Shown here piece after piece: positions 1 through 59,713 of a stretch of DNA of 59,713 nt. The notes below the pieces were generated by a model. The model had not been told where the DNA came from. It did not search any database and saw only the letters and a program-made list of their open reading frames with translations. The DNA lies in the IMG/VR virus record IMGVR_UViG_3300046665_000288, positions 1 to 59,713 of that record; one strand, 5' to 3'. Within the stretch, counting starts at the first letter, position 1. The number at the start of each line of letters is the position of its first letter. The position numbers were made by a program, and so were the translations under genes. This DNA is from a virus.

Positions 1-92
1 GATGCGAGGGCGGCGGAAGATGCCGCTGCGTGCCCGGTGTGAGCGGAACGGACACTGTTCCGGCCGGCGTAGCGGTGCTGCAGATAAGGGCA
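1..92. other. Host chromosome flank left of the prophage
   Basis: These 92 bases lie outside the left copy of the 16-bp attachment repeat, so they should be host DNA that originally followed the 3' end of the tRNA-Leu gene. I see no open reading frame of useful length. The stretch ACTGTTCCGGCCGG is GC-rich and may form part of a tRNA terminator, but it has no U tract. Nothing else is supportable. Confidence 0.6.
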
Positions 93-108
93 TGGTGCCC
101 GGAGCCGG
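93..108. repeat. Left attachment site (16-bp direct repeat)
   Basis: TGGTGCCCGGAGCCGG is identical to 59615-59630, which is the 3' end (including the encoded CCA) of tRNA-Leu. The identity stops on both sides: GCA versus CAT before it, TAA versus GAT after it. Tyrosine integrases commonly use tRNA 3' ends as attB, and the gene stays whole on one side. Here the whole gene is at the right, so this copy is the phage-derived or displaced half-site at the far end. Confidence 0.92.
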
Positions 109-158
109 TAACGTAATCTCTACGATTTCAATAGCTTAGAGATGCGATTGCCAAAAAA

Positions 159-686
159 ATGCCAGAAAAAATCGAGCCCGAAATTGTTGACTACGAGGCA
201 GTCTACCAGTACGAACGGCACTTGATCCCAGTCAGGAAGCTTTGCCCCGGAATCGACCGGCGCTTCGCATGGGAAGGGGCGAACAGCGAGCATGTAGTGC
301 CTTGCAAATGGCTCGAGCATTATGCCTCAGCTTTCCATTTTACGGACGTTGAGATATGGGCTTCCCGGTCGACGGCCATGATGCCGACTGCAAGTGGCGT
401 CTACTTCATGTTCGATGAAGAGACCTGTATCTATATAGGCCAGACGAACAACTTCTTCAACAGGGCAATGCAGCACAAGCGTAATCGGATGAGGTGGACA
501 TCACATGCGTACTTTGAAGCGCCGAAGACGCATGCCCCAGACATCGAGGCGTACTACATTCGACGCATTCGGCCAATCATGAATAGCTCTTATCCGGCCT
601 TAAACGCCTACTCGCGCATCGTAGAAAAGCTGGGCCTTGACCGCGTAGCATGCGACCCTACCCCTGCAGGCCTTCAGCCCACTTGA
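159..686 (+). CDS. GIY-YIG superfamily nuclease-like protein
   Basis: 175 residues. The middle carries a GIY-YIG fold signature: SGVYFMF (residues ~79-85), CIYIGQTNNFFNRAMQHK with its conserved arginine (~91-108), then a glutamate in DIEAYYI and an asparagine in RPIMN. The family cuts DNA with one metal ion. Stand-alone phage members can be homing or host-attack nucleases. The ATG at 159 is the first ATG in frame after an in-frame stop at 132-134, with no strong ribosome site. It is the leftmost phage gene, convergent with the excisionase-like gene (29-bp overlap) and facing into it, which is typical of a moron or homing nuclease at a phage end. Substrate unknown. Confidence 0.75.
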   Translation: MPEKIEPEIVDYEAVYQYERHLIPVRKLCPGIDRRFAWEGANSEHVVPCKWLEHYASAFHFTDVEIWASRSTAMMPTASGVYFMFDEETCIYIGQTNNFFNRAMQHKRNRMRWTSHAYFEAPKTHAPDIEAYYIRRIRPIMNSSYPALNAYSRIVEKLGLDRVACDPTPAGLQPT

Positions 687-909
687 TGACTTCTCGCGCC
701 TTGTATCGCGGCAGGCCTGATCCGTTTGCCGTGCGAATGCAGATCGGTCGCGGAAAACTTGGCAACGGCAGTATTTTGTCGCGCACGGTCGAGTGAGAAT
801 ATTTTAGATACGCTGCGATGTGTTCCGTGTCCCACAGATCCACCTCGACCGGGATCGATTTTTCGCTCAGCTTTTGCAGGATCGCTGCAAGAATTTCCTT
901 TTCGCTCAT
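658..909 (-). CDS. Excisionase-like small winged-helix protein (AlpA/Xis type)
   Basis: 83 residues. The segment DTEHIAAYLKYSHSTVRDK is a MerR/AlpA-like helix-turn-helix, followed by a wing and RYKAREVIKWAEG, a typical C-terminal end for phage excisionases. A strong TAGGAG site precedes the ATG at 909. It is the last gene of the leftward early operon and lies next to the left att site, where an excision directionality factor is expected. In the circular phage genome it would sit across attP from the integrase. Xis function is inferred from fold and place; it could also be a plain transcription regulator. Confidence 0.62.
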   Translation of the reverse strand: MSEKEILAAILQKLSEKSIPVEVDLWDTEHIAAYLKYSHSTVRDKILPLPSFPRPICIRTANGSGLPRYKAREVIKWAEGLQG

Positions 910-922
910 TCCGTTACTCCTA

Positions 923-1009
923 TTAGCTTCTCATCTCTTTAAGCCGGCGCGTGTCGCCGCGCGTCACCATCCCCAGCAGCATTGACGGTACGCTTATGCC
1001 GTCGACCAT
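923..1009 (-). CDS. Micro-protein, 28 residues, unknown
   Basis: ATG at 1009, one base after the TGA of the upstream gene (1011-1013). An AGGGGG stretch about seven bases before the ATG could serve as ribosome site. The 28-residue product (MVDGISVPSMLLGMVTRGD then RRLKEMRS) ends in TAA at 923-925, and the TAGGAG of the next gene follows at once. Tight packing and a good ribosome site favour a real gene. No function can be assigned. Confidence 0.5.
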   Translation of the reverse strand: MVDGISVPSMLLGMVTRGDTRRLKEMRS

Positions 1010-1010
1010 C

Positions 1011-1247
1011 TCAATCCCCCTTCACTTCGTCCAGAACAGAGCACCGCGGCAGCACTACCACGTTCTGGATCCGATCCATATTTACTTCGCCCAGGCCTGC
1101 TATCTGCGCGGCCGTTGCTACCTGGTCCTTCTCGGCTGCTACGAGGATGATCTCGACCCCGCGCTGCTTGAGGGCGACGGCGTACCCGGATATGCCACCA
1201 TTGGCGCGCGCGTACGTCTGCAGCAGCTTCTTTGCCGGCACGGTCAT
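1011..1247 (-). CDS. Hypothetical early protein, 78 residues
   Basis: I do not recognise a family. The product is soluble, with a basic N-terminus (MTVPAKKLLQTYARANGG) and a hydrophobic strand VEIILVAAEK near residue 32. Its ATG overlaps the stop of the upstream gene in an ATGA arrangement (1244-1247), so it should be translationally coupled to the 142-residue zinc-motif protein. It belongs to the leftward early operon, where such accessory genes are usually dispensable for growth. Confidence 0.7.
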   Translation of the reverse strand: MTVPAKKLLQTYARANGGISGYAVALKQRGVEIILVAAEKDQVATAAQIAGLGEVNMDRIQNVVVLPRCSVLDEVKGD

Positions 1248-1672
1248 GCTTCCTCCTTCCCGGCTTTGGTGTGCGCTTCGATCTCGCCATCGCAGTACGC
1301 ATCGATTCCATTCTGTGGTTCGCCTTCGAGCCTGTAATAGTCCAGGTCGCCGCTTGACAACTGTGCGCGCATCAGCCGATACCGCTCCGCATCAGCGCGC
1401 AGCTGCTCGACTTCGGCGATCAGTTCCAGCACAGTAGCGGGGTTAGCTGCGCGGTAGTAGGCTTCGGCTTTTACGTGCTCATCGCCTATGCCGTAGAACT
1501 GCACGCCAAGCGCTGCGCCGTCGTAATTGCAATAGTCCTTCCCGAGCGAGACGGTTCCGTCGCCGCCGCACGTCGGGCAATCAGCCCAGCCGCCTTCGCG
1601 CTTGATCTGCGCGCTGTCGAAGTCTTGCGGCGTTGCCGCCAGTGCCAGCGCCTTCAGCTTTTCGATGTACAT
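1244..1672 (-). CDS. Ea22-like early protein with CxxC zinc motif
   Basis: 142 residues from the ATG at 1672 (MYIEKLKALALAATPQDF). That ATG lies one base after the previous stop and has GAGG upstream; a longer reading to 1711 lacks a ribosome site. CPTCGGDGTVS (~30) is half of a DnaJ-type zinc finger. The segment VLELIAEVEQLRADAERYR is a coiled coil, like the C-terminal part of many lambdoid Ea22/Eaa-type accessory proteins, which begin with a 'L..L..AT' segment. Role unknown. Confidence 0.72.
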   Translation of the reverse strand: MYIEKLKALALAATPQDFDSAQIKREGGWADCPTCGGDGTVSLGKDYCNYDGAALGVQFYGIGDEHVKAEAYYRAANPATVLELIAEVEQLRADAERYRLMRAQLSSGDLDYYRLEGEPQNGIDAYCDGEIEAHTKAGKEEA

Positions 1673-1673
1673 T

Positions 1674-1931
1674 TCATGCCTCATCTTTAAATTCACCGCA
1701 CACATGGTCACGCGGGGTCATGACGTGCCCCGCTCCGGGCGTTAAGCTGCAGCTCTCTATGCCGAGCATCGCGAAACGATCGGTGCCAGCAACCGGCGTC
1801 GATCGGATGCACTCGCCGGCTACTGAGTTATGCCAACGCCACCAGTCACAGCCAGCGCAGCATGGGCCGTGGGCCTTATAAAAGGCGTCGACGATCGCCT
1901 GAGTGCGCTCCTGCCTTGAGATTGCGGCCAT
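1674..1931 (-). CDS. Cysteine-rich hypothetical early protein, 85 residues
   Basis: The product starts MAAISRQERTQAIVDAFYKA and contains HGPCCAGCDWWRWHNS and GECIRST, then CGEF near the end. Six cysteines and several histidines suggest a small metal-binding protein. AAGGAGG lies eight bases before the ATG at 1931, directly across the junction with the gene before it (GGAGGCATGAAATG). The same junction design recurs at the next gene. No family recognised. Confidence 0.68.
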   Translation of the reverse strand: MAAISRQERTQAIVDAFYKAHGPCCAGCDWWRWHNSVAGECIRSTPVAGTDRFAMLGIESCSLTPGAGHVMTPRDHVCGEFKDEA

Positions 1932-1932
1932 T

Positions 1933-2199
1933 TCATGCCTCCTTGGTGGCGCGCTTGGCTGCGCGACGGTTGCGCTTGTCCTCGGCCACAGCGATGCGTC
2001 GGCGGTCTTCGTCGGTTAGCGCTCTTGCGCGCGGCTCGGGCCGGGTTAGAGGGATGCACATGCTGCTTGCCTGCTCGATTGACATGCCGGCAGCAAGGCC
2101 AGCCGCGAGCACGGTTATGTTGTGGCTAGCCAGGGCGCTTTGTACCTTGCGCGCCAGGCCGTCATCTCCGGCCACAATCGCGATTCGACGTTCGTTCAT
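1933..2199 (-). CDS. Hypothetical early protein with basic C-terminus, 88 residues
   Basis: Residues 1-30 (MNERRIAIVAGDDGLARKVQ) look like a short Rossmann-type or receiver-like strand-turn-helix. The tail DEDRRRIAVAEDKRNRRAA is strongly basic and helical, so it may bind nucleic acid. The start overlaps the stop of the upstream gene (ATGA at 2196-2199), and its own last codons hold the AAGGAGG site of the next gene. No family can be named. Confidence 0.65.
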   Translation of the reverse strand: MNERRIAIVAGDDGLARKVQSALASHNITVLAAGLAAGMSIEQASSMCIPLTRPEPRARALTDEDRRRIAVAEDKRNRRAAKRATKEA

Positions 2200-2804
2200 T
2201 TGGCTTCCTCCTTTCCTTTAGACATAGAGGAAGGGGCGGCAGCGAGCGGCGCCATGCGAGTATCGAAGTCAATCGGCGTGCGATAGAACAGGTTGCCGCT
2301 CGTCTTGTCGCGGTAAACATGCACGAGATTGCCGCGCGTGACGCCAGCGCCGGCCGCAACGCCAACGTGCTCGTACTCGCCGCCTTTGCCGATGCATGTG
2401 TAAATCTCAGGCGCTGTTCCAGCAGTGCGACCGTCAATGTAGGCGATGACTGCCTGAAATGCGCGCTTGGCACTCACCGACCCGTTTGCCTTCCAGTGCT
2501 CGGCCATGAGTTTGCGGAACTCTGGCGTGTCGATGCTCGCGGGCTTCCGTTCTGCCAGCTCGCGCTCAAGCTGGCGGATACGCTCGGCATACGGGGCGGC
2601 ATGGGCGTAGACCGCATCTAATTCGGTGATGTAGCGTGTTTCGATAGCGTGAGCGATTGCGCACCAGTCGCCATTGTTGGCGTCGTAGATCCCGAGCAAT
2701 TCGCTGATCGTGTACGGCTGCACAGTTCTAGGGCGTGGCAGCGGCGGCAGTGCTTGGGTATCCAGAGGGGCTGAGACAGCAGTAGTGCGGTTGGTTTCAG
2801 ACAT
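2196..2804 (-). CDS. Ea22/Eaf-type early protein with DUF1653-like C-terminus
   Basis: 202 residues. A disordered proline-rich N-terminus is followed by helices (YAERIRQLERELAERK) and a C-terminal block YTCIGKGGEYEHVGVAAGAG ... VYRDKTSGNLFYRTPIDF. That block is a compact beta fold seen as the last domain of many phage accessory proteins and resembles DUF1653. The 5' end overlaps the next gene upstream by eight bases. Lambdoid early left operons carry such modular proteins with exchanged N-terminal parts. Function unknown. Confidence 0.68.
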   Translation of the reverse strand: MSETNRTTAVSAPLDTQALPPLPRPRTVQPYTISELLGIYDANNGDWCAIAHAIETRYITELDAVYAHAAPYAERIRQLERELAERKPASIDTPEFRKLMAEHWKANGSVSAKRAFQAVIAYIDGRTAGTAPEIYTCIGKGGEYEHVGVAAGAGVTRGNLVHVYRDKTSGNLFYRTPIDFDTRMAPLAAAPSSMSKGKEEAK

Positions 2805-3372
2805 GGCTCGGCTCCTTCATGGTTTCCTCCAGCGCGGCCTGTACTGCCGTGATGATGCGGCAGAGGTATTGATAGGCCGGATTCGGCTTCGTGGGCAGGC
2901 TGTACCACCATTCCTCGCCGAAAATCTTATGCATCAGTTTGGCATCGCCAGATCCGTCATCACTGAACCATGCACCATCGACCTCCTCCCACAGCTCGCG
3001 AGCTTCCTCGGCAGTGATCTCGTCGCGTCCAATGCGGTAGCCGCGCGTGCCGTCCAGTCGGCGCATGAAATGGCCGCGACGGAGCTTGATGATCTGGCGC
3101 CGTGCACCGTCCGCGATGGCTTCCGCGTCTGTTATGTCAGCACGCTCATCGGTCATCTTGTTGGCGATGTAATCGACCGAACACGAACGGAAGAACTCCG
3201 TGATGTTTTGCTCGCCCATACCGCCCCAGTACGCGCTCCACGACTTGCCGTAGCACTCGATGGTGATCTTGCCTTGGCGCGGCCCGATGTCTTCCGCGAA
3301 CACGGTGATCGGGTCCAGTGAGGGCGCGCCGGTGATGGTCAGCTTCGTGACTTGGCTACGTTCGATCTTCAA
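2797..3372 (-). CDS. Conserved phage protein, 191 residues, unknown role
   Basis: The N-terminal part (SLDPITVFAEDIGPRQGKI ... CYGKSWSAYWGGMG ... FFRSCSVDYIANKM) is a widespread conserved segment of phage early proteins in Proteobacteria. The C-terminal part, WWYSLPTKPNPAYQYLCRI, also looks conserved. Aromatic-rich, soluble, no membrane segment. It overlaps the stop of the upstream 67-residue gene by four bases (3369-3372). I know the family by pattern only, and no activity has been tied to it. Confidence 0.7.
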   Translation of the reverse strand: MKIERSQVTKLTITGAPSLDPITVFAEDIGPRQGKITIECYGKSWSAYWGGMGEQNITEFFRSCSVDYIANKMTDERADITDAEAIADGARRQIIKLRRGHFMRRLDGTRGYRIGRDEITAEEARELWEEVDGAWFSDDGSGDAKLMHKIFGEEWWYSLPTKPNPAYQYLCRIITAVQAALEETMKEPSHV

Positions 3373-3572
3373 TTCTTCTCTCCTTGCGTGTTGTGAGATG
3401 CCGCCTTGGCTGCGATGTCACGCGGATCAGGCTGGCTCCACCATTGACCGATCATCGTGACGGAAAGTGCGTGGATGTCATCGGCAGTCAGTCTGCATCC
3501 TGTGCCGCGCTTGTGTGCGCGGGCCATCTTGTTCAGTACGTCTTGCATCGTGTCGAAAACGTCGGCGCTCAT
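3369..3572 (-). CDS. Hypothetical early protein, 67 residues
   Basis: Small soluble helical protein (MSADVFDTMQDVLNKMARAH ... LTADDIHALSVTMIGQWWSQ). ATGA overlaps exist at both ends (3369-3372 and 3569-3572), so it is coupled to both neighbours in the operon. No family recognised and no motif seen beyond the helix-rich pattern. Confidence 0.65.
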   Translation of the reverse strand: MSADVFDTMQDVLNKMARAHKRGTGCRLTADDIHALSVTMIGQWWSQPDPRDIAAKAASHNTQGEKN

Positions 3573-4759
3573 TTCGCCTCCTGCGTCTTGCCTTGGGATG
3601 CGGACATGGCGGCGATGACCGATTGCTGTCCTTCCTCGTATGCCTGCCTTACTAGCGTGTGCAGGCGCTCTGGTTCTCGGTGCGCGAACACCAGCATGGA
3701 CTTACGCACGTCGGTTTCAATGGATACCCACCAGTCGATATAACTGCGCGCCGAGTCCTTCGCATCCAGCGCATCGCCTGCTTGCGCTGGAGCGGTGAGA
3801 CTGGCAGCGAACACTTTGCCGCAACACTGCATGTACTTCTCGTGCTCGGCGGCCAGCAGCGCGACGACGCCGTTGTAAGCGTCGAGCAATCCGCCGCTGC
3901 CATTGCAGTGCGGGCAGTTGCACGGGACCTCATAGGTATCCGGCCCGGCGCCTTCCATCATCACGCCTTCGCCAGAACCTTTGCATGCGGGGCAGAGCGC
4001 ATCCTCTTTAGCGGGCAGCGGTGCGCGGGCGAGGGCTGCGCGGAGGTCGGCGATCTCCTGCACCATGTACTTGCACATCAATGTGTGCGGCCAGAACGCC
4101 TCCTCTGAGCGAGGGTGGGCCTCGTAGATGTGCTCCTGCCATGTCTTGATCGGCGCAGCATCCCGGCTGGGTGCTGTTGGCCAGCCCATCCACTCGACGC
4201 CGCAGATGGTGCATCGCTGTTTGCCGTCCGCGCTGTAGACCTCATATGCGTGATAGCCCTCTCGGTCGCACTCGCTCGCGCTTGCCGTGGTGGCCTTGCT
4301 CTCCGCCTCGCATCCATCGCACAGCGGGTTGTGGCCGCGCTGGGGGCATGCGAAGTGGTGCGCGGCGCTTGTCGTGGTGGCCGCAGGGGTACCGTAACCG
4401 ATTACGGTACCATCGACGGCCGCTCCTGCCTGCTGTGTGGCCGGTGCCCGACGAGCGATCACAAATGCGTCATGGATCGCATTCTTGACGTGTTTCTGCG
4501 CCCATTCCTCTGCGAAGTAGGCACTGGCGAGGTCATCCAGTTCTTCATCGGTCAGGGTAGGTGCTTCGGGCGCGGCTTGCTGGGTAGCGCGGGCATCTTT
4601 CCAGCAGCCCCAATAATCGGTCAGAAATGGTTCGGCGTAACCGTCGCCGTCCCGAATTGCGATGATCTTCGCTTCCCAGCCAGAGCGCAGCGCCCACGCT
4701 TCAAACAGCGCCCGCTCGTCCGCCTGCTCGGCTACGCGCGGCATGTTCTGGTTATCCAT
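3569..4759 (-). CDS. Modular early protein with DnaJ-like zinc-finger pair
   Basis: 396 residues from the ATG at 4759 (MDNQNMPRVAEQADERALFE). AAAGGACAG precedes it, and it overlaps the upstream stop by eight bases; a reading extended to 4813 has no site. The region HFACPQRGHNPLCDGCE and, later, CPACKGSGEG ... CNCPHCNGSGG form CxxCxGxG zinc knuckles as in DnaJ. Helices DLRAALARAPLPAKE lie between. It resembles a chain of Ea22-like modules. Zinc binding is likely; the biological role is unknown. Confidence 0.66.
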   Translation of the reverse strand: MDNQNMPRVAEQADERALFEAWALRSGWEAKIIAIRDGDGYAEPFLTDYWGCWKDARATQQAAPEAPTLTDEELDDLASAYFAEEWAQKHVKNAIHDAFVIARRAPATQQAGAAVDGTVIGYGTPAATTTSAAHHFACPQRGHNPLCDGCEAESKATTASASECDREGYHAYEVYSADGKQRCTICGVEWMGWPTAPSRDAAPIKTWQEHIYEAHPRSEEAFWPHTLMCKYMVQEIADLRAALARAPLPAKEDALCPACKGSGEGVMMEGAGPDTYEVPCNCPHCNGSGGLLDAYNGVVALLAAEHEKYMQCCGKVFAASLTAPAQAGDALDAKDSARSYIDWWVSIETDVRKSMLVFAHREPERLHTLVRQAYEEGQQSVIAAMSASQGKTQEAK

Positions 4760-5141
4760 TGTTCTGTCCTTTCTCTGCGCGCTTGGCGGCTGCTGTGTGT
4801 CGAGCGATGGCAACCTTCACGATTGCCAGGCGCAGTTCCGCCCAGTCGCCGACCGTCGTCTGGAATTCGATGTAATCGCCACCGTCGATATGTTCTGCCC
4901 AGCCCCTACCGTCTTCGTTGATGGCGAAGTGGATGCGCGACTGTACGGCCAACCTGAACGCGTCGCCATCTTCGCGAGCCCAGAAAGGGACCAGTTCGCG
5001 GTCCTTCAGGTTGCTGCCCGGCGGGTAGCCGTTGACCCAAGTTGGCGGCAGCTTAAACCCGCGTTCCTGACCGCCCACCTGCAATTCCGTCCAGCCCAAC
5101 AGCGTAGCCAGGCGCAGTTCTGCTTCGATGCCTTGGCTCAT
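4752..5141 (-). CDS. Hypothetical phage protein, 129 residues
   Basis: Contains LATLLGWTELQVGGQERGFK near the start, then a hydrophilic middle and a helical tail rich in Ala, Arg and Lys. Many lambdoid accessory genes of this kind start with 'IEAELRLATLLGW' and describe a plant- or phage-like 'BC1872' type fold, but I cannot confirm a family. The start overlaps the exonuclease stop (5138-5141). Confidence 0.65.
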   Translation of the reverse strand: MSQGIEAELRLATLLGWTELQVGGQERGFKLPPTWVNGYPPGSNLKDRELVPFWAREDGDAFRLAVQSRIHFAINEDGRGWAEHIDGGDYIEFQTTVGDWAELRLAIVKVAIARHTAAAKRAEKGQNNG

Positions 5142-6805
5142 TGCTCGCCCCCATTCAGGGTGTTAGCTGATCCAGTCTGGAGAGCGCGGATAGCAGCGGC
5201 GCAATGCGAAACTGCGTTGTTGTATCCGGTATCGCCGTCAGTTCCGGTGTCCTCGACCTGCTCGCCCTCGCAAGCCATCGCCGCATCTTCCAGCGCCTGA
5301 TTGCGGATATCGTCTGCGCTGCCTGGCGCGCTCACGGTGCTGGTAGTAGGAGCGAGGTCCGGCGCTTTTCCGCTCCACTTGGCATCAGGGCCGGGGCGCT
5401 TGAAGCTGCCGCTCCATCCGTGCTGTTTTCCGCATTCGCAGACGGGCTGACGGTCGGACAGCGTGGCGGGATCGAGCGAGTACCGGCCGCAGTAGAAGCA
5501 ATGGGCAATCGCGCCTTCATCGTGGCGCATCGTGGCCGGGATGTTGTTCAGCGCCTGCTCGGCTGTCTCGGCCTTCGCTGCCTGCTGGGTGACTTCCTGT
5601 GCGGTAGGAGCGGCGAGCAGTTCTAATGCAAAAGCCTTGAGCCGGATGAACTGTTCGCTCTTGCGATAGTCGGGGTCGAGATTAGCCACAGCAGAAAGCT
5701 GCTTCCACCCGGTTGCGACGTGCTTCAACGCAGCCTGTTCAATCTGATCATCATCCGGCACTGCTTGCACCTTGGTTGCCAACTTCACATCCTCGACCTT
5801 GTAGACTGCTGTGGCTGGCTCCAGCTCTGCTGCGAGGTAGACTTCGGCTTGCACCTTGGTTGCCTGTGACTGGCCCGCGAGGTGGGCAGCAATCTTCTGC
5901 GCCGCGACACGTAGCCAAGTGCCGGCGATGTAGTCACCGATGCAGTCGTGCAGGATGTCGAAAATTACTACGCCGGTAGTCGTCGGCTCTGTTTTCGGTT
6001 CTTTGCCGAGGTGGGCGGCAATCGCAGCGCGGGCGTAGTCGCGCATGTTTTCAGAAGTGAAGTACTCGATGTTGTGCTCCGTGTCGTCGCGGTAGAGCGC
6101 GAATGGCAGCGGAGGCAGATCGCCGGTCGGCTGCTCTACTGCGGAGGGCGGGGGCGATGAAATTGCGGCATGCACATCGAGGATGCGCATTGCCCTTGCT
6201 GCTGCTTCGGCTTGAGCCGTAGCGTCGTCGAGCGCGTTATGGTGCGTTCCGGTCGAGCGGTTCACCTTTACGCCTGCCAGGTCATATAGCGTGCGGGTGT
6301 CGCGGACGTCGTAAAACCGCCAAGGTGCTTTCATCCCGCAGGCCTTATACGCCGCATCGAGGAGCGGCACGTCGAACGTCGCGCCGTGACACCATGGCCG
6401 TTCCGCACCAACAAGCCCGTACCAGCACGTGAACTGCTCCAGCACGTCCGCAATAGGATCCGCGTCAGTGCGAAATGCCGCCGCGCGTGCCTCATCGCTC
6501 TGCTGCATCCACCATGCGATCGTGTTCGGATCGATCGTCAGGTCGACCGCGGTGCACGATTGGAGCAGGATCGGTGCATAGAACGTGTCGCCCAAGCCAT
6601 CGGGCCCAAACACGACGGCGCCGATGCTCAGGATTGCGGATCCAGGCGTAGTGCCGAGTGTCTCGATATCGATCATGACGTCGACCGGGATCGGTGCGGC
6701 CGGCACGGTGACAGGAGCCTGGGTGTTCTCGCTCCAGTTCAGCGGCACTTCGGCGCGCTTATCGTCGACGCGGCGCGCCGGCTTGTTCTCGCTCTCGTTG
6801 GACAT
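5138..6805 (-). CDS. DEDD-type 3'-5' exonuclease with C-terminal accessory domains
   Basis: 555 residues from the ATG at 6805 (MSNESENKPARRVDDKRAE); the open frame runs on to 7231 but overlaps two other genes and has no site there. Residues ~38-200 hold the exonuclease fold: MIDIETLGTTPGSAILSIGA (Asp and Glu), WCHGATFDVPLL (Asp), then HHNALDDATAQA (His and Asp). This matches the Rv2179c-like phage exoribonuclease group. The C-terminal two thirds contain a DUF-like block (RDYARAAIAAHLG) and a HCFYCGRYS ... CECG zinc motif typical of Ea-type modules. Probable single-strand nucleic acid trimming. Confidence 0.8.
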   Translation of the reverse strand: MSNESENKPARRVDDKRAEVPLNWSENTQAPVTVPAAPIPVDVMIDIETLGTTPGSAILSIGAVVFGPDGLGDTFYAPILLQSCTAVDLTIDPNTIAWWMQQSDEARAAAFRTDADPIADVLEQFTCWYGLVGAERPWCHGATFDVPLLDAAYKACGMKAPWRFYDVRDTRTLYDLAGVKVNRSTGTHHNALDDATAQAEAAARAMRILDVHAAISSPPPSAVEQPTGDLPPLPFALYRDDTEHNIEYFTSENMRDYARAAIAAHLGKEPKTEPTTTGVVIFDILHDCIGDYIAGTWLRVAAQKIAAHLAGQSQATKVQAEVYLAAELEPATAVYKVEDVKLATKVQAVPDDDQIEQAALKHVATGWKQLSAVANLDPDYRKSEQFIRLKAFALELLAAPTAQEVTQQAAKAETAEQALNNIPATMRHDEGAIAHCFYCGRYSLDPATLSDRQPVCECGKQHGWSGSFKRPGPDAKWSGKAPDLAPTTSTVSAPGSADDIRNQALEDAAMACEGEQVEDTGTDGDTGYNNAVSHCAAAIRALQTGSANTLNGGEQ

Positions 6806-6819
6806 GGTTCGCTCTCTCG

Positions 6820-6999
6820 TTATTTCGGTTCGTTGTTGGTCTTGGGTTTCAGCTTTTCGCCGCTGTTGATCGCGGCCAGGTCTTCGTAGTAGCGGCTGGA
6901 GCTGCGGTTCGTGCGGTAGGTCTGCATCGCCTTGCGGTCTTCGGCCGTCATGCCGGAGGTGTCGGTGCCGAAGTTGCGGCGGGTACGGCGCTTTCTCAT
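6820..6999 (-). CDS. Small basic hypothetical protein, 59 residues
   Basis: Starts MRKRRTRRNFGTDTSGMTAE and is rich in Arg, Lys and Ser throughout (KAMQTYRTNRSSSRYYEDLA). It probably binds nucleic acid or a partner protein; no fold is recognised. The ATG at 6999 overlaps the upstream stop (6996-6998). A GTG 15 bases earlier would lie inside the previous gene and is less likely. Confidence 0.62.
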   Translation of the reverse strand: MRKRRTRRNFGTDTSGMTAEDRKAMQTYRTNRSSSRYYEDLAAINSGEKLKPKTNNEPK

Positions 7000-7394
7000 G
7001 GCAGCGCTTCCCACTCATCTTCTTCGATGCCAGGGTTTCGCCAGCCCTTGATTGCCCCGTCTGCACCGATCTCGAAAATGATGTAATCGCCGTAACCGTT
7101 GGTGCACGGGCAGAGAAACTCGTCGGGAACGTAGTAGCCGCCCCACTTAGCGACGCGCTTACCCGCTTCGTCCTGAAGCCAATATTCGCCGGCGTCGCAT
7201 ACCTTGTAGTGCACGCTCGCCGTCGTCCCAACCGGCCAGTTCTTTACGGCCCCGGTGCGTAGATCAATGACCGGCTCCCAGTTCTCGCCGCGACGCAGCG
7301 GAATCTTGCCTTCCGTGTCTTCGACGCCGTTCACCTTGGCGTCTTCCCAGTAGCGCACGGCGGCGCTCACTTCGATGTATCGTGCGTTATCCAT
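6996..7394 (-). CDS. Hypothetical early protein, 132 residues
   Basis: From the ATG at 7394 (MDNARYIEVSAAVRYWEDAK), preceded by GGAGAG. Contains repeated short beta motifs: GENWEPVIDLRTGAVKNWPV, YWLQDEAGKRVAKWGGYYVP, then CPCTNGYGDYIIFEIGADG. The pattern of strand-turn-strand with conserved tryptophans and glycine is common in phage proteins of unknown role from the same position. The stop overlaps the next start. Confidence 0.68.
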   Translation of the reverse strand: MDNARYIEVSAAVRYWEDAKVNGVEDTEGKIPLRRGENWEPVIDLRTGAVKNWPVGTTASVHYKVCDAGEYWLQDEAGKRVAKWGGYYVPDEFLCPCTNGYGDYIIFEIGADGAIKGWRNPGIEEDEWEALP

Positions 7395-7422
7395 GATCTC
7401 TCCGGTTCTGTGGCTACGAGGC

Positions 7423-8319
7423 TTACGCTTTTGATTCGCCGCCGAGTGCCTCGACAAGATCGGCCAGAAGCTTCGCGTACTCGCCTGTCATCAGGGCGAA
7501 GTCGTTGTCGAAGCGCTCGCTCTGGTCGTACGTGACCGCATCGTTTTCCTTGATGACGTCCAGCGGCTTGACGCTCTTGATTGCCAGCTGCTCAGTCAGG
7601 ACGAACGAAATGCGGCTGTTCCAGGTCATGGCCAGGCGCACGCACTGCTTGCCGCGGGCGATGTGCTCGCGCATCTCGCCGACTTCCAGCGTGTGACGCT
7701 TGTAGCCAACTTGGGCCTTGCTCTCGCCGGTGGCGCGCAGCGTCGCATCCTGATCGATCGTGAAGTTGTGCGGCGCTTCGTCGGACTCGAGCCAGGCAGT
7801 CATCACGGCGACCGGCGAACGCTGGACGCGCAGCGATTCGAGCGGCAGCTTGTCGACGGCTTTCAGCAGGAACTTGATGACGTCGTCGGCCTTCGATGGG
7901 CTACCAGCGTCGACCACGAGCCGGCCGTTCTTCGGGTCGATCCACACGTGCGTTTCCGACTGGACGGAGAGGGCGCGCGGCAGCAGCTCGTCGGCGACGC
8001 GCTCGCGCAGCTCCTTCATCGCCTTCTTCCCAGGTGGGAAGCCTTGCACTTCTTCGAGCTCTGCGGCCTTCGCCTTCGCCACCTGGTTGATGACCTTCGC
8101 TGGCAGGATCTTCTTTTCGGTCATCAGCTTAAGCAGGATTTGGCCGTTGACGACGTGTGCGAGCGGCGTGCCGTCACCACGCACAGGCCCCCAGCCCTGG
8201 CGGATTAGTTCGTTGCTCGACGTCGGCGCGAAAGCATGCCGCCCGAGAGCGAATGCCAGCTCGCCGATGAACGGCGCGCACTTGGGAAGGCGGTAGACCT
8301 GGAGGTTTTTGAACCACAT
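7423..8319 (-). CDS. rdgC: Recombination-associated protein RdgC
   Basis: 298 residues, the usual RdgC length. Clear family features run the full length: MWFKNLQVYRLP, GWGPVRGDGTPLAHVVNGQI, EKKILPAKVINQVAKAKAAE, RLVVDAGSPSKADDVIKFL and the C-terminal MTGEYAKLLADLVEALGGE. RdgC dimers form a ring around duplex DNA and restrain RecA loading and strand exchange. A phage copy could shield the genome from RecA, tune recombination, or blunt RecA-driven SOS responses in early infection. AAGGA precedes the ATG at 8319. Very secure call; the phage benefit is inference. Confidence 0.96.
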   Translation of the reverse strand: MWFKNLQVYRLPKCAPFIGELAFALGRHAFAPTSSNELIRQGWGPVRGDGTPLAHVVNGQILLKLMTEKKILPAKVINQVAKAKAAELEEVQGFPPGKKAMKELRERVADELLPRALSVQSETHVWIDPKNGRLVVDAGSPSKADDVIKFLLKAVDKLPLESLRVQRSPVAVMTAWLESDEAPHNFTIDQDATLRATGESKAQVGYKRHTLEVGEMREHIARGKQCVRLAMTWNSRISFVLTEQLAIKSVKPLDVIKENDAVTYDQSERFDNDFALMTGEYAKLLADLVEALGGESKA

Positions 8320-8342
8320 TTCTTTGATTCCTTCTGTTGTCG

Positions 8343-8474
8343 TTATTGGTGCGCGTTGAAGTAGCGCTGCTTTTCAATTCGGGCTTCGACGTCTTCCCGC
8401 AGCTTCCCGATCTCGGCCAGCAGGATCAGAAACGCCGCGAAGAGCGCAAGCGCGATGGCGAGATAGCGGGTCAT
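8343..8474 (-). CDS. Small single-pass membrane protein, 43 residues
   Basis: Reads MTRYLAIALALFAAFLILLA then a charged cytoplasmic-type tail EIGKLREDVEARIEKQRYFN. One N-terminal transmembrane helix (residues ~4-20) followed by an amphipathic helix. The ATG overlaps the stop of the upstream small gene (ATGA). It is shorter than typical gene-calling limits, but overlap and composition support it. Role unknown; early phage membrane peptides of this kind can affect exclusion or membrane proteases. Confidence 0.65.
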   Translation of the reverse strand: MTRYLAIALALFAAFLILLAEIGKLREDVEARIEKQRYFNAHQ

Positions 8475-8596
8475 TGCGTCGCCGCCTGGCTGAAGAGGAT
8501 CACGAGGACCAGCCCAACGGCCGCAGCGCAGCGGATCCCGTATGCGGTGAGTCGTGCGCTGATCTCGTCGCGCGTCATGTAGGCGGTCTTCATCAT
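8471..8596 (-). CDS. Small membrane protein, 41 residues
   Basis: Reads MMKTAYMTRDEISARLTAYG followed by a hydrophobic helix CAAAVGLVLVILFSQAATQ. So it is a short charged segment plus one C-terminal transmembrane helix, opposite in order to its downstream neighbour. Both ends overlap neighbours by four bases. The two may act as a pair in the inner membrane; that is inference. Confidence 0.62.
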   Translation of the reverse strand: MMKTAYMTRDEISARLTAYGIRCAAAVGLVLVILFSQAATQ

Positions 8597-8721
8597 TCCG
8601 CCACCAGAGTCACGCCCAGGGCGCCGGCGTCGTACGCAGCGTCGAGCAGGTCATTGCGGTCGCCGATCACGGACACGGTCTTGGTGCCATTGGCGGTTCG
8701 AATCGTGAGACGAAAGCGCAT
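8593..8721 (-). CDS. Small hypothetical protein, 42 residues
   Basis: Reads MRFRLTIRTANGTKTVSVIG then DRNDLLDAAYDAGALGVTLV. A beta-beta-alpha-beta pattern, as in many tiny phage proteins. CCGGAG lies before the ATG at 8721 and the stop overlaps the start of the downstream membrane protein. Function unknown. Confidence 0.66.
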   Translation of the reverse strand: MRFRLTIRTANGTKTVSVIGDRNDLLDAAYDAGALGVTLVAE

Positions 8722-8748
8722 GGTGATCTCCGGTGGTGGGTTTTCGGG

Positions 8749-9180
8749 TCAGTACAGTTCGCGCGCTTCAGTGCACACGCGGATTGCCGCGCGCACGATC
8801 GCCGCCCAGATCGCAGCATCCTTGTCCGGATGGTCGGCGTTCGATTCCGTGACGTCACGGCGGCGGCTTCCGTTGCCCACCGAGACGCATCCTTCTTCGT
8901 CGTCGAATCGAATGCTTAAGCTCAGAAGGCTCACCAGCGATCCGGCTGCAGCCCAGTCTCGGCGCCAGTGCGGCGGGGTAGTAGGGCGGTTCGAACTGAA
9001 CTCCAGGCGACTTGCGTTGCTCACCAGCGAGCGGCCACGGCGCGGTATAAGGCTCTCGCTCATCGACATCACTGCCGGCGCATCGAATCGCAAGGCGAAC
9101 CAGTTACGGTGCACGCGGGCGAGCTCGATCTCGTCGTTGAATACGTCGCGCAGATAGTCTTCGTCCCATTGTTTTTGCAT
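8749..9180 (-). CDS. Hypothetical early protein, 143 residues
   Basis: Starts MQKQWDEDYLRDVFNDEIEL at the ATG at 9180, with GAGG ten bases upstream; a GTG at 9189 is an alternative. The middle is serine-rich with LVSLLSLSIRFDDEEGCVSV, and the C-terminal helix (DAAIWAAIVRAAIRVCTEA) is amphipathic. No recognised family. Confidence 0.6.
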   Translation of the reverse strand: MQKQWDEDYLRDVFNDEIELARVHRNWFALRFDAPAVMSMSESLIPRRGRSLVSNASRLEFSSNRPTTPPHWRRDWAAAGSLVSLLSLSIRFDDEEGCVSVGNGSRRRDVTESNADHPDKDAAIWAAIVRAAIRVCTEARELY

Positions 9181-9190
9181 GGCAGTCACC

Positions 9191-9379
9191 TCAGGCAGCG
9201 ATGGGAGGAAAAGCCGCGCGACGCTCGGCCATGAACAGGTCGAATTCGACGTCGCCCATGTCGGTGCAGTCGGTCCAGTCAGGTACGCGCACTGCGACCT
9301 CTGCCGGATGGATCCAAGCTGCTTCGCGGCCAGTAGGGCTCACCATGAAGCGGTAGCCGTTGCTCTTGAGGGTGCTCAT
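9191..9379 (-). CDS. Hypothetical early protein, 62 residues
   Basis: Starts MSTLKSNGYRFMVSPTGREA and reads on as WIHPAEVAVRVPDWTDCTDM. A GGAG site precedes the ATG at 9379. The sequence has a compact beta-rich character with three tryptophans. The first part resembles other short phage proteins beginning 'GYRFMV.P.G'. No function can be given. Confidence 0.65.
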   Translation of the reverse strand: MSTLKSNGYRFMVSPTGREAAWIHPAEVAVRVPDWTDCTDMGDVEFDLFMAERRAAFPPIAA

Positions 9380-9407
9380 CGCTTGCTCCAGTTGCTGCGG
9401 AGTGGTG

Positions 9408-9662
9408 TTACGCGAAACCCATAGCGACCATGAGGCGCTTGGAGCTTTCCTCGGACAGCGCTTGTTCGTTCGCGAGGTAGTAGTCGGCCAGCTTCTTTGC
9501 CAGCTCTTTATCGTCCATCCCTAGCGCCATTGCGACCGCTTCCCGCAGCTGCGAGGCGTCGGAACGCGAGAGACGCACGCCGCTGCGATCTGCGCCGCCA
9601 AACATCCGCAGGTAATCACATGCGTGGGTGTACGGGTAACGCGGGTCTTCCTGTTTGCTCAT
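9408..9662 (-). CDS. Hypothetical early protein, 84 residues
   Basis: Starts MSKQEDPRYPYTHACDYLRM (ATG at 9662, GGAG ten bases upstream). It continues SRSDASQLREAVAMALGMDD and ends in a helical DYYLANEQALSEESSKRLM. The N-terminal 'YPYTHACDYLRM' pattern recurs in phage proteins near the start of left operons of Proteobacteria, as far as I can recall. Role unknown. Confidence 0.66.
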   Translation of the reverse strand: MSKQEDPRYPYTHACDYLRMFGGADRSGVRLSRSDASQLREAVAMALGMDDKELAKKLADYYLANEQALSEESSKRLMVAMGFA

Positions 9663-9707
9663 CTTCAATCTCCATTTCTCGCCGCGCCCAGTGCGCCGCG
9701 TCTCTCG

Positions 9708-9863
9708 TTACCGCGGCTGCTTAGCCGCCCGCTCTGCCTCAACCATCTTCCAGCCCAGCTCGATCCGGACCTGATCCGGCGCTGGCGGCGGTGTTCTGTC
9801 TGCCTGGCGCTGATGCATCCAACTACGCACTTGCTGATTGCTCGGCTTGGTCGTCTGCGTCAT
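9708..9863 (-). CDS. First gene of the leftward operon, 51 residues
   Basis: Starts MTQTTKPSNQQVRSWMHQRQ at the ATG at 9863 with AGGAG five bases before it, and ends VEAERAAKQPR. It is basic and hydrophilic. As the first gene after PL it takes the place of N in lambda, and like N it is short and basic. It has no arginine-rich motif good enough to call an antiterminator, so I leave it unnamed. A long frame to 10256 crosses the promoter and is not used. Confidence 0.68.
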   Translation of the reverse strand: MTQTTKPSNQQVRSWMHQRQADRTPPPAPDQVRIELGWKMVEAERAAKQPR

Positions 9864-9897
9864 TGCGGCTCCTGGTTGAGTTCGCTGCGTTGAAACA

Positions 9898-9926
9898 AGT
9901 ATCACATACGTGTTTAAAAAAATCAA
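9898..9926 (-). promoter_or_regulatory. PL, leftward early promoter
   Basis: On the minus strand TTGATT (9921-9926) and GATACT (9898-9903) are separated by exactly 17 bases, a good sigma-70 promoter. Transcription would start near 9891, 28 bases before the ATG at 9863. Both operators (9901-9914 and 9925-9938) overlap the -10 and -35 boxes, so a bound repressor would block polymerase. Confidence 0.82.
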
Positions 9927-9938
9927 CACGAACGTGAT
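9901..9938. promoter_or_regulatory. OL: two repressor operators
   Basis: Sites ATCACATACGTGTT (9901-9914) and AACACGAACGTGAT (9925-9938) are inverted versions of one 14-bp motif, centres 24 bp apart. The second is identical to a site in the cI-cro intergenic region (13572-13585). Shared operators at two divergent early promoters 3.6 kb apart are the hallmark of a lambda-type switch. Confidence 0.85.
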
Positions 9939-9959
9939 GAATGGGTTAAAATTTGTCCA

Positions 9960-10388
9960 TCTGCCGAGTTCGGTAGATCGCAAGCCTGGGGCAGGGAGGG
10001 AGACTCCGATGCGAAAGGCCCAGAGAACAACCGAGCTGACGGAATCAGCCGCCCTACATGCAGAAAACACACAGGTGTAGGGGGATAGGTGAGACTGCGA
10101 CCTGGTGAAAAAAACGGGGGGGCAAGGGTGAGACTCACACAGGGTGGCGAAGAGAGAGCCCTGTACCCGAAAGTCTGTCGGATGGTGCCTCGGGCGCGAT
10201 TGCGCTTGTCGAGCTAACGCCTGAAGGAAGCGACACGTACGCGCTCGCGCATGCACGCGTATTAGCTATTTCTCTGGGGTTGGGGGCTAGAGAAAAAAGA
10301 CGTAAGTAAAGAAGAGTCACCGCCGAGCACGATAGTGCGAGAGCTTGCGAAGCAAGCGTGCAGCGAAGCGGCTGTAGTAGAAGCCAGC
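9960..10388. other. Non-coding purine-rich stretch upstream of PL
   Basis: About 430 bases without a credible gene. The plus strand is rich in G and A runs (for example GAAAAAAACGGGGGGGC at 10107-10123). GGTGAGACT occurs twice (10088-10096, 10127-10135), and GCTTGC-GAA-GCAAGC near 10340 can form a hairpin. Some open frames exist on the minus strand but have no ribosome site and run through PL. It may be an untranslated RNA or a site region; I cannot say more. Confidence 0.4.
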
Positions 10389-10438
10389 TTGATTAGATAA
10401 CAGTTGAGTTGTCTATATTTTGAGTTTGAGTTATCTAA
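10389..10438 (+). promoter_or_regulatory. Promoter with inverted repeat before the DUF5710 gene
   Basis: TTAGATAAC (10393-10401) and GTTATCTAA (10430-10438) are perfect 9-bp inverted arms. Between them lie two TTGAGTT copies (10404-10410, 10426-10432) and a TATATT or TCTATA -10 box; TTGATT (10389-10394) fits as -35 with 17 bases to TCTATA. The arms look like an operator for an unidentified regulator. Confidence 0.55.
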
Positions 10439-10467
10439 TGCGCGCGTGCGCAGGAGGGATGGAGGCC

Positions 10468-10659
10468 GTGACCAAACTGAACGTGCCCTACGCGGAAAAG
10501 GACGAAGCCCGACGGTTGGGCGCGCGGTGGAATGCGGAGTTGAAAACCTGGTACGTTCCGCCGGGCTTACTGCTGACCGTGTTTGAGCGCTGGCTGCCAA
10601 GGTTTGACATGAAGGCGCCACGCGGCGATCGTAAGCCTCGGAAGCGTCATGTAAAATAA
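10468..10659 (+). CDS. DUF5710 domain protein
   Basis: 63 residues from the GTG at 10468 (AGGAGG ten bases upstream); an ATG at 10459 is also possible but sits too close to that site. The protein is almost entirely the DUF5710 motif: KLNVPYAEKDEARRLGARWN and then ELKTWYVPPG. This motif is common on mobile elements, often attached to primases or nucleases, and its function is unknown. The tail RGDRKPRKRHVK is basic. It has its own promoter between two early regions. Confidence 0.8.
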   Translation: MTKLNVPYAEKDEARRLGARWNAELKTWYVPPGLLLTVFERWLPRFDMKAPRGDRKPRKRHVK

Positions 10660-10692
10660 GGCGATCGGCTGGTCTCAGTTTCAGGTTGTTCC

Positions 10693-11313
10693 ATGACATT
10701 AGAAGAGTACATTGCTAAGTACCGACGTGGCTCCGCGGCATTAACGCTCGCTGAGGCGAAAATTGCTGGCATCGATTACCCGCTGCCATCTGGATGGTTT
10801 AGGAAAAATCGCTTAAAAGAAGTCGACGGCGATGCAATGTACGCCGCGATGCGGGCACGCAAGGCGGATGTGAGGGCAAGAAAGGAAGCGAATATCGCAC
10901 TCTTCGGCGTCGCGCCGAAGGAGTCAAAGAAGGTGCGGAAAGCTAAGCGGGTAGTGGCAAAGGCCATGAAGACACTGGGCCTGAAGATTGTGCCCGCATC
11001 CCCGCCCGTGGAACTTGACCCGCTTCCTAAACCGTTACCTTCGACGCCAGATTGGGATGCCTACGTCAACTCGGCAGAATTCCTCAAGTCTTTCGAATGG
11101 CGTCAGCTAAGGCTAAAGGCGCTCAAGAAGTACGGTCGTGTTTGCCTTTGTTGTGGTGCTGCTCCTGGGAACGGTGTGGTGCTCAACGTTGATCATGTAA
11201 AGTCACGCCGCCGATTTCCCGCTCTAGCTCTAGACATCGAGAATCTTCAGGTCTTATGCGAGGATTGCAATCACGGGAAAGCGAACCAAACAGTCGACTT
11301 CCGGGCCGAATGA
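10693..11313 (+). CDS. HNH endonuclease
   Basis: 206 residues. The C-terminal third is an HNH nuclease: EWRQLRLKALKKYGRVCLCC, then LNVDHVKSRRRFP with the catalytic His, and NLQVLCEDCNHGK with the zinc cysteines. The N-terminal part is basic and helical (RARKADVRARKEANIALFG) and probably contacts DNA. It lies between the DUF5710 gene and the S24 repressor, out of the main operons, as expected for a mobile or accessory nuclease. Target unknown. Confidence 0.87.
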   Translation: MTLEEYIAKYRRGSAALTLAEAKIAGIDYPLPSGWFRKNRLKEVDGDAMYAAMRARKADVRARKEANIALFGVAPKESKKVRKAKRVVAKAMKTLGLKIVPASPPVELDPLPKPLPSTPDWDAYVNSAEFLKSFEWRQLRLKALKKYGRVCLCCGAAPGNGVVLNVDHVKSRRRFPALALDIENLQVLCEDCNHGKANQTVDFRAE

Positions 11314-11453
11314 TGCTTCGCTATCGGTGGAGCTGCAGCCAACTAACTTGTCTAATCACATCTGGCGTCGCCCGCTCTAGACTTCGTGCTGCGCTAGGCC
11401 CAGCGCTACCGCGCACGTAAGTCGGCGCCTTGGGCGTAAAAAGGCCCGCGCTA

Positions 11454-12203
11454 TCACAATCTGCCTGTCACAACCCGGCCGGGTTGATAGACGACTCGCC
11501 CGACTATGTCGCACTGCCCGCTACGCATGTTGATGGGCTTGTAGTCTGGGTTGAGGGAGTGCAGGTACCACTGACCGCCGCGGTTGATCAACTGCTTGAC
11601 GCACGCCTCACCATCAAAGTTCAAGGCGTACACCTCGCGGCTGACGGGGCGGCGATCGGCAGTGTTGATGATTACGACGTCGTCCTCAAACAACATCGGC
11701 TCCATGCTCGCACCGGAAACGCGCATGGCGAGCAGTTGGGCCGGTGAAAGGTTGTGCTTCTCGACGACAGCACGTGGCATTGGCATGCTTCCGCCTTCCT
11801 CGAGCACTGGCTCGGTCTCGAAGCCTGCCACGCCGGCATGCAGCTTGAGTTTGACGAATCGGATCGGAACCGTGTCGGGCTCGTCACCAACACGGATGGG
11901 TCGCGCCCCAGGGAAGAGTGTTGAGATATCGGGTGACACCGTAGAGGCAACAGGCTGCGCGCCCTGCATAGACTTCGCGATTGCTGCCGGCAGCCCTATG
12001 CCAGTAACCTTCGCGATCGTCATCAGTTGCTTGAGGTTTGGACTGTGTCGGAGGTTCTCCCACCCCGAAATATTCGCCTTCGTATAGCCGCGGTCATCAC
12101 CGAGCTCGAGCGCAAGCCTGGCGCCAAGGTCTTCCTGGGAGAGCCCGGCAGTCTTCCGAGCCTGGCGGATCCAGTCCGCTAAAAGTTGTTTTAGATCATC
12201 CAT
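11454..12203 (-). CDS. LexA/CI-like repressor with S24 self-cleavage domain
   Basis: 249 residues. N-terminus: XRE helix-turn-helix (ARKTAGLSQEDLGARLALEL ... ANISGWENLRHSPNLKQL). C-terminus: S24 peptidase with the serine in RVSGASMEP (Ser166), the lysine in GEACVKQL (Lys203) and a candidate Ala-Gly cleavage bond in KLHAGVAGFE (~126-127). Such proteins cleave themselves when RecA filaments form. The ATG at 12203 coincides with the expected transcription start of a TATACT -10 box (12210-12215), so the mRNA may be leaderless as for lambda cI. It is the second repressor of this prophage; its operators are probably 12226-12237 and 12271-12292. Confidence 0.9.
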   Translation of the reverse strand: MDDLKQLLADWIRQARKTAGLSQEDLGARLALELGDDRGYTKANISGWENLRHSPNLKQLMTIAKVTGIGLPAAIAKSMQGAQPVASTVSPDISTLFPGARPIRVGDEPDTVPIRFVKLKLHAGVAGFETEPVLEEGGSMPMPRAVVEKHNLSPAQLLAMRVSGASMEPMLFEDDVVIINTADRRPVSREVYALNFDGEACVKQLINRGGQWYLHSLNPDYKPINMRSGQCDIVGRVVYQPGRVVTGRL

Positions 12204-12209
12204 ACGAGC

Positions 12210-12239
12210 AGTATAGAAAGGTTGAGTACAAACGTACAG
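12210..12239 (-). promoter_or_regulatory. Leaderless promoter and operator of the S24 repressor
   Basis: Minus-strand -10 TATACT spans 12210-12215, seven bases from the ATG at 12203. The -35 region is poor and is covered by GTACAAACGTAC (12226-12237), an imperfect palindrome. This site shares GTA..AAC.TACAG with the palindrome 50 bp further on, suggesting an autoregulated pair. Confidence 0.55.
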
Positions 12240-12245
12240 AATTAC

Positions 12246-12292
12246 TTGACCTTGCTCAATGGGCAAATCTATACTGTATGAACATACAGTAT
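12246..12292 (+). promoter_or_regulatory. Plus-strand promoter overlapped by a perfect LexA-type box
   Basis: TTGACC (12246-12251), 18 bases, TATACT (12270-12275) is a good promoter reading right. Over its -10 lies a 22-bp perfect palindrome (12271-12292) whose core CTGT-ATGAACAT-ACAG fits the LexA consensus CTGT-N8-ACAG. The same DNA could be the S24 repressor's operator. The transcript runs antisense into the Arc-like gene; no convincing open frame follows AGGAG at 12296-12300 (15 codons only). Confidence 0.7.
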
Positions 12293-12323
12293 TTCAGGAG
12301 CGCAAGATTGATGGACGGCTGGC

Positions 12324-12608
12324 TCAGCGTTTGCGACGCGGTTCAAGGGCGTCAATGATGGTCTGTACCATCTGCTGGGTTTGTTTGATCTCGGCCTTAA
12401 GCTGCTTGTTCTCTTCGCTGAGTCGACGGGTTTGGGCGAGGATCGCGGCGAGTGAAGTGCCGCCGGCCATTGCTGTAAGACGATGGATAATCTCATCGTT
12501 CATCGAGTGCTGTTCGCGCTCCGCGGCTTCCTTGAGGTCGGCGTGCAGGTCGGCTGGCAGACGCATAGCAGTCTTGATGGGAGGCTTCTTGGGTGGCTGT
12601 TCTTTCAT
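12324..12608 (-). CDS. Arc-family ribbon-helix-helix DNA-binding protein
   Basis: 94 residues from MKEQPPKKPPIKTAMRLPAD. The ribbon-helix-helix unit is KTAMRLPADLHADLKEAAER and SMNDEIIHRLTAM, matching the Arc/Mnt family. The C-terminal half is a leucine-zipper-like coiled coil (SEENKQLKAEIKQTQQMVQT), so it should form dimers or tetramers. Start ATG 12608 has no clear ribosome site; an ATG at 12659 is an alternative. A 7-bp inverted repeat at 12649-12669 lies where an autoregulatory operator would be. Its target among the several switches here is unknown. Confidence 0.85.
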   Translation of the reverse strand: MKEQPPKKPPIKTAMRLPADLHADLKEAAEREQHSMNDEIIHRLTAMAGGTSLAAILAQTRRLSEENKQLKAEIKQTQQMVQTIIDALEPRRKR

Positions 12609-12648
12609 GCGCGCGATTCTTGCGCGTTTCGGAACAGCGGTGTTGTGA

Positions 12649-12669
12649 GTGCCATACAAACGATGGCAC
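12649..12669. promoter_or_regulatory. Inverted repeat upstream of the Arc-like gene
   Basis: GTGCCAT (12649-12655) and ATGGCAC (12663-12669) are perfect 7-bp arms separated by seven bases. The position just upstream of the Arc-family coding region suggests its own operator. The rest of 12670-12852 has no gene that I can support. Confidence 0.5.
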
Positions 12670-12852
12670 TATTCGCAAAGGATAGCGCCAAGTGACCTGG
12701 CGTTACAAGCTCCGGTCACATGGCAGTAGAGGGGCGCGCGACGATATGGTTACAGAAGGCAGAGCAATTGGGTGGTGAATGTGCCTCTGTTCGGCGAATG
12801 TAGGAATGATCCTACGCCATATAGTGGCCTAGATACTTGCAAAGGAATGAAG

Positions 12853-13050
12853 ATGCCAGACGAGATGATGCCGAAGTTGATCCTTGCGTCGGAAAATGAC
12901 AACGATGAGTTTCAGTTGACGCCGCAGGAGCGGCGCCTGGTGTCTAATTTCCGAGCCATGAAGCGTAGCGCGCAGTTTGTTTTTATCGAGATGTCCGAGA
13001 CATACCGGCGAACCACTCCAGCCGAGACCGTCAAGCTGCAGCTACTCTGA
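12853..13050 (+). CDS. Hypothetical protein, 65 residues, in the control region
   Basis: Starts MPDEMMPKLILASENDNDEF at the ATG at 12853, six bases after AAAGGA; an ATG at 12847 is too close to that site. It continues QLTPQERRLVSNFRAMKRSA, a helix pair found at the C-terminus of some phage repressor-associated proteins, and ends ETVKLQLL. It converges with the CI-like repressor gene with a nine-base overlap. The 'T..ER.LV..FR.M' element resembles the last helices of XRE regulators, so it may contact a repressor. That is inference. Confidence 0.6.
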   Translation: MPDEMMPKLILASENDNDEFQLTPQERRLVSNFRAMKRSAQFVFIEMSETYRRTTPAETVKLQLL

Positions 13051-13524
13051 CCGCCCAACAAACGAAGCATCGTTGTACTCCGCGGCAGCCTTGCAAGCGC
13101 CGTAGATCATCAGCTTGCCTTCTTCGCTTGAGCGACGGTACAGCTCGATAATCATTTTCTCTCGTGCGTTGAGCCGCTCGAGCGTCGTTTCGGACGACAG
13201 TGAGACATCTTCCATATAGTTGGCATCGCGCCCAACAGGCCGGCTACGAGGCCCATCGGTAATCGCGTTGTACTGCGCCGAGGGCTCAGCAACGCTCAGC
13301 ATATTTGGTTCGGCTTCTGTCGCATTGCCTTGGCCGTTTGCCAGCCAGTTCGGATTTACGTTCAATGCCGCGGCAATGTCGACGATACGGCGCGCACTGG
13401 ATCGAATGCCAGATTCCAGGTTTCCGATAGTGCTCTGAGTCACGCCACTTAGCTTCGCTAGAGCAGCTTGGGTAAGCCCTTTTTGTTCGCGGGCCCAGAT
13501 GAGCCGTTTTGCCAATGTATCCAT
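13042..13524 (-). CDS. CI-like repressor without a protease domain
   Basis: 160 residues from MDTLAKRLIWAREQKGLTQA. XRE helix-turn-helix ALAKLSGVTQSTIGNLESGI covers residues ~19-38. The C-terminal half ends in NAREKMIIELYRRSSEEGKL, a helical segment seen in short phage regulators, and carries none of the S24 Ser-Lys motifs. It is divergent from a Cro-like gene across a three-operator region, which marks it as the main lysogeny repressor. No ribosome site precedes the ATG at 13524, again suggesting leaderless translation. Lacking the peptidase, it should not be inactivated by direct RecA-stimulated self-cleavage; an antirepressor or a LexA-controlled factor would be needed. Confidence 0.84.
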   Translation of the reverse strand: MDTLAKRLIWAREQKGLTQAALAKLSGVTQSTIGNLESGIRSSARRIVDIAAALNVNPNWLANGQGNATEAEPNMLSVAEPSAQYNAITDGPRSRPVGRDANYMEDVSLSSETTLERLNAREKMIIELYRRSSEEGKLMIYGACKAAAEYNDASFVGRSE

Positions 13525-13585
13525 ATCACGAATGTAATACATAACACAATCACGTTGGTGTTGACGGTTAAAACACGAACGTGAT
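13525..13585. promoter_or_regulatory. OR: three operators at 23-24 bp spacing
   Basis: ATCACGAATGTAAT (13525-13538), ATCACGTTGGTGTT (13549-13562) and AACACGAACGTGAT (13572-13585) are versions of one 14-bp motif; centres are 24 and 23 bp apart. The third is identical to a site at PL (9925-9938). The first, weakest one abuts the repressor start codon, the third lies in PR. The design matches OR3-OR2-OR1 of lambda. Confidence 0.85.
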
Positions 13586-13588
13586 ATT
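13561..13588 (+). promoter_or_regulatory. PR, rightward early promoter
   Basis: TTGACG (13561-13566) and GATATT (13583-13588) are 16 bases apart; TATTGT (13585-13590, 18 bases) is an alternative -10. Transcription would begin about 13595-13597, at the ATG of the Cro-like gene, so this mRNA may also lack a leader. Two operators overlap the promoter. Confidence 0.75.
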
Positions 13589-13596
13589 GTTTGCCA

Positions 13597-13851
13597 ATGG
13601 ATACGCAAAAAATCACGTCGGACCTACTAAAGTCCGGACTTACTCAGCAAGAGCTGGCCGATCTGGTCCCATGCGGGCAATCGACGATTGCTGCGTATTT
13701 GGCGGGCACTCGTGGGTCGCGCCCTTCGAAATTCATCGGTGATCGACTCGAGGAGTTGCATGCCGAGCGCTGCGCAGGCGCTATCGGCGACCCGCCGAAG
13801 CGCCGCGCAACCGATCCCAAGGATGCGACCGTAGACCGCCCGAGCAGCTGA
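13597..13851 (+). CDS. Cro/YdaS-like repressor
   Basis: 84 residues: MDTQKITSDLLKSGLTQQEL then ADLVPCGQSTIAAYLAGTRG, a helix-turn-helix with the GLTQQELA and QSTIAAYL helices. It continues with a disordered basic tail. Divergent from the CI-like gene and first under PR, it fits Cro (or YdaS in Rac-like prophages). Its start codon has no ribosome site and lies at the probable transcription start. It likely represses the cI promoter by binding the site next to it (13525-13538). Confidence 0.82.
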   Translation: MDTQKITSDLLKSGLTQQELADLVPCGQSTIAAYLAGTRGSRPSKFIGDRLEELHAERCAGAIGDPPKRRATDPKDATVDRPSS

Positions 13852-14017
13852 TCAGCACGCTTCGCCCCGCAGTAGACCGTAACAACGCCTGCACCGAGTT
13901 GCAGAGGCACGGCGACCAAATCGCAGTTCATCAGTACAAAGGCGGCGTTGGGCATCACAGGTTCCTAGTTGGTTGTTCTTCAATGTTGTCAGATTAGCTT
14001 TCATACCGGAAAAAGTC

Positions 14018-14611
14018 ATGAAACATAAGCCTCAATTTCAATCTCCCGCAACGGTCCTCCGTACGGAAATCGAAGCATGGCGGACTTCCGAGCGAATGAG
14101 CCGGGAAGCGGTGGCGATTGCGATCGTCGACGCGCACGAGGCCAGCGGCGCTCATCTGGCAACTGAAATCTCATTCGACTATGAGGGTAGCGATACGTTC
14201 GCTCGAGCACGCAAGTCGGCTCAGAAGATCTTCCGCTGGCTGGACGAGGGCAATCTCCCGGCCAACATGGTTCCTTCGATTTTGTCTGCGCTGCCGGATG
14301 AGCAACGCCTGCGCTGCCTGAGCCAGATGTACTCCCCGATGGGCATCGAAGTCCGCCAGGCCGCCAACAGCGCCGATGGCGACCTGGACGTCTCCGCTCA
14401 CCTGCGCAAGGTGATGAAGGAGGCAGGCGAGGCCCAAATGGCTCTCGTCAATCTGCCGGCCGACGCCAGCGATGCAGATCTGCTGAATGCCCACAAAGAG
14501 CTGATCGAAGCGGCGCAAGCCTGCGAGAACGCAGCGCGTGATGCGGTGGCCAAGGTCGCAGCTCGTCAGGCAGTCGCTCGTGCAGCGGCAACGGCAACGG
14601 CTTCGCTGTAG
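14018..14611 (+). CDS. YdaT/CII-like phage regulator
   Basis: 197 residues from MKHKPQFQSPATVLRTEIEA; GGAAAAAG precedes the ATG. The segment KSAQKIFRWLDEGNLPANMV followed by PSILSALPDEQRLRCLSQM matches the YdaT family pattern, which follows the Cro-like ydaS in Rac-type prophages and occupies the CII position. The C-terminal part is a long alanine-rich helix (ACENAARDAVAKVAARQAVA). Expression of YdaT relatives can be toxic to cells. Probable transcription regulator early in infection; the family assignment is from pattern. Confidence 0.65.
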   Translation: MKHKPQFQSPATVLRTEIEAWRTSERMSREAVAIAIVDAHEASGAHLATEISFDYEGSDTFARARKSAQKIFRWLDEGNLPANMVPSILSALPDEQRLRCLSQMYSPMGIEVRQAANSADGDLDVSAHLRKVMKEAGEAQMALVNLPADASDADLLNAHKELIEAAQACENAARDAVAKVAARQAVARAAATATASL

Positions 14612-14621
14612 GGAAGACCCA

Positions 14622-14640
14622 GGCGGCGGGGTGCGCCGCC
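14622..14640 (+). terminator. GC-rich hairpin after the YdaT-like gene
   Basis: GGCGGCG (14622-14628), loop GGGTG, CGCCGCC (14634-14640): a perfect 7-bp stem. There is no T run after it (ACCAATAATC), so it may attenuate or protect RNA rather than terminate. Confidence 0.45.
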
Positions 14641-14668
14641 ACCAATAATCGACAAGGAAGTGAAGACG

Positions 14669-14869
14669 ATGAGCGCATCAACGCTGTTCGACAAGCTGCG
14701 TCAGGAAAAGGGAATCGCAAGTGATGCTGCCTTGGCCCGTGAACTGGAGGTAAGCCAGTGCGTCATCAGCCAGGCGCGAAAGAAGGGCTCTATTAGCGAC
14801 GGGATGATCCTCCGGGTGCACGAGTACCTGGGCATGCCGGCTGCAGAAATTCGGAAGCTTCTCGCGTAA
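14669..14869 (+). CDS. Small helix-turn-helix regulator, 66 residues
   Basis: MSASTLFDKLRQEKGIASDA then ALARELEVSQCVISQARKKG and ILRVHEYLGMPAAEIRKLL. A complete Cro-like five-helix domain with no extra segments. AAGGAAG lies upstream of ATG 14669; a GTG at 14660 is the other option. It sits at the junction of the control region and the rightward operon, as a second Cro- or CII-type regulator. Confidence 0.8.
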   Translation: MSASTLFDKLRQEKGIASDAALARELEVSQCVISQARKKGSISDGMILRVHEYLGMPAAEIRKLLA

Positions 14870-14942
14870 TCGACTTCCCACCAATACCACGATACCGCGG
14901 CTGAAGTCTCAAGTACTGACCCGCATCACATAAGGAGAACAG

Positions 14943-15050
14943 ATGGATCAAAAGCAGGACGAGCAGGAGCATCCGCCGGCGCCGATTGAGCCCGGGCATG
15001 TGATGAGCAAGAAGAAGTACCGAGAGCTGCTGGAAGGCCAGCAGAAATGA
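14943..15050 (+). CDS. Small hydrophilic protein, 35 residues
   Basis: MDQKQDEQEHPPAPIEPGHV then MSKKKYRELLEGQQK. AAGGAG lies five bases before the ATG, a strong site, so the gene is probably expressed. Acidic N-terminus and basic C-terminal helix. Function unknown. Confidence 0.62.
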   Translation: MDQKQDEQEHPPAPIEPGHVMSKKKYRELLEGQQK

Positions 15051-15052
15051 AA

Positions 15053-15074
15053 AACCCCGGTTGCCGCCGGGGTT
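15053..15074 (-). terminator. Hairpin with terminator shape on the minus strand
   Basis: AACCCCGG (15053-15060) and CCGGGGTT (15067-15074) form a perfect 8-bp stem. The run of A before it reads as a U tract on the minus strand, so it would stop leftward transcripts. On the plus strand there is no U tract, and rightward polymerase should pass or pause. Confidence 0.55.
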
Positions 15075-15104
15075 AGTGAAGCAAGTACAACAAGTGGAGA
15101 ACGC

Positions 15105-15611
15105 ATGTTAGCACAAACGAATTTGCCGGCGGCGCACGTCGGTGAAGATCAGTCCTCGCGCCAGTATGAAGCGCGCGCGGCTCACTGGTCGAATCTCGCG
15201 GTCCAGCTGCTGGTCGCAGCGAAGACTCTCGCGAATGACTACCTGCAGGACGAGAACGACGACGGCTCGCTCTGCATCGACGCCGAACATCATGCCGCAG
15301 TTCAGGCGCTGTTCAGCGCGATCAAAGATGCTGACCGTGCCGGCCCGTCCGACGCATGCGCCGTCCTCGCCGCAATGGACATCGGCCGCGGCGTGTTCTG
15401 GTCCGTTACTGGCGATGAATTCTCCGCCAACTCCCTGCCAGCCCTGATCGCTGCAAGCGACTGGCTCCGCCCGGGCGACATCGTCTATCAGGCGCAAGCC
15501 GTAGGGCGCCACAAACTCACCGAAGCCGACTTTGTCCAGGCCGCCGCGACCAATGCCCCGGCACGCGACCCGCGCGTTCTTGACATGTTTGCCAGCGGAG
15601 GTGCGGCATGA
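15105..15611 (+). CDS. Hypothetical early protein, 168 residues
   Basis: Starts MLAQTNLPAAHVGEDQSSRQ with GGAG upstream. Helical, acidic first half (WSNLAVQLLVAAKTLANDYL), later GDIVYQAQAVGRHKLTEADF. No catalytic motif recognised. Its last four bases overlap the next start. First sizeable gene of the rightward operon. Confidence 0.66.
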   Translation: MLAQTNLPAAHVGEDQSSRQYEARAAHWSNLAVQLLVAAKTLANDYLQDENDDGSLCIDAEHHAAVQALFSAIKDADRAGPSDACAVLAAMDIGRGVFWSVTGDEFSANSLPALIAASDWLRPGDIVYQAQAVGRHKLTEADFVQAAATNAPARDPRVLDMFASGGAA

Positions 15612-16267
15612 AAATGGCGAAGCCATCCGAGCGCGACATCGACGCCGCCGGCAACCTGCTGTCGCTGCTGCTCCAGATCGACCGTGGCGACTACCCGAAC
15701 CTCGACGAGAGCGATGACGTTCCAGACTGGTTTGACGAGGACAACTTCGACCACCTGCGTGCCTTCTACGATGCCGTGAAAGCCACGCTCGAAAAGGGAC
15801 CGGGCTTTCCGGGCCGTGTCATCGGCGGCATGTGCTACGTCATCATGTACGACAAGAACGAGATTATCGACCCGGCATCCGACACCATCGACCTGCATCC
15901 GAAGCTGGTCGAAGCCCTGCGCTTCCAAGACGCGGCGACCGCAGCGGCGCGCGACGTGCTGGCCGAGCGTCGCCGCCAAGTCGACGCGGAAGGGTATGAG
16001 CCTGAGCACGACGACGATCATGTGCTGGGTGAGATCGGCGCCTACGCGGCCTACTACGCAATGCCGCCCGGCGTTCGTGAGTGGCCAGCCACCGAGACTG
16101 GCTACGCCGATACTTTTGGTGAAGCGATTGTACCGGATGGCTGGACGCCCACACCTCCGGGTGACCGGCGGCGCGAGTTGGTCAAGGCGGGGGCGCTCGT
16201 TCTGGCCGAGATTGAACGGCTGGACCGTGTCGCTGCGCGCGTGTCCGAAAGCGGAGGTGCAGCATGA
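15608..16267 (+). CDS. Conserved phage protein with ERRRQ..GY..HDD.H motif
   Basis: 219 residues. The C-terminal 110 residues, LAERRRQVDAEGYEPEHDDD then HVLGEIGAYAAYYAMPPG and RRRELVKAGALVLAEIERLD, form a domain found in very many phages. Its histidines and aspartates suggest metal binding and its layout recalls all-alpha NTP pyrophosphatase relatives, but no activity is proven to my knowledge. The N-terminal part is acidic. ATGA overlaps at both ends. Confidence 0.7.
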   Translation: MKMAKPSERDIDAAGNLLSLLLQIDRGDYPNLDESDDVPDWFDEDNFDHLRAFYDAVKATLEKGPGFPGRVIGGMCYVIMYDKNEIIDPASDTIDLHPKLVEALRFQDAATAAARDVLAERRRQVDAEGYEPEHDDDHVLGEIGAYAAYYAMPPGVREWPATETGYADTFGEAIVPDGWTPTPPGDRRRELVKAGALVLAEIERLDRVAARVSESGGAA

Positions 16268-16713
16268 GCCGCGGCCGCTTCGTCACCCCATCCCGCACCG
16301 CGGAGCGCGTCGAGCGCGTGCGTAAGCTGATCACGGCTCTCCGTTCTGGCCCGCTGACCCGCGACGAGGTCGGCGGCCTGTTGTCCCTCAGCCCTCCGGC
16401 CGTGCGCAAGTACATGGTCGACCTCAACGGCGTGATCGAGACGTTCGGCGAGTTCGGTCACCCGATGTGCCGCCTCTCGGACGACTCGGCAAAAGTCGAC
16501 GCCTACCTGGCCAAGCTCGACGAGCAAGCAGTGTCGCGCCCGGCCAAGCCCCGCAAGTGCGAACTGTCGATCGCTGCCCAGGATCCAGCGCGCCACTTCC
16601 ACATCATGGAGGACGACGTCGAGTTCAAGGTGCGCGTACCGAAGGGGATCCCGGCACATCACCCGCTGATGGCGGCCTTCTTCAACCTGGTGCCGTCGGG
16701 GGTGTGGGCATGA
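16264..16713 (+). CDS. Winged-helix DNA-binding protein, 149 residues
   Basis: Residues ~15-60 (ERVRKLITALRSGPLTRDEV then GGLLSLSPPAVRKYMVDLNG) form a winged helix-turn-helix. The C-terminal half is of unknown fold and includes HIMEDDVEFKVRVPKG. The start overlaps the preceding gene and the stop overlaps the DndC-like gene (ATGA). A second winged-helix protein of similar style lies at 20086. Possible early regulator. Confidence 0.72.
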   Translation: MSRGRFVTPSRTAERVERVRKLITALRSGPLTRDEVGGLLSLSPPAVRKYMVDLNGVIETFGEFGHPMCRLSDDSAKVDAYLAKLDEQAVSRPAKPRKCELSIAAQDPARHFHIMEDDVEFKVRVPKGIPAHHPLMAAFFNLVPSGVWA

Positions 16714-17945
16714 CCGGAATGAATCAGATCGACATTTTTGCGGCCGGCGCGCGCCGCATGCAGATGACGGAATCGATCGAGCTAACGATCCAGTCGCTGC
16801 AGGCCTACGGCGCTGAGCATGATCACTGGGGTATTGCCTGGTCGGGCGGAAAGGACTCTTCGGCCACTCTGACCCTGATCATGTACCTGCTGGACGCCGG
16901 CAAGATCCCGCGTCCAAAGACGTTGACGGTGTTCTACGCCGATACGCGCCAGGAACTCCTGCCGCTGGCGGCATCCGCGCGTCAGATCATGGACGAGCTG
17001 GAAGAGCGCGGAGTGACCGTCGAGACCGTTATGGCGCCATTGGATGACCGCTTTATGGTCTACATATTGGGCCGCGGCGTGCCGCCGCCGAACAACAATA
17101 CCCTGCGCTGGTGCACTGGCCAGATCAAGATCGAGCCGATGGAAGAGGCGCTTCGCCGTCGGCTAGAACAGATCGACGGCCAAATCCTGATGATCACGGG
17201 GGTGCGCCAGGGCGAGAGCGCGATCCGCGATCGTCGTATCGAGATGAGCTGTGGGAAGGACGGTGCCGAATGCGGACAGGGCTGGTATCAGCAGGTTCTG
17301 CCGAACGCAAAGGGTCTGCGCGGCCGCATCGCTACTCTAGCTCCGCTCTTGCACTGGCGCGTATGTCACGTCTGGGAGTGGCTTAAGCACTGGGCGCCGT
17401 CGGCCGAATTTGGCGATTGGAGTACGGCCACGATCGCTGATGCCTACGGCGGCGATGAGGCGGAAGAGATCAACGCTCGCACTGGTTGCGTTGGATGCCC
17501 TTTGGCCCAAGAGGACACCGCGCTCAACACGATTTTGCTGAACCCACAGTGGGCCTACCTTCGCCCGATGAAGGGCATCAAAGAGCTTTGGCGAGAATTG
17601 CGCGAGCCACAACATCGACTTCGGAAGGCTGGAGTCGAGCGCCTGAAGGATGGCTCGATCGGCAAAAACCCTCAGCGTATGGGGCCGTTGACCTTTGAGG
17701 CGCGCTTAATGGGTCTAGAGCGACTGCTGTCCATTCAGGCGGAGGTCAACGCGGCTGCCGATAAGCAGCGCCGGCCGAAGGTCGACATGATCAACGCTGA
17801 GGAAGAGGCCCGCATCCGCGAACTGATCGCCCTGGAAACTTGGCCGCGAGGCTGGGATGGCGATGAACCACTAGCTACGACCGTCATGGACGTCGTCTAC
17901 CAGAACGGCGCTGTGCAACCTCGCTTGTTTTCGGAGACCGAATAA
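16710..17945 (+). CDS. DndC-like PAPS-reductase family sulfurtransferase
   Basis: 411 residues. AWSGGKDSSATLTLIMYLL (~47-65) is the PP-loop that binds ATP. Then FYADTRQELLP, RWCTGQIKIEPMEE, ITGVRQGES and GCVGCPLAQEDTALN follow in the order of DndC and phage PAPS-reductase-like proteins; the CxxC pair with other cysteines could hold an iron-sulfur cluster. DndC activates the DNA backbone for phosphorothioation with DndA, B, D and E, none of which is in this window. The phage protein may modify DNA or RNA or supply sulfur for another step. Start 16710 overlaps the previous stop. Confidence 0.85.
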   Translation: MTGMNQIDIFAAGARRMQMTESIELTIQSLQAYGAEHDHWGIAWSGGKDSSATLTLIMYLLDAGKIPRPKTLTVFYADTRQELLPLAASARQIMDELEERGVTVETVMAPLDDRFMVYILGRGVPPPNNNTLRWCTGQIKIEPMEEALRRRLEQIDGQILMITGVRQGESAIRDRRIEMSCGKDGAECGQGWYQQVLPNAKGLRGRIATLAPLLHWRVCHVWEWLKHWAPSAEFGDWSTATIADAYGGDEAEEINARTGCVGCPLAQEDTALNTILLNPQWAYLRPMKGIKELWRELREPQHRLRKAGVERLKDGSIGKNPQRMGPLTFEARLMGLERLLSIQAEVNAAADKQRRPKVDMINAEEEARIRELIALETWPRGWDGDEPLATTVMDVVYQNGAVQPRLFSETE

Positions 17946-18379
17946 TGACCCAACGTCAAAACATCCGTCGCCCGCAACCGGGCGAGATCCCGTACCTCGC
18001 TGGCGAGTACCTGTACAAGTACGGGTCCTGCACTGAAGCCGAGTTGTTCCTGGCTGTGAACTTCGGCAAAAGCAAGTATGAGCGCGAGGTTGCATTGCAA
18101 GGCGCAATCCGTGGTGGCTGGCTGATGGAAACGCAGCGCGGGAAGATCGCTTGCAGCCTTGCAGCTACCGACTACTACGCCGAGCAGAGCGACAAGCCGA
18201 AAGAGGAATACGTCGGCCAGATCGCGCCGGCGCCGCAGCGCAACGTGTTCGCCAGCCCGGGCCTGAGCAAGAAGAATATTCCAAACCGCCATGGTCTGCG
18301 GCCCGCTTCGGACATTGCCCCGGCTTGGTCCGTGCGCGAGAAGGTGAGCATCAAGACCATTACCGGGAATCAGTCATGA
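17945..18379 (+). CDS. Hypothetical protein, 144 residues
   Basis: MTQRQNIRRPQPGEIPYLAG then LYKYGSCTEAELFLAVNFGK and LQGAIRGGWLMETQRGKIAC: a winged-helix-like alpha/beta core, possibly DNA-binding. Overlaps the DndC-like stop by one base and the HNH/AP2 start by four. No family name. Confidence 0.62.
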   Translation: MTQRQNIRRPQPGEIPYLAGEYLYKYGSCTEAELFLAVNFGKSKYEREVALQGAIRGGWLMETQRGKIACSLAATDYYAEQSDKPKEEYVGQIAPAPQRNVFASPGLSKKNIPNRHGLRPASDIAPAWSVREKVSIKTITGNQS

Positions 18380-19050
18380 GTGAAAGGGTAAGGATTATCG
18401 GCCCAGCGCCGCGTGACGAAAACAATGGCGCCGTTCGAGTGACATACCAATGCGCCTGCGGGTATATCGGCACGACCAGGGCGGTTAGGGCGGCCTCAAT
18501 GCGCTGGTGTGCAAACTGCAATCGAAAGTTCTCGCGAGTTGCGACTAACGCCTACAAGGTCGAGGGCGAGTTTGCATATATCGACGTGTCAACGAAGAAG
18601 TTTCCAGATGCGATTTGCGTCATCGACGCTAAGAACATTCCGCTTGTGATCGATGGGAGGGGGCGGTGGTTTGCGACGGACTTCAATTCTACTGTGGTTT
18701 ACGCCGCGAGAAATAGTCGTGGCGAAAAGATGCACCGGCACATCCTTAGGACGGACGCCCCAAGCGTCGATCATGACGACGGGAACGGGCTGAACAACAT
18801 CGAGGTCAATCTGAAGCCGTGTACGCAGTTGGAAAACATGAAGAACACGATGCTGAGCAAGCGCAACAAATCTGGAATTGTTGGCGTTGTTTGGTGCAAG
18901 CGATCTGGAAAGTGGCAGGCGCAAGGTAGTGCTAATCGCGTCCATTACAACCTCGGAAAATTTGATCGTATTGAAGATGCGGCGACCGCACGGCGTGCGT
19001 TCGAACTTAAGCATGACTTCAACAAGAACCATGGTAGGGCGGCGTCATGA
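18376..19050 (+). CDS. HNH endonuclease with AP2 DNA-binding domain
   Basis: 224 residues. An N-terminal zinc segment (YQCACGYIGTT ... WCANCNRKFSR), a middle HNH core (MHRHILRTDAPSVDHDDGNG then NNIEVNLKPCTQLENMKN) and a C-terminal AP2 domain (KSGIVGVVWCKRSGKWQAQG) make the standard free-standing homing endonuclease plan. AT-richer stretches and less biased codons than neighbours suggest recent entry. It sits in frame-overlap with genes on both sides, so it has been absorbed into the operon. It may promote spread of this segment between related phages. Confidence 0.88.
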   Translation: MSERVRIIGPAPRDENNGAVRVTYQCACGYIGTTRAVRAASMRWCANCNRKFSRVATNAYKVEGEFAYIDVSTKKFPDAICVIDAKNIPLVIDGRGRWFATDFNSTVVYAARNSRGEKMHRHILRTDAPSVDHDDGNGLNNIEVNLKPCTQLENMKNTMLSKRNKSGIVGVVWCKRSGKWQAQGSANRVHYNLGKFDRIEDAATARRAFELKHDFNKNHGRAAS

Positions 19051-19601
19051 ATCGCACTTCTTCGCTGAAGCCTGGCGGCCCGCTCAAGCGGCGTACACCA
19101 ATGCGCCAAGCCGGATTCTCTAGAGCCAGCACGAAGACTCAGATCTCTAGCGCCGGTCTACTGCGCGCAGCTGCTGTCAAATACAAGACAGCTAAGGAAG
19201 GGAAGACGCCGAAGCTGGCCAAGCCGCGCAAGCAGATGAAATCGAAGGGCCCAAAGATGACGCCGATCCGCGCTTCGGCCCAAGGCCAGGAATGCACACT
19301 GCGCTTCCCTGGTATCTGTAACCGCGATCCGGAAACCACTGTCTGGTGCCACTCCAACCGCCTGGCTGATGGGAAAGGAATGAGTTTGAAGGCGCCGGAC
19401 GAGGAGGGCTGCTACGGCTGCTACGACTGCCATGCTTGGCTGGATGGGGGGTACGCCGGCCGTGTGCCACGCGAAATTGTCGACGCCAGATTCGACGCAG
19501 CACGAGCTGAAAGTCGAGAGATCCTTCGCACCTTGGGTCTGCTGTTGGCCGAAGCTGTTGATAGCCGTGACGGTCACGAAAAATCGAAGGAGGCGGTATG
19601 A
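19047..19601 (+). CDS. DUF1364 (YbcO-like) nuclease
   Basis: 184 residues. A basic N-terminus (LKPGGPLKRRTPMRQAGFSR) leads to the nuclease core: ASAQGQECTLRFPGICNRDP, VWCHSNRLADGKGMSLKAPD and CYGCYDCHAWLDGG. Cysteines and histidines are placed as in YbcO of the DLP12 prophage, an HNH-like zinc nuclease that lies near the NinG/RusA region. Likely role in phage recombination or DNA processing. Overlaps both neighbours. Confidence 0.84.
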   Translation: MNRTSSLKPGGPLKRRTPMRQAGFSRASTKTQISSAGLLRAAAVKYKTAKEGKTPKLAKPRKQMKSKGPKMTPIRASAQGQECTLRFPGICNRDPETTVWCHSNRLADGKGMSLKAPDEEGCYGCYDCHAWLDGGYAGRVPREIVDARFDAARAESREILRTLGLLLAEAVDSRDGHEKSKEAV

Positions 19602-20086
19602 AAAAGCCGCGTAACAAGAAGTACCGCCCGAAGGGCTGCACGAGCAACGTGCTGTCGATCTTCGGCGGCATGGGCGACACGCATCGCGAACACCTCCGCC
19701 GACTGCAGGTTAAGAACCACATGGCCATGGCTGAAATGGCCCAGGGCCGCGGCACCCGGGGCCAGTGGAATCAGATCGTTGGCGCGATCAACATCGCAAA
19801 CGTCATGTGCGAGATGGGGATTGGCGACGAGTTCCGCCAGGCGACTCTCAGCGCGCGGGATGCGCTGCTTGCAGTCGGCAAGCGCGCCGTCGGGAACAAC
19901 GATCGCTTCATCTTCACTGGGCCCGAGCTTCAGGCGGTAAATGAGGCGCTCGACTGTCACGATGCCCAACTGGAGAATTCCCGCGCCATCGACGTCGACC
20001 ACGCCGCGATCGAGGTTCAGCGCCGCGTGCGCCACCGGATCAATAGCACGAGCGTGATGCGGGAGATCCGGAAGGAGGCGGCCTGA
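19598..20086 (+). CDS. Conserved phage protein, 162 residues
   Basis: Starts MKKPRNKKYRPKGCTSNVLS, then HREHLRRLQVKNHMAMAEMA and GQWNQIVGAINIANVMCEMG. Mostly helical and basic. Similar proteins follow YbcO-like genes in prophages of Burkholderiales, by recollection; no function known. The start overlaps by ATGA and the stop by one base. Confidence 0.66.
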   Translation: MKKPRNKKYRPKGCTSNVLSIFGGMGDTHREHLRRLQVKNHMAMAEMAQGRGTRGQWNQIVGAINIANVMCEMGIGDEFRQATLSARDALLAVGKRAVGNNDRFIFTGPELQAVNEALDCHDAQLENSRAIDVDHAAIEVQRRVRHRINSTSVMREIRKEAA

Positions 20087-20736
20087 TGACGCGCACCATC
20101 AACAATCCGGACCCACGCCGAGAGTACCAGCGCGGCCGAATCCTCGCCGCCTTGAAGGACGGCCCGCTGACCGCAAAGCAGTTGGGCGAGACGGTTCACC
20201 TCTCGCGTAGCGGAATCACGATCTACCTGTCTGCGATGCAGGAAGAGACGCCACGACTTGTTCGCATCGCCGGGTACTTCCCGAGTCCAACCGGCCAGCG
20301 CCCAGCGCCGATGTATGGACTGGGCAGCAAGCCCGACGCGAAGTATGTACGTACGCGCGCTCCGAAAGGGAAAGTCACCGCAGCCGATCGAAAAAAGCAA
20401 ATCCTGAAGCTCTTGGCCGCAAAGCAGATGACGGGCGCGGAGGTCAACGACGAAGTCGGTCTGAAGCGGGCGCGGATCTACGTGCTCGAGCTATATGCGG
20501 AGGGCAGTGTGCATATCGCCGGCTGGCAGCAACGTCCTTCGGGAGGGAGCCCGGCACCGGTGTATACGGCAGGTAGCGCGTCTGACGCGCCGCGCCCGAC
20601 GACGCAGACCGTTCACGAGAAGTGCGCTCGTGCCTGGGCAAAGCTCAAGGCTGACCCGCATCGCCACGGGCTGCACTTGAAGCGTAATCGGCTGCGCAAG
20701 AACCCGCAGACCTGGCTGTCTGCACTCATGGGATAG
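20086..20736 (+). CDS. Double winged-helix protein, 216 residues
   Basis: Two similar helix-turn-helix units in tandem: RILAALKDGPLTAKQLGETV (~18-37) and KQILKLLAAKQMTGAEVNDE (~106-125), each followed by a 'G..R/A....Y' wing ending in APMYGLGS or APVYTAGS. The repeat of the 'PAPxYxxGS' end shows internal duplication. The C-terminal segment is basic. Probable DNA-binding accessory protein before the antirepressor gene. Confidence 0.74.
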   Translation: MTRTINNPDPRREYQRGRILAALKDGPLTAKQLGETVHLSRSGITIYLSAMQEETPRLVRIAGYFPSPTGQRPAPMYGLGSKPDAKYVRTRAPKGKVTAADRKKQILKLLAAKQMTGAEVNDEVGLKRARIYVLELYAEGSVHIAGWQQRPSGGSPAPVYTAGSASDAPRPTTQTVHEKCARAWAKLKADPHRHGLHLKRNRLRKNPQTWLSALMG

Positions 20737-20744
20737 GAGGGGGT

Positions 20745-20996
20745 ATGAGTCTGTATGGATGTAACAACAAGCCGCGGCCGACGGCGCGTAGCAGCTATGT
20801 CGCGCAAATTGGGTGGAAAACGTCGCCCCGGGACAGTTTGGGGCCGGTCACGCGTACGCCGATCTGCGGGCGGATCAAGTCGGCGTTTGGCACGACCGAA
20901 TGTCAGTACACGCTGACGCACGCTGCCGACCCGGAATGCTCTGGTTGCGTGCATCGTTCCAAGGTGCCGCCTGAAGCGGCTCGGGAGGAAAACTGA
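20745..20996 (+). CDS. Hypothetical protein with cysteine pairs, 83 residues
   Basis: MSLYGCNNKPRPTARSSYVA ... CGRIKSAFGTTECQYTLTH ... DPECSGCVHRSK. Five cysteines, two as CxxC, suggest zinc binding. GGAGGGGG lies before the ATG. One base separates it from the antirepressor gene. No family recognised. Confidence 0.66.
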   Translation: MSLYGCNNKPRPTARSSYVAQIGWKTSPRDSLGPVTRTPICGRIKSAFGTTECQYTLTHAADPECSGCVHRSKVPPEAAREEN

Positions 20997-20997
20997 T

Positions 20998-21726
20998 ATG
21001 GGAAGCATACTGAACTTGCAAACCATCGGCGCCGCCGAGGCAACGATGTCGAGCCGCGAGATTGCGGAGTTGACCGGAAAGCAGCACTTTCACGTAAAGC
21101 GAGACATCGAAAACATGCTGGCGGAGCTCGGGGAGGATGCATCCAGCTTTGGAGGCATCTACATTGATAGCGCGAACCGCGAGCAGCATGAATATCACCT
21201 TACCCGAGAGCTTACTGAAACGTTGCTGACCGGGTATAGCGCAACCTTGCGCCGCAAGGTCATTGCCCGGTGGCGCGAGCTTGAGGCGGGGCAGCCTGCT
21301 GCTCCAGCGCTGCCCAACTTCCGCGACCCGGTTGCCGCAGCACGCGCCTGGGCCGACTCCGAGGAGCAAAAACAGAAGCTGCAAATTGAACTTCAAGCCG
21401 CTGCGCCGGCCGTCGAATTCGTCCAGCGATACGCCGACTCCACCGGCACGAAGGGCTTCCGCCAGGTCGCCAAGCTCCTGGGCGCGAACGAGAACCTGTT
21501 CCGTGAATTCCTGATTGAACAGAAGATCCTGTACCGGCTGAACGGCGAGCTGACGCCGCACGCCCAGCACATCGACGCTGGCCGCTTCTGCGTGAAGGCT
21601 GGGACGGCGCAGAACAGCGGCCATGCGTTCAACTCGGCGCGCTTCACTCCGAAGGGCGTGACATGGGTGGCGGGCGAGTGGGCGAAATGGCAGCTGAAGC
21701 AGCGCGAGGAGGGCGGCCGTGTCTGA
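20998..21726 (+). CDS. Phage antirepressor: Rha domain plus KilAC domain
   Basis: 242 residues. Residues ~15-95 match the Rha regulatory domain (TMSSREIAELTGKQHFHVKR ... HLTRELTETLLTGYSATLRR). Residues ~125-235 match the KilAC antirepressor domain (GFRQVAKLLGANENLFREFL ... YRLNGELTPHAQHIDAGRF). Such proteins bind and inactivate phage repressors or act in early takeover. It is the first of two Rha-type proteins here; the other is in the immI-like cassette. It lies in the rightward early operon before the replication genes. Confidence 0.88.
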   Translation: MGSILNLQTIGAAEATMSSREIAELTGKQHFHVKRDIENMLAELGEDASSFGGIYIDSANREQHEYHLTRELTETLLTGYSATLRRKVIARWRELEAGQPAAPALPNFRDPVAAARAWADSEEQKQKLQIELQAAAPAVEFVQRYADSTGTKGFRQVAKLLGANENLFREFLIEQKILYRLNGELTPHAQHIDAGRFCVKAGTAQNSGHAFNSARFTPKGVTWVAGEWAKWQLKQREEGGRV

Positions 21727-22240
21727 CCTCGATGAACTTCGCAAGCAGGCGGAAGCCGCGCCGTCGGTCCTAGTCGACTCCGCCGTGCTGCTTCGATTGC
21801 TCGATTCTGTGATCGTCGTCACATTAAATGCGCCTAAGAAGCGAGCCAGACGCGAGAAGGAACCCGCCAACCCGGATGATGAGGTCTGCGCGCGCTGGTT
21901 GTTCAAGGTGCTGCAGAAGACGGCCCCGAAAGCCAAAGAGCCGAACTTCACGAGCTGGACGAACGACGTCCGCCTTATGCGCCAGCGCGACGAGCGGACG
22001 CACAAAGAGATCTGCGAGCTGTTCCTTTGGGCGCATAAGAGCGACTTCTGGCGCGGGAACATCCTCTCGCCGAAGAACCTGCGCGAACACTGGGATCGAC
22101 TCACGATACAGAAAGAAGCGGCCAACGAGCCTAAGGCTCCGATCAGGGAAAGTGTCGATGAGCGGAATGCACGCTTGCGGGCAGAGTTCCTCGGCGGGCA
22201 GTCGGCGCCGACGCCGGATTACCAACTGCTGGAGGCGTGA
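21719..22240 (+). CDS. Replication protein, O/DnaT-like C-terminal domain
   Basis: 173 residues from a GTG at 21719 inside the previous gene's last codons. The core EVCARWLFKVLQKTAPKAKE then TSWTNDVRLMRQRDERTHKE and FLWAHKSDFWRGNILSPKNL with HWDRL is the conserved C-terminal domain of phage replication proteins that load helicase, as in many lambda O-like or DnaD-like proteins. It lacks an N-terminal origin-binding domain, so it may act on a primosome rather than bind iterons. I see no iterons inside the gene. Confidence 0.78.
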   Translation: MSDLDELRKQAEAAPSVLVDSAVLLRLLDSVIVVTLNAPKKRARREKEPANPDDEVCARWLFKVLQKTAPKAKEPNFTSWTNDVRLMRQRDERTHKEICELFLWAHKSDFWRGNILSPKNLREHWDRLTIQKEAANEPKAPIRESVDERNARLRAEFLGGQSAPTPDYQLLEA

Positions 22241-22974
22241 TGGACGCAACTCAAAAACCAGCTTTCATCGAGCGCCTCACAGAGATCATGCTCGCCTACG
22301 GTAAGCCGCTGCACGACAAGGCAGTGTTAGACGCGTGGTGGCGGCAACTGCAAGAGTTCCCGCTTCGAATCGTGGCTATGGCCTTCAGCGCGTACCGGGA
22401 GGAGAACGACACGTTCGCCCCGGTGCCCAACAGCATTTACAAACGCTGCCTCCTGATGGATGGACGCCCCGGCGCCGAGGAGGCGTGGGCGATCGCGCTG
22501 CTCGGCACCGGCGAGACCAACACCGTCGTGTGGACGCAAGAGATTGCCGCTGCGTTCGCGATCTGCCGCCCTGTTCTCGAGTCGAGCGGGGCGATTAGTG
22601 CGCGCAAGCCGTTCCTGGAGGCCTACACGCGCTTGGTGACGGAAGCGAGGGCGGTTCGCCGGCCGGCGGAGTGGCTGGCGTCGCTCGGTTGGGATAAGGA
22701 GCAGCAAGTCCAGGCGATCAAGGTTGCGACGGCGGCAGGGCAACTGACTGGACCCGCGGCGGCTGCGCTGCTGGAAGGTCCGGCCGGCGACCCGACTCCG
22801 GATGCTTCGGCGCGGAATCAGATTTCCAAGATCAAGCAACTCCTCAAGGACATGGCCGACGAGCGCGAGTTGCGCGATCTGGTGGAACTGGAGCGCCGCG
22901 ATCAAGCGGACGCGATTTACAAGATCAGGACCCAGCAGATGGTCAACCGATACCAACAGGGGGCTGCAGCATGA
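22240..22974 (+). CDS. Probable replication accessory (P/helicase-loader-like) protein
   Basis: 244 residues. MDATQKPAFIERLTEIMLAY ... AVLDAWWRQLQEFPLRIVAM is the N-terminal helical domain seen in phage gene products that follow O-like proteins. FAPVPNSIYKRCLLMDGRPG is also typical. The second half is helical and charged. Position directly after the O-like gene (TGATG overlap) suggests helicase loading or primosome assembly. The assignment is by order and pattern, with no catalytic motif. Confidence 0.66.
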   Translation: MDATQKPAFIERLTEIMLAYGKPLHDKAVLDAWWRQLQEFPLRIVAMAFSAYREENDTFAPVPNSIYKRCLLMDGRPGAEEAWAIALLGTGETNTVVWTQEIAAAFAICRPVLESSGAISARKPFLEAYTRLVTEARAVRRPAEWLASLGWDKEQQVQAIKVATAAGQLTGPAAAALLEGPAGDPTPDASARNQISKIKQLLKDMADERELRDLVELERRDQADAIYKIRTQQMVNRYQQGAAA

Positions 22975-23249
22975 CCGTCATACCTGCCGACAACTGCGCC
23001 CGCTGCAAGCACTTCAAGATGAAGGAATACCCAGACCATGCGCGGGTCGGACTTGGGCGGTGCATGGGGTACGACAACGCCCAGCCGCTGACGAATCCGT
23101 TCGTTCCGTGGCAGACCAAGCCCTGTCGCCGATTCTTCAGGGCGCCCGATTTCATGGTTCGGCAGGAGTGGATAGACAAGCAGTTGGCTAAGAAAGAGAC
23201 GAAGCAAACATCAACCGAAGCCGGGATTCCGGCATCGACAACAACCTGA
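22971..23249 (+). CDS. Small cysteine-containing protein, 92 residues
   Basis: MTVIPADNCARCKHFKMKEY then GLGRCMGYDNAQPLTNPFVP and KPCRRFF: a CxxC-x..-C-x..-C zinc knuckle as in small phage 'hypothetical' proteins after replication genes. The tail is disordered (TKQTSTEAGIPASTTT). ATGA overlap with the preceding gene. Confidence 0.7.
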   Translation: MTVIPADNCARCKHFKMKEYPDHARVGLGRCMGYDNAQPLTNPFVPWQTKPCRRFFRAPDFMVRQEWIDKQLAKKETKQTSTEAGIPASTTT

Positions 23250-23263
23250 AAGGACAACACTAG

Positions 23264-23587
23264 ATGGACAACCAGCACAAGAAAATCAAAGGGTATCGCG
23301 ACCTGAGCCAAGCTGAAATCGACCTGATGAATCGCATTAAGGAAAAGGGTGCCGAGTTGCTCGCGCTGCACGCGGATGTCGCGGACCACGTGGCTGCGCA
23401 GGCGAACGCGATCAAACTTTCAGCGGACTCGTTTGCCCTCGCACGGGAACAGATGCCCGTCGAAAAGCGTGAACATGAGAAGGCTTTTCAAGCGGCCGAG
23501 CCTCACCGCTGGGCCGCCATTGCCAAGACCGATATCCAGACCGGTCTAATGGCCTTGATCCGCGCCGTAGCGCAGCCGGCGATCTGA
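23264..23587 (+). CDS. acb2: Acb2/Tad1-hairpin family anti-defence protein
   Basis: 107 residues. The ends match the Acb2 pattern closely: [20 protein letters not shown] then [19 protein letters not shown] at the start, and [20 protein letters not shown] with AVAQP at the end. Acb2 proteins are helical hairpins that assemble into hexamers and soak up the cyclic nucleotides of CBASS; Tad1 relatives bind Thoeris signals. This copy is longer than the usual ~90-95 residues, with an inserted helix (residues ~44-80, [20 protein letters not shown]). AAAGGA precedes the ATG. Function by homology pattern; ligand not known. Confidence 0.85.
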
Positions 23588-23616
23588 TGAGGGCTGCTCC
23601 GCCTGGCCAGCCCGGG

Positions 23617-23649
23617 CGGCAACAACAACGATATGGGTGAGCCCGAACG
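23617..23649 (+). repeat. First copy of a leader element (hairpin + AACAACAACGATA)
   Basis: AACAACAACGATA (23621-23633) follows a short CCGCC...GGCGG stem and lies just before the lipoprotein gene at 23650. The same 13 bases occur at 24038-24050 in front of the MazZ-like gene, also after a GC-rich stem (GCGCC...GGGCGC). Two leaders with the same layout 417 bp apart suggest a shared translation or RNA-binding signal. Confidence 0.5.
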
Positions 23650-23871
23650 ATGAAACGACTAACAATCATGATCGCGCTGCTTCTGGGTGGATGCGCGCCA
23701 GGTACGCGCACGCCGGAGAGTCCGCGCTCCGACGGCACGGTGCTGAGCGTCTACACGGACGACGACTCCGGTTGCCAGTACCTCGGCCAACGGAGTACTA
23801 GTGCCGGCATCACGCCACGCATTGCAGCTGACGGCAAAACGCAGATGGGCTGCAGAGGGACTTCGCGATGA
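23650..23871 (+). CDS. Small lipoprotein with DUF6440-like domain
   Basis: 73 residues. MKRLTIMIALLLGGCAPGTR is a lipoprotein signal with lipobox LLGGC; the mature protein continues SVYTDDDSGCQYLGQRSTSA and ADGKTQMGCR, the DUF6440 pattern. It should be lipidated and sit in the outer or inner membrane. Possible surface or exclusion role in early phage infection. The stop overlaps the next start. Confidence 0.76.
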   Translation: MKRLTIMIALLLGGCAPGTRTPESPRSDGTVLSVYTDDDSGCQYLGQRSTSAGITPRIAADGKTQMGCRGTSR

Positions 23872-23993
23872 TGTTCGCTATTCTTCTCGCGGCGTTCTTG
23901 ATCTGGTTCGTCGACCAAATGATCTGCATGTGGCGGATTCAGAAGCAAGCAGATGAGCGTCGGCGTGCCAAAAAATGTGCTGCCAGGGATTGA
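23868..23993 (+). CDS. Small single-pass membrane protein, 41 residues
   Basis: MMFAILLAAFLIWFVDQMIC then MWRIQKQADERRRAKKCAAR. One transmembrane helix and a strongly basic tail, so N-out C-in. The start overlaps the lipoprotein stop (ATGATG). A 21-codon frame (23996-24061) follows but is too short to call. Confidence 0.66.
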   Translation: MMFAILLAAFLIWFVDQMICMWRIQKQADERRRAKKCAARD

Positions 23994-24037
23994 CAATGAT
24001 GACCCTCGCCTGCGCCACCCGCCGGGCGCTGGGTCGA

Positions 24038-24050
24038 AACAACAACGATA
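24038..24050 (+). repeat. Second copy of AACAACAACGATA leader element
   Basis: Identical 13-mer to 23621-23633, here twelve bases before the ATG of the MazZ-like gene and followed by GAAGGGA, a ribosome site. It could be a coding repeat in a tiny frame (GRNNNDTKG), so a regulatory role is only possible. Confidence 0.5.
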
Positions 24051-24062
24051 CGAAGGGATGAC

Positions 24063-24536
24063 ATGCAAGACACTCACGAAATGCTGACGTTTCACCCGCT
24101 CGAAGGCGCGAAGCCGAGCAACCCGAAGGACATGGTAGGCATGCGCAAGGCGCCGATGTCCACCGTCCCTGCCAACGTCCTCGCTGAGGTGGGCGTCGCG
24201 ATGCTGGAGGGCGCCAGCAAATACGGCCGCCACAATTACCGCGCTGTCGGCGTGCGCGGATCCGTCTACTACGACGGCACGATGCGTCACTTGATGGACT
24301 GGTGGGAGGGCGAGGACATTGACCCCGATTCTGGTATGTCTCACATCACGAAGGCGATCACTTCGCTCGTGGTCCTGCGTGACGCCATGATCCAAGGGAA
24401 GTTCACCGACGATCGCCCGCCGCGCTCCAGGCCGTTCTACCCGAGCCTCAACGCCTGCGCTGCTGCCATCGTCGACCGGTACGCCGACCGCAACCCGACA
24501 CACTACACGATTACGTTCACGGGGCTCGATCAATGA
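24063..24536 (+). CDS. MazZ-like dATP/dGTP diphosphohydrolase
   Basis: 157 residues. NPKDMVGMRKAPMSTVPANV then VAMLEGASKYGRHNYRAVGV and MRHLMDWWEGEDIDPDSGMS with HITKAITSLVVLRDAMIQGK form the dATP/dGTP diphosphohydrolase (MazZ-type, all-alpha NTP pyrophosphatase) domain. The E...E/D residues in WWEGEDIDPDSG could bind magnesium. In phages that use 2-aminoadenine, MazZ makes dGMP for PurZ. No PurZ, DatZ or DpoZ is here, so it probably adjusts nucleotide pools. AAGGGA precedes the ATG. Confidence 0.84.
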   Translation: MQDTHEMLTFHPLEGAKPSNPKDMVGMRKAPMSTVPANVLAEVGVAMLEGASKYGRHNYRAVGVRGSVYYDGTMRHLMDWWEGEDIDPDSGMSHITKAITSLVVLRDAMIQGKFTDDRPPRSRPFYPSLNACAAAIVDRYADRNPTHYTITFTGLDQ

Positions 24537-24787
24537 CGCAAAGCCGGCTTGAATCCCTGATCGAGGCCGTGATCAACACCTGCATCGGCTTCTCCATCAA
24601 CTACTTGGCCAATTTGCTGATCTTTCCGTGGTTCGGGTTTCATATCAGCCTGGGCGCAAACTTCGCAATGGGACTGATCTACACAGTCATTAGCGTTGTC
24701 CGGTCGTACTGCATCCGGCGCTGGTTCAATGCGCGGTTGCACCGTCTTGCGGCTGTGGTGGCGACCTCTATCGAGGCTCGCCCGTGA
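24533..24787 (+). CDS. Small two-helix membrane protein, 84 residues
   Basis: MTQSRLESLIEAVINTCIGF ... NYLANLLIFPWFGFHISLGA ... GLIYTVISVVRSYCIRRWF. Two transmembrane helices, a short periplasmic loop and a basic end. This phage family (DUF7220-like) starts 'QSR.ES..EA..NT' and is very common next to nucleotide and RusA genes. Function unknown. Overlaps both neighbours. Confidence 0.76.
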   Translation: MTQSRLESLIEAVINTCIGFSINYLANLLIFPWFGFHISLGANFAMGLIYTVISVVRSYCIRRWFNARLHRLAAVVATSIEARP

Positions 24788-25155
24788 TCGCGCTTATGCT
24801 GCCATTCCCCAATGCACGTCTGAACCCTAACCGGTCCAAGGGCGTGCATTGGGCTGCCACGTCGGCCCTGCGCAAGTCCGCGCGCACGAGCGCCTACGCA
24901 CTCACTCGAGTTGCGGCGCTGGGCACGCCCTGGTACGACGTGCCACGCAGCAAGGCGCAGACGGTTCCGCTGGTGATCACATTCATCCAGCCTGATCGGC
25001 GCCATCGGGACCGTGACAACCTGCTCGCCGCGTGCAAGCCGGCGCTCGATGGCGTTGCCGATGCCTTGGAAATCAACGATAGCCAGTTTGACCCGGTGAC
25101 GATCCGGCGCGAATACGGTGAGAAGCCCGGAGCTGTGCGCATCGAGATTGGCTGA
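24784..25155 (+). CDS. rusA: RusA-like Holliday junction resolvase
   Basis: 123 residues from a GTG at 24784 overlapping the previous stop. MLPFPNARLNPNRSKGVHWA ... PLVITFIQPDRRHRDRDNLL then ACKPALDGVADALEINDSQF is the RusA fold; the acidic residues D..D.D in the DRRHRDRDN and DALEIND segments are the catalytic type. RusA dimers resolve four-way junctions during phage recombination or before packaging. It ends the rightward early operon. Confidence 0.9.
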   Translation: MIALMLPFPNARLNPNRSKGVHWAATSALRKSARTSAYALTRVAALGTPWYDVPRSKAQTVPLVITFIQPDRRHRDRDNLLAACKPALDGVADALEINDSQFDPVTIRREYGEKPGAVRIEIG

Positions 25156-25176
25156 TGAGAAACGCAGCCGCCTTAA

Positions 25177-25866
25177 CTACTCATTGAGCCCAACTGCAGC
25201 GTCCATAAGCGGAAGCAATGCGTTAACTTTAGTGATCGTCAGTTGACATAGAAAACGCATTTGTCGGCGCATGTCTATTAGCACGGCTCGCCGATGAGAA
25301 TAATCATCATGATCCATGCCTTCCTGAGCATTGTGTGCCCGTATTAATTCTCGAAGCTCGAGCAGTCTTCGGTTGTTGATTTCGGCGACGTCAATAAGCG
25401 ACGCCGCGGCCTCATACGCTTCAATCACTCCGCGACGTATATCCTCGCTATCGATCTCGGTAAGTCTGCCAACTAACGAGTTGAAGACTGGAAACCGTTG
25501 TCGAGGTACGGGTATCTCGCGGTCGAAAATTTCCCCCTCCGCTTCGCGAAGGATCTCCTTAATGTTGGGGCCGTCGAAGCGGCTAGCAAGTATCAAGAGT
25601 TCATCACGTAAGGCCAGACACACGCGCAACGCGGCTTCATTGCGCTGAGCTTGTTCCGATTCGATCGCATCGGACTTTTGTTTGGCTGGAATCCAGATTG
25701 CAATAGCAAGACCAAGCGTGGCGCCGATGGCCTGAACCCATCCAGCGGTTTCGCCCGAGCCAAGTCCCTTCTCCGCGAGCGCCGTGATTAGACCGGCGGA
25801 CAGGAAGGTGCAGATGATGCCTGCGCAAACGGCACCCAATACATGCAGACGAGACGGAAGTAGCAT
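25177..25866 (-). CDS. Membrane protein with cytoplasmic coiled domain (moron)
   Basis: 229 residues. Two transmembrane helices, LGAVCAGIICTFLSAGLITA (~9-28) and GWVQAIGATLGLAIAIWIPA (~41-60), then a long helical soluble part (EQAQRNEAALRVCLALRDEL ... RRAVLIDMRRQMRFLCQL). It is on the opposite strand to all neighbours and less GC-rich, with divergent promoter space shared with the toxin-antitoxin pair. This is the usual setting of lysogen-expressed genes for superinfection exclusion or defence. No catalytic motif, so the role is inference. Confidence 0.7.
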   Translation of the reverse strand: MLLPSRLHVLGAVCAGIICTFLSAGLITALAEKGLGSGETAGWVQAIGATLGLAIAIWIPAKQKSDAIESEQAQRNEAALRVCLALRDELLILASRFDGPNIKEILREAEGEIFDREIPVPRQRFPVFNSLVGRLTEIDSEDIRRGVIEAYEAAASLIDVAEINNRRLLELRELIRAHNAQEGMDHDDYSHRRAVLIDMRRQMRFLCQLTITKVNALLPLMDAAVGLNE

Positions 25867-25912
25867 TTCTCAATGCTAACACAGGTGCAAAGTCAGCAAT
25901 ATATCTTGTATG

Positions 25913-25959
25913 CAGTCGATTACAAATCGCTTGACCGCTTGTAATCAGTCGATTACAAT
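25913..25959 (+). promoter_or_regulatory. Toxin-antitoxin promoter with three 8-bp operator boxes
   Basis: TTGACC (25931-25936), 17 bases, TACAAT (25954-25959) is a strong promoter. GATTACAA occurs at 25918-25925 and 25951-25958, and inverted TTGTAATC at 25939-25946; CAGTCGATTACAA repeats at 25913 and 25946. The boxes overlap the promoter and are likely bound by the antitoxin or toxin-antitoxin complex. They may also act on the divergent membrane-protein gene. Confidence 0.75.
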
Positions 25960-26004
25960 AGCTTCACTGGTTCAGCAAAACCAGGTTGAACAGAAAGGAG
26001 GTAG

Positions 26005-26298
26005 ATGGAAATCAGGCAGCATCCAAAGTTTCAGGAGTTCTTCGCTGAAATAAAGGATGCAGTAACAAAAGCCAAGCTCCTCGCAAACATCAAGAGGCTG
26101 GCAGCTGGAAACCCCGGGAAAGCAAAATCAGTAGGCGAAGGGGTGATGGAGTTGAAGATTGATTACGGACCGGGCTGGAGAATCTACTACACAAAGGTCG
26201 GTAACGAAATCGTGATGCTCCTGACCGGCGGATCGAAGAGCGGGCAGCAACAAGACATCGAAGCTGCCAAGAAGTTGGCCCGAGAGATCGGGAGGTAG
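26005..26298 (+). CDS. Type II toxin, Gp49/HigB (RelE-like) family
   Basis: 97 residues. MEIRQHPKFQEFFAEIKDAV, then LLANIKRLAAGNPGKAKSVG, MELKIDYGPGWRIYYTKVGN and IVMLLTGGSKSGQQQDIEAA follow the phage Gp49-like addiction-module killer family. The conserved YGPGWRIYY and LLTGG.K..Q.. segments are present. Such toxins cut mRNA at the ribosome. AAAGGAGG precedes the ATG. The toxin comes first, antitoxin second, as in higBA. Confidence 0.9.
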   Translation: MEIRQHPKFQEFFAEIKDAVTKAKLLANIKRLAAGNPGKAKSVGEGVMELKIDYGPGWRIYYTKVGNEIVMLLTGGSKSGQQQDIEAAKKLAREIGR

Positions 26299-26360
26299 CA
26301 GAAGCCGGGGAGTGATCCCCGGCACTTACGGGTATCGATAGGAAAATACAAAGGAACGCC

Positions 26361-26735
26361 ATGACAACCATTGATGAAGTAGCGGCCATTGCCGACCCAA
26401 GTGGTTCGAAAATCGAACCATATCCGGTATTTGACATCGCTGCGCACTTGGACTCGCCGGAAGTCGTGGCGGCGTACCTGAGTGAGTTCTTTGCAGAGGG
26501 CGACCCGGCGATGATTGCGTCGGCCCTGAGCGATGCGGCGCGCGCTACTGGTATGCCGGCGGTCGCTGCCAAGTCTGGATTGGCTCGTGAGGCGATTTAT
26601 AAGGCACTGCGACCTGGCAGTCAGCCGCGCATGGAAACGATACTTCGAGTGCTGAAGGCGCTTGGATATCAGCTGGTAGTGCAGCCCATACCGGCTGGAG
26701 ACGACGCGCCCGGCAAGCCAGGCCCGGAAGTATAA
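26361..26735 (+). CDS. Antitoxin, HTH addiction-module (HI1420/HigA-type)
   Basis: 124 residues. FDIAAHLDSPEVVAAYLSEF ... ALSDAARATGMPAVAAKSGL then REAIYKALRPGSQPRMETIL and VLKALGYQLVV is the standard domain of probable addiction module antidote proteins. The helix-turn-helix would bind the operator boxes at 25913-25959. N-terminal and C-terminal tails are longer than usual (family about 100 residues). A terminator follows (26791-26817), so the pair is an independent unit. Confidence 0.88.
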   Translation: MTTIDEVAAIADPSGSKIEPYPVFDIAAHLDSPEVVAAYLSEFFAEGDPAMIASALSDAARATGMPAVAAKSGLAREAIYKALRPGSQPRMETILRVLKALGYQLVVQPIPAGDDAPGKPGPEV

Positions 26736-26790
26736 TTCGTGCTATACAGATAACAAGCCATCCTTTCTGTTCAACTAAATTTGCTACTTC

Positions 26791-26817
26791 AGCCCTCACA
26801 TGTTGAGGGCTTTTTTT
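26791..26817 (+). terminator. Rho-independent terminator after the toxin-antitoxin pair
   Basis: AGCCCTCA (26791-26798), loop CATGT, TGAGGGCT (26804-26811) and then a run of T to 26817. A canonical intrinsic terminator that ends the pair and probably the rightward early transcript. Confidence 0.9.
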
Positions 26818-26909
26818 CGCCTGTTGCGCCTTGCGATTTGGAAAATGTCGGAACAACTTCGATGAATATTGATGAGTGCTAACCTTGTATCCATTCCAAG
26901 GAGCAAGCC

Positions 26910-27455
26910 ATGTTCGCCGAAAAGTACCTTCAATCGCTCAACACGTCGGACCTGAGGGACGACGAACTGCACAACAAAACCGAAGCGCTTGCCGCCGCGG
27001 CGCTGGCGGATCTTTCGGGCGGATCAGGTGACGTCTTTGGCTCGCTCCTGGCCCGCGCCAAGTATGCCGACGGCACGCATCGCAAGACTTTCGAGGCCGG
27101 CAATCACAACCTAGCCGTGCTGCTGCGCGCCTGGACAAAGGTCGTGGTGCAGAAGGGGTTAGATCGCCAGTGGCTCAAGATCAAGCACGAATGGGACATC
27201 AAAGCCGCGTACGGCATCTACGAGAAGATTGCGCGGGTATCGCTGGCCCACTGGCTGCAGGGCGAGTGCGAGGTGTGCAACGGCACGAAGATTGCCGCCG
27301 CCCGTGCGTGCTCGCACTGCGCTGGTACGGGTCGCGAGCCAATCGCCGGCGGCGCGCTGGAAGTTGACCGGGTCAAGGACATGATCTCGGAACTGGAAGG
27401 GCTGTATCAGGCGCACGGAGCACGCGCTGCCGCAAAGCTGCGGAAAGCAGCATAG
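26910..27455 (+). CDS. Zinc-finger protein in the Q position (putative late antiterminator)
   Basis: 181 residues. A helical first half (TEALAAAALADLSGGSGDVF ... LRAWTKVVVQKGLDRQWL), then a four-cysteine zinc finger CEVCNGTKIAAARACSHCAG of DnaJ type. It is the last gene before the structured non-coding block and the late genes. Some lambdoid Q proteins contain a CxxC...CxxC zinc ribbon and occupy just this place. I assign Q only as a hypothesis; there is no extended match I can state. Confidence 0.5.
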   Translation: MFAEKYLQSLNTSDLRDDELHNKTEALAAAALADLSGGSGDVFGSLLARAKYADGTHRKTFEAGNHNLAVLLRAWTKVVVQKGLDRQWLKIKHEWDIKAAYGIYEKIARVSLAHWLQGECEVCNGTKIAAARACSHCAGTGREPIAGGALEVDRVKDMISELEGLYQAHGARAAAKLRKAA

Positions 27456-27499
27456 CCTCAGCGCCGCCGGTAGAATGGCGGAATGACAGCGGAGGATGA

Positions 27500-27940
27500 A
27501 TGACGGACGAGAACCAGTTCCAGCGCGTTCACTGGGACGGCGACGAGTACCAAGCGAGTGACGACGACGGCCCAGACGGCATGCCATTGCGGCCGCGCGG
27601 AGCGGGCCTGTCTGATGCCGACGTAGAGCTGCTGACGCTGGCCGCGCGCGCACTCGGCGCTCAGGTCGAAGTCGTCGACGGAGAGACCTGGCTAAACCTG
27701 CACTTTGCCGACGGCAGGGTCGCGCACAGCTGGAATTCACTGCTGTTCAGCGGCGATGCACTGGATCTTGCGGTGCAACTTGTGCAAGATGGTTACGTGC
27801 TTGGAATAGAGCTTTTCAAGGGAGGTGCATGTGTGTTGGAGTCGTCCGAATCCGGCGATGACCCTTTTGCCGCCACCCGCCGCGCCATCACGCGCGCAGC
27901 TGCTGAGATTGCTGTTGCGAACGCGAAAAAACAGGCGTAA
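27500..27940 (+). CDS. DUF2591-like phage protein, 146 residues
   Basis: ADVELLTLAARALGAQVEVV ... WNSLLFSGDALDLAVQLVQD is the pattern of short phage proteins that read 'W.P..D.GDAL.LAV.L', which resemble DUF2591. Acidic N-terminus (DGDEYQASDDDGPDG), C-terminal helix with RRAITRAAAEIAVANAKKQA. GGAGGA lies before the ATG. Role unknown. Confidence 0.7.
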   Translation: MTDENQFQRVHWDGDEYQASDDDGPDGMPLRPRGAGLSDADVELLTLAARALGAQVEVVDGETWLNLHFADGRVAHSWNSLLFSGDALDLAVQLVQDGYVLGIELFKGGACVLESSESGDDPFAATRRAITRAAAEIAVANAKKQA

Positions 27941-27943
27941 ACT
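27915..27943 (+). promoter_or_regulatory. Candidate late promoter
   Basis: TTGCGA (27915-27920), 17 bases, TAAACT (27938-27943) at the end of the 27500 gene. If used, it would start the late transcript that runs through the structured leader with two terminators, as pR' does in lambda. This is a single weak prediction. Confidence 0.35.
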
Positions 27944-28063
27944 TCTGTTCCATACAGTTCCCTCGGCAAAATGTAATGCGCGCTACGGCGCCAACATCAC
28001 CCGGGGCAGTCGAGTGCTCAGCCCGCAATAAAGCCGGCGCTCGCCTGTAAGGAACGTGACTAG

Positions 28064-28085
28064 GCCCGCCAACTCGGCGGGCTTT
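28064..28085 (+). terminator. Intrinsic terminator in the late leader
   Basis: GCCCGCC (28064-28070), loop AACTC, GGCGGGC (28076-28082), then TTTGTCGTTT. A 7-bp perfect stem with a short, interrupted T tract. Confidence 0.75.
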
Positions 28086-28230
28086 GTCGTTTACAGCCTA
28101 CTTGGCAGATAGCCTTGGGGTTCGTAACTATCCGACACACAGCGGTTTGGCCCCGCTGATCTCAACCCAACTGTTGATGCGGCAAACGCTGCCTTATGCG
28201 CCGTCGGCGCCTGACTGGTGCGCAACCAGT

Positions 28231-28314
28231 CACCACAATGCTGAGCCCTATATGGACAGCTATCTGCGCTGGGTCTGACCCGGACGCGAGCAAGTAGGGC
28301 TCAGCATTGTGGTG
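28231..28314. repeat. Perfect 20-bp inverted repeat with 44-bp spacer
   Basis: CACCACAATGCTGAGCCCTA (28231-28250) and its exact complement TAGGGCTCAGCATTGTGGTG (28295-28314). The 44 bases between contain a smaller stem GGGT-CTG-ACCC. A 7-bp hairpin abuts the left arm. As RNA this would be a very stable long hairpin; as DNA it could be a cruciform or a protein site. It does not look like a transposon, as no transposase or target repeat is near. Confidence 0.88.
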
Positions 28315-28396
28315 GATGCGTAGGCCGGTAATTGATAGCCGGTCGCGGCAACGCGCGCTCTTGAGGCGCCTGTCGGGTTTGAATCCCGCCGCTCCA
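28313..28396 (+). ncRNA. tRNA-like element (degenerate or unusual)
   Basis: TGGA(T)GCG at 28313-28320 can pair with CGCTCCA at 28390-28396 as an acceptor stem with one bulge. GGGTTTGAATCCC (near 28374-28386) is a T arm with C56 changed to T. A GNRA stem CGCG-GCAA-CGCG and GCGC-TCTTGAG-GCGC lie between. Starting with T and ending CGCTCCA recalls tRNA-Gln, with TTG in the second loop, but position 33 is C and the D and anticodon arms are not standard. Could be a tRNA relic or a tRNA mimic. Confidence 0.35.
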
Positions 28397-28439
28397 CTGC
28401 AACCTGTCTCCTCTAGGTTCTCTCTCGTTCCTGGACTTC

Positions 28440-28475
28440 GCCGCCTGACGCAGCAATGCGAAGGCGGCATTTTTT
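28440..28475 (+). terminator. Second terminator before the late genes
   Basis: GCCGCC (28440-28445) and GGCGGC (28463-28468) with an inner stem CGCA-GCAA-TGCG, followed by ATTTTTTATT. A Q-type antiterminator would be needed to read through this into the phosphatase and terminase genes. Confidence 0.8.
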
Positions 28476-28490
28476 ATTCTGAGGTCACCC

Positions 28491-29144
28491 ATGATCAAGC
28501 ACTTCGCCGCTAATACGGTCGGCCGTGACTTCGTCGTAGGCGACATTCACGGCTGCTTTCGAAAGCTGGAGGCTGAACTCGCAAATCTCGGCTTTGATCC
28601 AGATCTTGATCGCCTGTTCAGCGTGGGCGACTTAGTCGACCGCGGACCGGATTCGGAGCTCGTTATCGAGTGGTTGGGAAAGCCATGGTTTCACCCGGTG
28701 CGCGGGAATCATGAGCAAATGGCCGTCGACTTCGTATATCGCCAGCTTGATACCCAGTGCTACATCGCCAACGGCGGGGCTTGGTTTCTTGCGCTGACCG
28801 GACCGGGGCAGGTGCAAATCGCTGATGCGTTCAGCGCGCTGCCAGTGGCCATCGAGGTGGAAACATCCGCCGGGTTGGTCGGCATTGTGCATGCGGACTG
28901 TCCGCACCCTTCGTGGTCCGACATGGCGGCCGCATTGTGTGGCCCGCGCCGCGACATGGTTGCTGAGGTGTGTATGTGGAGCCGTGAGCGGATCACCAGT
29001 GGCGACAGCAGCGGTGTCGCAGATGCCTTTGCTGTCTTTGTTGGGCATACGCCCGTGAAGGCGGCGCATCGCCTCGCGAACGTGCACTACATCGATACCG
29101 GCGCTGTCTTCGGGCGCGCGCTAACGATCATCCAGATCAACTAA
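28491..29144 (+). CDS. Lambda-PP/NinI-like serine/threonine protein phosphatase
   Basis: 217 residues, the same size as lambda phosphatase (221). Metal-site motifs in order: FVVGDIHGCFRKLEAEL, VGDLVDRGPDSELVIEWL, VRGNHEQMAVDF, IVHADCPHPSWSD and VFVGHTPVKAAH. These bind two manganese ions for phosphate removal from proteins. It comes right after the terminator, as first late gene, which differs from lambda's early ninI place. Physiological target unknown. Confidence 0.93.
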   Translation: MIKHFAANTVGRDFVVGDIHGCFRKLEAELANLGFDPDLDRLFSVGDLVDRGPDSELVIEWLGKPWFHPVRGNHEQMAVDFVYRQLDTQCYIANGGAWFLALTGPGQVQIADAFSALPVAIEVETSAGLVGIVHADCPHPSWSDMAAALCGPRRDMVAEVCMWSRERITSGDSSGVADAFAVFVGHTPVKAAHRLANVHYIDTGAVFGRALTIIQIN

Positions 29145-29155
29145 TGAGGTGCGCC

Positions 29156-29245
29156 ATGCACATGACAGTGGAAGCTGAGCGCACCTGGGTGATGGTTCTC
29201 ATCCAACTTCAGCAGAACCGCATTGCGATGCGGGCAGCAGCATGA
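29156..29245 (+). CDS. Micro-protein, 29 residues
   Basis: MHMTVEAERTWVMVLIQLQQ then NRIAMRAAA. GAGGTG precedes the ATG and the TGA overlaps the next start (ATGA), so translation is likely. One amphipathic helix. Function unknown. Confidence 0.55.
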   Translation: MHMTVEAERTWVMVLIQLQQNRIAMRAAA

Positions 29246-29568
29246 AAGGCCCGGTCGACGTCTACCGCGCCGAGATCCTGCGCGCCGTGCTGGGTGCAGG
29301 TGCCAACGAATCCAAGGTCGTGAACATCGAGCGCCTGAACCAGATCGCCGCGCACCTCGTCGACTGCGAGGATGCCAAGTCGATCCTTCGCGCAAAGGGC
29401 TACGGCGCCGCCGGCATGTCGTTCGTCGAGCTGGCGCGCAGCCTGCCCGAGAACGTGCGCGGGTTATTGCGCGATCTATTCAGGAGGCAGCGTAAGGCGC
29501 CGCCGATGCCGTCCACGGGCCAATACCCCGACCAGGGCGTAGTGCATGACATCTGGAGTGCGCGATGA
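29242..29568 (+). CDS. Hypothetical protein, 108 residues
   Basis: KGPVDVYRAEILRAVLGAGA ... IERLNQIAAHLVDCEDAKSI ... LRAKGYGAAGMSFVELARSL. Fully helical, charged, soluble. Overlaps both neighbours by four bases. No family recognised; small helical proteins at this place can precede lysis or packaging genes. Confidence 0.66.
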   Translation: MKGPVDVYRAEILRAVLGAGANESKVVNIERLNQIAAHLVDCEDAKSILRAKGYGAAGMSFVELARSLPENVRGLLRDLFRRQRKAPPMPSTGQYPDQGVVHDIWSAR

Positions 29569-29945
29569 GAGACGTGATCGTATCCATTTCACTGCTCTCG
29601 CTCGGCCTGGCCATCATGTTTCTTGCCTTGGGTGTCGAGAAGCTGCACCAGTACGCCGTGGTGGAGATGATTAGGCTCGCCGAGGAGGTAAGAGGGCTTC
29701 GCCATCAACTGCGTGAGATGGACAAAGTGTGCTCCAGCGCAGACCTCTGCTTTGTAACTGCCCCGGACTTGGATGCGGGCTCGACAAGAGACAAAAGTTT
29801 CGACGTATGGATGCGTGATCGCAATGAGCGCGCGCACCGCGAGTACATGGAGCGCACGTCGCGACTGCCGCCGTGTGCACCGCTCGTGTATCCGCCGGAT
29901 CAGATCGCGAAGTTCTACGGCATCTCGCACGGCGGGATCGACTGA
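29565..29945 (+). CDS. Membrane-anchored hypothetical protein, 126 residues
   Basis: RDVIVSISLLSLGLAIMFLA is one N-terminal transmembrane helix, followed by a coiled coil (EMIRLAEEVRGLRHQLREMD) and a soluble tail ending YPPDQIAKFYGISHGGID. Layout resembles a spanin or a membrane accessory protein, but a separate Rz/Rz1 pair exists at 55789. Function unknown. Confidence 0.62.
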   Translation: MRDVIVSISLLSLGLAIMFLALGVEKLHQYAVVEMIRLAEEVRGLRHQLREMDKVCSSADLCFVTAPDLDAGSTRDKSFDVWMRDRNERAHREYMERTSRLPPCAPLVYPPDQIAKFYGISHGGID

Positions 29946-30173
29946 GGCGGAGACTCGATGGCGCTTTACGCTTCAATGTTGGAGCGCCGCATCCCAGTTC
30001 AGTAAGCCCATGGTCCTCGGGGTAACTCCGCTGATCGCTTCACTTCAATGATGGCTGAGCATCGAAGAAGCTCCATGATCTGCTTCCCGTGAAGCTTCGG
30101 CCTGGTGCTGTCGCCGGCTGGGATGGGCGCGGCAAGATGTTACTGCGTGCGCCTCTGTTGCACAACTGAAAAT
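29946..30173 (+). other. Non-coding gap of 228 bp
   Basis: No gene supported. A 15-codon frame at 29958 (MALYASMLERRIPVQ) has a GGAG upstream and is the only candidate. The rest shows no repeats or strong promoter that I could identify. Confidence 0.5.
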
Positions 30174-30494
30174 ATGAAACTCACTACGCTAAAGCCGCGC
30201 TTGCAGACTGCTGGCGGTCGCCTTGCTGTGCTTGCCCCGGTTCGACCTGACACAGTTCAGCGTAAGCGCGGCTGGGCTGGTGTCCAGGATCGTGAGCGCA
30301 TCCGCAAGCGCGACAACGGGCTGTGCCAAGAGTGCCTGCGCCATGACCGCGTGAGCGTCGGCGCGGCGGTAGACCACATCGAGCCACTGTGGAAAGGCGG
30401 CGCCGACGACGACGCGAACAAAGAGCTCCTGTGTCAGCCCTGCCACGACGTCAAGTCCGCGCGGGAGGCCCGCGAGCGAGCGCGCGGCGGCTGA
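30174..30494 (+). CDS. HNH endonuclease next to terminase
   Basis: 106 residues. DRERIRKRDNGLCQECLRHD then VGAAVDHIEPLWKGGADDDA and ELLCQPCHDVKSARE is a full HNH motif with zinc cysteines and catalytic HIEP. Genes of this type sit just upstream of the small terminase in HK97-like phages, where HNH protein gp74 is needed for cos cutting and packaging. Start ATG 30174 has only weak GAAAAT upstream. Confidence 0.92.
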   Translation: MKLTTLKPRLQTAGGRLAVLAPVRPDTVQRKRGWAGVQDRERIRKRDNGLCQECLRHDRVSVGAAVDHIEPLWKGGADDDANKELLCQPCHDVKSAREARERARGG

Positions 30495-30598
30495 CCGGCC
30501 TGATGGGGAGGGGCGGGGTCAAAGTCTAGGGCCTTTTGGCCTCCGACACCGCATAGTCTCTCATTCGTAGAATTTTTTTCCCGTGGAGGAATTTGTTA
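30495..30598 (+). promoter_or_regulatory. Putative cos region
   Basis: Between the HNH and terminase genes lies GGGGAGGGGCGGGGTCAAAG (about 30504-30523) and GGGCCTTTTGGCCTCCGAC. G-rich 'GGGCGGGTCAAA' segments in this exact position are known from HK97-like cos phages. Short stem GGCC-TTTT-GGCC near 30531-30542. A cos site is inferred from position and this look; cut positions cannot be read. Confidence 0.5.
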
Positions 30599-31057
30599 AT
30601 GGCTTTAACAGGCAAACAGCGAGCCTTCGCCGATGCCGTGTTGGCCGGGTTCTCCAATAAGGAAGCGGCGATTCGCGCCGGATACAGCGAAAAAACGGCA
30701 TCAGCCGCCGGGTCCCGGCTTGTTAAAGAGCCGCCGGTTAAAAGTTACATCGAAGGCAAGAGAAAGCCGCCCGCAAGTGGCGGCGCGCCTCAGCGGCCTC
30801 CGGGCCCCGCGGGTGGATCGGATGAGATCAATTTCGACATCCCGCACACCGATGACCCGATCAAGTTCCTCACCAACATCATGAATGAGCCGGCCGCAGA
30901 CATCCGCTATCGGATCGACGCAGCAAAGGCCATGTTGCCGTTCAAGCATCAGAAATTGGGTGAGGGCGGCAAAAAGGATGCCCAGGCCGACGCGGCGAAG
31001 AAAGCCGCGAACAAATTTGGTACGCCGGCGGCGCCAGGACTCAAGCGTGTGAAGTAA
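30599..31057 (+). CDS. terS: Terminase small subunit
   Basis: 152 residues from ATG 30599 with GGAGGA eight bases before. MALTGKQRAFADAVLAGFSN then KEAAIRAGYSEKTASAAGSR is the N-terminal helix-turn-helix of TerS, and KFLTNIMNEPAADIRYRIDA the oligomer region. It recognises cos or pac and feeds DNA to the large subunit. The tail is Lys/Ala rich. A proline-rich linker (SGGAPQRPPGPAGG) between the two parts is a family feature. Confidence 0.9.
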   Translation: MALTGKQRAFADAVLAGFSNKEAAIRAGYSEKTASAAGSRLVKEPPVKSYIEGKRKPPASGGAPQRPPGPAGGSDEINFDIPHTDDPIKFLTNIMNEPAADIRYRIDAAKAMLPFKHQKLGEGGKKDAQADAAKKAANKFGTPAAPGLKRVK

Positions 31058-31067
31058 AGGAATGCAT

Positions 31068-32753
31068 ATGGAGTGGTCCACAGCCTGCCTCGATTGGAAA
31101 GAGCGGCTGAAGAAGGGCCAGTCCATCATTCCGCCGCCGCTGTTCCCTGAGCAGGCCGAGCACGCAGTCAACATCTTCAAGCAATTGAAGATCGTCGACG
31201 CACCCGGTAGTCCGACCTTCGGTGAAGCGTGCGATCAGTGGGTGTTTGACTTGGTCGCCTCGATTTTCGGGGCGTATGACGCTCGCCCGGACTCGCCCAC
31301 CGAGGGGCGGCGCCTGATCACCGAGTGGTTCATTCTCATCCCTAAAAAGAATTCGAAGTCGACCATCGCGGCCGGCATCATGATGACGGCGCTGATCCTG
31401 AATTGGCGTATGTCTGGCGAGTTCACGATTCTCGCGCCGACGCTTGAAGTGGCGGCGAACTCCTTCGCGCCAAGCCGAGACATGGTGAAGCACGAGGAGG
31501 ATCTGGACGACCTGATGCAGGTCCAGACGCACATCAAGACCATCACGCACCGCGGCACGTCCGCGACGCTGAAGGTGATCGCAGCCGACGCCAACACGGC
31601 GGCCGGTAAGAAATCGGTCGGCACGCTGGTCGACGAAATCTGGTTGTTTGGTAAGCAGGCCAACGCCGAGAACATGCTGCGCGAGGCGATTGGCGGCCTG
31701 GCGTCGCGCCCTGAGGGCTTCGTCATCTACCTGACGACGCAATCCGATGAGCCGCCTGCAGGCGTATTCCGCCAGAAGTTGCAATATGCCCGCGACGTCC
31801 GCGACGGTAAGATCGACGACCGGCGCTTCGTGCCTGTCTTGTACGAGTTCCCGGAAGAGATGATCGCCGCCGGCGAGCACCTGAAGCCGGAAAACTTCGG
31901 CATCGTCAATCCGAACCTAGGGTTTTCGGTGGACGCCGAATTTCTTGAGCGTGAGCTGCGCAAGGCCCAGGCTGGCGGCGAGGAATCGCTGCGCGGCTTC
32001 CTCAGCAAGCACCTCAACGTCGAGATCGGCCTGAATCTTCGGTCCGATCGGTGGCCTGGTGCCGAATTCTGGGAGCAGCAGGGCGTGCTCGAGCGGACGT
32101 TCTCGCTGGACGACCTGATCGCGCGATCCGAGGTTGTCACCATGGGTGGCGACGGTGGCGGCCTGGACGACTTGCTTGGTCAGTATGCAATCGGCCGATG
32201 CAAGGAAACGCGACGTTGGCTTGGATGGGGTCATGCCTGGGCTCACCCGTCGGTGCTTGAGCGCCGCAAGGAAATCGCGCCGCGGCTGCAAGACTTTGCC
32301 AAGGACGGTCACCTGACGCTCGTGAAGCGGATCGGCGAGGACGTCGAACAGTTCGCGGCGAACGTGGCCAAGGTTCACGAGGCGGGGCTGCTGAACAAAA
32401 TGGGTATCGACCCTAGCGGTATCGGCGGCATCCTCGATTCGATGTTGCAGGCAGGGATCCCGGAAGACAGGATTGTCGGCATCTCCCAGGGTTGGAAGCT
32501 CACCGGTCCGATTAAAACAGCGGAACGAAAGCTTGCCGAGGGCGTCTTCGTGCACGGCGCACAGCCTCTCATGGCATGGTGCGTCGGTAACGCTCGTGTC
32601 GAGCCGCGCGGGAATGCCGTTCTGATCACTAAGCAGATATCGGGGTCGGCCAAGATCGACCCTTTGATGGCAATGCTCAACGCAGTCGAGCTCATGTCTC
32701 TCAATCCGGTTGCTGAAAGCGGCGAGATCACTCAGGGCTTCGTACTCCTCTAG
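31068..32753 (+). CDS. terL: Terminase large subunit (HK97-like)
   Basis: 561 residues from ATG 31068, seven bases after AAAGG (31062 is an alternative). The ATPase part has ITEWFILIPKKNSKSTIAAG as P-loop-like Walker A, and KKSVGTLVDEIWLFGKQANA as Walker B. The C-terminal nuclease has MGGDGGGLDDLLGQYAIGRC, LNKMGIDPSGIGGILDSML and acidic metal sites. It packages DNA into the prohead and cuts at cos. Full length, no defect seen. Confidence 0.95.
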   Translation: MEWSTACLDWKERLKKGQSIIPPPLFPEQAEHAVNIFKQLKIVDAPGSPTFGEACDQWVFDLVASIFGAYDARPDSPTEGRRLITEWFILIPKKNSKSTIAAGIMMTALILNWRMSGEFTILAPTLEVAANSFAPSRDMVKHEEDLDDLMQVQTHIKTITHRGTSATLKVIAADANTAAGKKSVGTLVDEIWLFGKQANAENMLREAIGGLASRPEGFVIYLTTQSDEPPAGVFRQKLQYARDVRDGKIDDRRFVPVLYEFPEEMIAAGEHLKPENFGIVNPNLGFSVDAEFLERELRKAQAGGEESLRGFLSKHLNVEIGLNLRSDRWPGAEFWEQQGVLERTFSLDDLIARSEVVTMGGDGGGLDDLLGQYAIGRCKETRRWLGWGHAWAHPSVLERRKEIAPRLQDFAKDGHLTLVKRIGEDVEQFAANVAKVHEAGLLNKMGIDPSGIGGILDSMLQAGIPEDRIVGISQGWKLTGPIKTAERKLAEGVFVHGAQPLMAWCVGNARVEPRGNAVLITKQISGSAKIDPLMAMLNAVELMSLNPVAESGEITQGFVLL

Positions 32754-32761
32754 GGAACATT

Positions 32762-34051
32762 ATGGAATTATTCGATGCGTTGGCGGCCACCGCGCACTGG
32801 CGAGACAAGCCGCCGCGCAGCGAGGAGCCGAAGGTATCCAATCAAACGGCGTACGGCCCTGATGTCATGGAAGCATTCGGCGTGGCGCCGTCGGGCACTA
32901 CGGTATCGGCTACTTCAGCGATGCGCGTATCCGCGGTCGCTGCCTGCGTGGCAAAGATCGCTGGCGCGTTGGTGAGTTGCCCGATCCATGAGTATTCCCT
33001 CGACGGCGGTGAGATCCCGGCGCGACTGCCGAGAAGCGACACGTGGTACCTGTTGAACGAGCAGCCAAGCCCGCAATACACGGCGGCGTCGATGTGGGAA
33101 GGCGTGAGCATGGCGCAGCTGCTGCGCGGTGATGCCTTTGCGCTTCTGCGCTGGCGGATGAATGGATCGCTACGCGAGATCCTGCCGCTGCCATGGGGTT
33201 GCGTCTCGCCGATTCGCACTCCTGGCGAAGGGGTTCGTTACTACGTCAATCTGCCTTCGCACGGCATTTCGACCTGGTTCGATCCTTCAGACATCCTACA
33301 CTTCCCAGGCTTGGGCTTCGACGACGAGAGTATGCGCTCTATGTCGGTCATCCAATTCGGCGCGAGGACCGCGATCGGTAATGCCCTGGCGATGGACGAA
33401 TATTCCGGCAAGTTCTTCGAGGGCGGCGCGCACCCTTCGATGATCCTGCAGGCCGGCGCCAAGATGAATGAAACGCAGATCACGGCGCTGCAAACCGCCT
33501 TCGCTAACCGCTACGCAGGCTTGGCCAATGCCCATCGTTTGCCGCTCGTGCTCACGGAGGGCATCACCGCCAAGGAGCTGAGTTTGTCGGCCGAAGACGC
33601 GCAGCTGCTTGAGGCCCGAAAGTTCCAAGTGATGGACATCGCCCGCGCATTCGGCGTGCCCGGCTTCATGATCAACGAGTCGACCGGCTCGACCAGCTGG
33701 GGCACCGGCCTAGAGTCGCTCAGCCGCGCTTTCGTCCAGTACACGCTTCAGCCGTGGTTGCGCAAGATCGAGCAGGAGCTGAATCGCAAGCTCTACCCAC
33801 GGAACAATGGCCGATTCCTCGAGTTCCATCGCGAGGCTCTATACGAAACCGACATTAAGGCGCAGTCCGAATCTGATCGTGCAGGTCTTGGCGGCCCCGG
33901 CGCTGGTGATGGCTGGACCTCGGTGAACGAGATCCGCCGCCGCCGGCGGATGCCGCCAGTGCCTGGAGGTGACGAGATTTACCGCGCGCCGCGCGACAAC
34001 GGCGCGCAAGCAAGCCAACCGACCAATCAGCAAGACAACAAGGCCGCTTAA
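32762..34051 (+). CDS. Portal protein (HK97 family)
   Basis: 429 residues. SAMRVSAVAACVAKIAGALV ... LLNEQPSPQYTAASMWEGVS ... AQLLRGDAFALLRWRMNG ... PSDILHFPGLGFDDESMRSM ... GVPGFMINESTGSTSWGTGL ... SLSRAFVQYTLQPWLRKIEQ are all typical HK97-portal segments. A dodecameric ring through which DNA enters. The stop TAA overlaps the ATG of the protease gene by one base. Confidence 0.95.
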   Translation: MELFDALAATAHWRDKPPRSEEPKVSNQTAYGPDVMEAFGVAPSGTTVSATSAMRVSAVAACVAKIAGALVSCPIHEYSLDGGEIPARLPRSDTWYLLNEQPSPQYTAASMWEGVSMAQLLRGDAFALLRWRMNGSLREILPLPWGCVSPIRTPGEGVRYYVNLPSHGISTWFDPSDILHFPGLGFDDESMRSMSVIQFGARTAIGNALAMDEYSGKFFEGGAHPSMILQAGAKMNETQITALQTAFANRYAGLANAHRLPLVLTEGITAKELSLSAEDAQLLEARKFQVMDIARAFGVPGFMINESTGSTSWGTGLESLSRAFVQYTLQPWLRKIEQELNRKLYPRNNGRFLEFHREALYETDIKAQSESDRAGLGGPGAGDGWTSVNEIRRRRRMPPVPGGDEIYRAPRDNGAQASQPTNQQDNKAA

Positions 34052-34833
34052 TGAATCCATTCTTTCAACTCTGCCTCGATAACGCCGCAACGGCCACGGT
34101 CGCTGGTAAGCGCGAGATCCTAGTGAGTAACGCGGCCGGGCAGACGCTCTTCATTCGCGGTGTGATCGCACCCGGCTTTGAGGCAAACGCCGCTGACGTG
34201 GTCGCCGCGATCAGCAAAGCCGACCCGACGCGGGATCTGCAAATCCACTTCAACACGCCTGGGGGCAGTGTCTTCGAAGGCAAGGAAATCGCTGCGGCGA
34301 TCCGCAACTTCCCCGGCAAGACCATCGCCAACATCGTTAGCCTGTGCGCGAGCGCTGGCACGAGCATCGCGATCGCGTGCAGTGAGGTGGTCATGCAGCG
34401 CGGAGCCTTTTTTATGATTCACAACGCCCAGGGCGCAGCCTTCGGCGACAAAACCGCGCTGCGCGACACCGCGGATCTAATGGAAAAGGTTGAGCTAACC
34501 ATCGTCGACGACTACATGACCAAGACCGGCAAGCTGGCCGAGGAAATCGTCGCGATGATGGAGGCTGAAACATGGATGACGGCCGCTGAGGCTCTCGAAA
34601 GCGGATTCATCGACCGCATCGCCGGTGGGGATGGAGTTTCAAACACCTGGAACCTGTCGGCATACGCGAAGCCACCTGCGGAACTCGCAAACGCTGCGCC
34701 GCCAGCCAGTGCGCCCGCGCCCAAACCGGAGCCTGATCCTGAGCCGACTGCGGCGCCGCCGGCTGAGGCGATCGTCAACTCGATGACCCAGGCAAACCGT
34801 AACCGCCTGACACTGCTCCAAGCAACTTCGTAA
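34051..34833 (+). CDS. ClpP-like head maturation protease
   Basis: 260 residues. LQIHFNTPGGSVFEGKEIAA is the oxyanion segment, IVSLCASAGTSIAIACSEV carries the active serine in ASAGTS, and GAFFMIHNAQGAAFGDKTAL the histidine; VDDYMTKTGKLAEEIVAMME follows. It cleaves scaffold and capsid N-termini in the prohead. The tail (APPASAPAPKPEPDPEPTAA) is a proline-alanine linker, possibly with scaffold function. Confidence 0.94.
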   Translation: MNPFFQLCLDNAATATVAGKREILVSNAAGQTLFIRGVIAPGFEANAADVVAAISKADPTRDLQIHFNTPGGSVFEGKEIAAAIRNFPGKTIANIVSLCASAGTSIAIACSEVVMQRGAFFMIHNAQGAAFGDKTALRDTADLMEKVELTIVDDYMTKTGKLAEEIVAMMEAETWMTAAEALESGFIDRIAGGDGVSNTWNLSAYAKPPAELANAAPPASAPAPKPEPDPEPTAAPPAEAIVNSMTQANRNRLTLLQATS

Positions 34834-34878
34834 CGCTTCTCGCGCTACACCCGCCGAGGCCGGCCGCCTCTTTCCCTT

Positions 34879-34907
34879 GGGAGCCTCCGTGGCTCCCTTT
34901 TCTTTTT
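34879..34907 (+). terminator. Intrinsic terminator between protease and capsid genes
   Basis: GGGAGCC (34879-34885), loop TCCGT, GGCTCCC (34891-34897), then TTTTCTTTTT. A canonical terminator inside the head operon. Read-through would need antitermination; a similar hairpin may also raise capsid mRNA stability. Confidence 0.82.
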
Positions 34908-34917
34908 AAGGAATCAC

Positions 34918-36114
34918 ATGACCGTGACCATCCAAGCACTGCGCGAGAAGATCACCAATTTCGCGCAGCAGGCCCAGCATCTGCTGAATGAAAAAGGCGA
35001 CCGTCCCTGGACCGCTGAAGAGCAAGCCAAGTTCGACGGCTTCGCAAACGAGATCTCGGCCGCGAAGGCCTCTATCGCCAACATCGAGAAGATGCGCGAG
35101 CTGGACGCCGACAAATTCTTCGAGGCCGCTCCGGCGAAGAAGCCGGAGGAGGGCGCCAGGATCGACAACCTGGTGGCTGTTGCCCTGTATATGCGCTTCG
35201 GTAACAACGTGAGTGCAGAGCAGGCCGTTGCCATCCGCAATGCGATGTCGACCACGACCCCGGGCGAGGGCGGCTATACCGTGCCGGCCGAAGTGGCGGC
35301 CAAGGTCATCGAGCGTCTGAAGGCTTTCGGCGGCATGCGTGAGGCAGCGACCATCATCACCACCGAGACCGGCCACGCCATGAACTTCCCGACCAGCGAC
35401 GGCACCGCTGAAGTCGGCGAAATCGTCGCGGAGAACGCTGGCGCCACGCTGGGTGAAATCACGTTCGGCACCACGGGCCTGCCGGTTTACAAGTACTCGT
35501 CGAAGAAGATCGCGCTGCCGCAAGAGCTGATCCAGGACAGTGCGATCGATGTGATCGCCTTCGTCGTGGCGCGCCTGGCAACCCGCATCGCTCGCATCCA
35601 GAACCTACACTACACCGTCGGTACCGGCACCAATCAGCCGCTCGGGCTGATCCCCGCCGCGACTGTGGGCAAGGTCGGCGCCACCGGTTCGACCCTGACT
35701 GTGGCATACGGCGACCTGGTAGACGTCAAACACTCGGTCAACCGAGCGTATCGCGGCAACGCCAAGTGGATGATGAATGACCAGAGCGTGGCAGCAGTGT
35801 CGAAGATCGTCGACACCGTCGGTCGTCCGATCTGGGTTCCGGCAGTGACCGAAGGTGCCCCTGACCTGTTGCTGGGTAAGGCCATCGTCACGAACGATGA
35901 TGTGCCCGCGATGGCTGCCAATGCCAAGTCGATCGCCTTCGGCGACTTCTCGCAGTACACCATCCGCGACGTCGCCAACTCCACGACCATGCGTCGCTTC
36001 GACGACAGCGCGTTCGCGCTGGCCGGCCAAGTCGGCTTCTGCGGCTGGACCCGCTCGGGCGGTAATCTGCTCGATACCGCTGCCGTTCGTCTGTACCAAA
36101 ACTCGGCAACCTGA
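34918..36114 (+). CDS. Major capsid protein (HK97 fold)
   Basis: 398 residues. N-terminal helical delta domain (IQALREKITNFAQQAQHLLN ... ANIEKMRELDADKFFEA), then PGEGGYTVPAEVAAKVIERL, SDGTAEVGEIVAENAGATLG, YKYSSKKIALPQELIQDSAI and TGTNQPLGLIPAATVGKVGA, all usual HK97-type capsid segments. The protease at 34051 should remove the first ~100 residues. AAGGAA precedes the ATG. Confidence 0.95.
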   Translation: MTVTIQALREKITNFAQQAQHLLNEKGDRPWTAEEQAKFDGFANEISAAKASIANIEKMRELDADKFFEAAPAKKPEEGARIDNLVAVALYMRFGNNVSAEQAVAIRNAMSTTTPGEGGYTVPAEVAAKVIERLKAFGGMREAATIITTETGHAMNFPTSDGTAEVGEIVAENAGATLGEITFGTTGLPVYKYSSKKIALPQELIQDSAIDVIAFVVARLATRIARIQNLHYTVGTGTNQPLGLIPAATVGKVGATGSTLTVAYGDLVDVKHSVNRAYRGNAKWMMNDQSVAAVSKIVDTVGRPIWVPAVTEGAPDLLLGKAIVTNDDVPAMAANAKSIAFGDFSQYTIRDVANSTTMRRFDDSAFALAGQVGFCGWTRSGGNLLDTAAVRLYQNSAT

Positions 36115-36121
36115 TGAGTCG

Positions 36122-36143
36122 GCGGCGGGCCTAGGCTCGCCGC
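36122..36143 (+). terminator. GC-rich hairpin after the capsid gene
   Basis: GCGGCGGGCC (36122-36131) pairs with GGCTCGCCGC (36134-36143) over nine or ten positions with one G-T. TTCTCCTGAT follows, so only a weak terminator. It may help set the high capsid to low downstream ratio. Confidence 0.5.
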
Positions 36144-36167
36144 TTCTCCTGATCAAAGGATCTACAG

Positions 36168-36356
36168 ATGGCACGACAGCCCAAGACGCCGGACGATACC
36201 GGCGAGGTCAAGGTTCGCTTGCTGCGCGACTGCGCACATGGCAAGTGCAACGAGGTGGTAACGATGAGCGCGGAGCAGGCTGCATCGCTCGAAGGTTCGG
36301 TGGATCCCGACCCCGAGGCAGTCGCTTACGCGGAATCGCTGGTCACCGCACCGTAA
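36168..36356 (+). CDS. Small hypothetical head-region protein, 62 residues
   Basis: MARQPKTPDDTGEVKVRLLR then CAHGKCNEVVTMSAEQAASL. 'VRLL.DCAHG..NEVV.M....A.SL' is a beta-hairpin plus helix pattern seen in tiny proteins after the capsid of many phages ('DUF7210-like' in some annotations; I cannot verify). Probably a head completion or folding accessory. AAGGATC precedes the ATG. Confidence 0.66.
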   Translation: MARQPKTPDDTGEVKVRLLRDCAHGKCNEVVTMSAEQAASLEGSVDPDPEAVAYAESLVTAP

Positions 36357-36360
36357 CCCC

Positions 36361-36540
36361 ATGAGCCCCGACACTGCCGCCTGGCTCGCCAACGTGCGCG
36401 TCGAGGCCGCGGGGCCGGGCGCTCTCCTAGTCGTCGTGCGCGATGGTTCGCGCTCGGTGGCGATCTTCCCCGATCAAGTAGTCGGCAAGTCCGACGACGA
36501 GCTGCTGGCGTTCATCGCCAGCCGGCTCGCTGAACAATGA
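36361..36540 (+). CDS. Small hypothetical protein, 59 residues
   Basis: MSPDTAAWLANVRVEAAGPG ... LLVVVRDGSRSVAIFPDQVV ... DDELLAFIASRLAEQ. A beta-rich fold with an amphipathic last helix. It fits exactly between the neighbouring genes (5 bases after one, 9 before the next), has high GC third positions, and is therefore real. Function unknown. Confidence 0.68.
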   Translation: MSPDTAAWLANVRVEAAGPGALLVVVRDGSRSVAIFPDQVVGKSDDELLAFIASRLAEQ

Positions 36541-36549
36541 AAGAACAGA

Positions 36550-37044
36550 ATGGCTATTGCCTCGACCGACATTCAATACCGGCTGTCCGGCGGCGCCGGT
36601 AACACGTCGCCTGCAGCATCGTTGGGTGGTGCGAAATCGACGACCGCCGCGGGCGCATCGATCTTCGACGACGTCTCGTCTGCCGAGGCAGTGGCTGGCG
36701 ATACCGAATACCGCTGCGTGTACGTGCACAACGCGCACGGAAGCCTGACGCTCGTTGGCGCCGTGCTCTGGATCCCGGCGAACACGCCTAGCGCGTCCAC
36801 CACCGTTGATGTCGGCGTGGGCACGTCTTCTGTCAACGGCACAGAAACGGCTGTCGCTGACGAAAGCACGGCCCCGAGCGGCGTCACGTTCTCCGCTGCC
36901 GCCAGTCAGGGCGCAGCTGTCGCACTGGGCGATATCCCGGCAGGGCAGAGCAAGGCCGTCTGGCTGCGCCGCACGATCACTGCGGGCGCCGGTGCCGCGA
37001 ACGACTCCTTCACCATCCGTGTTACGGGTGATACCGCGCCATGA
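36550..37044 (+). CDS. Structural (head-associated) protein, 164 residues
   Basis: MAIASTDIQYRLSGGAGNTS ... YRCVYVHNAHGSLTLVGAVL ... AGQSKAVWLRRTITAGAGA. All-beta, Ser/Thr/Ala/Gly rich, as in virion surface proteins; 'YR..YVHN...LTL.G...W' is a motif of phage proteins that carry beta-sandwich decoration domains. It lies between capsid and the Ig-like protein, so it probably decorates the head or forms a fibre base. ATGA overlap with the next gene. Confidence 0.66.
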   Translation: MAIASTDIQYRLSGGAGNTSPAASLGGAKSTTAAGASIFDDVSSAEAVAGDTEYRCVYVHNAHGSLTLVGAVLWIPANTPSASTTVDVGVGTSSVNGTETAVADESTAPSGVTFSAAASQGAAVALGDIPAGQSKAVWLRRTITAGAGAANDSFTIRVTGDTAP

Positions 37045-38831
37045 AATTCGCTGATCGACTGAAGGTAACTGCGAGCGGATTGAGCTCGCAAACGCTTGCG
37101 GTAGGCGCCGTGATCACTATGGGCGCTGCTGTCACCAACTGTCGCACGCTTGCCCAGGCGATCTCGGACGGCGCTGCTAATCCGTTCGCGATCAAAGTTG
37201 GCGACACCGGAGTCACGTTCAATATTGAGGACGGCACAGCGTGGCAGGATTGCGAGTGCACCATCAACAGCAACACGCAGATCACCGTCACCAAAATTCT
37301 GAACGGGTCAAACGGCACGAGCGCCGCGACGTTCACCAGCTCGACCCCTCAAGTGTACAACTGCGTGCCAAGCGACTGGCTGTCGCGCGTGCCCGTCGAT
37401 AATTTCCCGACGTCGTTCGTAACGTCGGTCCCCTTGACGCAAATCGGCACCGCGCACATGCCGCGCCAGCAGGTCGGCGGCAACCTGACGTTTTCGCCGA
37501 TGGCGGGGGCCGTCAAGGGATCGTACGCCGAATACCCGCTCGTTTATGACGGCTCCAGCACGCTGACTTTCGCTGGCTTCACCGAGCACGGCAGCTCGTT
37601 CGGCGTGCCGACTGCCGCAAACATCCCGTTTACCGTCTGGTTCTGGTACGACGGTTACACGTACTGGTGGAGTGGCAGTCAGGCCGCAACCCCGGTCGCC
37701 GTGGACCTACTCGCGCCGACCGCAGGCAGCGCGGCCGTAGCCAATGCGACGCCGTCCGTCGTGTCGATCTCCGCGTCCGAAACGCTGGACACGAATTTCG
37801 TACCGGCAGCGTCGGCTTTCACCGTGACCAATCACACGGTTCAAAGCGTGGCAGTGAACGGCGGAACGATCAGTCTCACGGTCACGCCCGCGTTTGCGTA
37901 TAACGATCCGGCGCAAACCGTCACGTACACGCAGCCCGCGACGAACGGTTTGCGCGACCTGGCAGGCAACCTGATGGCGTCGTTCTCGACCCCGCTGCCA
38001 ATCTCGAACGGCGTCGGCGCCCCCGTGACCGCGCCCGGCGCACCGACCATCGGAACCGCTGTTGCCGGCGACGGTTACGTCGACGTCGCATTTACCCCGC
38101 CGGCCTCGAATGGCGGGGCCGCGATCACCGGCTATACGGCTACGTTGTCGACCGGCGAGAGCGCCACCGGGACGTCGAGCCCGATTCGCGTCACGGCCGC
38201 AAACGGCACTGCGCGCACAGCCCACGTTACCGCAACCAACAGCGCCGGTACGTCGACGGCTTCGGCCGAGTCCAACAGCGTCACGCCAGCGTCGTCCGCA
38301 AACGGCAACGTGCGCTTAAATCGCGCCATCGCCAACTGCACCGAGTCGTCGGCGGCCCCGTGGACCTACACCGGAACAGGCGGCAGCGGCACAAACGGCA
38401 CGGTAGGCGCAATCTCCACCGTAAGCAAGCCGTCCGGCGTAAACGGCGCGGCCATTTTCAAAGTCAACGCGGTCGCAAACGATCTGATGGTTCAAATCAG
38501 CGCGACTTCTGTCGTGGACGCGTACACCGCCAACGATTGCATCTGGAATTCGGGCGGCACATGGAAGTACATTCCGCGTGGCGGGTCCGTCACATCGCCC
38601 GCAACTGCGGTCGCGGCGGCAACCAACGACCTCCTCAAGATTGAGCACACCAACGCTGATACGGCCGCTGATTTCGCGATCACCACGGTATTCAGCGTGT
38701 CCAAGGACAACGGGAATACGTGGACCCAGTTGGGAAGCGTAAACAACGGTCGCAAGCAGGCGTATTACGCCAAGGTTGTGCCGGCCGGTGCGTCCATATT
38801 GAGCTGCGTATCCGCGACGGGGTATGCATGA
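37041..38831 (+). CDS. Virion protein with SwmB and fibronectin type III domains
   Basis: 596 residues. N-terminal 225 residues are a beta-structured virion domain (FADRLKVTASGLSSQTLAVG ...). A SwmB-like domain follows (VVSISASETLDTNFVPAASA ... FAYNDPAQTVTYTQPATNGL then RDLAGNLMASF). Next a fibronectin type III domain (APTIGTAVAGDGYVDVAFTP ... ITGYTATLSTGESATGTSSP ... VTATNSAGTSTASAESNSV). The C-terminus is another beta domain. Ig-like domains on capsid or fibre proteins bind carbohydrates or cell surfaces. Its place in the head cluster suggests a capsid-borne adhesin. Confidence 0.75.
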   Translation: MKFADRLKVTASGLSSQTLAVGAVITMGAAVTNCRTLAQAISDGAANPFAIKVGDTGVTFNIEDGTAWQDCECTINSNTQITVTKILNGSNGTSAATFTSSTPQVYNCVPSDWLSRVPVDNFPTSFVTSVPLTQIGTAHMPRQQVGGNLTFSPMAGAVKGSYAEYPLVYDGSSTLTFAGFTEHGSSFGVPTAANIPFTVWFWYDGYTYWWSGSQAATPVAVDLLAPTAGSAAVANATPSVVSISASETLDTNFVPAASAFTVTNHTVQSVAVNGGTISLTVTPAFAYNDPAQTVTYTQPATNGLRDLAGNLMASFSTPLPISNGVGAPVTAPGAPTIGTAVAGDGYVDVAFTPPASNGGAAITGYTATLSTGESATGTSSPIRVTAANGTARTAHVTATNSAGTSTASAESNSVTPASSANGNVRLNRAIANCTESSAAPWTYTGTGGSGTNGTVGAISTVSKPSGVNGAAIFKVNAVANDLMVQISATSVVDAYTANDCIWNSGGTWKYIPRGGSVTSPATAVAAATNDLLKIEHTNADTAADFAITTVFSVSKDNGNTWTQLGSVNNGRKQAYYAKVVPAGASILSCVSATGYA

Positions 38832-39514
38832 CCGGCCCAATCCTGAGCGGTTCGCCGTTTCAGCGATACAGCGCAGCGACCGTCAATGTAGTCTGCGACG
38901 GCAACTCGCTGACGCAGGGCGTAGGCGCATTGAGCTCGCCGTATCCATCGCAACTCGGCGCAATGGATCCGCTAAAAGGCCTCGTCAACGTGACCAATCT
39001 TGGCGTCAGCGGTCAGACCACGGGGCAGATGACGTCTGCCGCAACTGACGTTGATGGGGCGTGGGTTTCTGGCAAAACGAACATCCTGATCGCCTGGGAA
39101 GGAACCAACAGCATCACAGGCGGGCAGCGAACGGCGGCGCAGGCTGCGCAGGAAATGACCGACTACATCGCCGCCCGACAGGCTGTTCAGCCGTGGATTG
39201 TCGTCCTCATGACTTGCCTTCCACGCCAGGCCGGCACCGAGGCGGCATCCGCGACGTTGAATGCGACGCTTGACGCATATAACGCACTGCTCAAGGCGAA
39301 TTACAAAACTATGGGCGCGCGCGCGATCGTCGATGTGCGACAGGCAGGCGGCCCCTTTGCTTTCGCCGACTATCTCGACGCCACGTTCACGGCGGCAGCG
39401 GCAACGGGGCTGTGGGCGTCGGGCGAGTCTCCGCATGTGCACTTGAGCGGCGCGGGATATTTCAAAGTGGCGCAAATGGTCGCGGCTGTCCTCAAGCGCC
39501 TACCGCGTCGATAA
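38828..39514 (+). CDS. SGNH/GDSL-type hydrolase in the head cluster
   Basis: 228 residues. NVVCDGNSLTQGVGALSSPY holds the nucleophile serine in a GxSLT block, NLGVSGQTTGQMTS the glycine, LIAWEGTNSITGG the asparagine (GTN), and SGESPHVHLSGAGYFKVAQM the histidine with a less usual spacing. So all four SGNH blocks are present. Likely an esterase acting on acetylated polysaccharide. Overlaps the Ig-like gene by four bases, so the two are made together and may work together on capsule or lipopolysaccharide. Confidence 0.82.
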   Translation: MTGPILSGSPFQRYSAATVNVVCDGNSLTQGVGALSSPYPSQLGAMDPLKGLVNVTNLGVSGQTTGQMTSAATDVDGAWVSGKTNILIAWEGTNSITGGQRTAAQAAQEMTDYIAARQAVQPWIVVLMTCLPRQAGTEAASATLNATLDAYNALLKANYKTMGARAIVDVRQAGGPFAFADYLDATFTAAAATGLWASGESPHVHLSGAGYFKVAQMVAAVLKRLPRR

Positions 39515-39523
39515 GGAGATCGC

Positions 39524-40540
39524 ATGCTTGCATTTAACGCGGTAGGCATGGATGCTGTAGCGATGAGCGGCGCAAGTTCGTCCTCTGGCGTCTCGGCAGA
39601 CCTCGCCGTCGCTTACTCGGTAGGAGGGGCGATATCGTCGGATCTCGCGGTATCGTATGCCCTGCGCGCCGCGGCTTCTTCCGATCTCGCGGCACTGTAT
39701 GCAGTACGGGCCCAGGTGTCGACGGATCTCGGCGCCGCGTTCACGGTCAATGGGCGAGTGGGCTCTGACCTGGCCGGAGCTTATGCTGTACGTGATCGGG
39801 TCTCCGCCGAGCTTGTCGCGGCATACTCCGTCCAGGCACTCGTGATGGCGTCGGTCTCGGCGTCGCTTTCGGCTGCATACGCTGTCTGTGCATCGGTGTC
39901 GCGCGACCTGGTTTGCGCTTTCGCTGTCGAAGCGCCAGAGGAGTACGTCCGCGCGCCGCTCGGAGCGCCGTGCAGCCGTGGCTTGCCGGCGTATCCGGAA
40001 ACTGTCAGGCGTATCGGACTGGCGGAATCTGCGATCTCGCTAGACGCCGCTCGCCGCGCGGCCAGGGTCGACGGCGATGAACTCGACGACGACATTCTGA
40101 CCGCAGCGGTGGCATACACCGAGGCAGCGGAGCACTTGACTGGACGAGCCTTCGTCCAGGGCCCATGGAAAGCCGGCTATCGCGCCTTCGCCGCAGAGAT
40201 GATCCTGCCTAAGCCGCCGCTCGTGAGCGTGACGCGGGTGACGTTTTACGACCCAAGTGGCGTGCAGCGGACGTTGGATCCTCAGGACTACTTTGTTGAC
40301 GTCGACGCGGAGCCGGCGGTTCTCACCCCGGCGCCGGGTCGCACTTGGCCCGCAGCTCTCGATCGAGCGAACACAATCGAAGTGCAGTACGCGGCGGGCT
40401 ACGGGCTGACTGAAGCAAGCGTGCCGAAGGCGGTCAAGCAATACGTGAGCGCTCGGGTGCAGCAGCAATTCTCGCCTGTCTCCACCGCCAAAGACGCGAA
40501 CTTCGATCGGCTGCTTGACGGCCTGACGGTCTATTTATGA
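39524..40540 (+). CDS. Head-tail connector with N-terminal 14-residue repeats
   Basis: 338 residues. The C-terminal ~185 residues (AARVDGDELDDDILTAAVAY ... EAAEHLTGRAFVQGPWKAGY ... YFVDVDAEPAVLTPAPGRTW ... IEVQYAAGYGLTEASVPKAV) are a gp6/YqbG-type head-tail connector. The first ~150 residues are eight tandem units of 14 residues with consensus S.DLA.AY.V....: SADLAVAYSVGGAI, SSDLAVSYALRAAA, SSDLAALYAVRAQV, STDLGAAFTVNGRV, GSDLAGAYAVRDRV and so on. This repeat is not part of the connector family. It may form a beta-solenoid-like stalk or collar whisker. Confidence 0.85.
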   Translation: MLAFNAVGMDAVAMSGASSSSGVSADLAVAYSVGGAISSDLAVSYALRAAASSDLAALYAVRAQVSTDLGAAFTVNGRVGSDLAGAYAVRDRVSAELVAAYSVQALVMASVSASLSAAYAVCASVSRDLVCAFAVEAPEEYVRAPLGAPCSRGLPAYPETVRRIGLAESAISLDAARRAARVDGDELDDDILTAAVAYTEAAEHLTGRAFVQGPWKAGYRAFAAEMILPKPPLVSVTRVTFYDPSGVQRTLDPQDYFVDVDAEPAVLTPAPGRTWPAALDRANTIEVQYAAGYGLTEASVPKAVKQYVSARVQQQFSPVSTAKDANFDRLLDGLTVYL

Positions 40541-40836
40541 ATCATCGAATCACACTTCTCCGCCGCACCGCCGGCGTCGACTCTGTCGGCCAGCCCATCA
40601 CCGATTGGGCCAACGTCGCGACGGTCTGGGCCCATGTGCTTTTCCAAAGCGGCGCCGAGGTGCTGCGCGCGAATGCCGATGTCTCGGTCAAGCGCGCGTC
40701 GATTCGCATCCGGGCCCGTACCGACATTGATGCAAGTTGGCGTGTGCGGTATGCCGGCGAAGAGTACGACATCAAGTCGGCGCTGCCGGATGTCGATCAT
40801 TCGTTCATGTTCCTGGTTGCCGAGAGTGCGAAATGA
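40537..40836 (+). CDS. Head closure protein (gp16-type)
   Basis: 99 residues. NHRITLLRRTAGVDSVGQPI ... TVWAHVLFQSGAEVLRANAD ... DIDASWRVRYAGEEYDIKSA matches the phage head closure family, which seals the portal after packaging. Overlaps the connector gene by four bases and the next gene likewise. Confidence 0.9.
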   Translation: MNHRITLLRRTAGVDSVGQPITDWANVATVWAHVLFQSGAEVLRANADVSVKRASIRIRARTDIDASWRVRYAGEEYDIKSALPDVDHSFMFLVAESAK

Positions 40837-41327
40837 TCCGGTTCGACGTATCCAGCTTGATGGACGCAGTGGCGCAGACCATCGAGCAGGCCACTCCGGA
40901 CGAAGCGGCGCTTCGAGCGGCCACCTTCGCCGGCGCCGAGGTCTTTCGGGATGAGGCGAAGCGCAACGCCCAGTCGCATATCCAGACAGGAACGATCTGG
41001 CGTTCGATCATCGTGAAGCGGATCGAAGAGGAGTCTAACGGCGCGACACGCCAAGTCTACAAGGTGACGGTTCGCAAAGGCCGATACGGCGGCGATGACG
41101 GGTACTACTGGCGCTTTGTGGAGTTCGGTCACCGTTTCGTCCCGAAGAAGAAAAAGAAAAACACCACCTGGAAGGCGCACCGACGCGCGGCCGAGCTGGA
41201 ATACGGCACGGCGTCCGCGCCAGCCTATCCATTCATGCGCCCAGCATACGACTCGAAGCGTCAGGAGGCCGTGGACGCGATGAGTAAAACGCTGCGCGAG
41301 CAACTTGAAAGGAATTCAAGCACATGA
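40833..41327 (+). CDS. HK97 gp10-type tail-joining protein
   Basis: 164 residues. RAATFAGAEVFRDEAKRNAQ ... IQTGTIWRSIIVKRIEEESN ... YYWRFVEFGHRFVPKKKKKN ... PAYPFMRPAYDSKRQEAVDA is the gp10 family signature (FVE.GT/H, P.PF.RPA). It joins the completed head to the tail terminator. ATG 40833 overlaps the previous stop. Confidence 0.92.
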   Translation: MIRFDVSSLMDAVAQTIEQATPDEAALRAATFAGAEVFRDEAKRNAQSHIQTGTIWRSIIVKRIEEESNGATRQVYKVTVRKGRYGGDDGYYWRFVEFGHRFVPKKKKKNTTWKAHRRAAELEYGTASAPAYPFMRPAYDSKRQEAVDAMSKTLREQLERNSST

Positions 41328-41674
41328 CGGCCGAAGAGCAAGTCTATGCGGTCCTAAAAGATCTGTTCGGTGGGCGCTTCTTTCCTGATGTGGCTCCGAG
41401 CGGCACTGAGGTCCCGTACGGCACGTATCAGGCGGTCGGCGGCGAGCCTATGAACTTCCTAAGTGGCGACAGGCCTGGCAAGACCAACACCCGTATGCAG
41501 GTCAACGTGTGGGCTGCAACGCGGGTCGAGGCATCCGCGCTCGGCGCGCAGGCCGAGGATGCGCTCCGTGCCGCAACCGCATTGCAAACCGAAGTACTGA
41601 CAGGGCGTATCGCCACCTACGACGAAACCACGCAGTACCGCGGGACCATGCAGGACTTCTCCCTCTGGTCCTGA
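41324..41674 (+). CDS. Tail completion/terminator protein (DUF3168)
   Basis: 116 residues. AEEQVYAVLKDLFGGRFFPD ... VPYGTYQAVGGEPMNFLSGD ... MQVNVWAATRVEASALGAQA ... DETTQYRGTMQDFSLWS fits DUF3168, the tail terminator ring that caps the tail tube. Overlaps gp10-type gene. Confidence 0.9.
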   Translation: MTAEEQVYAVLKDLFGGRFFPDVAPSGTEVPYGTYQAVGGEPMNFLSGDRPGKTNTRMQVNVWAATRVEASALGAQAEDALRAATALQTEVLTGRIATYDETTQYRGTMQDFSLWS

Positions 41675-41693
41675 GTTAGACCACTTCACATAG

Positions 41694-41717
41694 AACCGCC
41701 TTCGGGCGGTTTTTTTA
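41694..41717 (+). terminator. Intrinsic terminator (UUCG tetraloop)
   Basis: AACCGCC (41694-41700), TTCG, GGCGGTT (41705-41711), then T to 41717. Same design, with a shared CTTCACA upstream, as the terminator at 46369-46394. Confidence 0.9.
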
Positions 41718-41738
41718 TTGCCCGGAGACGGGCGCAAC

Positions 41739-41759
41739 AGCCCGGTCACGGGCTTTTTT
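41739..41759 (+). terminator. Second terminator before the tail tube gene
   Basis: AGCCCG (41739-41744), GTCA, CGGGCT (41749-41754), then TTTTT. Two terminators in tandem within 66 bp separate head and tail genes. Confidence 0.8.
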
Positions 41760-41778
41760 CCTTTGAAAGGCCCATTCA

Positions 41779-42426
41779 ATGGCTATTTCCGTTCCTAACG
41801 GTGCTGCCTTCGCAGTCGCTTCCGCATACGCGGCCTCGATCAACGTCACCGCGGCGAGCAACGCCAGCGAGTGCGTGTTGACCACTGCTGCCAACACCTA
41901 CGCGGTCGGTGACTTCGTGGAATTGACCAGCACGTGGCCGCGGGCCAACGGCCGCGTCTTCCGCGTGAAGGCAGCTGCGAGCACGAGCGTGACGCTCGAA
42001 GGCTTCGACACCACCTCGACGAAGATTTTCCCGGCCGGAGCCGGCACGGGCTCGGTGCGCAAGATCTCGACCTGGGTGCCGATCCCGTACATGAAGTCGT
42101 TCGAAGTCTCTGGCGGCGATCCGAAGTACAACACCGAGGAATTCCTCGATTACCCGGACGAGATCCAGGTGCCGAACGGATTCTCCGCTACCTCGGTGAC
42201 GATGACTATCGCCGACGACCAGACCCTGCCGCACCACGCTGTGCTGCAGGCCGCCACCGACAACCAGACCCAGACCGCAGTGCGCGCTGTGCTGCCGACC
42301 GGTGCGACGCTGCTTTATAGCGGGCTGCTGGGTTTCAATCCGACCCCGACCATGGGCAAGGGTAACGCGATGGTCGTCAAGTGCGGCATGGCGCTGACGG
42401 GCCGCCCGGTCCGCTACGCGTCCTAA
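41779..42426 (+). CDS. Major tail tube protein
   Basis: 215 residues. Starts MAISVPNGAAFAVASAYAAS; LTTAANTYAVGDFVELTSTW and STKIFPAGAGTGSVRKISTW then MKSFEVSGGDPKYNTEEFLD, YPDEIQVPNGFSATSVTMTI are typical of lambda gpV-like tube proteins of Burkholderiales phages. It lacks a C-terminal Ig-like domain. GAAAGG precedes the ATG. Forms the tail tube hexamers. Confidence 0.9.
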   Translation: MAISVPNGAAFAVASAYAASINVTAASNASECVLTTAANTYAVGDFVELTSTWPRANGRVFRVKAAASTSVTLEGFDTTSTKIFPAGAGTGSVRKISTWVPIPYMKSFEVSGGDPKYNTEEFLDYPDEIQVPNGFSATSVTMTIADDQTLPHHAVLQAATDNQTQTAVRAVLPTGATLLYSGLLGFNPTPTMGKGNAMVVKCGMALTGRPVRYAS

Positions 42427-42475
42427 TCCCGTTTTGCCAGGCTGGCGTCGACATTCGTTGGCGTCGGCCATTTAC

Positions 42476-42505
42476 GCCTGCAGGTAGCTCCTGCAGGCCT
42501 TTTTA
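42476..42505 (+). terminator. Intrinsic terminator after the tail tube gene
   Basis: GCCTGCAGG (42476-42484), loop TAGCT, CCTGCAGGC (42490-42498), CTTTTTAT. Perfect 9-bp stem. Likely keeps tube mRNA high relative to chaperones. Confidence 0.88.
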
Positions 42506-42529
42506 TCCCTACTTCGAAAGAGAAAAACC

Positions 42530-42955
42530 ATGGCACAGAAAATCAAGCTGGGCAATCGCCCGAAATCGTTCGCGCGCACCATCACCTTCGCCATGCTGGA
42601 AGGCGGGGAGGGGCGAATGGAAGTGACATACAAATACCGCAGCCGCAAGGAACTGGCCAAACTGACGGACGAGGTCCAGGCCGCCGCTCAGGCGCAGCAC
42701 GAGGCGGATATCGAGGCGATCAAGGCGAAGGCCGAGAAGAAGGAGCCGATCGAGCACTTGAAGCAGGTCGACCTGCTGGACCGCGACATCTCGCTGCAGG
42801 TGGATTACCTGATGCAGGTAGTCGAAGGCTGGGACCTGGATGAGAAATTCGATCGTTCCGCCGTCGAGCAGCTCGCCGACGAGGTGCCGGCCGCGATCAC
42901 GGCGGCCATCGAAACGTACCGCAAAGCGATCAACGAAGGCCGCGTGGGAAACTGA
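42530..42955 (+). CDS. Tail assembly chaperone (gpG-like)
   Basis: 141 residues. MAQKIKLGNRPKSFARTITF ... MEVTYKYRSRKELAKLTDEV ... LMQVVEGWDLDEKFDRSAVE is the usual tail chaperone profile. The last codons GTG GGA AAC TGA contain a slippery G GGA AAC heptamer in phase (42946-42952). A -1 shift there reads through to the next frame, giving a 245-residue G-T fusion as in lambda. Coats and folds the tape measure. Confidence 0.9.
   Translation: MAQKIKLGNRPKSFARTITFAMLEGGEGRMEVTYKYRSRKELAKLTDEVQAAAQAQHEADIEAIKAKAEKKEPIEHLKQVDLLDRDISLQVDYLMQVVEGWDLDEKFDRSAVEQLADEVPAAITAAIETYRKAINEGRVGN
42946..42952 (+). other. Programmed -1 ribosomal frameshift site
   Basis: GGGAAAC in zero-frame phase G GGA AAC, directly before the TGA at 42953-42955. 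After a -1 slip reading continues CTG ACG GCG GCG GCC CGG GCC ATG TAC and enters the 42973 frame without a stop. Lambda uses GGGAAAG in the same place. Confidence 0.9.
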
Positions 42956-42972
42956 CGGCGGCGGCCCGGGCC

Positions 42973-43266
42973 ATGTACACCCCGCCGCCAAGTGAGCATG
43001 AGTTGGCGGCGTCGGGCATGACTGCAGAGGACCTTGAGTGTGACCCCGTTGAGATATGGCCCGAAAATCAGCAGGCTTACTTCCTGTTCGCAGATCTCAG
43101 GACGCAGTGGCGAATGGGCATGGGGGGCGCGTGCGGCTTGGACTACATGGTGCTGTACGCGAAGCTGGATCGGATGGGGCTAACACGCGAAGAAACCGAC
43201 GAGCTCGAGCAGGACGTCAGGGCAATGGAGTTTGAGGCCCTATCGGCGATGACCGAGCGTGAGTGA
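42973..43266 (+). CDS. gpT-like part of the tail chaperone fusion (DUF1799)
   Basis: 97 residues from the internal ATG, but probably made only as the frameshift extension from 42952. PPSEHELAASGMTAEDLECD then NQQAYFLFADLRTQWRMGMG with GLDYMVLYAKLDRMGLTREE matches DUF1799, the usual T half in this phage group. The frame from 42952 to 42973 has no stop. It has no ribosome site of its own. Binds the tail tube and tape measure during tail assembly. Confidence 0.88.
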   Translation: MYTPPPSEHELAASGMTAEDLECDPVEIWPENQQAYFLFADLRTQWRMGMGGACGLDYMVLYAKLDRMGLTREETDELEQDVRAMEFEALSAMTERE

Positions 43267-43306
43267 TGCGGCAGAAACGCCACCCCATCAGCAGGTCAAC
43301 ACTAAG

Positions 43307-43873
43307 TCAACTGTCTGAGGTCCTTTTTGTGACCTTGCGTGTGATGCGCGGTTGCGCCGGTTTGGCGCTGCTGGTGATAGTTGCTCTAGCCAGAGCAGCT
43401 AATCGCTGCACCACCCATGGGGGCGACCACGAGCTGCCCTGAATGCGTTCTGTAACGATTGCCGCGTCTGGCCGAACGATACCCTCGGAAGCTTGCATAG
43501 CTGTTCGAAACTCTTCCATCGTCGCTCCAGGAAGTATTGGAGCATACAAAACCTGAGGTGCATCTGGATTCAGACCAGCCACGAAGACCTTGGCCAACAT
43601 CTCATCGTACGCGACCCCTTGCTGTTCGGCGAGGTCCTTGATAAGTGTTGTGAGATACCAAGTCAGTTCGCTTTCTGGCGGATGGGGAGGTGCCGTCCTG
43701 GGCTCGGAGGCTGGCGGGCCGTCAAGTTTAAGGGCCCATTCTAGGCGCTGGACGATCTCAGCATTCATGCTGCGACCGTTCTGTTTGGCTAGCTCGGCTA
43801 TGCGGTCACGCATGCCCTCTGGTAGCCGTACGACGAACTGTTCTGCGGTGCGGCTCGGTGATTTTGTGCTCAT
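43307..43873 (-). CDS. Mnt/Arc-family repressor of the immI-like cassette
   Basis: 188 residues. [20 protein letters not shown] then [20 protein letters not shown] is a ribbon-helix-helix unit as in Arc and Mnt. The rest is a longer domain ([20 protein letters not shown] ... [20 protein letters not shown]) that Mnt does not have. It is divergent from a second Arc-like gene over operators with two GCAAAGTGCGA copies. The order and orientation match mnt of P22, which keeps the antirepressor off in lysogens. Confidence 0.8.
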
Positions 43874-43888
43874 TTCCGCAACGTACTA

Positions 43889-43947
43889 GCAAAGTGCGAT
43901 ATTTTCAATGATATGTAGTTGCGATCATCGCAAAGTGCGAGTATAGT
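43889..43947 (+). promoter_or_regulatory. Divergent operator/promoter of the immI-like cassette
   Basis: GCAAAGTGCGA occurs at 43889-43899 and 43930-43940, 41 bp apart (about four helical turns). The rightward promoter TTGCGA (43919-43924), 17 bases, TATAGT (43942-43947) overlaps the second copy. So a repressor bound there would shut the arc-like/antirepressor transcript. The first copy is near the start of the Mnt-like gene. Confidence 0.8.
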
Positions 43948-43979
43948 TTGGGACATTGACACAGCGAAAGGAGGTAAGC

Positions 43980-44144
43980 ATGGCTCAGGACACGACGCCC
44001 GTTCAGATTCAAATCCGTACGAGTGCTGAAAACAAAGATTGGCTGAAGCGAGCAGCTGATGCGCAAGAGCGCTCGGTGAACTGGCTCATCCATAAGATGT
44101 TCACGGACGCGCGGCTGGCTGAACAGGCTAAGCAGAATGCGTAG
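43980..44144 (+). CDS. Arc-like ribbon-helix-helix repressor, 54 residues
   Basis: AQDTTPVQIQIRTSAENKDW then LKRAADAQERSVNWLIHKMF: a compact ribbon-helix-helix, close in size to P22 Arc (53 residues). AAAGGAGG precedes the ATG at 43980. It is first on the rightward transcript and, as in P22, would damp transcription of the antirepressor after the first burst. Confidence 0.86.
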   Translation: MAQDTTPVQIQIRTSAENKDWLKRAADAQERSVNWLIHKMFTDARLAEQAKQNA

Positions 44145-44151
44145 ACGGAAA

Positions 44152-44219
44152 GAAAAAAGCCCTGATCGGCTTGGCGGCAGGATCAGGGCTCTTGATGAAA
44201 CCACTCTCAAATGGAATCG
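44152..44219 (-). ncRNA. sar-like antisense RNA (about 67 nt)
   Basis: On the minus strand TTGACT (44249-44254), 17 bases, TAGGAT (44226-44231) is a good promoter; start near 44219. The transcript runs to a terminator made of AGCCCTGATC (44181-44190 complement), its partner at 44158-44167 and six U from the A run 44153-44158. The product would be about 67 nt and antisense to the region just before the ATG at 44222, including its ribosome site. P22 sar RNA has the same place between arc and ant, the same sense, about the same size (69 nt). No sequence identity is claimed. Confidence 0.72.
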
Positions 44220-44221
44220 AA

Positions 44222-44530
44222 ATGAATCCTACTTCTAAACAGGAAAAGAGTCAACAAGAGTCAGCGGGGCGCCGCGGCTTCTTGCGTAAATTTGGCGCTG
44301 CGGCTGGCGCTGTGATCGTGACAGCGGGCGTGGTGCACGCAGCGCCGGCCGTTTCGGCCCGCAGGGACGAGCTCGAAGCCCTCACGCCGCAACAGCGCTT
44401 GCTGCTGGCTCAGTTGAACGAGATGACGGACCAGGCGCAAAAGTTCATCTACGACATGGCGGAGTTCAACGCTCGTACGTTCCCGCGTGAGTTCCCGAAC
44501 GTGACCGTGATGCCGCGAGGTTCGGTATGA
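44222..44530 (+). CDS. Tat-signal protein inside the antirepressor operon
   Basis: 102 residues. GRRGFLRKFGAAAGAVIVTA then GVVHAAPA is a twin-arginine signal (RRxFL) with a cleavage site near APA. The mature part is short and helical (LTPQQRLLLAQLNEMTDQAQ). Export through Tat of a folded small protein from an antirepressor operon is unusual. Start ATG 44222 lies over the sar-like promoter; an ATG at 44195 is possible. Its stop overlaps the antirepressor start, so its translation should control that gene. Confidence 0.72.
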   Translation: MNPTSKQEKSQQESAGRRGFLRKFGAAAGAVIVTAGVVHAAPAVSARRDELEALTPQQRLLLAQLNEMTDQAQKFIYDMAEFNARTFPREFPNVTVMPRGSV

Positions 44531-45174
44531 GCACGATAGTCAAGGGCGTGCCTGTGATGTCGAGCGTTGAGCTGGTTCGGGTTATTAACGCATTGCGAAA
44601 ACGCGAGAAGAAGAAGCTGCTGCGGCATGACAACTTCCTCGCGAAGATCGAGAAGCACCCGGGAATTGACGCTCCTAAATTTTTAGGAGCGCAAAAATAC
44701 GGCAACGGGAACACGCGTAAGGTTTACTTCCTCCCGAAGCGTGAGTGCGAGCTCATGGTCATGAGTGAGTCGGAGGTAGTGCAAACGCGCGTTTATGACC
44801 GACTTACGTTGCTGGAGGGCCAGGCGGAAGAGCATAAGCTGATCAGGAAGGACAGCAAATCTTCCAACAGAAACATGAACGGCATGCTGGAGATGACGCG
44901 AGAGGACTTGGGTAAGTCCTGTGCGGCGCATCACTACAGCAACGAAGCGCTGATGATTAATGAGATCGTCTTTGGGGTCCGGAAGGCCATCGATCGCGAC
45001 TCGCTGAGCGGAACCGACCTCAACAGGCTCATCAAGATGGAGATGCGAAACACTCTCCTCATTGCGAAAGAAAAGCCATACGCTGAGCGAAAGGAGATCC
45101 TGAAGCAGTACCATGAGCAGCTACTGTTGACTCCACCGCCGAAGACCAAACTTCTGAAGGGGCGCCACGTATGA
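44527..45174 (+). CDS. Rha-type antirepressor of the immI-like cassette
   Basis: 215 residues. VMSSVELVRVINALRKREKK ... LLRHDNFLAKIEKHPGIDAP ... RKVYFLPKRECELMVMSESE is the Rha regulatory domain; the rest is helical (RAIDRDSLSGTDLNRLIKME). In P22 the Ant protein at this place inactivates the main repressor. GC content is lower than in the flanking tail genes, pointing to separate origin. ATGA-coupled to the Tat-signal gene. Confidence 0.82.
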   Translation: MSTIVKGVPVMSSVELVRVINALRKREKKKLLRHDNFLAKIEKHPGIDAPKFLGAQKYGNGNTRKVYFLPKRECELMVMSESEVVQTRVYDRLTLLEGQAEEHKLIRKDSKSSNRNMNGMLEMTREDLGKSCAAHHYSNEALMINEIVFGVRKAIDRDSLSGTDLNRLIKMEMRNTLLIAKEKPYAERKEILKQYHEQLLLTPPPKTKLLKGRHV

Positions 45175-45611
45175 CGGCTAAAGCTCAAGTCGAGAAGCTA
45201 TCGGCGCTTGGCGGAATTTTTGAAGAAGCCGTTGATTTAGCTGCGCTGATGTTGTGGTACGAAGGATTGCTTTCCCTTATGGTCGGTTACTACACGCAGC
45301 TCCATATTCTCGAGCATGGCGAAGACTCGGACCCTAAGATGCGCCAACTTCGAGTACTGACCGAAGACCACGTATTGATGGCCGGGCGATTTCACATAAT
45401 GCAGGCGGGAAAGCTTGCATACGTGTGCGAGTCGGCCGGATTTGAAGGGGATAAGCATTCGGAGTTGCTGAATAGGGTCATGGCGGCCGCCCGGAAGCGA
45501 GCGGAGCAGAACAATGAACCGAGCCTAGGCGAGATCAAGGACTTTTGGGCTGCAGCTGGGAAGCCATGGCATTCCCCAACGTTTTTGCCCGAAGGGACGG
45601 TGCTCCAATGA
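45171..45611 (+). CDS. Hypothetical protein, 146 residues, after the antirepressor
   Basis: EEAVDLAALMLWYEGLLSLM ... QLRVLTEDHVLMAGRFHIMQ ... RVMAAARKRAEQNNEPSLGE. Helical, soluble, no motif. Start overlaps the antirepressor stop, so it is part of the same unit and may assist the antirepressor. Unknown family. Confidence 0.62.
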   Translation: MTAKAQVEKLSALGGIFEEAVDLAALMLWYEGLLSLMVGYYTQLHILEHGEDSDPKMRQLRVLTEDHVLMAGRFHIMQAGKLAYVCESAGFEGDKHSELLNRVMAAARKRAEQNNEPSLGEIKDFWAAAGKPWHSPTFLPEGTVLQ

Positions 45612-45700
45612 TCGAACCTCAGAAGGCCTACTGCTCTGATCGTAAGCCGCTAGCAGCATGCGCTACTATTGTCGGACCTCAACAGCAGCCGGGAGATAAC

Positions 45701-45913
45701 ATGGAATACGATGAATCAAGTCTGGTCGAGCGAGCGCGGATCGCATTCGCCAAAGCTAGCGGGATGGATCAGCCAAGCAATGACAGTGATGTCCAGGATG
45801 TGGACGGCATCCCGTACGCAGTCCTTCGCAACGTGAACGGCATCCTGGCTGTCTACAGCTACAACGGCACGAGCCTCAATCGCGTGCACGAGTGGCCCGA
45901 TGAGCTGAACTGA
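45701..45913 (+). CDS. Small acidic protein, 70 residues
   Basis: MEYDESSLVERARIAFAKAS ... DVQDVDGIPYAVLRNVNGIL ... SYNGTSLNRVHEWPDELN. GGGAGA precedes ATG 45701. The frame could begin at ATG 45608 overlapping the gene before it; the 31 extra residues are low in complexity. Last gene before a hairpin. Function unknown. Confidence 0.6.
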   Translation: MEYDESSLVERARIAFAKASGMDQPSNDSDVQDVDGIPYAVLRNVNGILAVYSYNGTSLNRVHEWPDELN

Positions 45914-45931
45914 GCAACCTGAGTCAAGCGC

Positions 45932-45955
45932 GCCGCCCCTAGAAATACGGGCGGC
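45932..45955 (+). terminator. Hairpin ending the immI-like operon
   Basis: GCCGCCC (45932-45938) and GGGCGGC (45949-45955) form a 7-bp stem with a ten-base loop; TATTTGC follows. Weak intrinsic terminator. Confidence 0.55.
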
Positions 45956-46001
45956 TATTTGCATTGCGGTAATATATTCGCTCTTTCACCCAGGAGGAGC
46001 G

Positions 46002-46349
46002 ATGATGAAACGCTTGTTTGGACTATGGCTAGTCGTACTCTCGGCCATGGCAGCCGCTCAGGATCATCCATGTCAAGAGCCAGAGTATTTCTTTATGAAA
46101 TCTGCGAGCAAGCCGGAGCTGCGAGACGCATATTGCTCGCTCACTCAGCGGGCCGAGAGCAACGAGCGTTCGCGCCAGATCACACAGGACGGCATTAAGA
46201 AGAAGCGAGAACTTCAATTGGATACCGCAAGTGATCGAGATCTTGAGATAAGGGAGGTGAGAGCGGCGACATCCTGCAGAGTTGCGGCTGCTTCCGTGGC
46301 CGGCGCGCTTGAGCGCCGATTCAAGAGTAAGCCACCTTCTTGTAATTAA
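46002..46349 (+). CDS. Secreted/periplasmic protein, 115 residues
   Basis: MMKRLFGLWLVVLSAMAAAQ is a Sec signal peptide with cleavage near AAAQD. The mature part has two cysteine pairs (HPCQEPEY, AYCSLTQR, TSCRVAA, PPSCN), so disulfides are likely. GGAGGAG precedes the ATG. It sits between the immI-like operon and the tape measure and is followed by a terminator, as a self-contained moron. Role unknown. Confidence 0.68.
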   Translation: MMKRLFGLWLVVLSAMAAAQDHPCQEPEYFFMKSASKPELRDAYCSLTQRAESNERSRQITQDGIKKKRELQLDTASDRDLEIREVRAATSCRVAAASVAGALERRFKSKPPSCN

Positions 46350-46368
46350 ATTTTTTGTACCTTCACAG

Positions 46369-46394
46369 AACCAGCCTTCGGGCTGGTTTTTTTA
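46369..46394 (+). terminator. Terminator before the tape measure gene
   Basis: AACCAGCC (46369-46376), TTCG, GGCTGGTT (46381-46388), T run to 46393. Closely similar in context to 41694-41717. It closes the inserted cassette; the tape measure must be read by antitermination or its own start. Confidence 0.9.
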
Positions 46395-46405
46395 TGGGCG
46401 AACGA

Positions 46406-49400
46406 ATGTCTTCGATTACGAATACAGCTGAAATTCTCGTCGTTGGCGACGCGTCCGGTGTAGAAGAGGGCTTTCGCCCCGCTATCCAGGCCGCAGAGCG
46501 TGTTGGCCAAGCTATCGCTGGCGTCGGCGCGGAGGCCTCCACGTCGGCCCGAAACGTCGAGGGCGCGCAGGGCCGTATGGCGGCCGCCGTTCAGCGCTCC
46601 GCTTCGCAAATTGAAAGCGCCGAACGCAACCTCATCAACTCGGCCCAGCGCATGGCGGCGGCGACCGAAGCGGGCTCGCGTTCTGGCAGCGCTTTCGTCG
46701 AATCGATGGCGCGTCTTCGCGGAGTCGATCCATCGGGCGCGCTGGCACCGTTCCTAGCGCAACTGCGCGCGGTGGAGCAGGCTCAGGAGCGCGTCGCTCA
46801 GGCGGCCCGGGATGAGGCTGAGGCCCAGGCGTTGGCGGCACGTATGCAGTCTAGCCGCGATTCGTTCGTCGAAAGCCTGCAACAGCAAGCCGAGGCGATC
46901 GGCCGCACCCGCGCTGAACTTCTGGAGCTGCGCGCGGCACAGCTCGGCGTATCTACGCAGGCCGCGCCGTTTATCGCCAGGCTTCGTGAAGCAGAGGGCG
47001 GACTGAATCGCACCGGCGCCTCTGCTGCGCAGGTCGCGAACGCAATGAGGCAAGTGCCCGCGCAATTAAGCGACGTCGCCGTCCAGCTCGCCGGCGGCCA
47101 GTCGCCCCTGATGGTGCTGATGCAGCAGGGCAGCCAGCTGCGCGACTCGTTCGGCAGCATTCCCGCCGCCCTTCGCGGCGTTGGCTCGTCGCTGCTGGCG
47201 CTAGTCAATCCGATGAGTGTTGCTGCAGTTGTTCTCGGTGGGATCGCTTACGCGTACAACAAGGGATCTGCTGAAGCTTCGGCATTCAGCCGCGCGATCA
47301 TCAACTCTGGTAACGCTGCTGGCACAAGCCGAGGTCAACTGGCTGATTACGCACGTGAGATTGGCAAGACTGCCGGCACTCAGGGCGAAGCGGCTGCGGC
47401 GCTTGCCGCACTTACCGAAGCTGGCAGAGTTGGATCTGAAAATCTTAAGCAGTTTGCCGCATCTGCTGTCGGTGCTCAAAATGTGTTGGGTCGGAAGATC
47501 GAAGACACCGTCTCGGAGTTCTCCGAGCTCGGGAAGTCACCGCTGGCAACGCTCGACAAGCTGAACGACCGGTATCACTTCTTGACGTCGGCAGTCTATG
47601 CACAGGTCAAGGCCCTTGAGGACCAAGGCCGGACGTCCGAAGCGGCGAATATCGCCCAGCAGGCCTACGCCGATGGCATCGATAAACAGCGGCAAAAGGT
47701 TCTCGACAGCCTGACGGACTGGGAGCGTGGCTGGCTTCGTATCAAGGGCGCGACTTCCGGGGCGATCGATGCAGTGCTGAACATCGGCCGCGGCCCGACG
47801 AACCAGCAAAAGATCGACTCGTTGCTGAACGTCCGCGACACGCTCGAGGCAAACCAAGCCCGCGCGAAGGAGACGCGCGACATGCGCGCTGCGGATGCGT
47901 ACCAGAAGCTGCTCGACCAGAACAAGGACGAGATTAACGCGCTCCGGTCGAAAGAGGATGCCACGAAAGCGGTTTCGAAGGCCGAGGCTGATGCGGCCGA
48001 CGCGACCGCGGCCCGCAACACATGGCTCCTCGACAGCGACAAGTACCTTGATCGTGCAACCCAGGCCGAGCGAGACCTGGCGAAGGCGCGCAACGAGGGC
48101 GCAAAGGCCTTCGCGGATCAAGACCCCGTCACGCGTGAAAAGCTGATCAATGATCGTCTGATCGAGATCCGCAAGCAGTATTCGGACGTCTTCAACACGA
48201 CCGTCGAATCGAACATCGCGGCGCTCCAACGTCGAGGCGCCGTTGAGGAACTGCTGGCGCAGCGTGCACTAGCTCGGATCCAGACGCAGCGCGCGATCGG
48301 CAACATTAGCGAGGAGCAGGCAATTAACCAGTCTGCGAACGCAGAGCTTGCAATCCTTGATCAGCATATCGCGGCTAAGCGCGCTGAGCTCGCACTGGTC
48401 CAGAAGAAAATCTACGCCACCCCCGCTCAGAAAGATAAAGACGTAAAGGACAAAGAGGGCGAGCTTGCCGAGCTTCGAGTCCAGCGCGGTTCGCGGGAGG
48501 AAAAGCAGCAAAACGACCTCATCGAACTGCAGGATCGCCGCCGTCAAAGCACGGAAGACCTGTACAAAACCGGCATTGTTGGCGCCACGGCCGAGCTCAA
48601 CAGCCTGACAGCACAGACTGAAGCCCAGTTCCAGGCGAACCAAGCCATTGGCCTTAGTACTCGTCAGGTAGCCGAGCTCGAATCGGCACGTCTCTACAGC
48701 ACCGCCGCACTGAAGGACGAGACCGCAGCAGGATTGGCAGCGCTGCCAGGTGGGCAGGCACTGGCACAGGTCTACCGGGATCAGGCTCAACAAATGCGCG
48801 ACCTTGCGGACGCCAGGGTGCGTGGCGCCGTTAAGCAGGAGATCTACGAAAAGCCATTGCAAGACCTGAACGCAATGGTCGACATTCTCGGCGCGCTCGA
48901 CGAGGCGGCACAGTCGGCGGCTCAAGGTATGGCTAGCGCCTTTGGCAGTGTCGGCCAGGCGATTGGCGGCATGACAACGGCGTTGACTGGGTACGAGCGG
49001 ACGCAGGCGGCAATCGCTGCTCAACTCGCAAATGCTACCCGCGATGCGCATGGGGACCCTGCAAAGATTCAGCGCGCAAACCAGATGGCGGCAGAGGCGT
49101 CTGCGCAGGCCCAGATCAAGAGCTATGGCGACATGGCGTCGGCCGCGAAGGGATTCTTCGATCAGAATTCCAAAGGGTATGCCGTACTGAGCGGCGTGGA
49201 GAAAGCGTACCGCGCCGCCGAGATGGTGATGGCCCTGGAATCGATGGCGAAGAAAATCTTCTTCAAAGAGACCGAGGTTGCAGCAACCACGGCGTTGAAT
49301 GCAACGAAGCTGACCGGCGAGGCTGCCACAACAGCGGCATCTACCGGACTGGCCGCAACTGAGGCCAGCGCATGGGGCGTTACTGCGGTCGTGAAGGCGC

Positions 49401-51865
49401 TGGCCTCGTTGCCGTTCCCTATGAATCTGGCGGCCGGTGCCGCTACTCTGGCGGCGGTCGTTGCCGTGGGCGCGAAGATGTTCGGTGGCGTGGGCGGCGG
49501 AAGTGTGAGCCTGTCCCAACAGCGGCAGCAGGACCAAGGCGCTGGGTCTGTCCTGGGCGACAGCGACGCGAAGTCGGAGTCGATCAGGAACGCGCTCGAT
49601 GCAGTCGAGAAGAACACGTATCAAGACTTGGCGGTCAGCAGCAGCATGCTCGCGACGCTGCGCAGCATCGACAACAACATCCGTAGCTTTGCCAGTCAGC
49701 TGGTGCGCAGCACTGACATCACCGACCCTGATGTTGGAAATCTGAATTCCAACAACGGCTTTGGCAAGTCAGTCGCATCGTGGGCAGCCGGTGGCGTCGT
49801 TATTGGATCGTTGCTCGCAAAGATTCCCGCTCTCGGAAACATCTTCGGGAAGGTAGGAACTTCAATCTTCGGCGGGAAGCAGAGCGTTGAGGACTCGGGC
49901 TTCAAGATGGATGCTGCGAGCTTGGCGGCCATTCTGGGCAATGGCGCACACGCTTTCCAGTTTGCGGACATCAAGACGTCTGGCGGCTGGTTCCGCAGTG
50001 ACAAGACGAGTGAGCAGACGACGCCGCTTAGTGAGGCCGCCAATCAGCAGTTCACGTCGATTATCAAGTCGTTGGCGGACAGCGTGAAAAGCGCCGGTGA
50101 TCTGCTGGGCATCTCGGGCGACGATTTCACCAATAAGCTGAATAGCTTCGTGGTCGACATCGGCGAAGTGAGCCTGAAGGGCTTGAAGGGCGATGATCTG
50201 CAAAAGGCAGTCGAGTCGGTCTTCGCCAAGCTCGGGGACCAGATGGCGCAGTTTGCCGTCGACGGTCTGGGTCCGTTTCAGCAGGTCGGAGAGGGCTATC
50301 TCGAAACGCTGACGCGCATCGCAGCCGAATATCAAACCATTGACGTGGTCTTCCAGTCGTTCGGCAAGACTTTCGGAGAGGTAGGGCTATCTTCGATCGA
50401 GGCTCGTGACCGGCTCGTGCAGCTGGCCGGCGGGCTTGACAAGTTCACCAGTCAGGGCGAGTACTTCCTGCAGAATTTCTTCACCGAGCAGGAGCAGGCG
50501 GCAGCGCTCAAGGGTCGAATCAACCCGACATTGGCGAAATACGGCCTGTCGACTGATGGTGATGACGCATCGAAGATGTTCCGCAACCTCGTCGTTGGAT
50601 TAGACACTACAAAGGAAGCGGGCGCCGCGGCATATGCCGAGCTGATGTCCATCGCACCAGCTTTCAAAGCGGTCGTTGACTCCAATCAGGATGCGCTTGA
50701 TGAACGGAAAGAACTGCAGGACCAGCTCGACGAGCTGACCATGTCCTCGACTCAGTTGCTGGCCAAGCAGCGCGATGCGCTGCACGAGAGCAATCGGGCA
50801 CTGTTCGACCAAGTGCAGGCCCTCAAGGCTGTAAAGGACTCGGCTTCGACACTGCTCGGCGGTGTGGATGACGCGTTCTCGGCGCTTCAGAAAGTGGCGG
50901 CGCGTGAAAAGACTGCGGTGCAAGCGAGCGTCACGGCGCAAACAGCGGCGGTCGCGAAGCTGCAGACGCTGTCGCAGTCTCTGCGTAGCACTTTGGACAG
51001 TCTGAAGTCTCCGGATCAAAAGGCTGCCGAGCGCGTAACCGCTCAGGCCCAGATCCGCGCAGCCTTGGCGATCGCGAAAGCAGGTGGCGTGCTGCCGACG
51101 GCGGACAGCCTGAAGTCTGCACTGAGCGCGGTCGCGCAAGATGCGTCCAACCAGTTCAGCAGCTACGCGGACTATCTGCGGGATCTGTACCAGACCCAGA
51201 ACGACCTCTCGCAACTGGCTGACATTACGGATAACTCGCTTTCAGTCGAGCAGCAGTCGCTCGACGCATTGCAGGCACAGCTGACTCGTCTGGATGACAT
51301 GGTAGCCCAGGGCCAGGAGCAGATCGACGTGCTGAAAGGCCAGTCGATAGCAACACTGACCTTGGCTCAGGCGATGTCCGGTCTGCAAACCGCGATCACG
51401 GGCGCGCAGGCGAATCCGATCGTCGGCGCTACGTCCAGCATTGCGAACATGTACCAGCAGCTGCTTGGCCGTCCAGCCGATCAGGCGGGGCTTGAGTACT
51501 GGCAGAACGCCATCGCTGGCGGGTCCACGCTGGACTCGATCCGCGAAGCGTTCATGAAATCGGCTGAGTACAAGGGCCTGCATCCGTTCGCGGTCGGTAC
51601 GAACTCCGTTCCGGAGGACATGCCGGCGTTCATCCATAAAGGTGAGCGAGTCATTCCCGCGGCGGACAACCGCGCGCTCATGGCGAGGCTGGCCAACCCA
51701 TCGGGCAATAACGAGGCGCTTGCCACGGAGATTCGGGCGCTTCGCGAGACCGTCGCAAAGCAACAGGCGGCGCTTGATCGCATTGCGAGCAACACGAAGG
51801 AGCATAAAGACATGTTCGAGCAATCGACAGGTGGTGGCGGCCCGATGCTGGTGGAGGTGACCTGA
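46406..51865 (+). CDS. Tail tape measure protein
   Basis: 1819 residues from MSSITNTAEILVVGDASGVE; ATG 46394 is an alternative. TMP_2 domain in the first 400 residues (MRQVPAQLSDVAVQLAGGQS, PLMVLMQQGSQLRDSFG, SAVYAQVKALEDQGRTSEAA). Long coiled coils follow, then hydrophobic helices (SLPFPMNLAAGAATLAAVVA). Near residues 1678-1725 is a DUF4214-like block (MYQQLLGRPADQAGLEYWQN). At about 1.5 Angstrom per residue the tail would be roughly 250-290 nm, about twice lambda's. Confidence 0.94.
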   Translation: MSSITNTAEILVVGDASGVEEGFRPAIQAAERVGQAIAGVGAEASTSARNVEGAQGRMAAAVQRSASQIESAERNLINSAQRMAAATEAGSRSGSAFVESMARLRGVDPSGALAPFLAQLRAVEQAQERVAQAARDEAEAQALAARMQSSRDSFVESLQQQAEAIGRTRAELLELRAAQLGVSTQAAPFIARLREAEGGLNRTGASAAQVANAMRQVPAQLSDVAVQLAGGQSPLMVLMQQGSQLRDSFGSIPAALRGVGSSLLALVNPMSVAAVVLGGIAYAYNKGSAEASAFSRAIINSGNAAGTSRGQLADYAREIGKTAGTQGEAAAALAALTEAGRVGSENLKQFAASAVGAQNVLGRKIEDTVSEFSELGKSPLATLDKLNDRYHFLTSAVYAQVKALEDQGRTSEAANIAQQAYADGIDKQRQKVLDSLTDWERGWLRIKGATSGAIDAVLNIGRGPTNQQKIDSLLNVRDTLEANQARAKETRDMRAADAYQKLLDQNKDEINALRSKEDATKAVSKAEADAADATAARNTWLLDSDKYLDRATQAERDLAKARNEGAKAFADQDPVTREKLINDRLIEIRKQYSDVFNTTVESNIAALQRRGAVEELLAQRALARIQTQRAIGNISEEQAINQSANAELAILDQHIAAKRAELALVQKKIYATPAQKDKDVKDKEGELAELRVQRGSREEKQQNDLIELQDRRRQSTEDLYKTGIVGATAELNSLTAQTEAQFQANQAIGLSTRQVAELESARLYSTAALKDETAAGLAALPGGQALAQVYRDQAQQMRDLADARVRGAVKQEIYEKPLQDLNAMVDILGALDEAAQSAAQGMASAFGSVGQAIGGMTTALTGYERTQAAIAAQLANATRDAHGDPAKIQRANQMAAEASAQAQIKSYGDMASAAKGFFDQNSKGYAVLSGVEKAYRAAEMVMALESMAKKIFFKETEVAATTALNATKLTGEAATTAASTGLAATEASAWGVTAVVKALASLPFPMNLAAGAATLAAVVAVGAKMFGGVGGGSVSLSQQRQQDQGAGSVLGDSDAKSESIRNALDAVEKNTYQDLAVSSSMLATLRSIDNNIRSFASQLVRSTDITDPDVGNLNSNNGFGKSVASWAAGGVVIGSLLAKIPALGNIFGKVGTSIFGGKQSVEDSGFKMDAASLAAILGNGAHAFQFADIKTSGGWFRSDKTSEQTTPLSEAANQQFTSIIKSLADSVKSAGDLLGISGDDFTNKLNSFVVDIGEVSLKGLKGDDLQKAVESVFAKLGDQMAQFAVDGLGPFQQVGEGYLETLTRIAAEYQTIDVVFQSFGKTFGEVGLSSIEARDRLVQLAGGLDKFTSQGEYFLQNFFTEQEQAAALKGRINPTLAKYGLSTDGDDASKMFRNLVVGLDTTKEAGAAAYAELMSIAPAFKAVVDSNQDALDERKELQDQLDELTMSSTQLLAKQRDALHESNRALFDQVQALKAVKDSASTLLGGVDDAFSALQKVAAREKTAVQASVTAQTAAVAKLQTLSQSLRSTLDSLKSPDQKAAERVTAQAQIRAALAIAKAGGVLPTADSLKSALSAVAQDASNQFSSYADYLRDLYQTQNDLSQLADITDNSLSVEQQSLDALQAQLTRLDDMVAQGQEQIDVLKGQSIATLTLAQAMSGLQTAITGAQANPIVGATSSIANMYQQLLGRPADQAGLEYWQNAIAGGSTLDSIREAFMKSAEYKGLHPFAVGTNSVPEDMPAFIHKGERVIPAADNRALMARLANPSGNNEALATEIRALRETVAKQQAALDRIASNTKEHKDMFEQSTGGGGPMLVEVT

Positions 51866-52785
51866 TGGCGGCAACACTGAGTGTTCTTTCACCGGTGACC
51901 GTTGACAGTTCGATCCTTACTAGCAGCACGGTTGCAGAGACTGACTATGCGGCATGGAGCAGCAGTACCAACTACACGGCTGGTACTCGCTGCATCAGTA
52001 TTGTCACCCATCGCATCTACGAGTGCGTGACGGCGCATTCGAACAAGGACCCGACGGTCATCGACAACCAGGCTGGAACAACGGTTTATTGGCTGGATGT
52101 TGGCCCGACAAACCGGTGGGCCATGTTCGACGGCGAGGTGAGTACTCAAACGGTTGCAACTTCGCCGCTCACGGTGGTCGTGCGCCCGGGGACCTTCAAC
52201 GGCCTGTATTTGGCTGGCCTGGATGCTTCCTCGATCAGCATCACAGTAAAGGATGCCCCAGGTGGAGTCGTCATTTACAGCTACTCAGGCCAGTTGGAGG
52301 GCTCGCAGCCGTCTGATTACGACGAGTACTTTTTCGACCGCTTCAAGCCGCTGACAGACTTCCTTGCCAGCGACATCGACCAGTACAACAACGCCGAGCT
52401 GACGGTTGTGCTTACGTCCACGGGCGGCACGGTGAAGTGTGGCGTTCTGGCCGTTGGAGACCTCCGGGCCCTAGGCCGGACGCAGCGCGGCGCAAAGGCA
52501 AAGCCGAAGACGTACAGCTACATCAAAACAGACGACTTCGGTCGCACGTCGATCAAGCGGCGCAAGAGCGCGAAGGACATGACCGCTTCGGCGCTTCTCG
52601 ATCTTTCGGAGGCGAATACGGTGACGGACCTGATCCAGGGTCTGCTCGACGTTCCGGCAGTCTGGATTGCCTCGGATGGCCAGGAGTACGGCGCACTTCG
52701 CGTATTCGGCCTTGGTAGCGGCGAAGTGTCGTTCGACGGCGCAGATTACTGCCAACTTTCTCTATCAGTACAGGGACTCATCTAA
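51865..52785 (+). CDS. Distal tail protein with CBM5/12-like segment
   Basis: 306 residues. AWSSSTNYTAGTRCISIVTH then RIYECVTAHSNKDPTV resembles the aromatic carbohydrate-binding module of chitinase type often fused to tail proteins. Next SYSGQLEGSQPSDYDEYFFD and the basic QRGAKAKPKTYSYIKTDDFG follow. Directly after the tape measure, where lambda has gpM and gpL. TAATG-type overlap with both neighbours. Function: tail tip or sugar-binding component, inferred. Confidence 0.66.
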   Translation: MAATLSVLSPVTVDSSILTSSTVAETDYAAWSSSTNYTAGTRCISIVTHRIYECVTAHSNKDPTVIDNQAGTTVYWLDVGPTNRWAMFDGEVSTQTVATSPLTVVVRPGTFNGLYLAGLDASSISITVKDAPGGVVIYSYSGQLEGSQPSDYDEYFFDRFKPLTDFLASDIDQYNNAELTVVLTSTGGTVKCGVLAVGDLRALGRTQRGAKAKPKTYSYIKTDDFGRTSIKRRKSAKDMTASALLDLSEANTVTDLIQGLLDVPAVWIASDGQEYGALRVFGLGSGEVSFDGADYCQLSLSVQGLI

Positions 52786-53768
52786 TGGCATTGCTTACAC
52801 CTCCGCCGGCTGCGCCGCAGCGCGGCGATCGTACTACGTTCGCCTCCCGCGTCGACGCCTTTATCACGTGGCTTATCAACTTCGTGACAGAGATGCTCGC
52901 TCTGGTGGCGAACCTGAACACCATCGCCGCCGGCGGCGCATTCACGCTCCCGTTCACCTTCGCCACAACTGGCGGTACCGGAACTACGACTGGCGGCAAA
53001 ATCGCCTGCGCGAACATCGCGAGCCAGTCGACGACGACGTATTTCGCGATCGACCTTACAGACGCAAAAGGGTCGAGCATCGCAGCGCAGCTTGCGCAGG
53101 CGGTTACGTCGACAAGCGCAGTCAAGGGGGCGGCGCGGCTCGTAAAGATGGGTGATGCGTCGAAGTACATCATCCTCAACATAACCGGCTGGTCCCCGTC
53201 GACGTATTCGGGTCTGCTGTCGGGGGCCGTCATCGACAGCAGCTCAACAAATCCGTTCGCTAACGGGGACGACGTCATGCTGTACCTGCAGCGCGCGGGC
53301 GACAAAGGTGATACGGGCGCTACTGGTTCTGTGTTGACGGGCGTTTTGCACGTGGCCGACATTCGGAGTTCGGGCACGACGGGGCAGGGGGCCGCCGCCG
53401 GCACAACTACCCGCACGCTTAACACCGTTGTGCGCAACACGATCAGCGGCGCGTCGCTTGCATCGAACCAGGTCACGCTTCCGGCGGGGACGTACCGGGT
53501 GAACGGTAGCGTCCCCGCGTACGGCGTCGGCCAGCATCAAGCCTACCTGTATAACACGACGACTTCGTCGAACATTTTGGCCGGCACGAGCGAAGCCGAC
53601 AACGGAAGCAACTCGCGGTCCGAGCTGCTGCGCGAGATCGTCCTCGCCGCGCAAAGCGTAATCGAGGTTCGCCACTGGCTAGGGTCGTCGTCCGGTAGCC
53701 TCGGGAACCCGACTGGGTCAGGCGTCGGTGAGGTCTACACCCAATTGATATTTGAAAAGGTCGCATGA
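52785..53768 (+). CDS. Tail fibre / receptor-binding protein
   Basis: 327 residues. N-terminal helical attachment (RVDAFITWLINFVTEMLALV), beta-rich Ser/Thr/Gly region, a collagen-like spot GDKGDTGATG near residue 173, and a C-terminal beta domain (LNTVVRNTISGASLASNQVT ... HWLGSSSGSLGNPTGSG) typical of trimeric fibre tips. Ends with QLIFEKVA. Determines host binding by inference. Confidence 0.75.
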   Translation: MALLTPPPAAPQRGDRTTFASRVDAFITWLINFVTEMLALVANLNTIAAGGAFTLPFTFATTGGTGTTTGGKIACANIASQSTTTYFAIDLTDAKGSSIAAQLAQAVTSTSAVKGAARLVKMGDASKYIILNITGWSPSTYSGLLSGAVIDSSSTNPFANGDDVMLYLQRAGDKGDTGATGSVLTGVLHVADIRSSGTTGQGAAAGTTTRTLNTVVRNTISGASLASNQVTLPAGTYRVNGSVPAYGVGQHQAYLYNTTTSSNILAGTSEADNGSNSRSELLREIVLAAQSVIEVRHWLGSSSGSLGNPTGSGVGEVYTQLIFEKVA

Positions 53769-54262
53769 TGGATGACGTGATCGAAACCGAAGCCCTTGAG
53801 CAGAAACTTCAGCGCTATGTTACCTACACCGACGCTGGCACGCTCGATGGCTGCTACCTACAGGTGCCGCCCGAAGATCACATCTCTCGCATGATTGTCG
53901 TCGATGACGATCTTGCCTGGACGTGGCCTCAGTACCGTGCCAACGACACGCGCGACGGCGTCGAACCCCTGCCAGCGACGCCCGCTCCGCTTCCACAAGT
54001 TCCGGACTATAAGGTCGCCGTGCAGGCGATGCTCGATGCAAAGGCGCGAGAACGAGAGTACGACGGAATTTTGTCTGCAACGACGTATGCGACTTCGACG
54101 CTCCCGCGGTTTCAGGCGGAAGGGCAGGCCTGCGTCGCCTGGCGCGACGCTGTCTGGTCCAAGTGCTACGAGCTGATGGAGCAGGTTGACACCGGCGCCC
54201 TGGCGCAGCCGACCGTCGACGAGTTGCTCGCCATGCTCCCGGCGATGGAGTGGCCGGAATGA
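53765..54262 (+). CDS. Tail fibre assembly-like protein, 165 residues
   Basis: AKAREREYDGILSATTYATS then LPRFQAEGQACVAWRDAVWS and LMEQVDTGALAQPTVDELLA is a conserved module found at the end of fibre genes or in fibre chaperones of many phages. The N-terminal half is acidic. ATGA overlap with the fibre gene. Likely cofactor of fibre folding or a tail component. Confidence 0.74.
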   Translation: MMDDVIETEALEQKLQRYVTYTDAGTLDGCYLQVPPEDHISRMIVVDDDLAWTWPQYRANDTRDGVEPLPATPAPLPQVPDYKVAVQAMLDAKAREREYDGILSATTYATSTLPRFQAEGQACVAWRDAVWSKCYELMEQVDTGALAQPTVDELLAMLPAMEWPE

Positions 54263-54489
54263 GCCGCGTGTTCGAGGTGCTCGTCGCGGTCGACCAGCTG
54301 GCAAATGCCGTTCTGGGTGGCTGGGCGGACGAGACGATGAGCGCGCGCTGCTGGCGACTTCGTACTCAGCGCCCATACTCGTGGCTTCAAGTCGCGATCG
54401 ATCGCTTGTTCTTCTGGCAGCAGAACCACTGCGAAAGCGCCTACCAATCGGAGCGACGCCGCGCGCAATTGCCCGCAGAGTACCGGTGA
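54259..54489 (+). CDS. Hypothetical protein, 76 residues, before lysis genes
   Basis: MSRVFEVLVAVDQLANAVLG then WADETMSARCWRLRTQRPYS and AIDRLFFWQQNHCESAYQSE. Well conserved among phages ahead of holin genes, from memory, with the 'D.L.NA...G..DET.SAR' pattern. No known role. Overlaps the previous gene. Confidence 0.74.
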   Translation: MSRVFEVLVAVDQLANAVLGGWADETMSARCWRLRTQRPYSWLQVAIDRLFFWQQNHCESAYQSERRRAQLPAEYR

Positions 54490-54514
54490 TGTCGATCGAT
54501 GACTACCAAACCAG

Positions 54515-54537
54515 ACCCGCCAGCGCGGGTTTTTTTA
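54515..54537 (+). terminator. Intrinsic terminator before the holin
   Basis: ACCCGC (54515-54520), CAGC, GCGGGT (54525-54530), TTTTTTT to 54537. Strong. Confidence 0.88.
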
Positions 54538-54557
54538 CGCCTATCGGAAAGGCACAC

Positions 54558-54761
54558 ATGACTCAAGTAACTGCGCCCGAAGCGGGCAGCTACGCCGGCG
54601 CCGTTGTGGCGATCGTCGCCTCGTTGACCCTGACCCAGTGGGGCATCATCGTCGGCATCTTCACCGCGCTGGCCACGTTCTTCCTGAATGCGCTCTACAT
54701 GCATCGGCGCGACCAACGCGAGCAGCGCGAAAGCGACGCGCGCTTAGGGGATCTGAAATGA
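54558..54761 (+). CDS. Holin, 67 residues
   Basis: MTQVTAPEAGSYAGAVVAIV then ASLTLTQWGIIVGIFTALAT and FFLNALYMHRRDQREQRESD. Two hydrophobic helices and a charged C-terminus: class II holin, HP1-like family. Sits before a second small membrane gene and a SAR endolysin. AAAGG precedes the ATG. Sets lysis time by collapsing membrane potential. Confidence 0.86.
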   Translation: MTQVTAPEAGSYAGAVVAIVASLTLTQWGIIVGIFTALATFFLNALYMHRRDQREQRESDARLGDLK

Positions 54762-55003
54762 TCGCCCGGCTGAAAGCGTGGCTGCAATCGGCTGGGGTTT
54801 GGTTCAACGCGGTTCTTCTGGCTGCGTTTCCCTTCACCGACCAGATCATGCAGGGCGTTAGTGACTACCTGCCCAGCCTGGCGCCGTACCTGCCGCCGAA
54901 CATCTACAAGATCGTCGGCTTGCTGGTGGTTGTCTTCAACATGACGCGAGCCATGCAACGTGCGCTTGAAGCCGCAAAGGCTAAGGGGGCTTCGAATGGC
55001 TGA
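54758..55003 (+). CDS. Second holin-like membrane protein, 81 residues
   Basis: MIARLKAWLQSAGVWFNAVL ... AAFPFTDQIMQGVSDYLPSL ... YKIVGLLVVVFNMTRAMQRA. Two membrane helices with an amphipathic loop. Paired overlapping small holin genes of this shape (DUF7940-like) occur in many beta- and gammaproteobacterial phages. Could be an antiholin or a pinholin partner. Confidence 0.78.
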   Translation: MIARLKAWLQSAGVWFNAVLLAAFPFTDQIMQGVSDYLPSLAPYLPPNIYKIVGLLVVVFNMTRAMQRALEAAKAKGASNG

Positions 55004-55487
55004 TGCGACGGGTAAGCCGAACCGCCGCGGACTCTTGGCCGTCGTTGGCGCGGCCGCCGCAGCGGCACTGTTCGCGTTCACGCCGGTACAAGAGGGCAGA
55101 GTACTCAAGACCTACCGCGACATCGGAGGCGTGCTCACGTACTGCGACGGCGCGACCGAGAGCGCCCAGGCCGGCAAGGTGTACACACCGGCCGAGTGCG
55201 ACGCACAGCTGGACCGCGACCTGGAGCGGCACGCTGCCGGCATCGCGAAGTGTGTGCCGATGGACCGCCTCACCGATGGCCAGAAAGTTGCCTTCGTCGA
55301 CGCGGCTTACAACATCGGGGTGCAAGCCTTTTGCGAATCGAGCATGGCGCACAAAGCCAACGCCGGAGATATGGTCGGCGCGTGTAACGCGCTCTTGCTG
55401 TGGAATCGGGCCGGCGGTCGGGAAGTCGCGGGCCTGACCAAGCGCCGCGAGCGCGAGCGGGAACTCTGCATGAAAGGAATGAAATGA
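54996..55487 (+). CDS. SAR endolysin (R21-like lysozyme, GH24)
   Basis: 163 residues. N-terminal signal-arrest-release helix RRGLLAVVGAAAAAALFAFT. Catalytic triad with the standard spacing: Glu32 in QEGRVLK, Asp41 in YRDIGG and Thr47 (E-8-D-5-T). It is exported by Sec, kept in the membrane, and released after holin action to cut peptidoglycan. ATG 54996 lies inside the holin-like gene's end. Confidence 0.94.
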   Translation: MADATGKPNRRGLLAVVGAAAAAALFAFTPVQEGRVLKTYRDIGGVLTYCDGATESAQAGKVYTPAECDAQLDRDLERHAAGIAKCVPMDRLTDGQKVAFVDAAYNIGVQAFCESSMAHKANAGDMVGACNALLLWNRAGGREVAGLTKRRERERELCMKGMK

Positions 55488-55792
55488 AAAAAGTCAGCTC
55501 GAAATTGTGGATGGGCGACAGCGGCTACACACTGTTCTTCTGCCCGGGTTGCGAACGACCGCACGCTGTCGGGGTGAAAGGACCTGGCGCATGGGGCTAT
55601 AACGGTGATGCTGAGCGCCCGACGTTCACGCCATCCGTCGGCGTCAACATGGATCGCGGCGATGTTGATGCGCCGCTTTGCCATTCGTTTGTCACCGACG
55701 GCCGGATCCAGTTTTTGACAGACAGCGAGCACGCATTGGCGGGGCAGACGGTCGATCTGCCAGACTGGCCCGAGCACTGGGCCGTCTCGTGA
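55484..55792 (+). CDS. DUF6527 family protein
   Basis: 102 residues. GYTLFFCPGCERPHAVGVKG ... GYNGDAERPTFTPSVGVNMD ... CHSFVTDGRIQFLTDSEHAL ... GQTVDLPDWP is the DUF6527 pattern, 'FxCPGC...H......W.W.GD...PTF.PS......CH.F...G.I....D..H...G..V.L'. Zinc-binding, in lysis clusters of many phages. Function unknown. ATGA overlap before, GTGA after. Confidence 0.84.
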   Translation: MKKVSSKLWMGDSGYTLFFCPGCERPHAVGVKGPGAWGYNGDAERPTFTPSVGVNMDRGDVDAPLCHSFVTDGRIQFLTDSEHALAGQTVDLPDWPEHWAVS

Positions 55793-56346
55793 TCGCCGCC
55801 ATCCTCCTGCGCCTCGGCATTCCGCGCTGGGTATCCATTGCGGCGCTCTGCCTGCTCTCGGCCAGCGCCGCGCTCTGGTACCGCGGCCATCTGATCAACA
55901 CCGGCATCGCCATCGAGGCAACACGGCGGGACAAGATCGACATCGAGCGCGATCGGCAGGCGCGGGTAGAGCTCGACGATGCCAATGCACGCATTCGCAA
56001 CGCCCAGGCCAATCTCGACGGCGCAATGAACAGTCTCGCCAAACTTCAAACGGAGCTCACCCATGAACAAGCGAACTCGGCTGCTATGCAGTCTGATCTT
56101 GCTGCTGGCCGTCGCCGGCTGTCAGTCGCCATCACCGGCGCCTGCCGTCCTGATCAGGCCGAACAAGCTGCAGGTGCCGGCGCTGCCGGCGTGGATCCGG
56201 GAGGCGAGCCTGCAACGGCAACTCTCGACGGGCGAGTGGCAAGCGATCTTGAATGGGCAAGGTCGACCCGCAACGAAGCCATCACAGCCCTCCAAGCCTG
56301 TGTCGCGTCCTACGACGCTGTGAAAGCAGCAAGCGACGCCCAGTAA
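55789..56346 (+). CDS. rz: Rz-like inner-membrane spanin
   Basis: 185 residues from GTG 55789. N-terminal membrane helix (VSIAALCLLSASAALWY), then a periplasmic coiled coil (DIERDRQARVELDDANARIR ... QANLDGAMNSLAKLQTELTH). The C-terminal part carries SDLEWARSTRNEAITALQAC and is shared with an embedded Rz1. i-spanin and o-spanin span the periplasm and fuse the membranes in the last step of lysis. Confidence 0.88.
   Translation: MIAAILLRLGIPRWVSIAALCLLSASAALWYRGHLINTGIAIEATRRDKIDIERDRQARVELDDANARIRNAQANLDGAMNSLAKLQTELTHEQANSAAMQSDLAAGRRRLSVAITGACRPDQAEQAAGAGAAGVDPGGEPATATLDGRVASDLEWARSTRNEAITALQACVASYDAVKAASDAQ
56063..56323 (+). CDS. rz1: Rz1-like outer-membrane lipoprotein spanin, embedded in Rz
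   Basis: 86 residues in a different frame, wholly inside Rz. MNKRTRLLCSLILLLAVAGC is a lipoprotein signal with lipobox AVAGC, followed by a proline-rich part (QSPSPAPAVLIRPNKLQVPA) and a Ser/Pro tail. Embedded gene architecture is that of lambda Rz/Rz1. Confidence 0.88.
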   Translation: MNKRTRLLCSLILLLAVAGCQSPSPAPAVLIRPNKLQVPALPAWIREASLQRQLSTGEWQAILNGQGRPATKPSQPSKPVSRPTTL

Positions 56347-56360
56347 CCAGAAAGGCCAGC

Positions 56361-57548
56361 ATGACAAAGCAGAACATCATCGATCCGAAGCTGCTCGAAT
56401 TCGACCCGACGCCGAGGCAGAGCGAATACGTCCAAGCGACGAACAGACTCGGTAGCATGCGGGCGGCAGCGCGCGAACTGGGCGCGTCGAAGAGTGCAGT
56501 GCAAGAAGCGATCGCGCGGCTGAAGGTTGCGGCGGCGGCTCGGGGTTATGCTCCCGGGCACTTCGAAAGCGGCGTGGCGCCGGGCTTCAACATGGGCAAG
56601 GTCACCGTGCAGCGCGGGCCGGGTGGAGAGGTCGAACGCACGTGGGAGCGGCAGAGTCCAGACCAAGGTCGCCAGCTGGAATTCATGCGCGCTGCTGCAG
56701 CAGCGATGGCCGAAGATCTGCCACGTGCGAAGCCGGCGCGGCGCCCGGCAGCTACAAGTGCCGAGCTTGCAACGGTCTACACGCTGACCGACAGCCATGT
56801 CGGGGCTCTCTGCTGGCATCGGGAGAATCTCGCGCCAAACGGCGATTGGGACCTGAGCATTGCGGAAAGCACTCTCGTTGGTTGCTTCGAGCACATGGTG
56901 CAGGCGAGCCCGCCGGCACGTGTCGGCGTCGTGGCTCAACTCGGCGACTTTCTGCACAGCGACGGGCTGGAGGCGAAAACACCCACGTCGGGCCACATTC
57001 TGGACCAAGACGGCCGCTTCCCCAAGGTTGTGCAAACGGCGATTCGTGTCCTGCGCCGGGTGATCGGCTTCGCCCTGCAACGCCACGAGAAGGTTGTCGT
57101 GCTGATGGCCGAAGGTAACCACGACTTGGCGAGCTCGGTGTGGCTGCGTGCCATGTTCAAAGCCCTGTACGAAAACGAGCCGCGGGTCGAGGTCATCGAT
57201 TCGGAGTTGCCGTATTATGTCTACCAGCACGGCCGGACCATGCTTGCGTGGCACCACGGCCATCTAAAGAAGAATGACCAGCTGCCGCTGCTCTTCGCCG
57301 CCCAGTTTCCGAAGGTCTGGGGCGAGACGACCCGACGTTATGCGCATACCGGACATCGCCACCATTTCGAAGAGAAGGAACACTCGGGCATGTCGGTTGT
57401 GCAGCACTCAACTTTGGCGGCCCGGGATGCCTATGCGGCCCGCGGTGGCTGGATGAGCGAGCGGCAGTGCACGGCGATCACGTACCACAGCGAGTTTGGC
57501 GTAGTGTGCCGCAACACGGTTACGCCAGAGATGCTCCAGGCGGCTTGA
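56361..57548 (+). CDS. Metallophosphoesterase with N-terminal helix-turn-helix
   Basis: 395 residues. N-terminal MRAAARELGASKSAVQEAIA is a small helix-turn-helix. The phosphoesterase core shows LTDSHVGALCWHR, AQLGDFLHSDGLEAKTPTSG, MAEGNHDLASSVWLRAMFKA and YAHTGHRHHFEEKEHSGMSV in family order for two-metal enzymes. The type is common near the right end of phages. Substrate could be nucleic acid or cyclic nucleotides; unknown. AAAGG precedes ATG 56361. Confidence 0.85.
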   Translation: MTKQNIIDPKLLEFDPTPRQSEYVQATNRLGSMRAAARELGASKSAVQEAIARLKVAAAARGYAPGHFESGVAPGFNMGKVTVQRGPGGEVERTWERQSPDQGRQLEFMRAAAAAMAEDLPRAKPARRPAATSAELATVYTLTDSHVGALCWHRENLAPNGDWDLSIAESTLVGCFEHMVQASPPARVGVVAQLGDFLHSDGLEAKTPTSGHILDQDGRFPKVVQTAIRVLRRVIGFALQRHEKVVVLMAEGNHDLASSVWLRAMFKALYENEPRVEVIDSELPYYVYQHGRTMLAWHHGHLKKNDQLPLLFAAQFPKVWGETTRRYAHTGHRHHFEEKEHSGMSVVQHSTLAARDAYAARGGWMSERQCTAITYHSEFGVVCRNTVTPEMLQAA

Positions 57549-57552
57549 TCGC

Positions 57553-57858
57553 CTACTTGACGATCGAGCTAGGGGAATGCTCCTGCTCGTCCATCTGAAT
57601 CATGGGGTCTAGACTAGGCGCCTTGGGACGCAAGGGGCGGCGGCTCGTCTGTGGTCGTAAGCCGGCGAAATGTCGTTCGGGATAGCCCTTCCACAGCATG
57701 TTCCAGGCGTTCAGGCTTGCCCCGTCGTCGATATCCAGTTCTTCCCTCCGACCGCAGACCGGGCAGATGCGGATACTTGTTCCCTCGCGGCGGACAAAGT
57801 CGCAACCCCCTAACGCGTATTGAACACGTGCGGCGAGGTAACGAGCCAAGTTGAACAT
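57553..57858 (-). CDS. Hypothetical zinc-motif protein, 101 residues
   Basis: MFNLARYLAARVQYALGGCD ... ICPVCGRREELDIDDGASLN ... AWNMLWKGYPERHFAGLRP. CxxC motif in a basic protein with a disordered tail. Convergent with the phosphoesterase gene, five bases apart. Reverse orientation at the phage end suggests lysogen expression. AT-rich promoter region 57859-57936 precedes it. Confidence 0.6.
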   Translation of the reverse strand: MFNLARYLAARVQYALGGCDFVRREGTSIRICPVCGRREELDIDDGASLNAWNMLWKGYPERHFAGLRPQTSRRPLRPKAPSLDPMIQMDEQEHSPSSIVK

Positions 57859-57936
57859 GGGCCTGTAGGTTTGGATTTGCGGAATTTTATTTTACCAAGA
57901 TCCGCATAGTTTGCGAACAGGCAATTATGTTCCATA

Positions 57937-58140
57937 TTAATTTTTCTTGCCATCAGAAGAGAAGTTATGCACTTCGATGCGACGTCGTGCGTCCGGATTC
58001 GCTAACACCCGCGCCGCTACGTCAATCGGCACGTGGTTTATAGAGAGCGTGCATGCGGCTTCCTGCCATCCGATCAGCGGCAAAAGGATCAGGGTGGCAT
58101 CCACCCGGGCGGCAGTCAGAAAGTCAGTTCGCTCGATCAT
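57937..58140 (-). CDS. Conserved hypothetical protein, 67 residues
   Basis: MIERTDFLTAARVDATLILL then PLIGWQEAACTLSINHVPID and VAARVLANPDARR. Hydrophobic helix but no clear membrane span. Similar short proteins are common on Burkholderiales mobile DNA, by recollection. Divergent from the LexA-box gene; the 64-bp gap between the box and this start could make it a second SOS target. Confidence 0.62.
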   Translation of the reverse strand: MIERTDFLTAARVDATLILLPLIGWQEAACTLSINHVPIDVAARVLANPDARRRIEVHNFSSDGKKN

Positions 58141-58167
58141 GCGAAGATCATACGGACGGGTCGAGCT

Positions 58168-58214
58168 TTGACGTTGTGTTCGCGCACACTGATATACTGT
58201 TTAAATGTACAGTA
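58168..58214 (+). promoter_or_regulatory. LexA-type SOS box over a promoter near the integrase
   Basis: TACTGTTTAAATGTACAGTA (58195-58214) has CTGT-N8-ACAG with matching flanks, a near-ideal proteobacterial LexA box. TTGACG (58168-58173) and TATACT (58193-58198; 19 bases) or TGATAT (58190-58195; 16 bases) form the promoter. LexA binding would cover the -10 and the start site. Confidence 0.8.
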
Positions 58215-58495
58215 TCGTTAAAAGGCTACGTGAGCGCGGCCGACGCCTCCACAATCGCGAGATATCCGCTAGTCCTGGCGTGCGCGGCGAACTGGTTGTG
58301 GCTATATGTGGTTACGCGCCCGAGGCGAAGATTTACGAGCCTAACGACCAGCAGCGGAGGCCGCTCATCCCGGAGCTGCAGAACGCCCAGCTTGTCACGA
58401 TGACCGCGACGGGCATGCTATTTCACGGAACGGAACGCGGGTCTGACGGCGCCGAGTACGTGCAGGAATGGTCGGTCAAAATCCCGGGGTGCTGA
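58205..58495 (+). CDS. SOS-controlled small protein, 96 residues
   Basis: MYSIVKRLRERGRRLHNREI ... RGELVVAICGYAPEAKIYEP ... QLVTMTATGMLFHGTERGSD ... AEYVQEWSVKIPGC. A beta-rich domain with a basic start. The ATG is inside the LexA box, so translation is leaderless or uses a later codon. Location next to int and under LexA recalls tum of phage 186, an antirepressor, but no sequence relation is claimed. It could also be a DNA-damage accessory protein. Confidence 0.66.
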   Translation: MYSIVKRLRERGRRLHNREISASPGVRGELVVAICGYAPEAKIYEPNDQQRRPLIPELQNAQLVTMTATGMLFHGTERGSDGAEYVQEWSVKIPGC

Positions 58496-58507
58496 CCGAG
58501 CTATGGC

Positions 58508-59473
58508 TTAGCCGAGTCGCGAGGCGATGTCTTCTGCGGTCGGGTTGTAATACGTGCGTAGCTGGTTGATATTCGTGTGCCCGACCATTCGTGCAAGGTC
58601 GAGCACATCAAGCTTCTGCGCAAGCCGAGTGATGGCCTCATGGCGGGTGTCATGAAATGTCAGTCCCTCGATGCCGGCATTTTTCTTGGCCTTGCGGAAC
58701 AGGGCGTCTAGGATCGCCGGCGATATGCCGAACCCTTCAGGCACAAGTTTCCAGATCTCGAGCGCACGTGCCGACAGCGGGACATCCCGGGGGCGTCCGT
58801 TCTTTGTCACGTGCAGCCGGGCTACTCGGCCTTGAACATCCTGCCCGGTAAGAGAACAGATTTCGCCAGCACGCATGGCTGTTTCGATGGCGAACAGGAA
58901 GGCGAGGGCAATACGGTGCTGCTTTGTTGTTGGTGCCTTGCTGGCCTTTCGGTCCCAGCCAAGTTGAATGCAGATTAGGTCGATCTCTTTCTCGCTGATG
59001 CGCCGGTCCCGATGAGGCGGATCCTTCGGACGCTCAACGTCAGATGTCGGGCTCGTGGCGAGCCAACCCCATTCCCGGCGCGCGACCGTGAAAACGTGGG
59101 ATAGGGTGTTGAGGTCTCGATTGACGGTCGACCCTTTGACTGTTTTCAGGCGCTCATCACGCCAAGCAGCTATGTCGACCGGCCTCAGCTCGGACATCTT
59201 CTTATCTGCGAACGACGCCTCTCTGAAGTAAGCCAGCCGCTTTGCTTCGTTGGCATAACCCCGCTTCTTCTTCGAGACCTCAAGCTCATACTTCTCGAGC
59301 GCGTCACGTACTGTCTTGCCCTTGCCGCTCGTGCCGCCTTCAACGATCTGGATGCGCTGCTCAGCTTCCCAGGCGAGCGCCGCAGCCTTCGTTGGGAAGG
59401 TCCCTGAAACCCGTTTGCCTTTGACCATGATGCGGTGTCGCCATACGCTACCTTCCTTCTTCGGCGCTGCCAT
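58508..59473 (-). CDS. int: Tyrosine integrase
   Basis: 321 residues from MAAPKKEGSVWRHRIMVKGK (ATG 59473, AAGGGG upstream); a frame extended to 59542 has no site. Arm- and core-binding region up to ~130, then the catalytic part with AIETAMRAGEICSLTG (Arg), LTFHDTRHEAITRLAQ (His-x-x-Arg) and MVGHTNINQLRTYYNP (His and nucleophile Tyr). Lies 142 bp from the right att site at tRNA-Leu, as usual for tRNA-directed integrases. Confidence 0.95.
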   Translation of the reverse strand: MAAPKKEGSVWRHRIMVKGKRVSGTFPTKAAALAWEAEQRIQIVEGGTSGKGKTVRDALEKYELEVSKKKRGYANEAKRLAYFREASFADKKMSELRPVDIAAWRDERLKTVKGSTVNRDLNTLSHVFTVARREWGWLATSPTSDVERPKDPPHRDRRISEKEIDLICIQLGWDRKASKAPTTKQHRIALAFLFAIETAMRAGEICSLTGQDVQGRVARLHVTKNGRPRDVPLSARALEIWKLVPEGFGISPAILDALFRKAKKNAGIEGLTFHDTRHEAITRLAQKLDVLDLARMVGHTNINQLRTYYNPTAEDIASRLG

Positions 59474-59474
59474 T

Positions 59475-59505
59475 TTTGCCAATCCCCTTGGTAATTTTTG
59501 GCAAA
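59475..59505. promoter_or_regulatory. Inverted repeat over the integrase ribosome site
   Basis: TTTGCCA (59475-59481) and TGGCAAA (59499-59505) flank AAGGGGA on the complementary strand. Possible integrase arm-type site or an RNA hairpin that limits integrase translation. Confidence 0.45.
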
Positions 59506-59614
59506 TGGTATCAGAAATGAACCGCGAAAAAGAGAAAGGCATCCGGCTAGAGGGGCTTGGATGCCTTAGAAATCAAAGACTAAGCGAAAGAATCTGAAGT
59601 GCAGAGCTTGACAT

Positions 59615-59630
59615 TGGTGCCCGGAGCCGG
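59615..59630. repeat. Right attachment site within tRNA-Leu
   Basis: TGGTGCCCGGAGCCGG, identical to 93-108. It forms the CCA end and the 3' half of the acceptor stem plus part of the T arm of the tRNA. The tRNA gene is complete on this side, so host function is kept. Confidence 0.92.
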
Positions 59631-59701
59631 GATCGAACCGGCACGCCATCGCTGGCACGGGATTTTAAGTCCCGGGTGTCTACCAGTTTCACCATCCGGG
59701 C
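59615..59701 (-). tRNA. tRNA-Leu (UAA)
   Basis: 87 bases including encoded CCA. Acceptor GCCCGGA pairs with TCCGGGC; D arm with GGTGAAACTGGTAGACAC; anticodon stem CGGGA/TCCCG with loop CTTAAAA gives anticodon TAA; a variable arm TGCCAGCGATGGCG; T arm GCCGGTTCGATCCCGGC. Class II tRNA with all standard features. Host gene used as integration site. Confidence 0.96.
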
Positions 59702-59713
59702 AGCGGGCAGGAT

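Follow-up and report, generated by a model that had tools for sequence, protein, structure and literature searches.

A P22 immI-like repressor-antirepressor cassette in the slot between the chaperone and tape-measure genes of a siphophage contig

Comparison of a 59,713-nucleotide siphophage contig from soil (the window, meaning the whole stretch of DNA analyzed) with related phages confirmed, at the level of predicted sequence features, that a cassette like the immI region of phage P22 lies between its chaperone and tape-measure genes. All of the elements named in the initial annotation, namely, Mnt-like and Arc-like repressors, paired operators with a promoter, an antisense element, and an antirepressor, were located in the mnt-arc-sar-ant order of P22 (Table 1). 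Insertion of the cassette as a unit at this slot is supported by empty sites and related cassettes at the same site, by a conserved sar-like element, and by an operator placed in a promoter spacer. Promoter-like sequences (2 versus 1.6 by chance) and terminator-like sequences (4 versus 3.7) were at chance level in the region; only position and conservation make individual signals convincing.

Table 1. Predicted features of the cassette and its flanks, in window coordinates
Feature	Position	Strand	Basis or remark
Tail assembly chaperone (Phage_TAC_4), left flank of slot	42530..42955	+	Pfam PF08748, 1.6e-29
DUF1799 tail protein	42973..43266	+	Pfam PF08809, 1.5e-28; stop codon is left border of insert
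Inserted cassette	43267..45945		Right border approximate; comparison with L009, L010, L016, L015, L020
Mnt-like repressor, N-terminal RHH plus extra C-terminal domain	43307..43873	-	Pfam Arc, 5.1e-19
Predicted operator copy 1, GCAAAGTGCGA	43889..43899	+	Identical in L027
Rightward promoter (Pant-like), TTGCGA-17-TATAGT	43919..43947	+	Position kept in related cassettes
Predicted operator copy 2, palindrome TCGCAAAGTGCGA	43928..43940	+	In promoter spacer
Arc-like RHH repressor, first gene of rightward operon	43980..44144	+	Weak family matches and relatives
Predicted sar-like antisense RNA, about 66-73 nt	44149..44221	-	Fold z = -4.05
Intrinsic terminator of antisense RNA, right after arc	44155..44193	-	13-nt arms, 92% complementary; compensatory changes
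Small 102-aa protein, twin-arginine-like signal	44222..44530	+	Below-threshold TAT matches; overlaps antirepressor start (ATGA)
Leftward promoter (Psar-like), TTGACT-17-TAGGAT, inside 102-aa gene	44226..44254	-	
Predicted antirepressor, Rha/KilAC type	44527..45174	+	PHROG 2657, 2e-14; PHROG 63, 5e-8
146-aa protein	45171..45611	+	Overlaps antirepressor stop (ATGA); no convincing family match
70-aa protein	45701..45913	+	Also in cassettes of L023 (67%) and L024 (62%)
115-aa secreted-type protein	46002..46349	+	Slot gene, not cassette gene; present without cassette in L004, L009, L010, L016
Strong intrinsic terminator directly before tape-measure start	46367..46391	+	-18.2 kcal/mol, z -3.9
Tape-measure protein, right flank	46406..51865	+	N-terminal homology to L004-L022

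The proposal that the cassette splits the chaperone and tape-measure genes as an insert held up against related contigs, in which the slot is empty, carries other cargo, or holds a related cassette. The slot is empty in L020 and near-empty in L015, which keeps the terminator, and the DUF1799 gene is followed directly by the tape-measure gene in VarioGold and Medea1. Only the 115-aa gene occupies it in four loci. Related cassettes fill it in L011, L012, L017, and L019; the slot of L089 carries two cassettes, and similar cassettes precede the tape measure in the unrelated tail modules of L023, L024, and L027. The insert has a G+C content of 0.55, compared with 0.61 to 0.62 in its flanks. It had been described as reaching position 46394, which comparison with L009 corrected to about 45945. 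Relatives in Herminiimonas and Massilia genomes, together with the Variovorax phage VarioGold, fit the betaproteobacterial setting originally assigned.

Terminators had been said to end the cassette, which applies on the right, directly before the tape measure, but not to the left of the mnt-like gene, where a search found none. The right-hand terminator, present also in near-empty L015, could mean that the cassette mainly tunes tape-measure expression, with its promoters and terminators adjusting how late transcription passes through the slot and control of the antirepressor being secondary; a role in tailspike levels has been proposed for the corresponding P22 region, the "ant moron" (PMC2629481). 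This explanation appears highly improbable. Phages without the cassette keep a terminator at that place, showing that the terminator does not depend on the cassette, and late antitermination would be expected to read through it.

The Mnt-like protein matched Pfam Arc (PF03869) with 68.3 bits, above the gathering score of 20.4, and was 48 to 56% identical to the Mnt proteins of L011, L017, L023, L024, and L026. Its RHH domain resembles that of P22 Mnt (41% over 37 aa), its gene diverges from the antirepressor operon, and its best solved-structure match was AmrZ (3qoq). A structure prediction for this protein was discarded (pLDDT 44), and a genome scan with the Mnt alignment was set aside after it returned, except in Herminiimonas sp. 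CN and Massilia eurypsychrophila, only matches to the RHH domain, most of them from Pseudomonas and likely to be AmrZ. For the Arc-like protein, Pfam gave only weak matches to TacA1/RHH_5 (E 0.001 to 0.008), and pairwise BLAST detected no relation to P22 Arc; it shares 56% identity with Arc of L011 and 89% with Arc of L027.

Exactly two copies of the putative operator GCAAAGTGCGA occur in the 59.7 kb, 41 bp apart and both in the mnt-arc intergenic gap, and the second, judged from sequence, lies between the -35 and -10 elements of the predicted rightward promoter. In related cassettes and in P22, a palindromic or repeated operator likewise falls within or beside the rightward -35/-10 elements, mostly in the spacer, and operator sequences differ between cassette groups. 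Across 42 cassettes, a partial Mantel test on related sequences showed the Mnt recognition strand co-varying with the operator even after the remaining RHH domain was accounted for (r 0.38, p 2e-4). The cassette group with the strand R(E/D)DP has the operator core CCACGGTGG, as for P22 Mnt.

The strongest new evidence for an immI-like reading comes from the predicted sar-like element, which would cover the ribosome-binding site and start of the 102-aa gene and not directly the antirepressor start. Elements of 73 to 75 nt were found at a constant position in nine cassettes, with the leftward promoter (TTG-17-TAG) kept in 8 of the 9, both sides of the stem changed in a compensatory manner at 5 of 12 pairs, and the two-hairpin fold of P22 sar in each of the four elements folded. 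R1, a model built from the nine, recovered elements that had not been used to build it, each exactly where and on the strand predicted, in L099, L085, L093, and L087 (E 0.009 to 0.09) and also in Klebsiella phage L194 (E 0.003). The Rfam sar model (RF00262) marked L093, L099, and L085 at the same coordinates as R1 (E 0.007 to 0.025), at 31 to 33 bits, below the gathering score of 43; in the window it gave no match at E up to 5. Antisense terminators followed arc in 9 of 34 unseen cassettes, compared with 5.8% of random windows (p 1e-4), and in many other divergent RHH cassettes a sar-like element was searched for and not detected.

Because R1 also matches generic terminators genome-wide, its score alone is not specific, and position is what counts. 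R1 matches across 399 genomes of the Herminiimonas order were rejected as new cassettes, as none of 29 non-training loci had an RHH/antirepressor context, and were classed as terminators. Domination of R1 scores by the hairpin, along with promoter-like counts no higher than chance, is compatible with the hairpin after arc not being an RNA gene but simply a terminator that stops antisense read-through, or else attenuating the rightward mRNA. We consider this quite unlikely, given a U-run on the antisense side, a constant distance of 73 to 75 nt to the next start codon, leftward -35/-10 elements retained at fixed spacing in 8 of 9 cassettes within diverged coding sequence, and a layout matching that of annotated P22 sar.

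The antirepressor, initially named as Rha, was refined to Rha/KilAC-like. PHROG matches and the predicted fold (pLDDT 75), which matched viral KilAC/antirepressor proteins and, weakly, DdrC, point to the Rha/KilAC type, but the Pfam Rha match (PF09669 Phage_pRha) reached 13.4 bits, below the cut-off of 29.9; the antirepressor of relative L026 scored 21.4 bits. A scan of viral contigs found no close relatives of the window antirepressor, and antirepressor heads (Rha, AntA, ORF6N, and KilA-N) are exchanged between cassettes. The annotated order of antisense RNA and then antirepressor agrees overall with P22, except that the 102-aa gene stands between the two. The family of this small Tat-signal-like protein is present in most related cassettes; the idea that it is a free copy of the repressor C-terminal domain was rejected, as only a look-alike motif was found (hhalign probability <1%).

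Rha, KilAC, and AntA proteins have varied roles, and co-transcription of proteins with little functional annotation, joined by ATGA overlaps, raises the possibility that the insert is a cargo moron. The regulators would then serve only to silence the Tat-like, 146-aa, and 70-aa proteins in the lysogen, and the Rha-like protein would be a regulator acting on the host instead of on phage repressors. Elsewhere the slot does hold non-regulatory cargo, such as secreted-type proteins, the addiction module of L003, and the P63C of L191. Such a cargo function is nonetheless unlikely, since what these operons most often have in common is an antirepressor-type gene while other cargo varies, and the same architecture in P22 serves an antirepressor.

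The insert is probably a moron that works like the P22 immI switch, and it may be bistable, as initially proposed. Sequence provides the architecture, in the form of gene order, the operator in the spacer, a conserved antisense element, placement of the insert at a variable slot, and exchange of parts; from it we infer DNA binding by each repressor, RNA expression, the activity and target of the antirepressor, and timing. In a lysogen, the leftward Mnt-like repressor would bind the palindromic operators and keep the rightward promoter off, and antirepressor would not be made. After infection, when Mnt-like protein has not yet accumulated, the rightward promoter would fire, and one mRNA would yield the Arc-like protein, the small Tat-like protein, and the antirepressor. 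The Arc-like protein would then shut off its own promoter. The sar-like RNA would block translation of the first downstream gene, encoding the Tat-like protein, and the block would extend to the antirepressor via the overlapping ATGA start/stop. The antirepressor may inactivate a phage repressor, either the phage's own or that of a co-resident prophage.

Two repressors are encoded elsewhere in the window; that at 13042 to 13608, initially suggested as a candidate target of the antirepressor, has no S24 domain, and the second (11454 to 12266) is S24-type. Co-inheritance of the cassette with the main repressor was considered and rejected, as two contigs with a 79% identical repressor had no related cassette detected beside DUF1799 in the 3.3-kb stretches examined; in one of them a P63C gene takes that place.

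Although familiar from textbooks, the P22 immI switch has hardly been studied outside P22-like phages, and finding its full layout with a conserved sar-like element in siphophage contigs with betaproteobacterial kin, at a recurrent moron slot, makes a family of what was a single case. Tentatively, immI may be no P22 peculiarity but a second-immunity module that is widespread among temperate phages and can be exchanged, in which RHH repressors and operators co-diversify through a readable strand-to-operator code to give heteroimmune types, antirepressor heads are swapped, and sar-type RNA is retained. In some versions the first gene under antisense control would encode a small protein targeted to the membrane or the Tat pathway. 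If so, that protein could link envelope state to antirepressor synthesis. Strand-to-operator pairing leads to direct predictions for DNA binding, and comparative questions are opened about antirepressor-repressor pairing, the evolution of operator specificity, and a possible role of the slot in passing second-immunity types from one phage to another.

The tail-operon setting had been presented as a contrast to P22, a view that did not stand. Within its own late operon, P22 immI lies among virion genes as the "ant moron" (PMC2629481), and Arc/Ant modules precede the tape measure in annotated phages of Salmonella and Klebsiella, so this is not an uncommon setting. These Arc/Ant pairs were already known. 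The annotated records of Salmonella phage SPN3UB and Klebsiella phage ST11-VIM1phi8.1 show divergent Arc-like genes and an anti-repressor, with the major tail protein region on one side and the tape measure on the other. Both phages differ from the window in being enterobacterial, in their other tail genes, and in having no 102-aa-type gene annotated between arc and ant; a sar-like match follows arc in ST11-VIM1phi8.1, and none was found when sought in SPN3UB.

Among other known systems, AmrZ of Pseudomonas, an Arc-type RHH protein, is nearly identical in the RHH strand and helix start (16 residues), but it is a chromosomal regulator without an antirepressor operon. The Gifsy/Fels antirepressors are likewise encoded outside the main immunity region, and the repressors they act on may be their own phage's or foreign (Lemire et al. 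2011, PMC3121763). Those proteins are small and are controlled by LexA or a phage repressor (PMC3121763), whereas a search for SOS control found no LexA-type site (CTG-N10-CAG) inside the window cassette. In P22, immI controls the antirepressor and affects lysogeny frequency (PMC11016777). The window cassette differs from it in an antirepressor not homologous to Ant (no similarity was detected), a small Tat-like gene between sar and antirepressor, a Mnt with an extra C-terminal domain, its operator GCAAAGTGCGA, no mnt terminator found, and a chaperone/tape-measure slot in place of 16/9. A sar-like RNA of ~70 nt with two hairpins is predicted immediately behind arc, as in P22, and would be transcribed from within the following gene. 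The cassette shares with P22 the order and strands of mnt-arc-sar-ant, two RHH repressors, an operator in the Pant spacer, and a late-operon location with content that varies between relatives.

The cassette is an insert between the DUF1799 tail-chaperone gene and the tape-measure gene, as the initial annotation had claimed. A search baited with the chaperone recovered 21 related contigs, and the distance from the DUF1799 stop to the tape-measure match was only ~25 bp in viral contig L015 and ~47 bp in L020. The tape measure immediately follows DUF1799 in two isolated phages, VarioGold and Medea1, and at the right junction the window sequence (GGGCGGCTATTTGC...) runs on as in L009, where it lies immediately 3' of DUF1799. 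G+C content is 0.55 in the cassette versus 0.61 to 0.62 in its flanks. Related cassettes were present in this slot in L011, L012, L017, and L019, with different cargo in other loci and the 115-amino-acid (aa) gene alone in four. Similar cassettes precede the tape measure in L023, L024, and L027, which have unrelated tail genes, and a relative lies among virion genes of the Herminiimonas sp. CN prophage.

Other slot contents included an IrrE/ImmA-like peptidase gene with a membrane protein (L019), an addiction module antidote and its partner (L003), and a P63C-domain gene (L191). The slot of L089 holds two cassettes resembling immI, the P22 mnt-arc-sar-ant immunity switch, with convergent antirepressor operons and a P22 Ant homologue in one (2e-63). 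Because a strong terminator stands directly 5' of the tape measure, even in the near-empty slot of L015, late transcription must read through it. In L008 and L021, the slot contains a small open reading frame and a bidirectional terminator-like hairpin with GCCCTGA arms, which looks like a sar-like terminator but without any repressor genes, and is possibly a remnant.

Positions of features in the window (59,713-base IMG/VR virus record) and related loci
Feature	Record	Position (strand)
DUF1799 gene, left neighbour of cassette	window	42973-43266
Mnt-like gene	window	43307-43873 (-)
Arc-like gene	window	43980-44144 (+)
sar-like segment, counterpart of P22 sar	window	44149-44221
Hairpin-loop region sharing CCGCCAA	window	44168-44180
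102-aa gene	window	44222-44530 (+)
Antirepressor gene	window	44527-45174 (+)
Pre-tape-measure terminator	window	46367-46391
Pre-tape-measure terminator	L015	4168-4215
S24-type repressor gene	window	11454-12266 (-)
LexA-type palindrome CTGTATGAACATACAG	window	12274-12289
Second LexA-like site	window	58197
Second Arc-like RHH gene	window	12324-12659 (-)
Second 102-aa family member	window	12847-13050 (+)
XRE repressor	window	13042-13608
Peptidase and membrane protein	L019	6880-7386
Antidote and partner	L003	6774-7365
P63C-domain gene	L191	120-1103
Slot hairpin	L008	6767-6810
Slot hairpin	L021	1356-1401
Paired cassettes	L089	1354-8531
Candidate operator ACCACGGTGGT	L012, L017, L023, L024	
Candidate operator GTCACGGTGAC	L011	
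Candidate operator CCAACTCGG	L026	
Candidate operator CCTTCAATTTGAAGG	L019	

From DUF1799 rightward to the tape measure, the slot encodes a leftward Mnt-like RHH protein, a divergent Arc-like RHH protein, a 102-aa protein, an antirepressor-type protein, and proteins of 146, 70, and 115 aa, the last with a start resembling a signal peptide. ATGA overlaps link the 102-aa, antirepressor, and 146-aa genes. The antirepressor scored under the cutoff for Pfam Rha and matched PHROG families annotated as regulator/anti-repressor; its predicted structure (mean pLDDT, 75) matches viral KilAC/antirepressor models and also, weakly, resembles DdrC. The 102-aa protein has a twin-arginine-like start (RRGFLRKFGAAAGAVIVTAG) that TAT models placed below threshold, and Tat-like small genes occupy the equivalent place in L024, L019, and L043. 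Since this gene separates the antisense RNA from the antirepressor, the RNA would act on the 102-aa gene and reach the antirepressor via translational coupling. A second family member, lacking the Tat signal, adjoins the main repressor of the window, divergent from another Arc-like RHH gene, and its place next to the repressor is conserved in L184 and L186.

Exactly two copies of GCAAAGTGCGA occur in the window, both within the mnt-arc gap. The second forms the palindrome TCGCAAAGTGCGA in the spacer of the rightward promoter, a candidate operator placed as is O-arc in P22. Relatives share this type of layout with different candidate operators. P22 Mnt pairs the strand RDDPHFNFRMP with GTCCACGGTGGAC, and the L017 group pairs REDPQMKLRLP with ACCACGGTGGT. 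Across 42 cassettes, strand and operator similarity were correlated after removal of rest-of-domain similarity (r = 0.38; permutation P = 2e-4) in a Mantel test, which can be anticonservative for related sequences; this supports, short of proof, strand-operator pairing.

In P22, sar lies between arc and ant and is transcribed leftward from a promoter annotated within ant. The sar-like segment is 73 to 75 nucleotides (nt) long in nine cassettes, all with a terminal hairpin and U-run on the antisense side, and eight have a leftward -35/-10 pair (17-nt spacing) ahead of it. Folds of four segments resemble P22 sar, and 5 of 12 stem pairs are changed on both sides, a value matched by 15 of 500 shuffles. 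A covariance model trained on the nine found L099, L085, L093, and L087 at the predicted position and strand, as well as an element in Klebsiella phage L194. Rfam sar gave no match in the window and, below its threshold, the same coordinates in three of the model-found loci. Among 399 control genomes drawn from the order to which Herminiimonas sp. CN belongs, none of the weak matches examined lay beside RHH/antirepressor genes, so model score alone says little, and the argument for a sar-like element rests on exact position. Antisense terminators called by simple rules lay 3' of arc in 9 of 34 unseen cassettes versus 5.8% of random windows, which makes the element common, not universal. The antisense hairpins of the window, L023, L012, and L050, otherwise diverged, have the loop sequence CCGCCAA in common, perhaps a kissing-loop contact. 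A limited search of open-access literature found no description of sar-like RNAs outside P22-like phages or of the strand-operator pairing.

By analogy with P22 (PMC2629481; PMC11016777), the Mnt-like protein would silence the rightward operon in a lysogen, an antirepressor burst would be permitted early after infection, and the Arc-like protein and antisense RNA would then end it. Candidate targets are the XRE repressor, the S24 repressor, and, as with the Gifsy antirepressors (PMC3121763), the repressor of a foreign prophage. The XRE repressor lacks an S24 domain and so should not be SOS-cleavable. A LexA-type palindrome lies just upstream of the S24-type gene.

The reading of the cassette as immI-like was supported, with differences from P22. 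The antirepressor has no detectable sequence relationship to P22 Ant, a small Tat-like gene without counterpart in P22 is interposed, and the Mnt-like protein, unlike that of P22, carries an additional C-terminal domain; on these sequence comparisons, the cassette is set outside immI in the strict sense. It shares a repressor family and probably RNA ancestry with immI, and it probably works like immI. According to PMC2629481, the ant moron of P22-like phages is a variable insert in the late operon. Arc/Ant modules are visible 5' of the tape measure in annotated enterobacterial phages.
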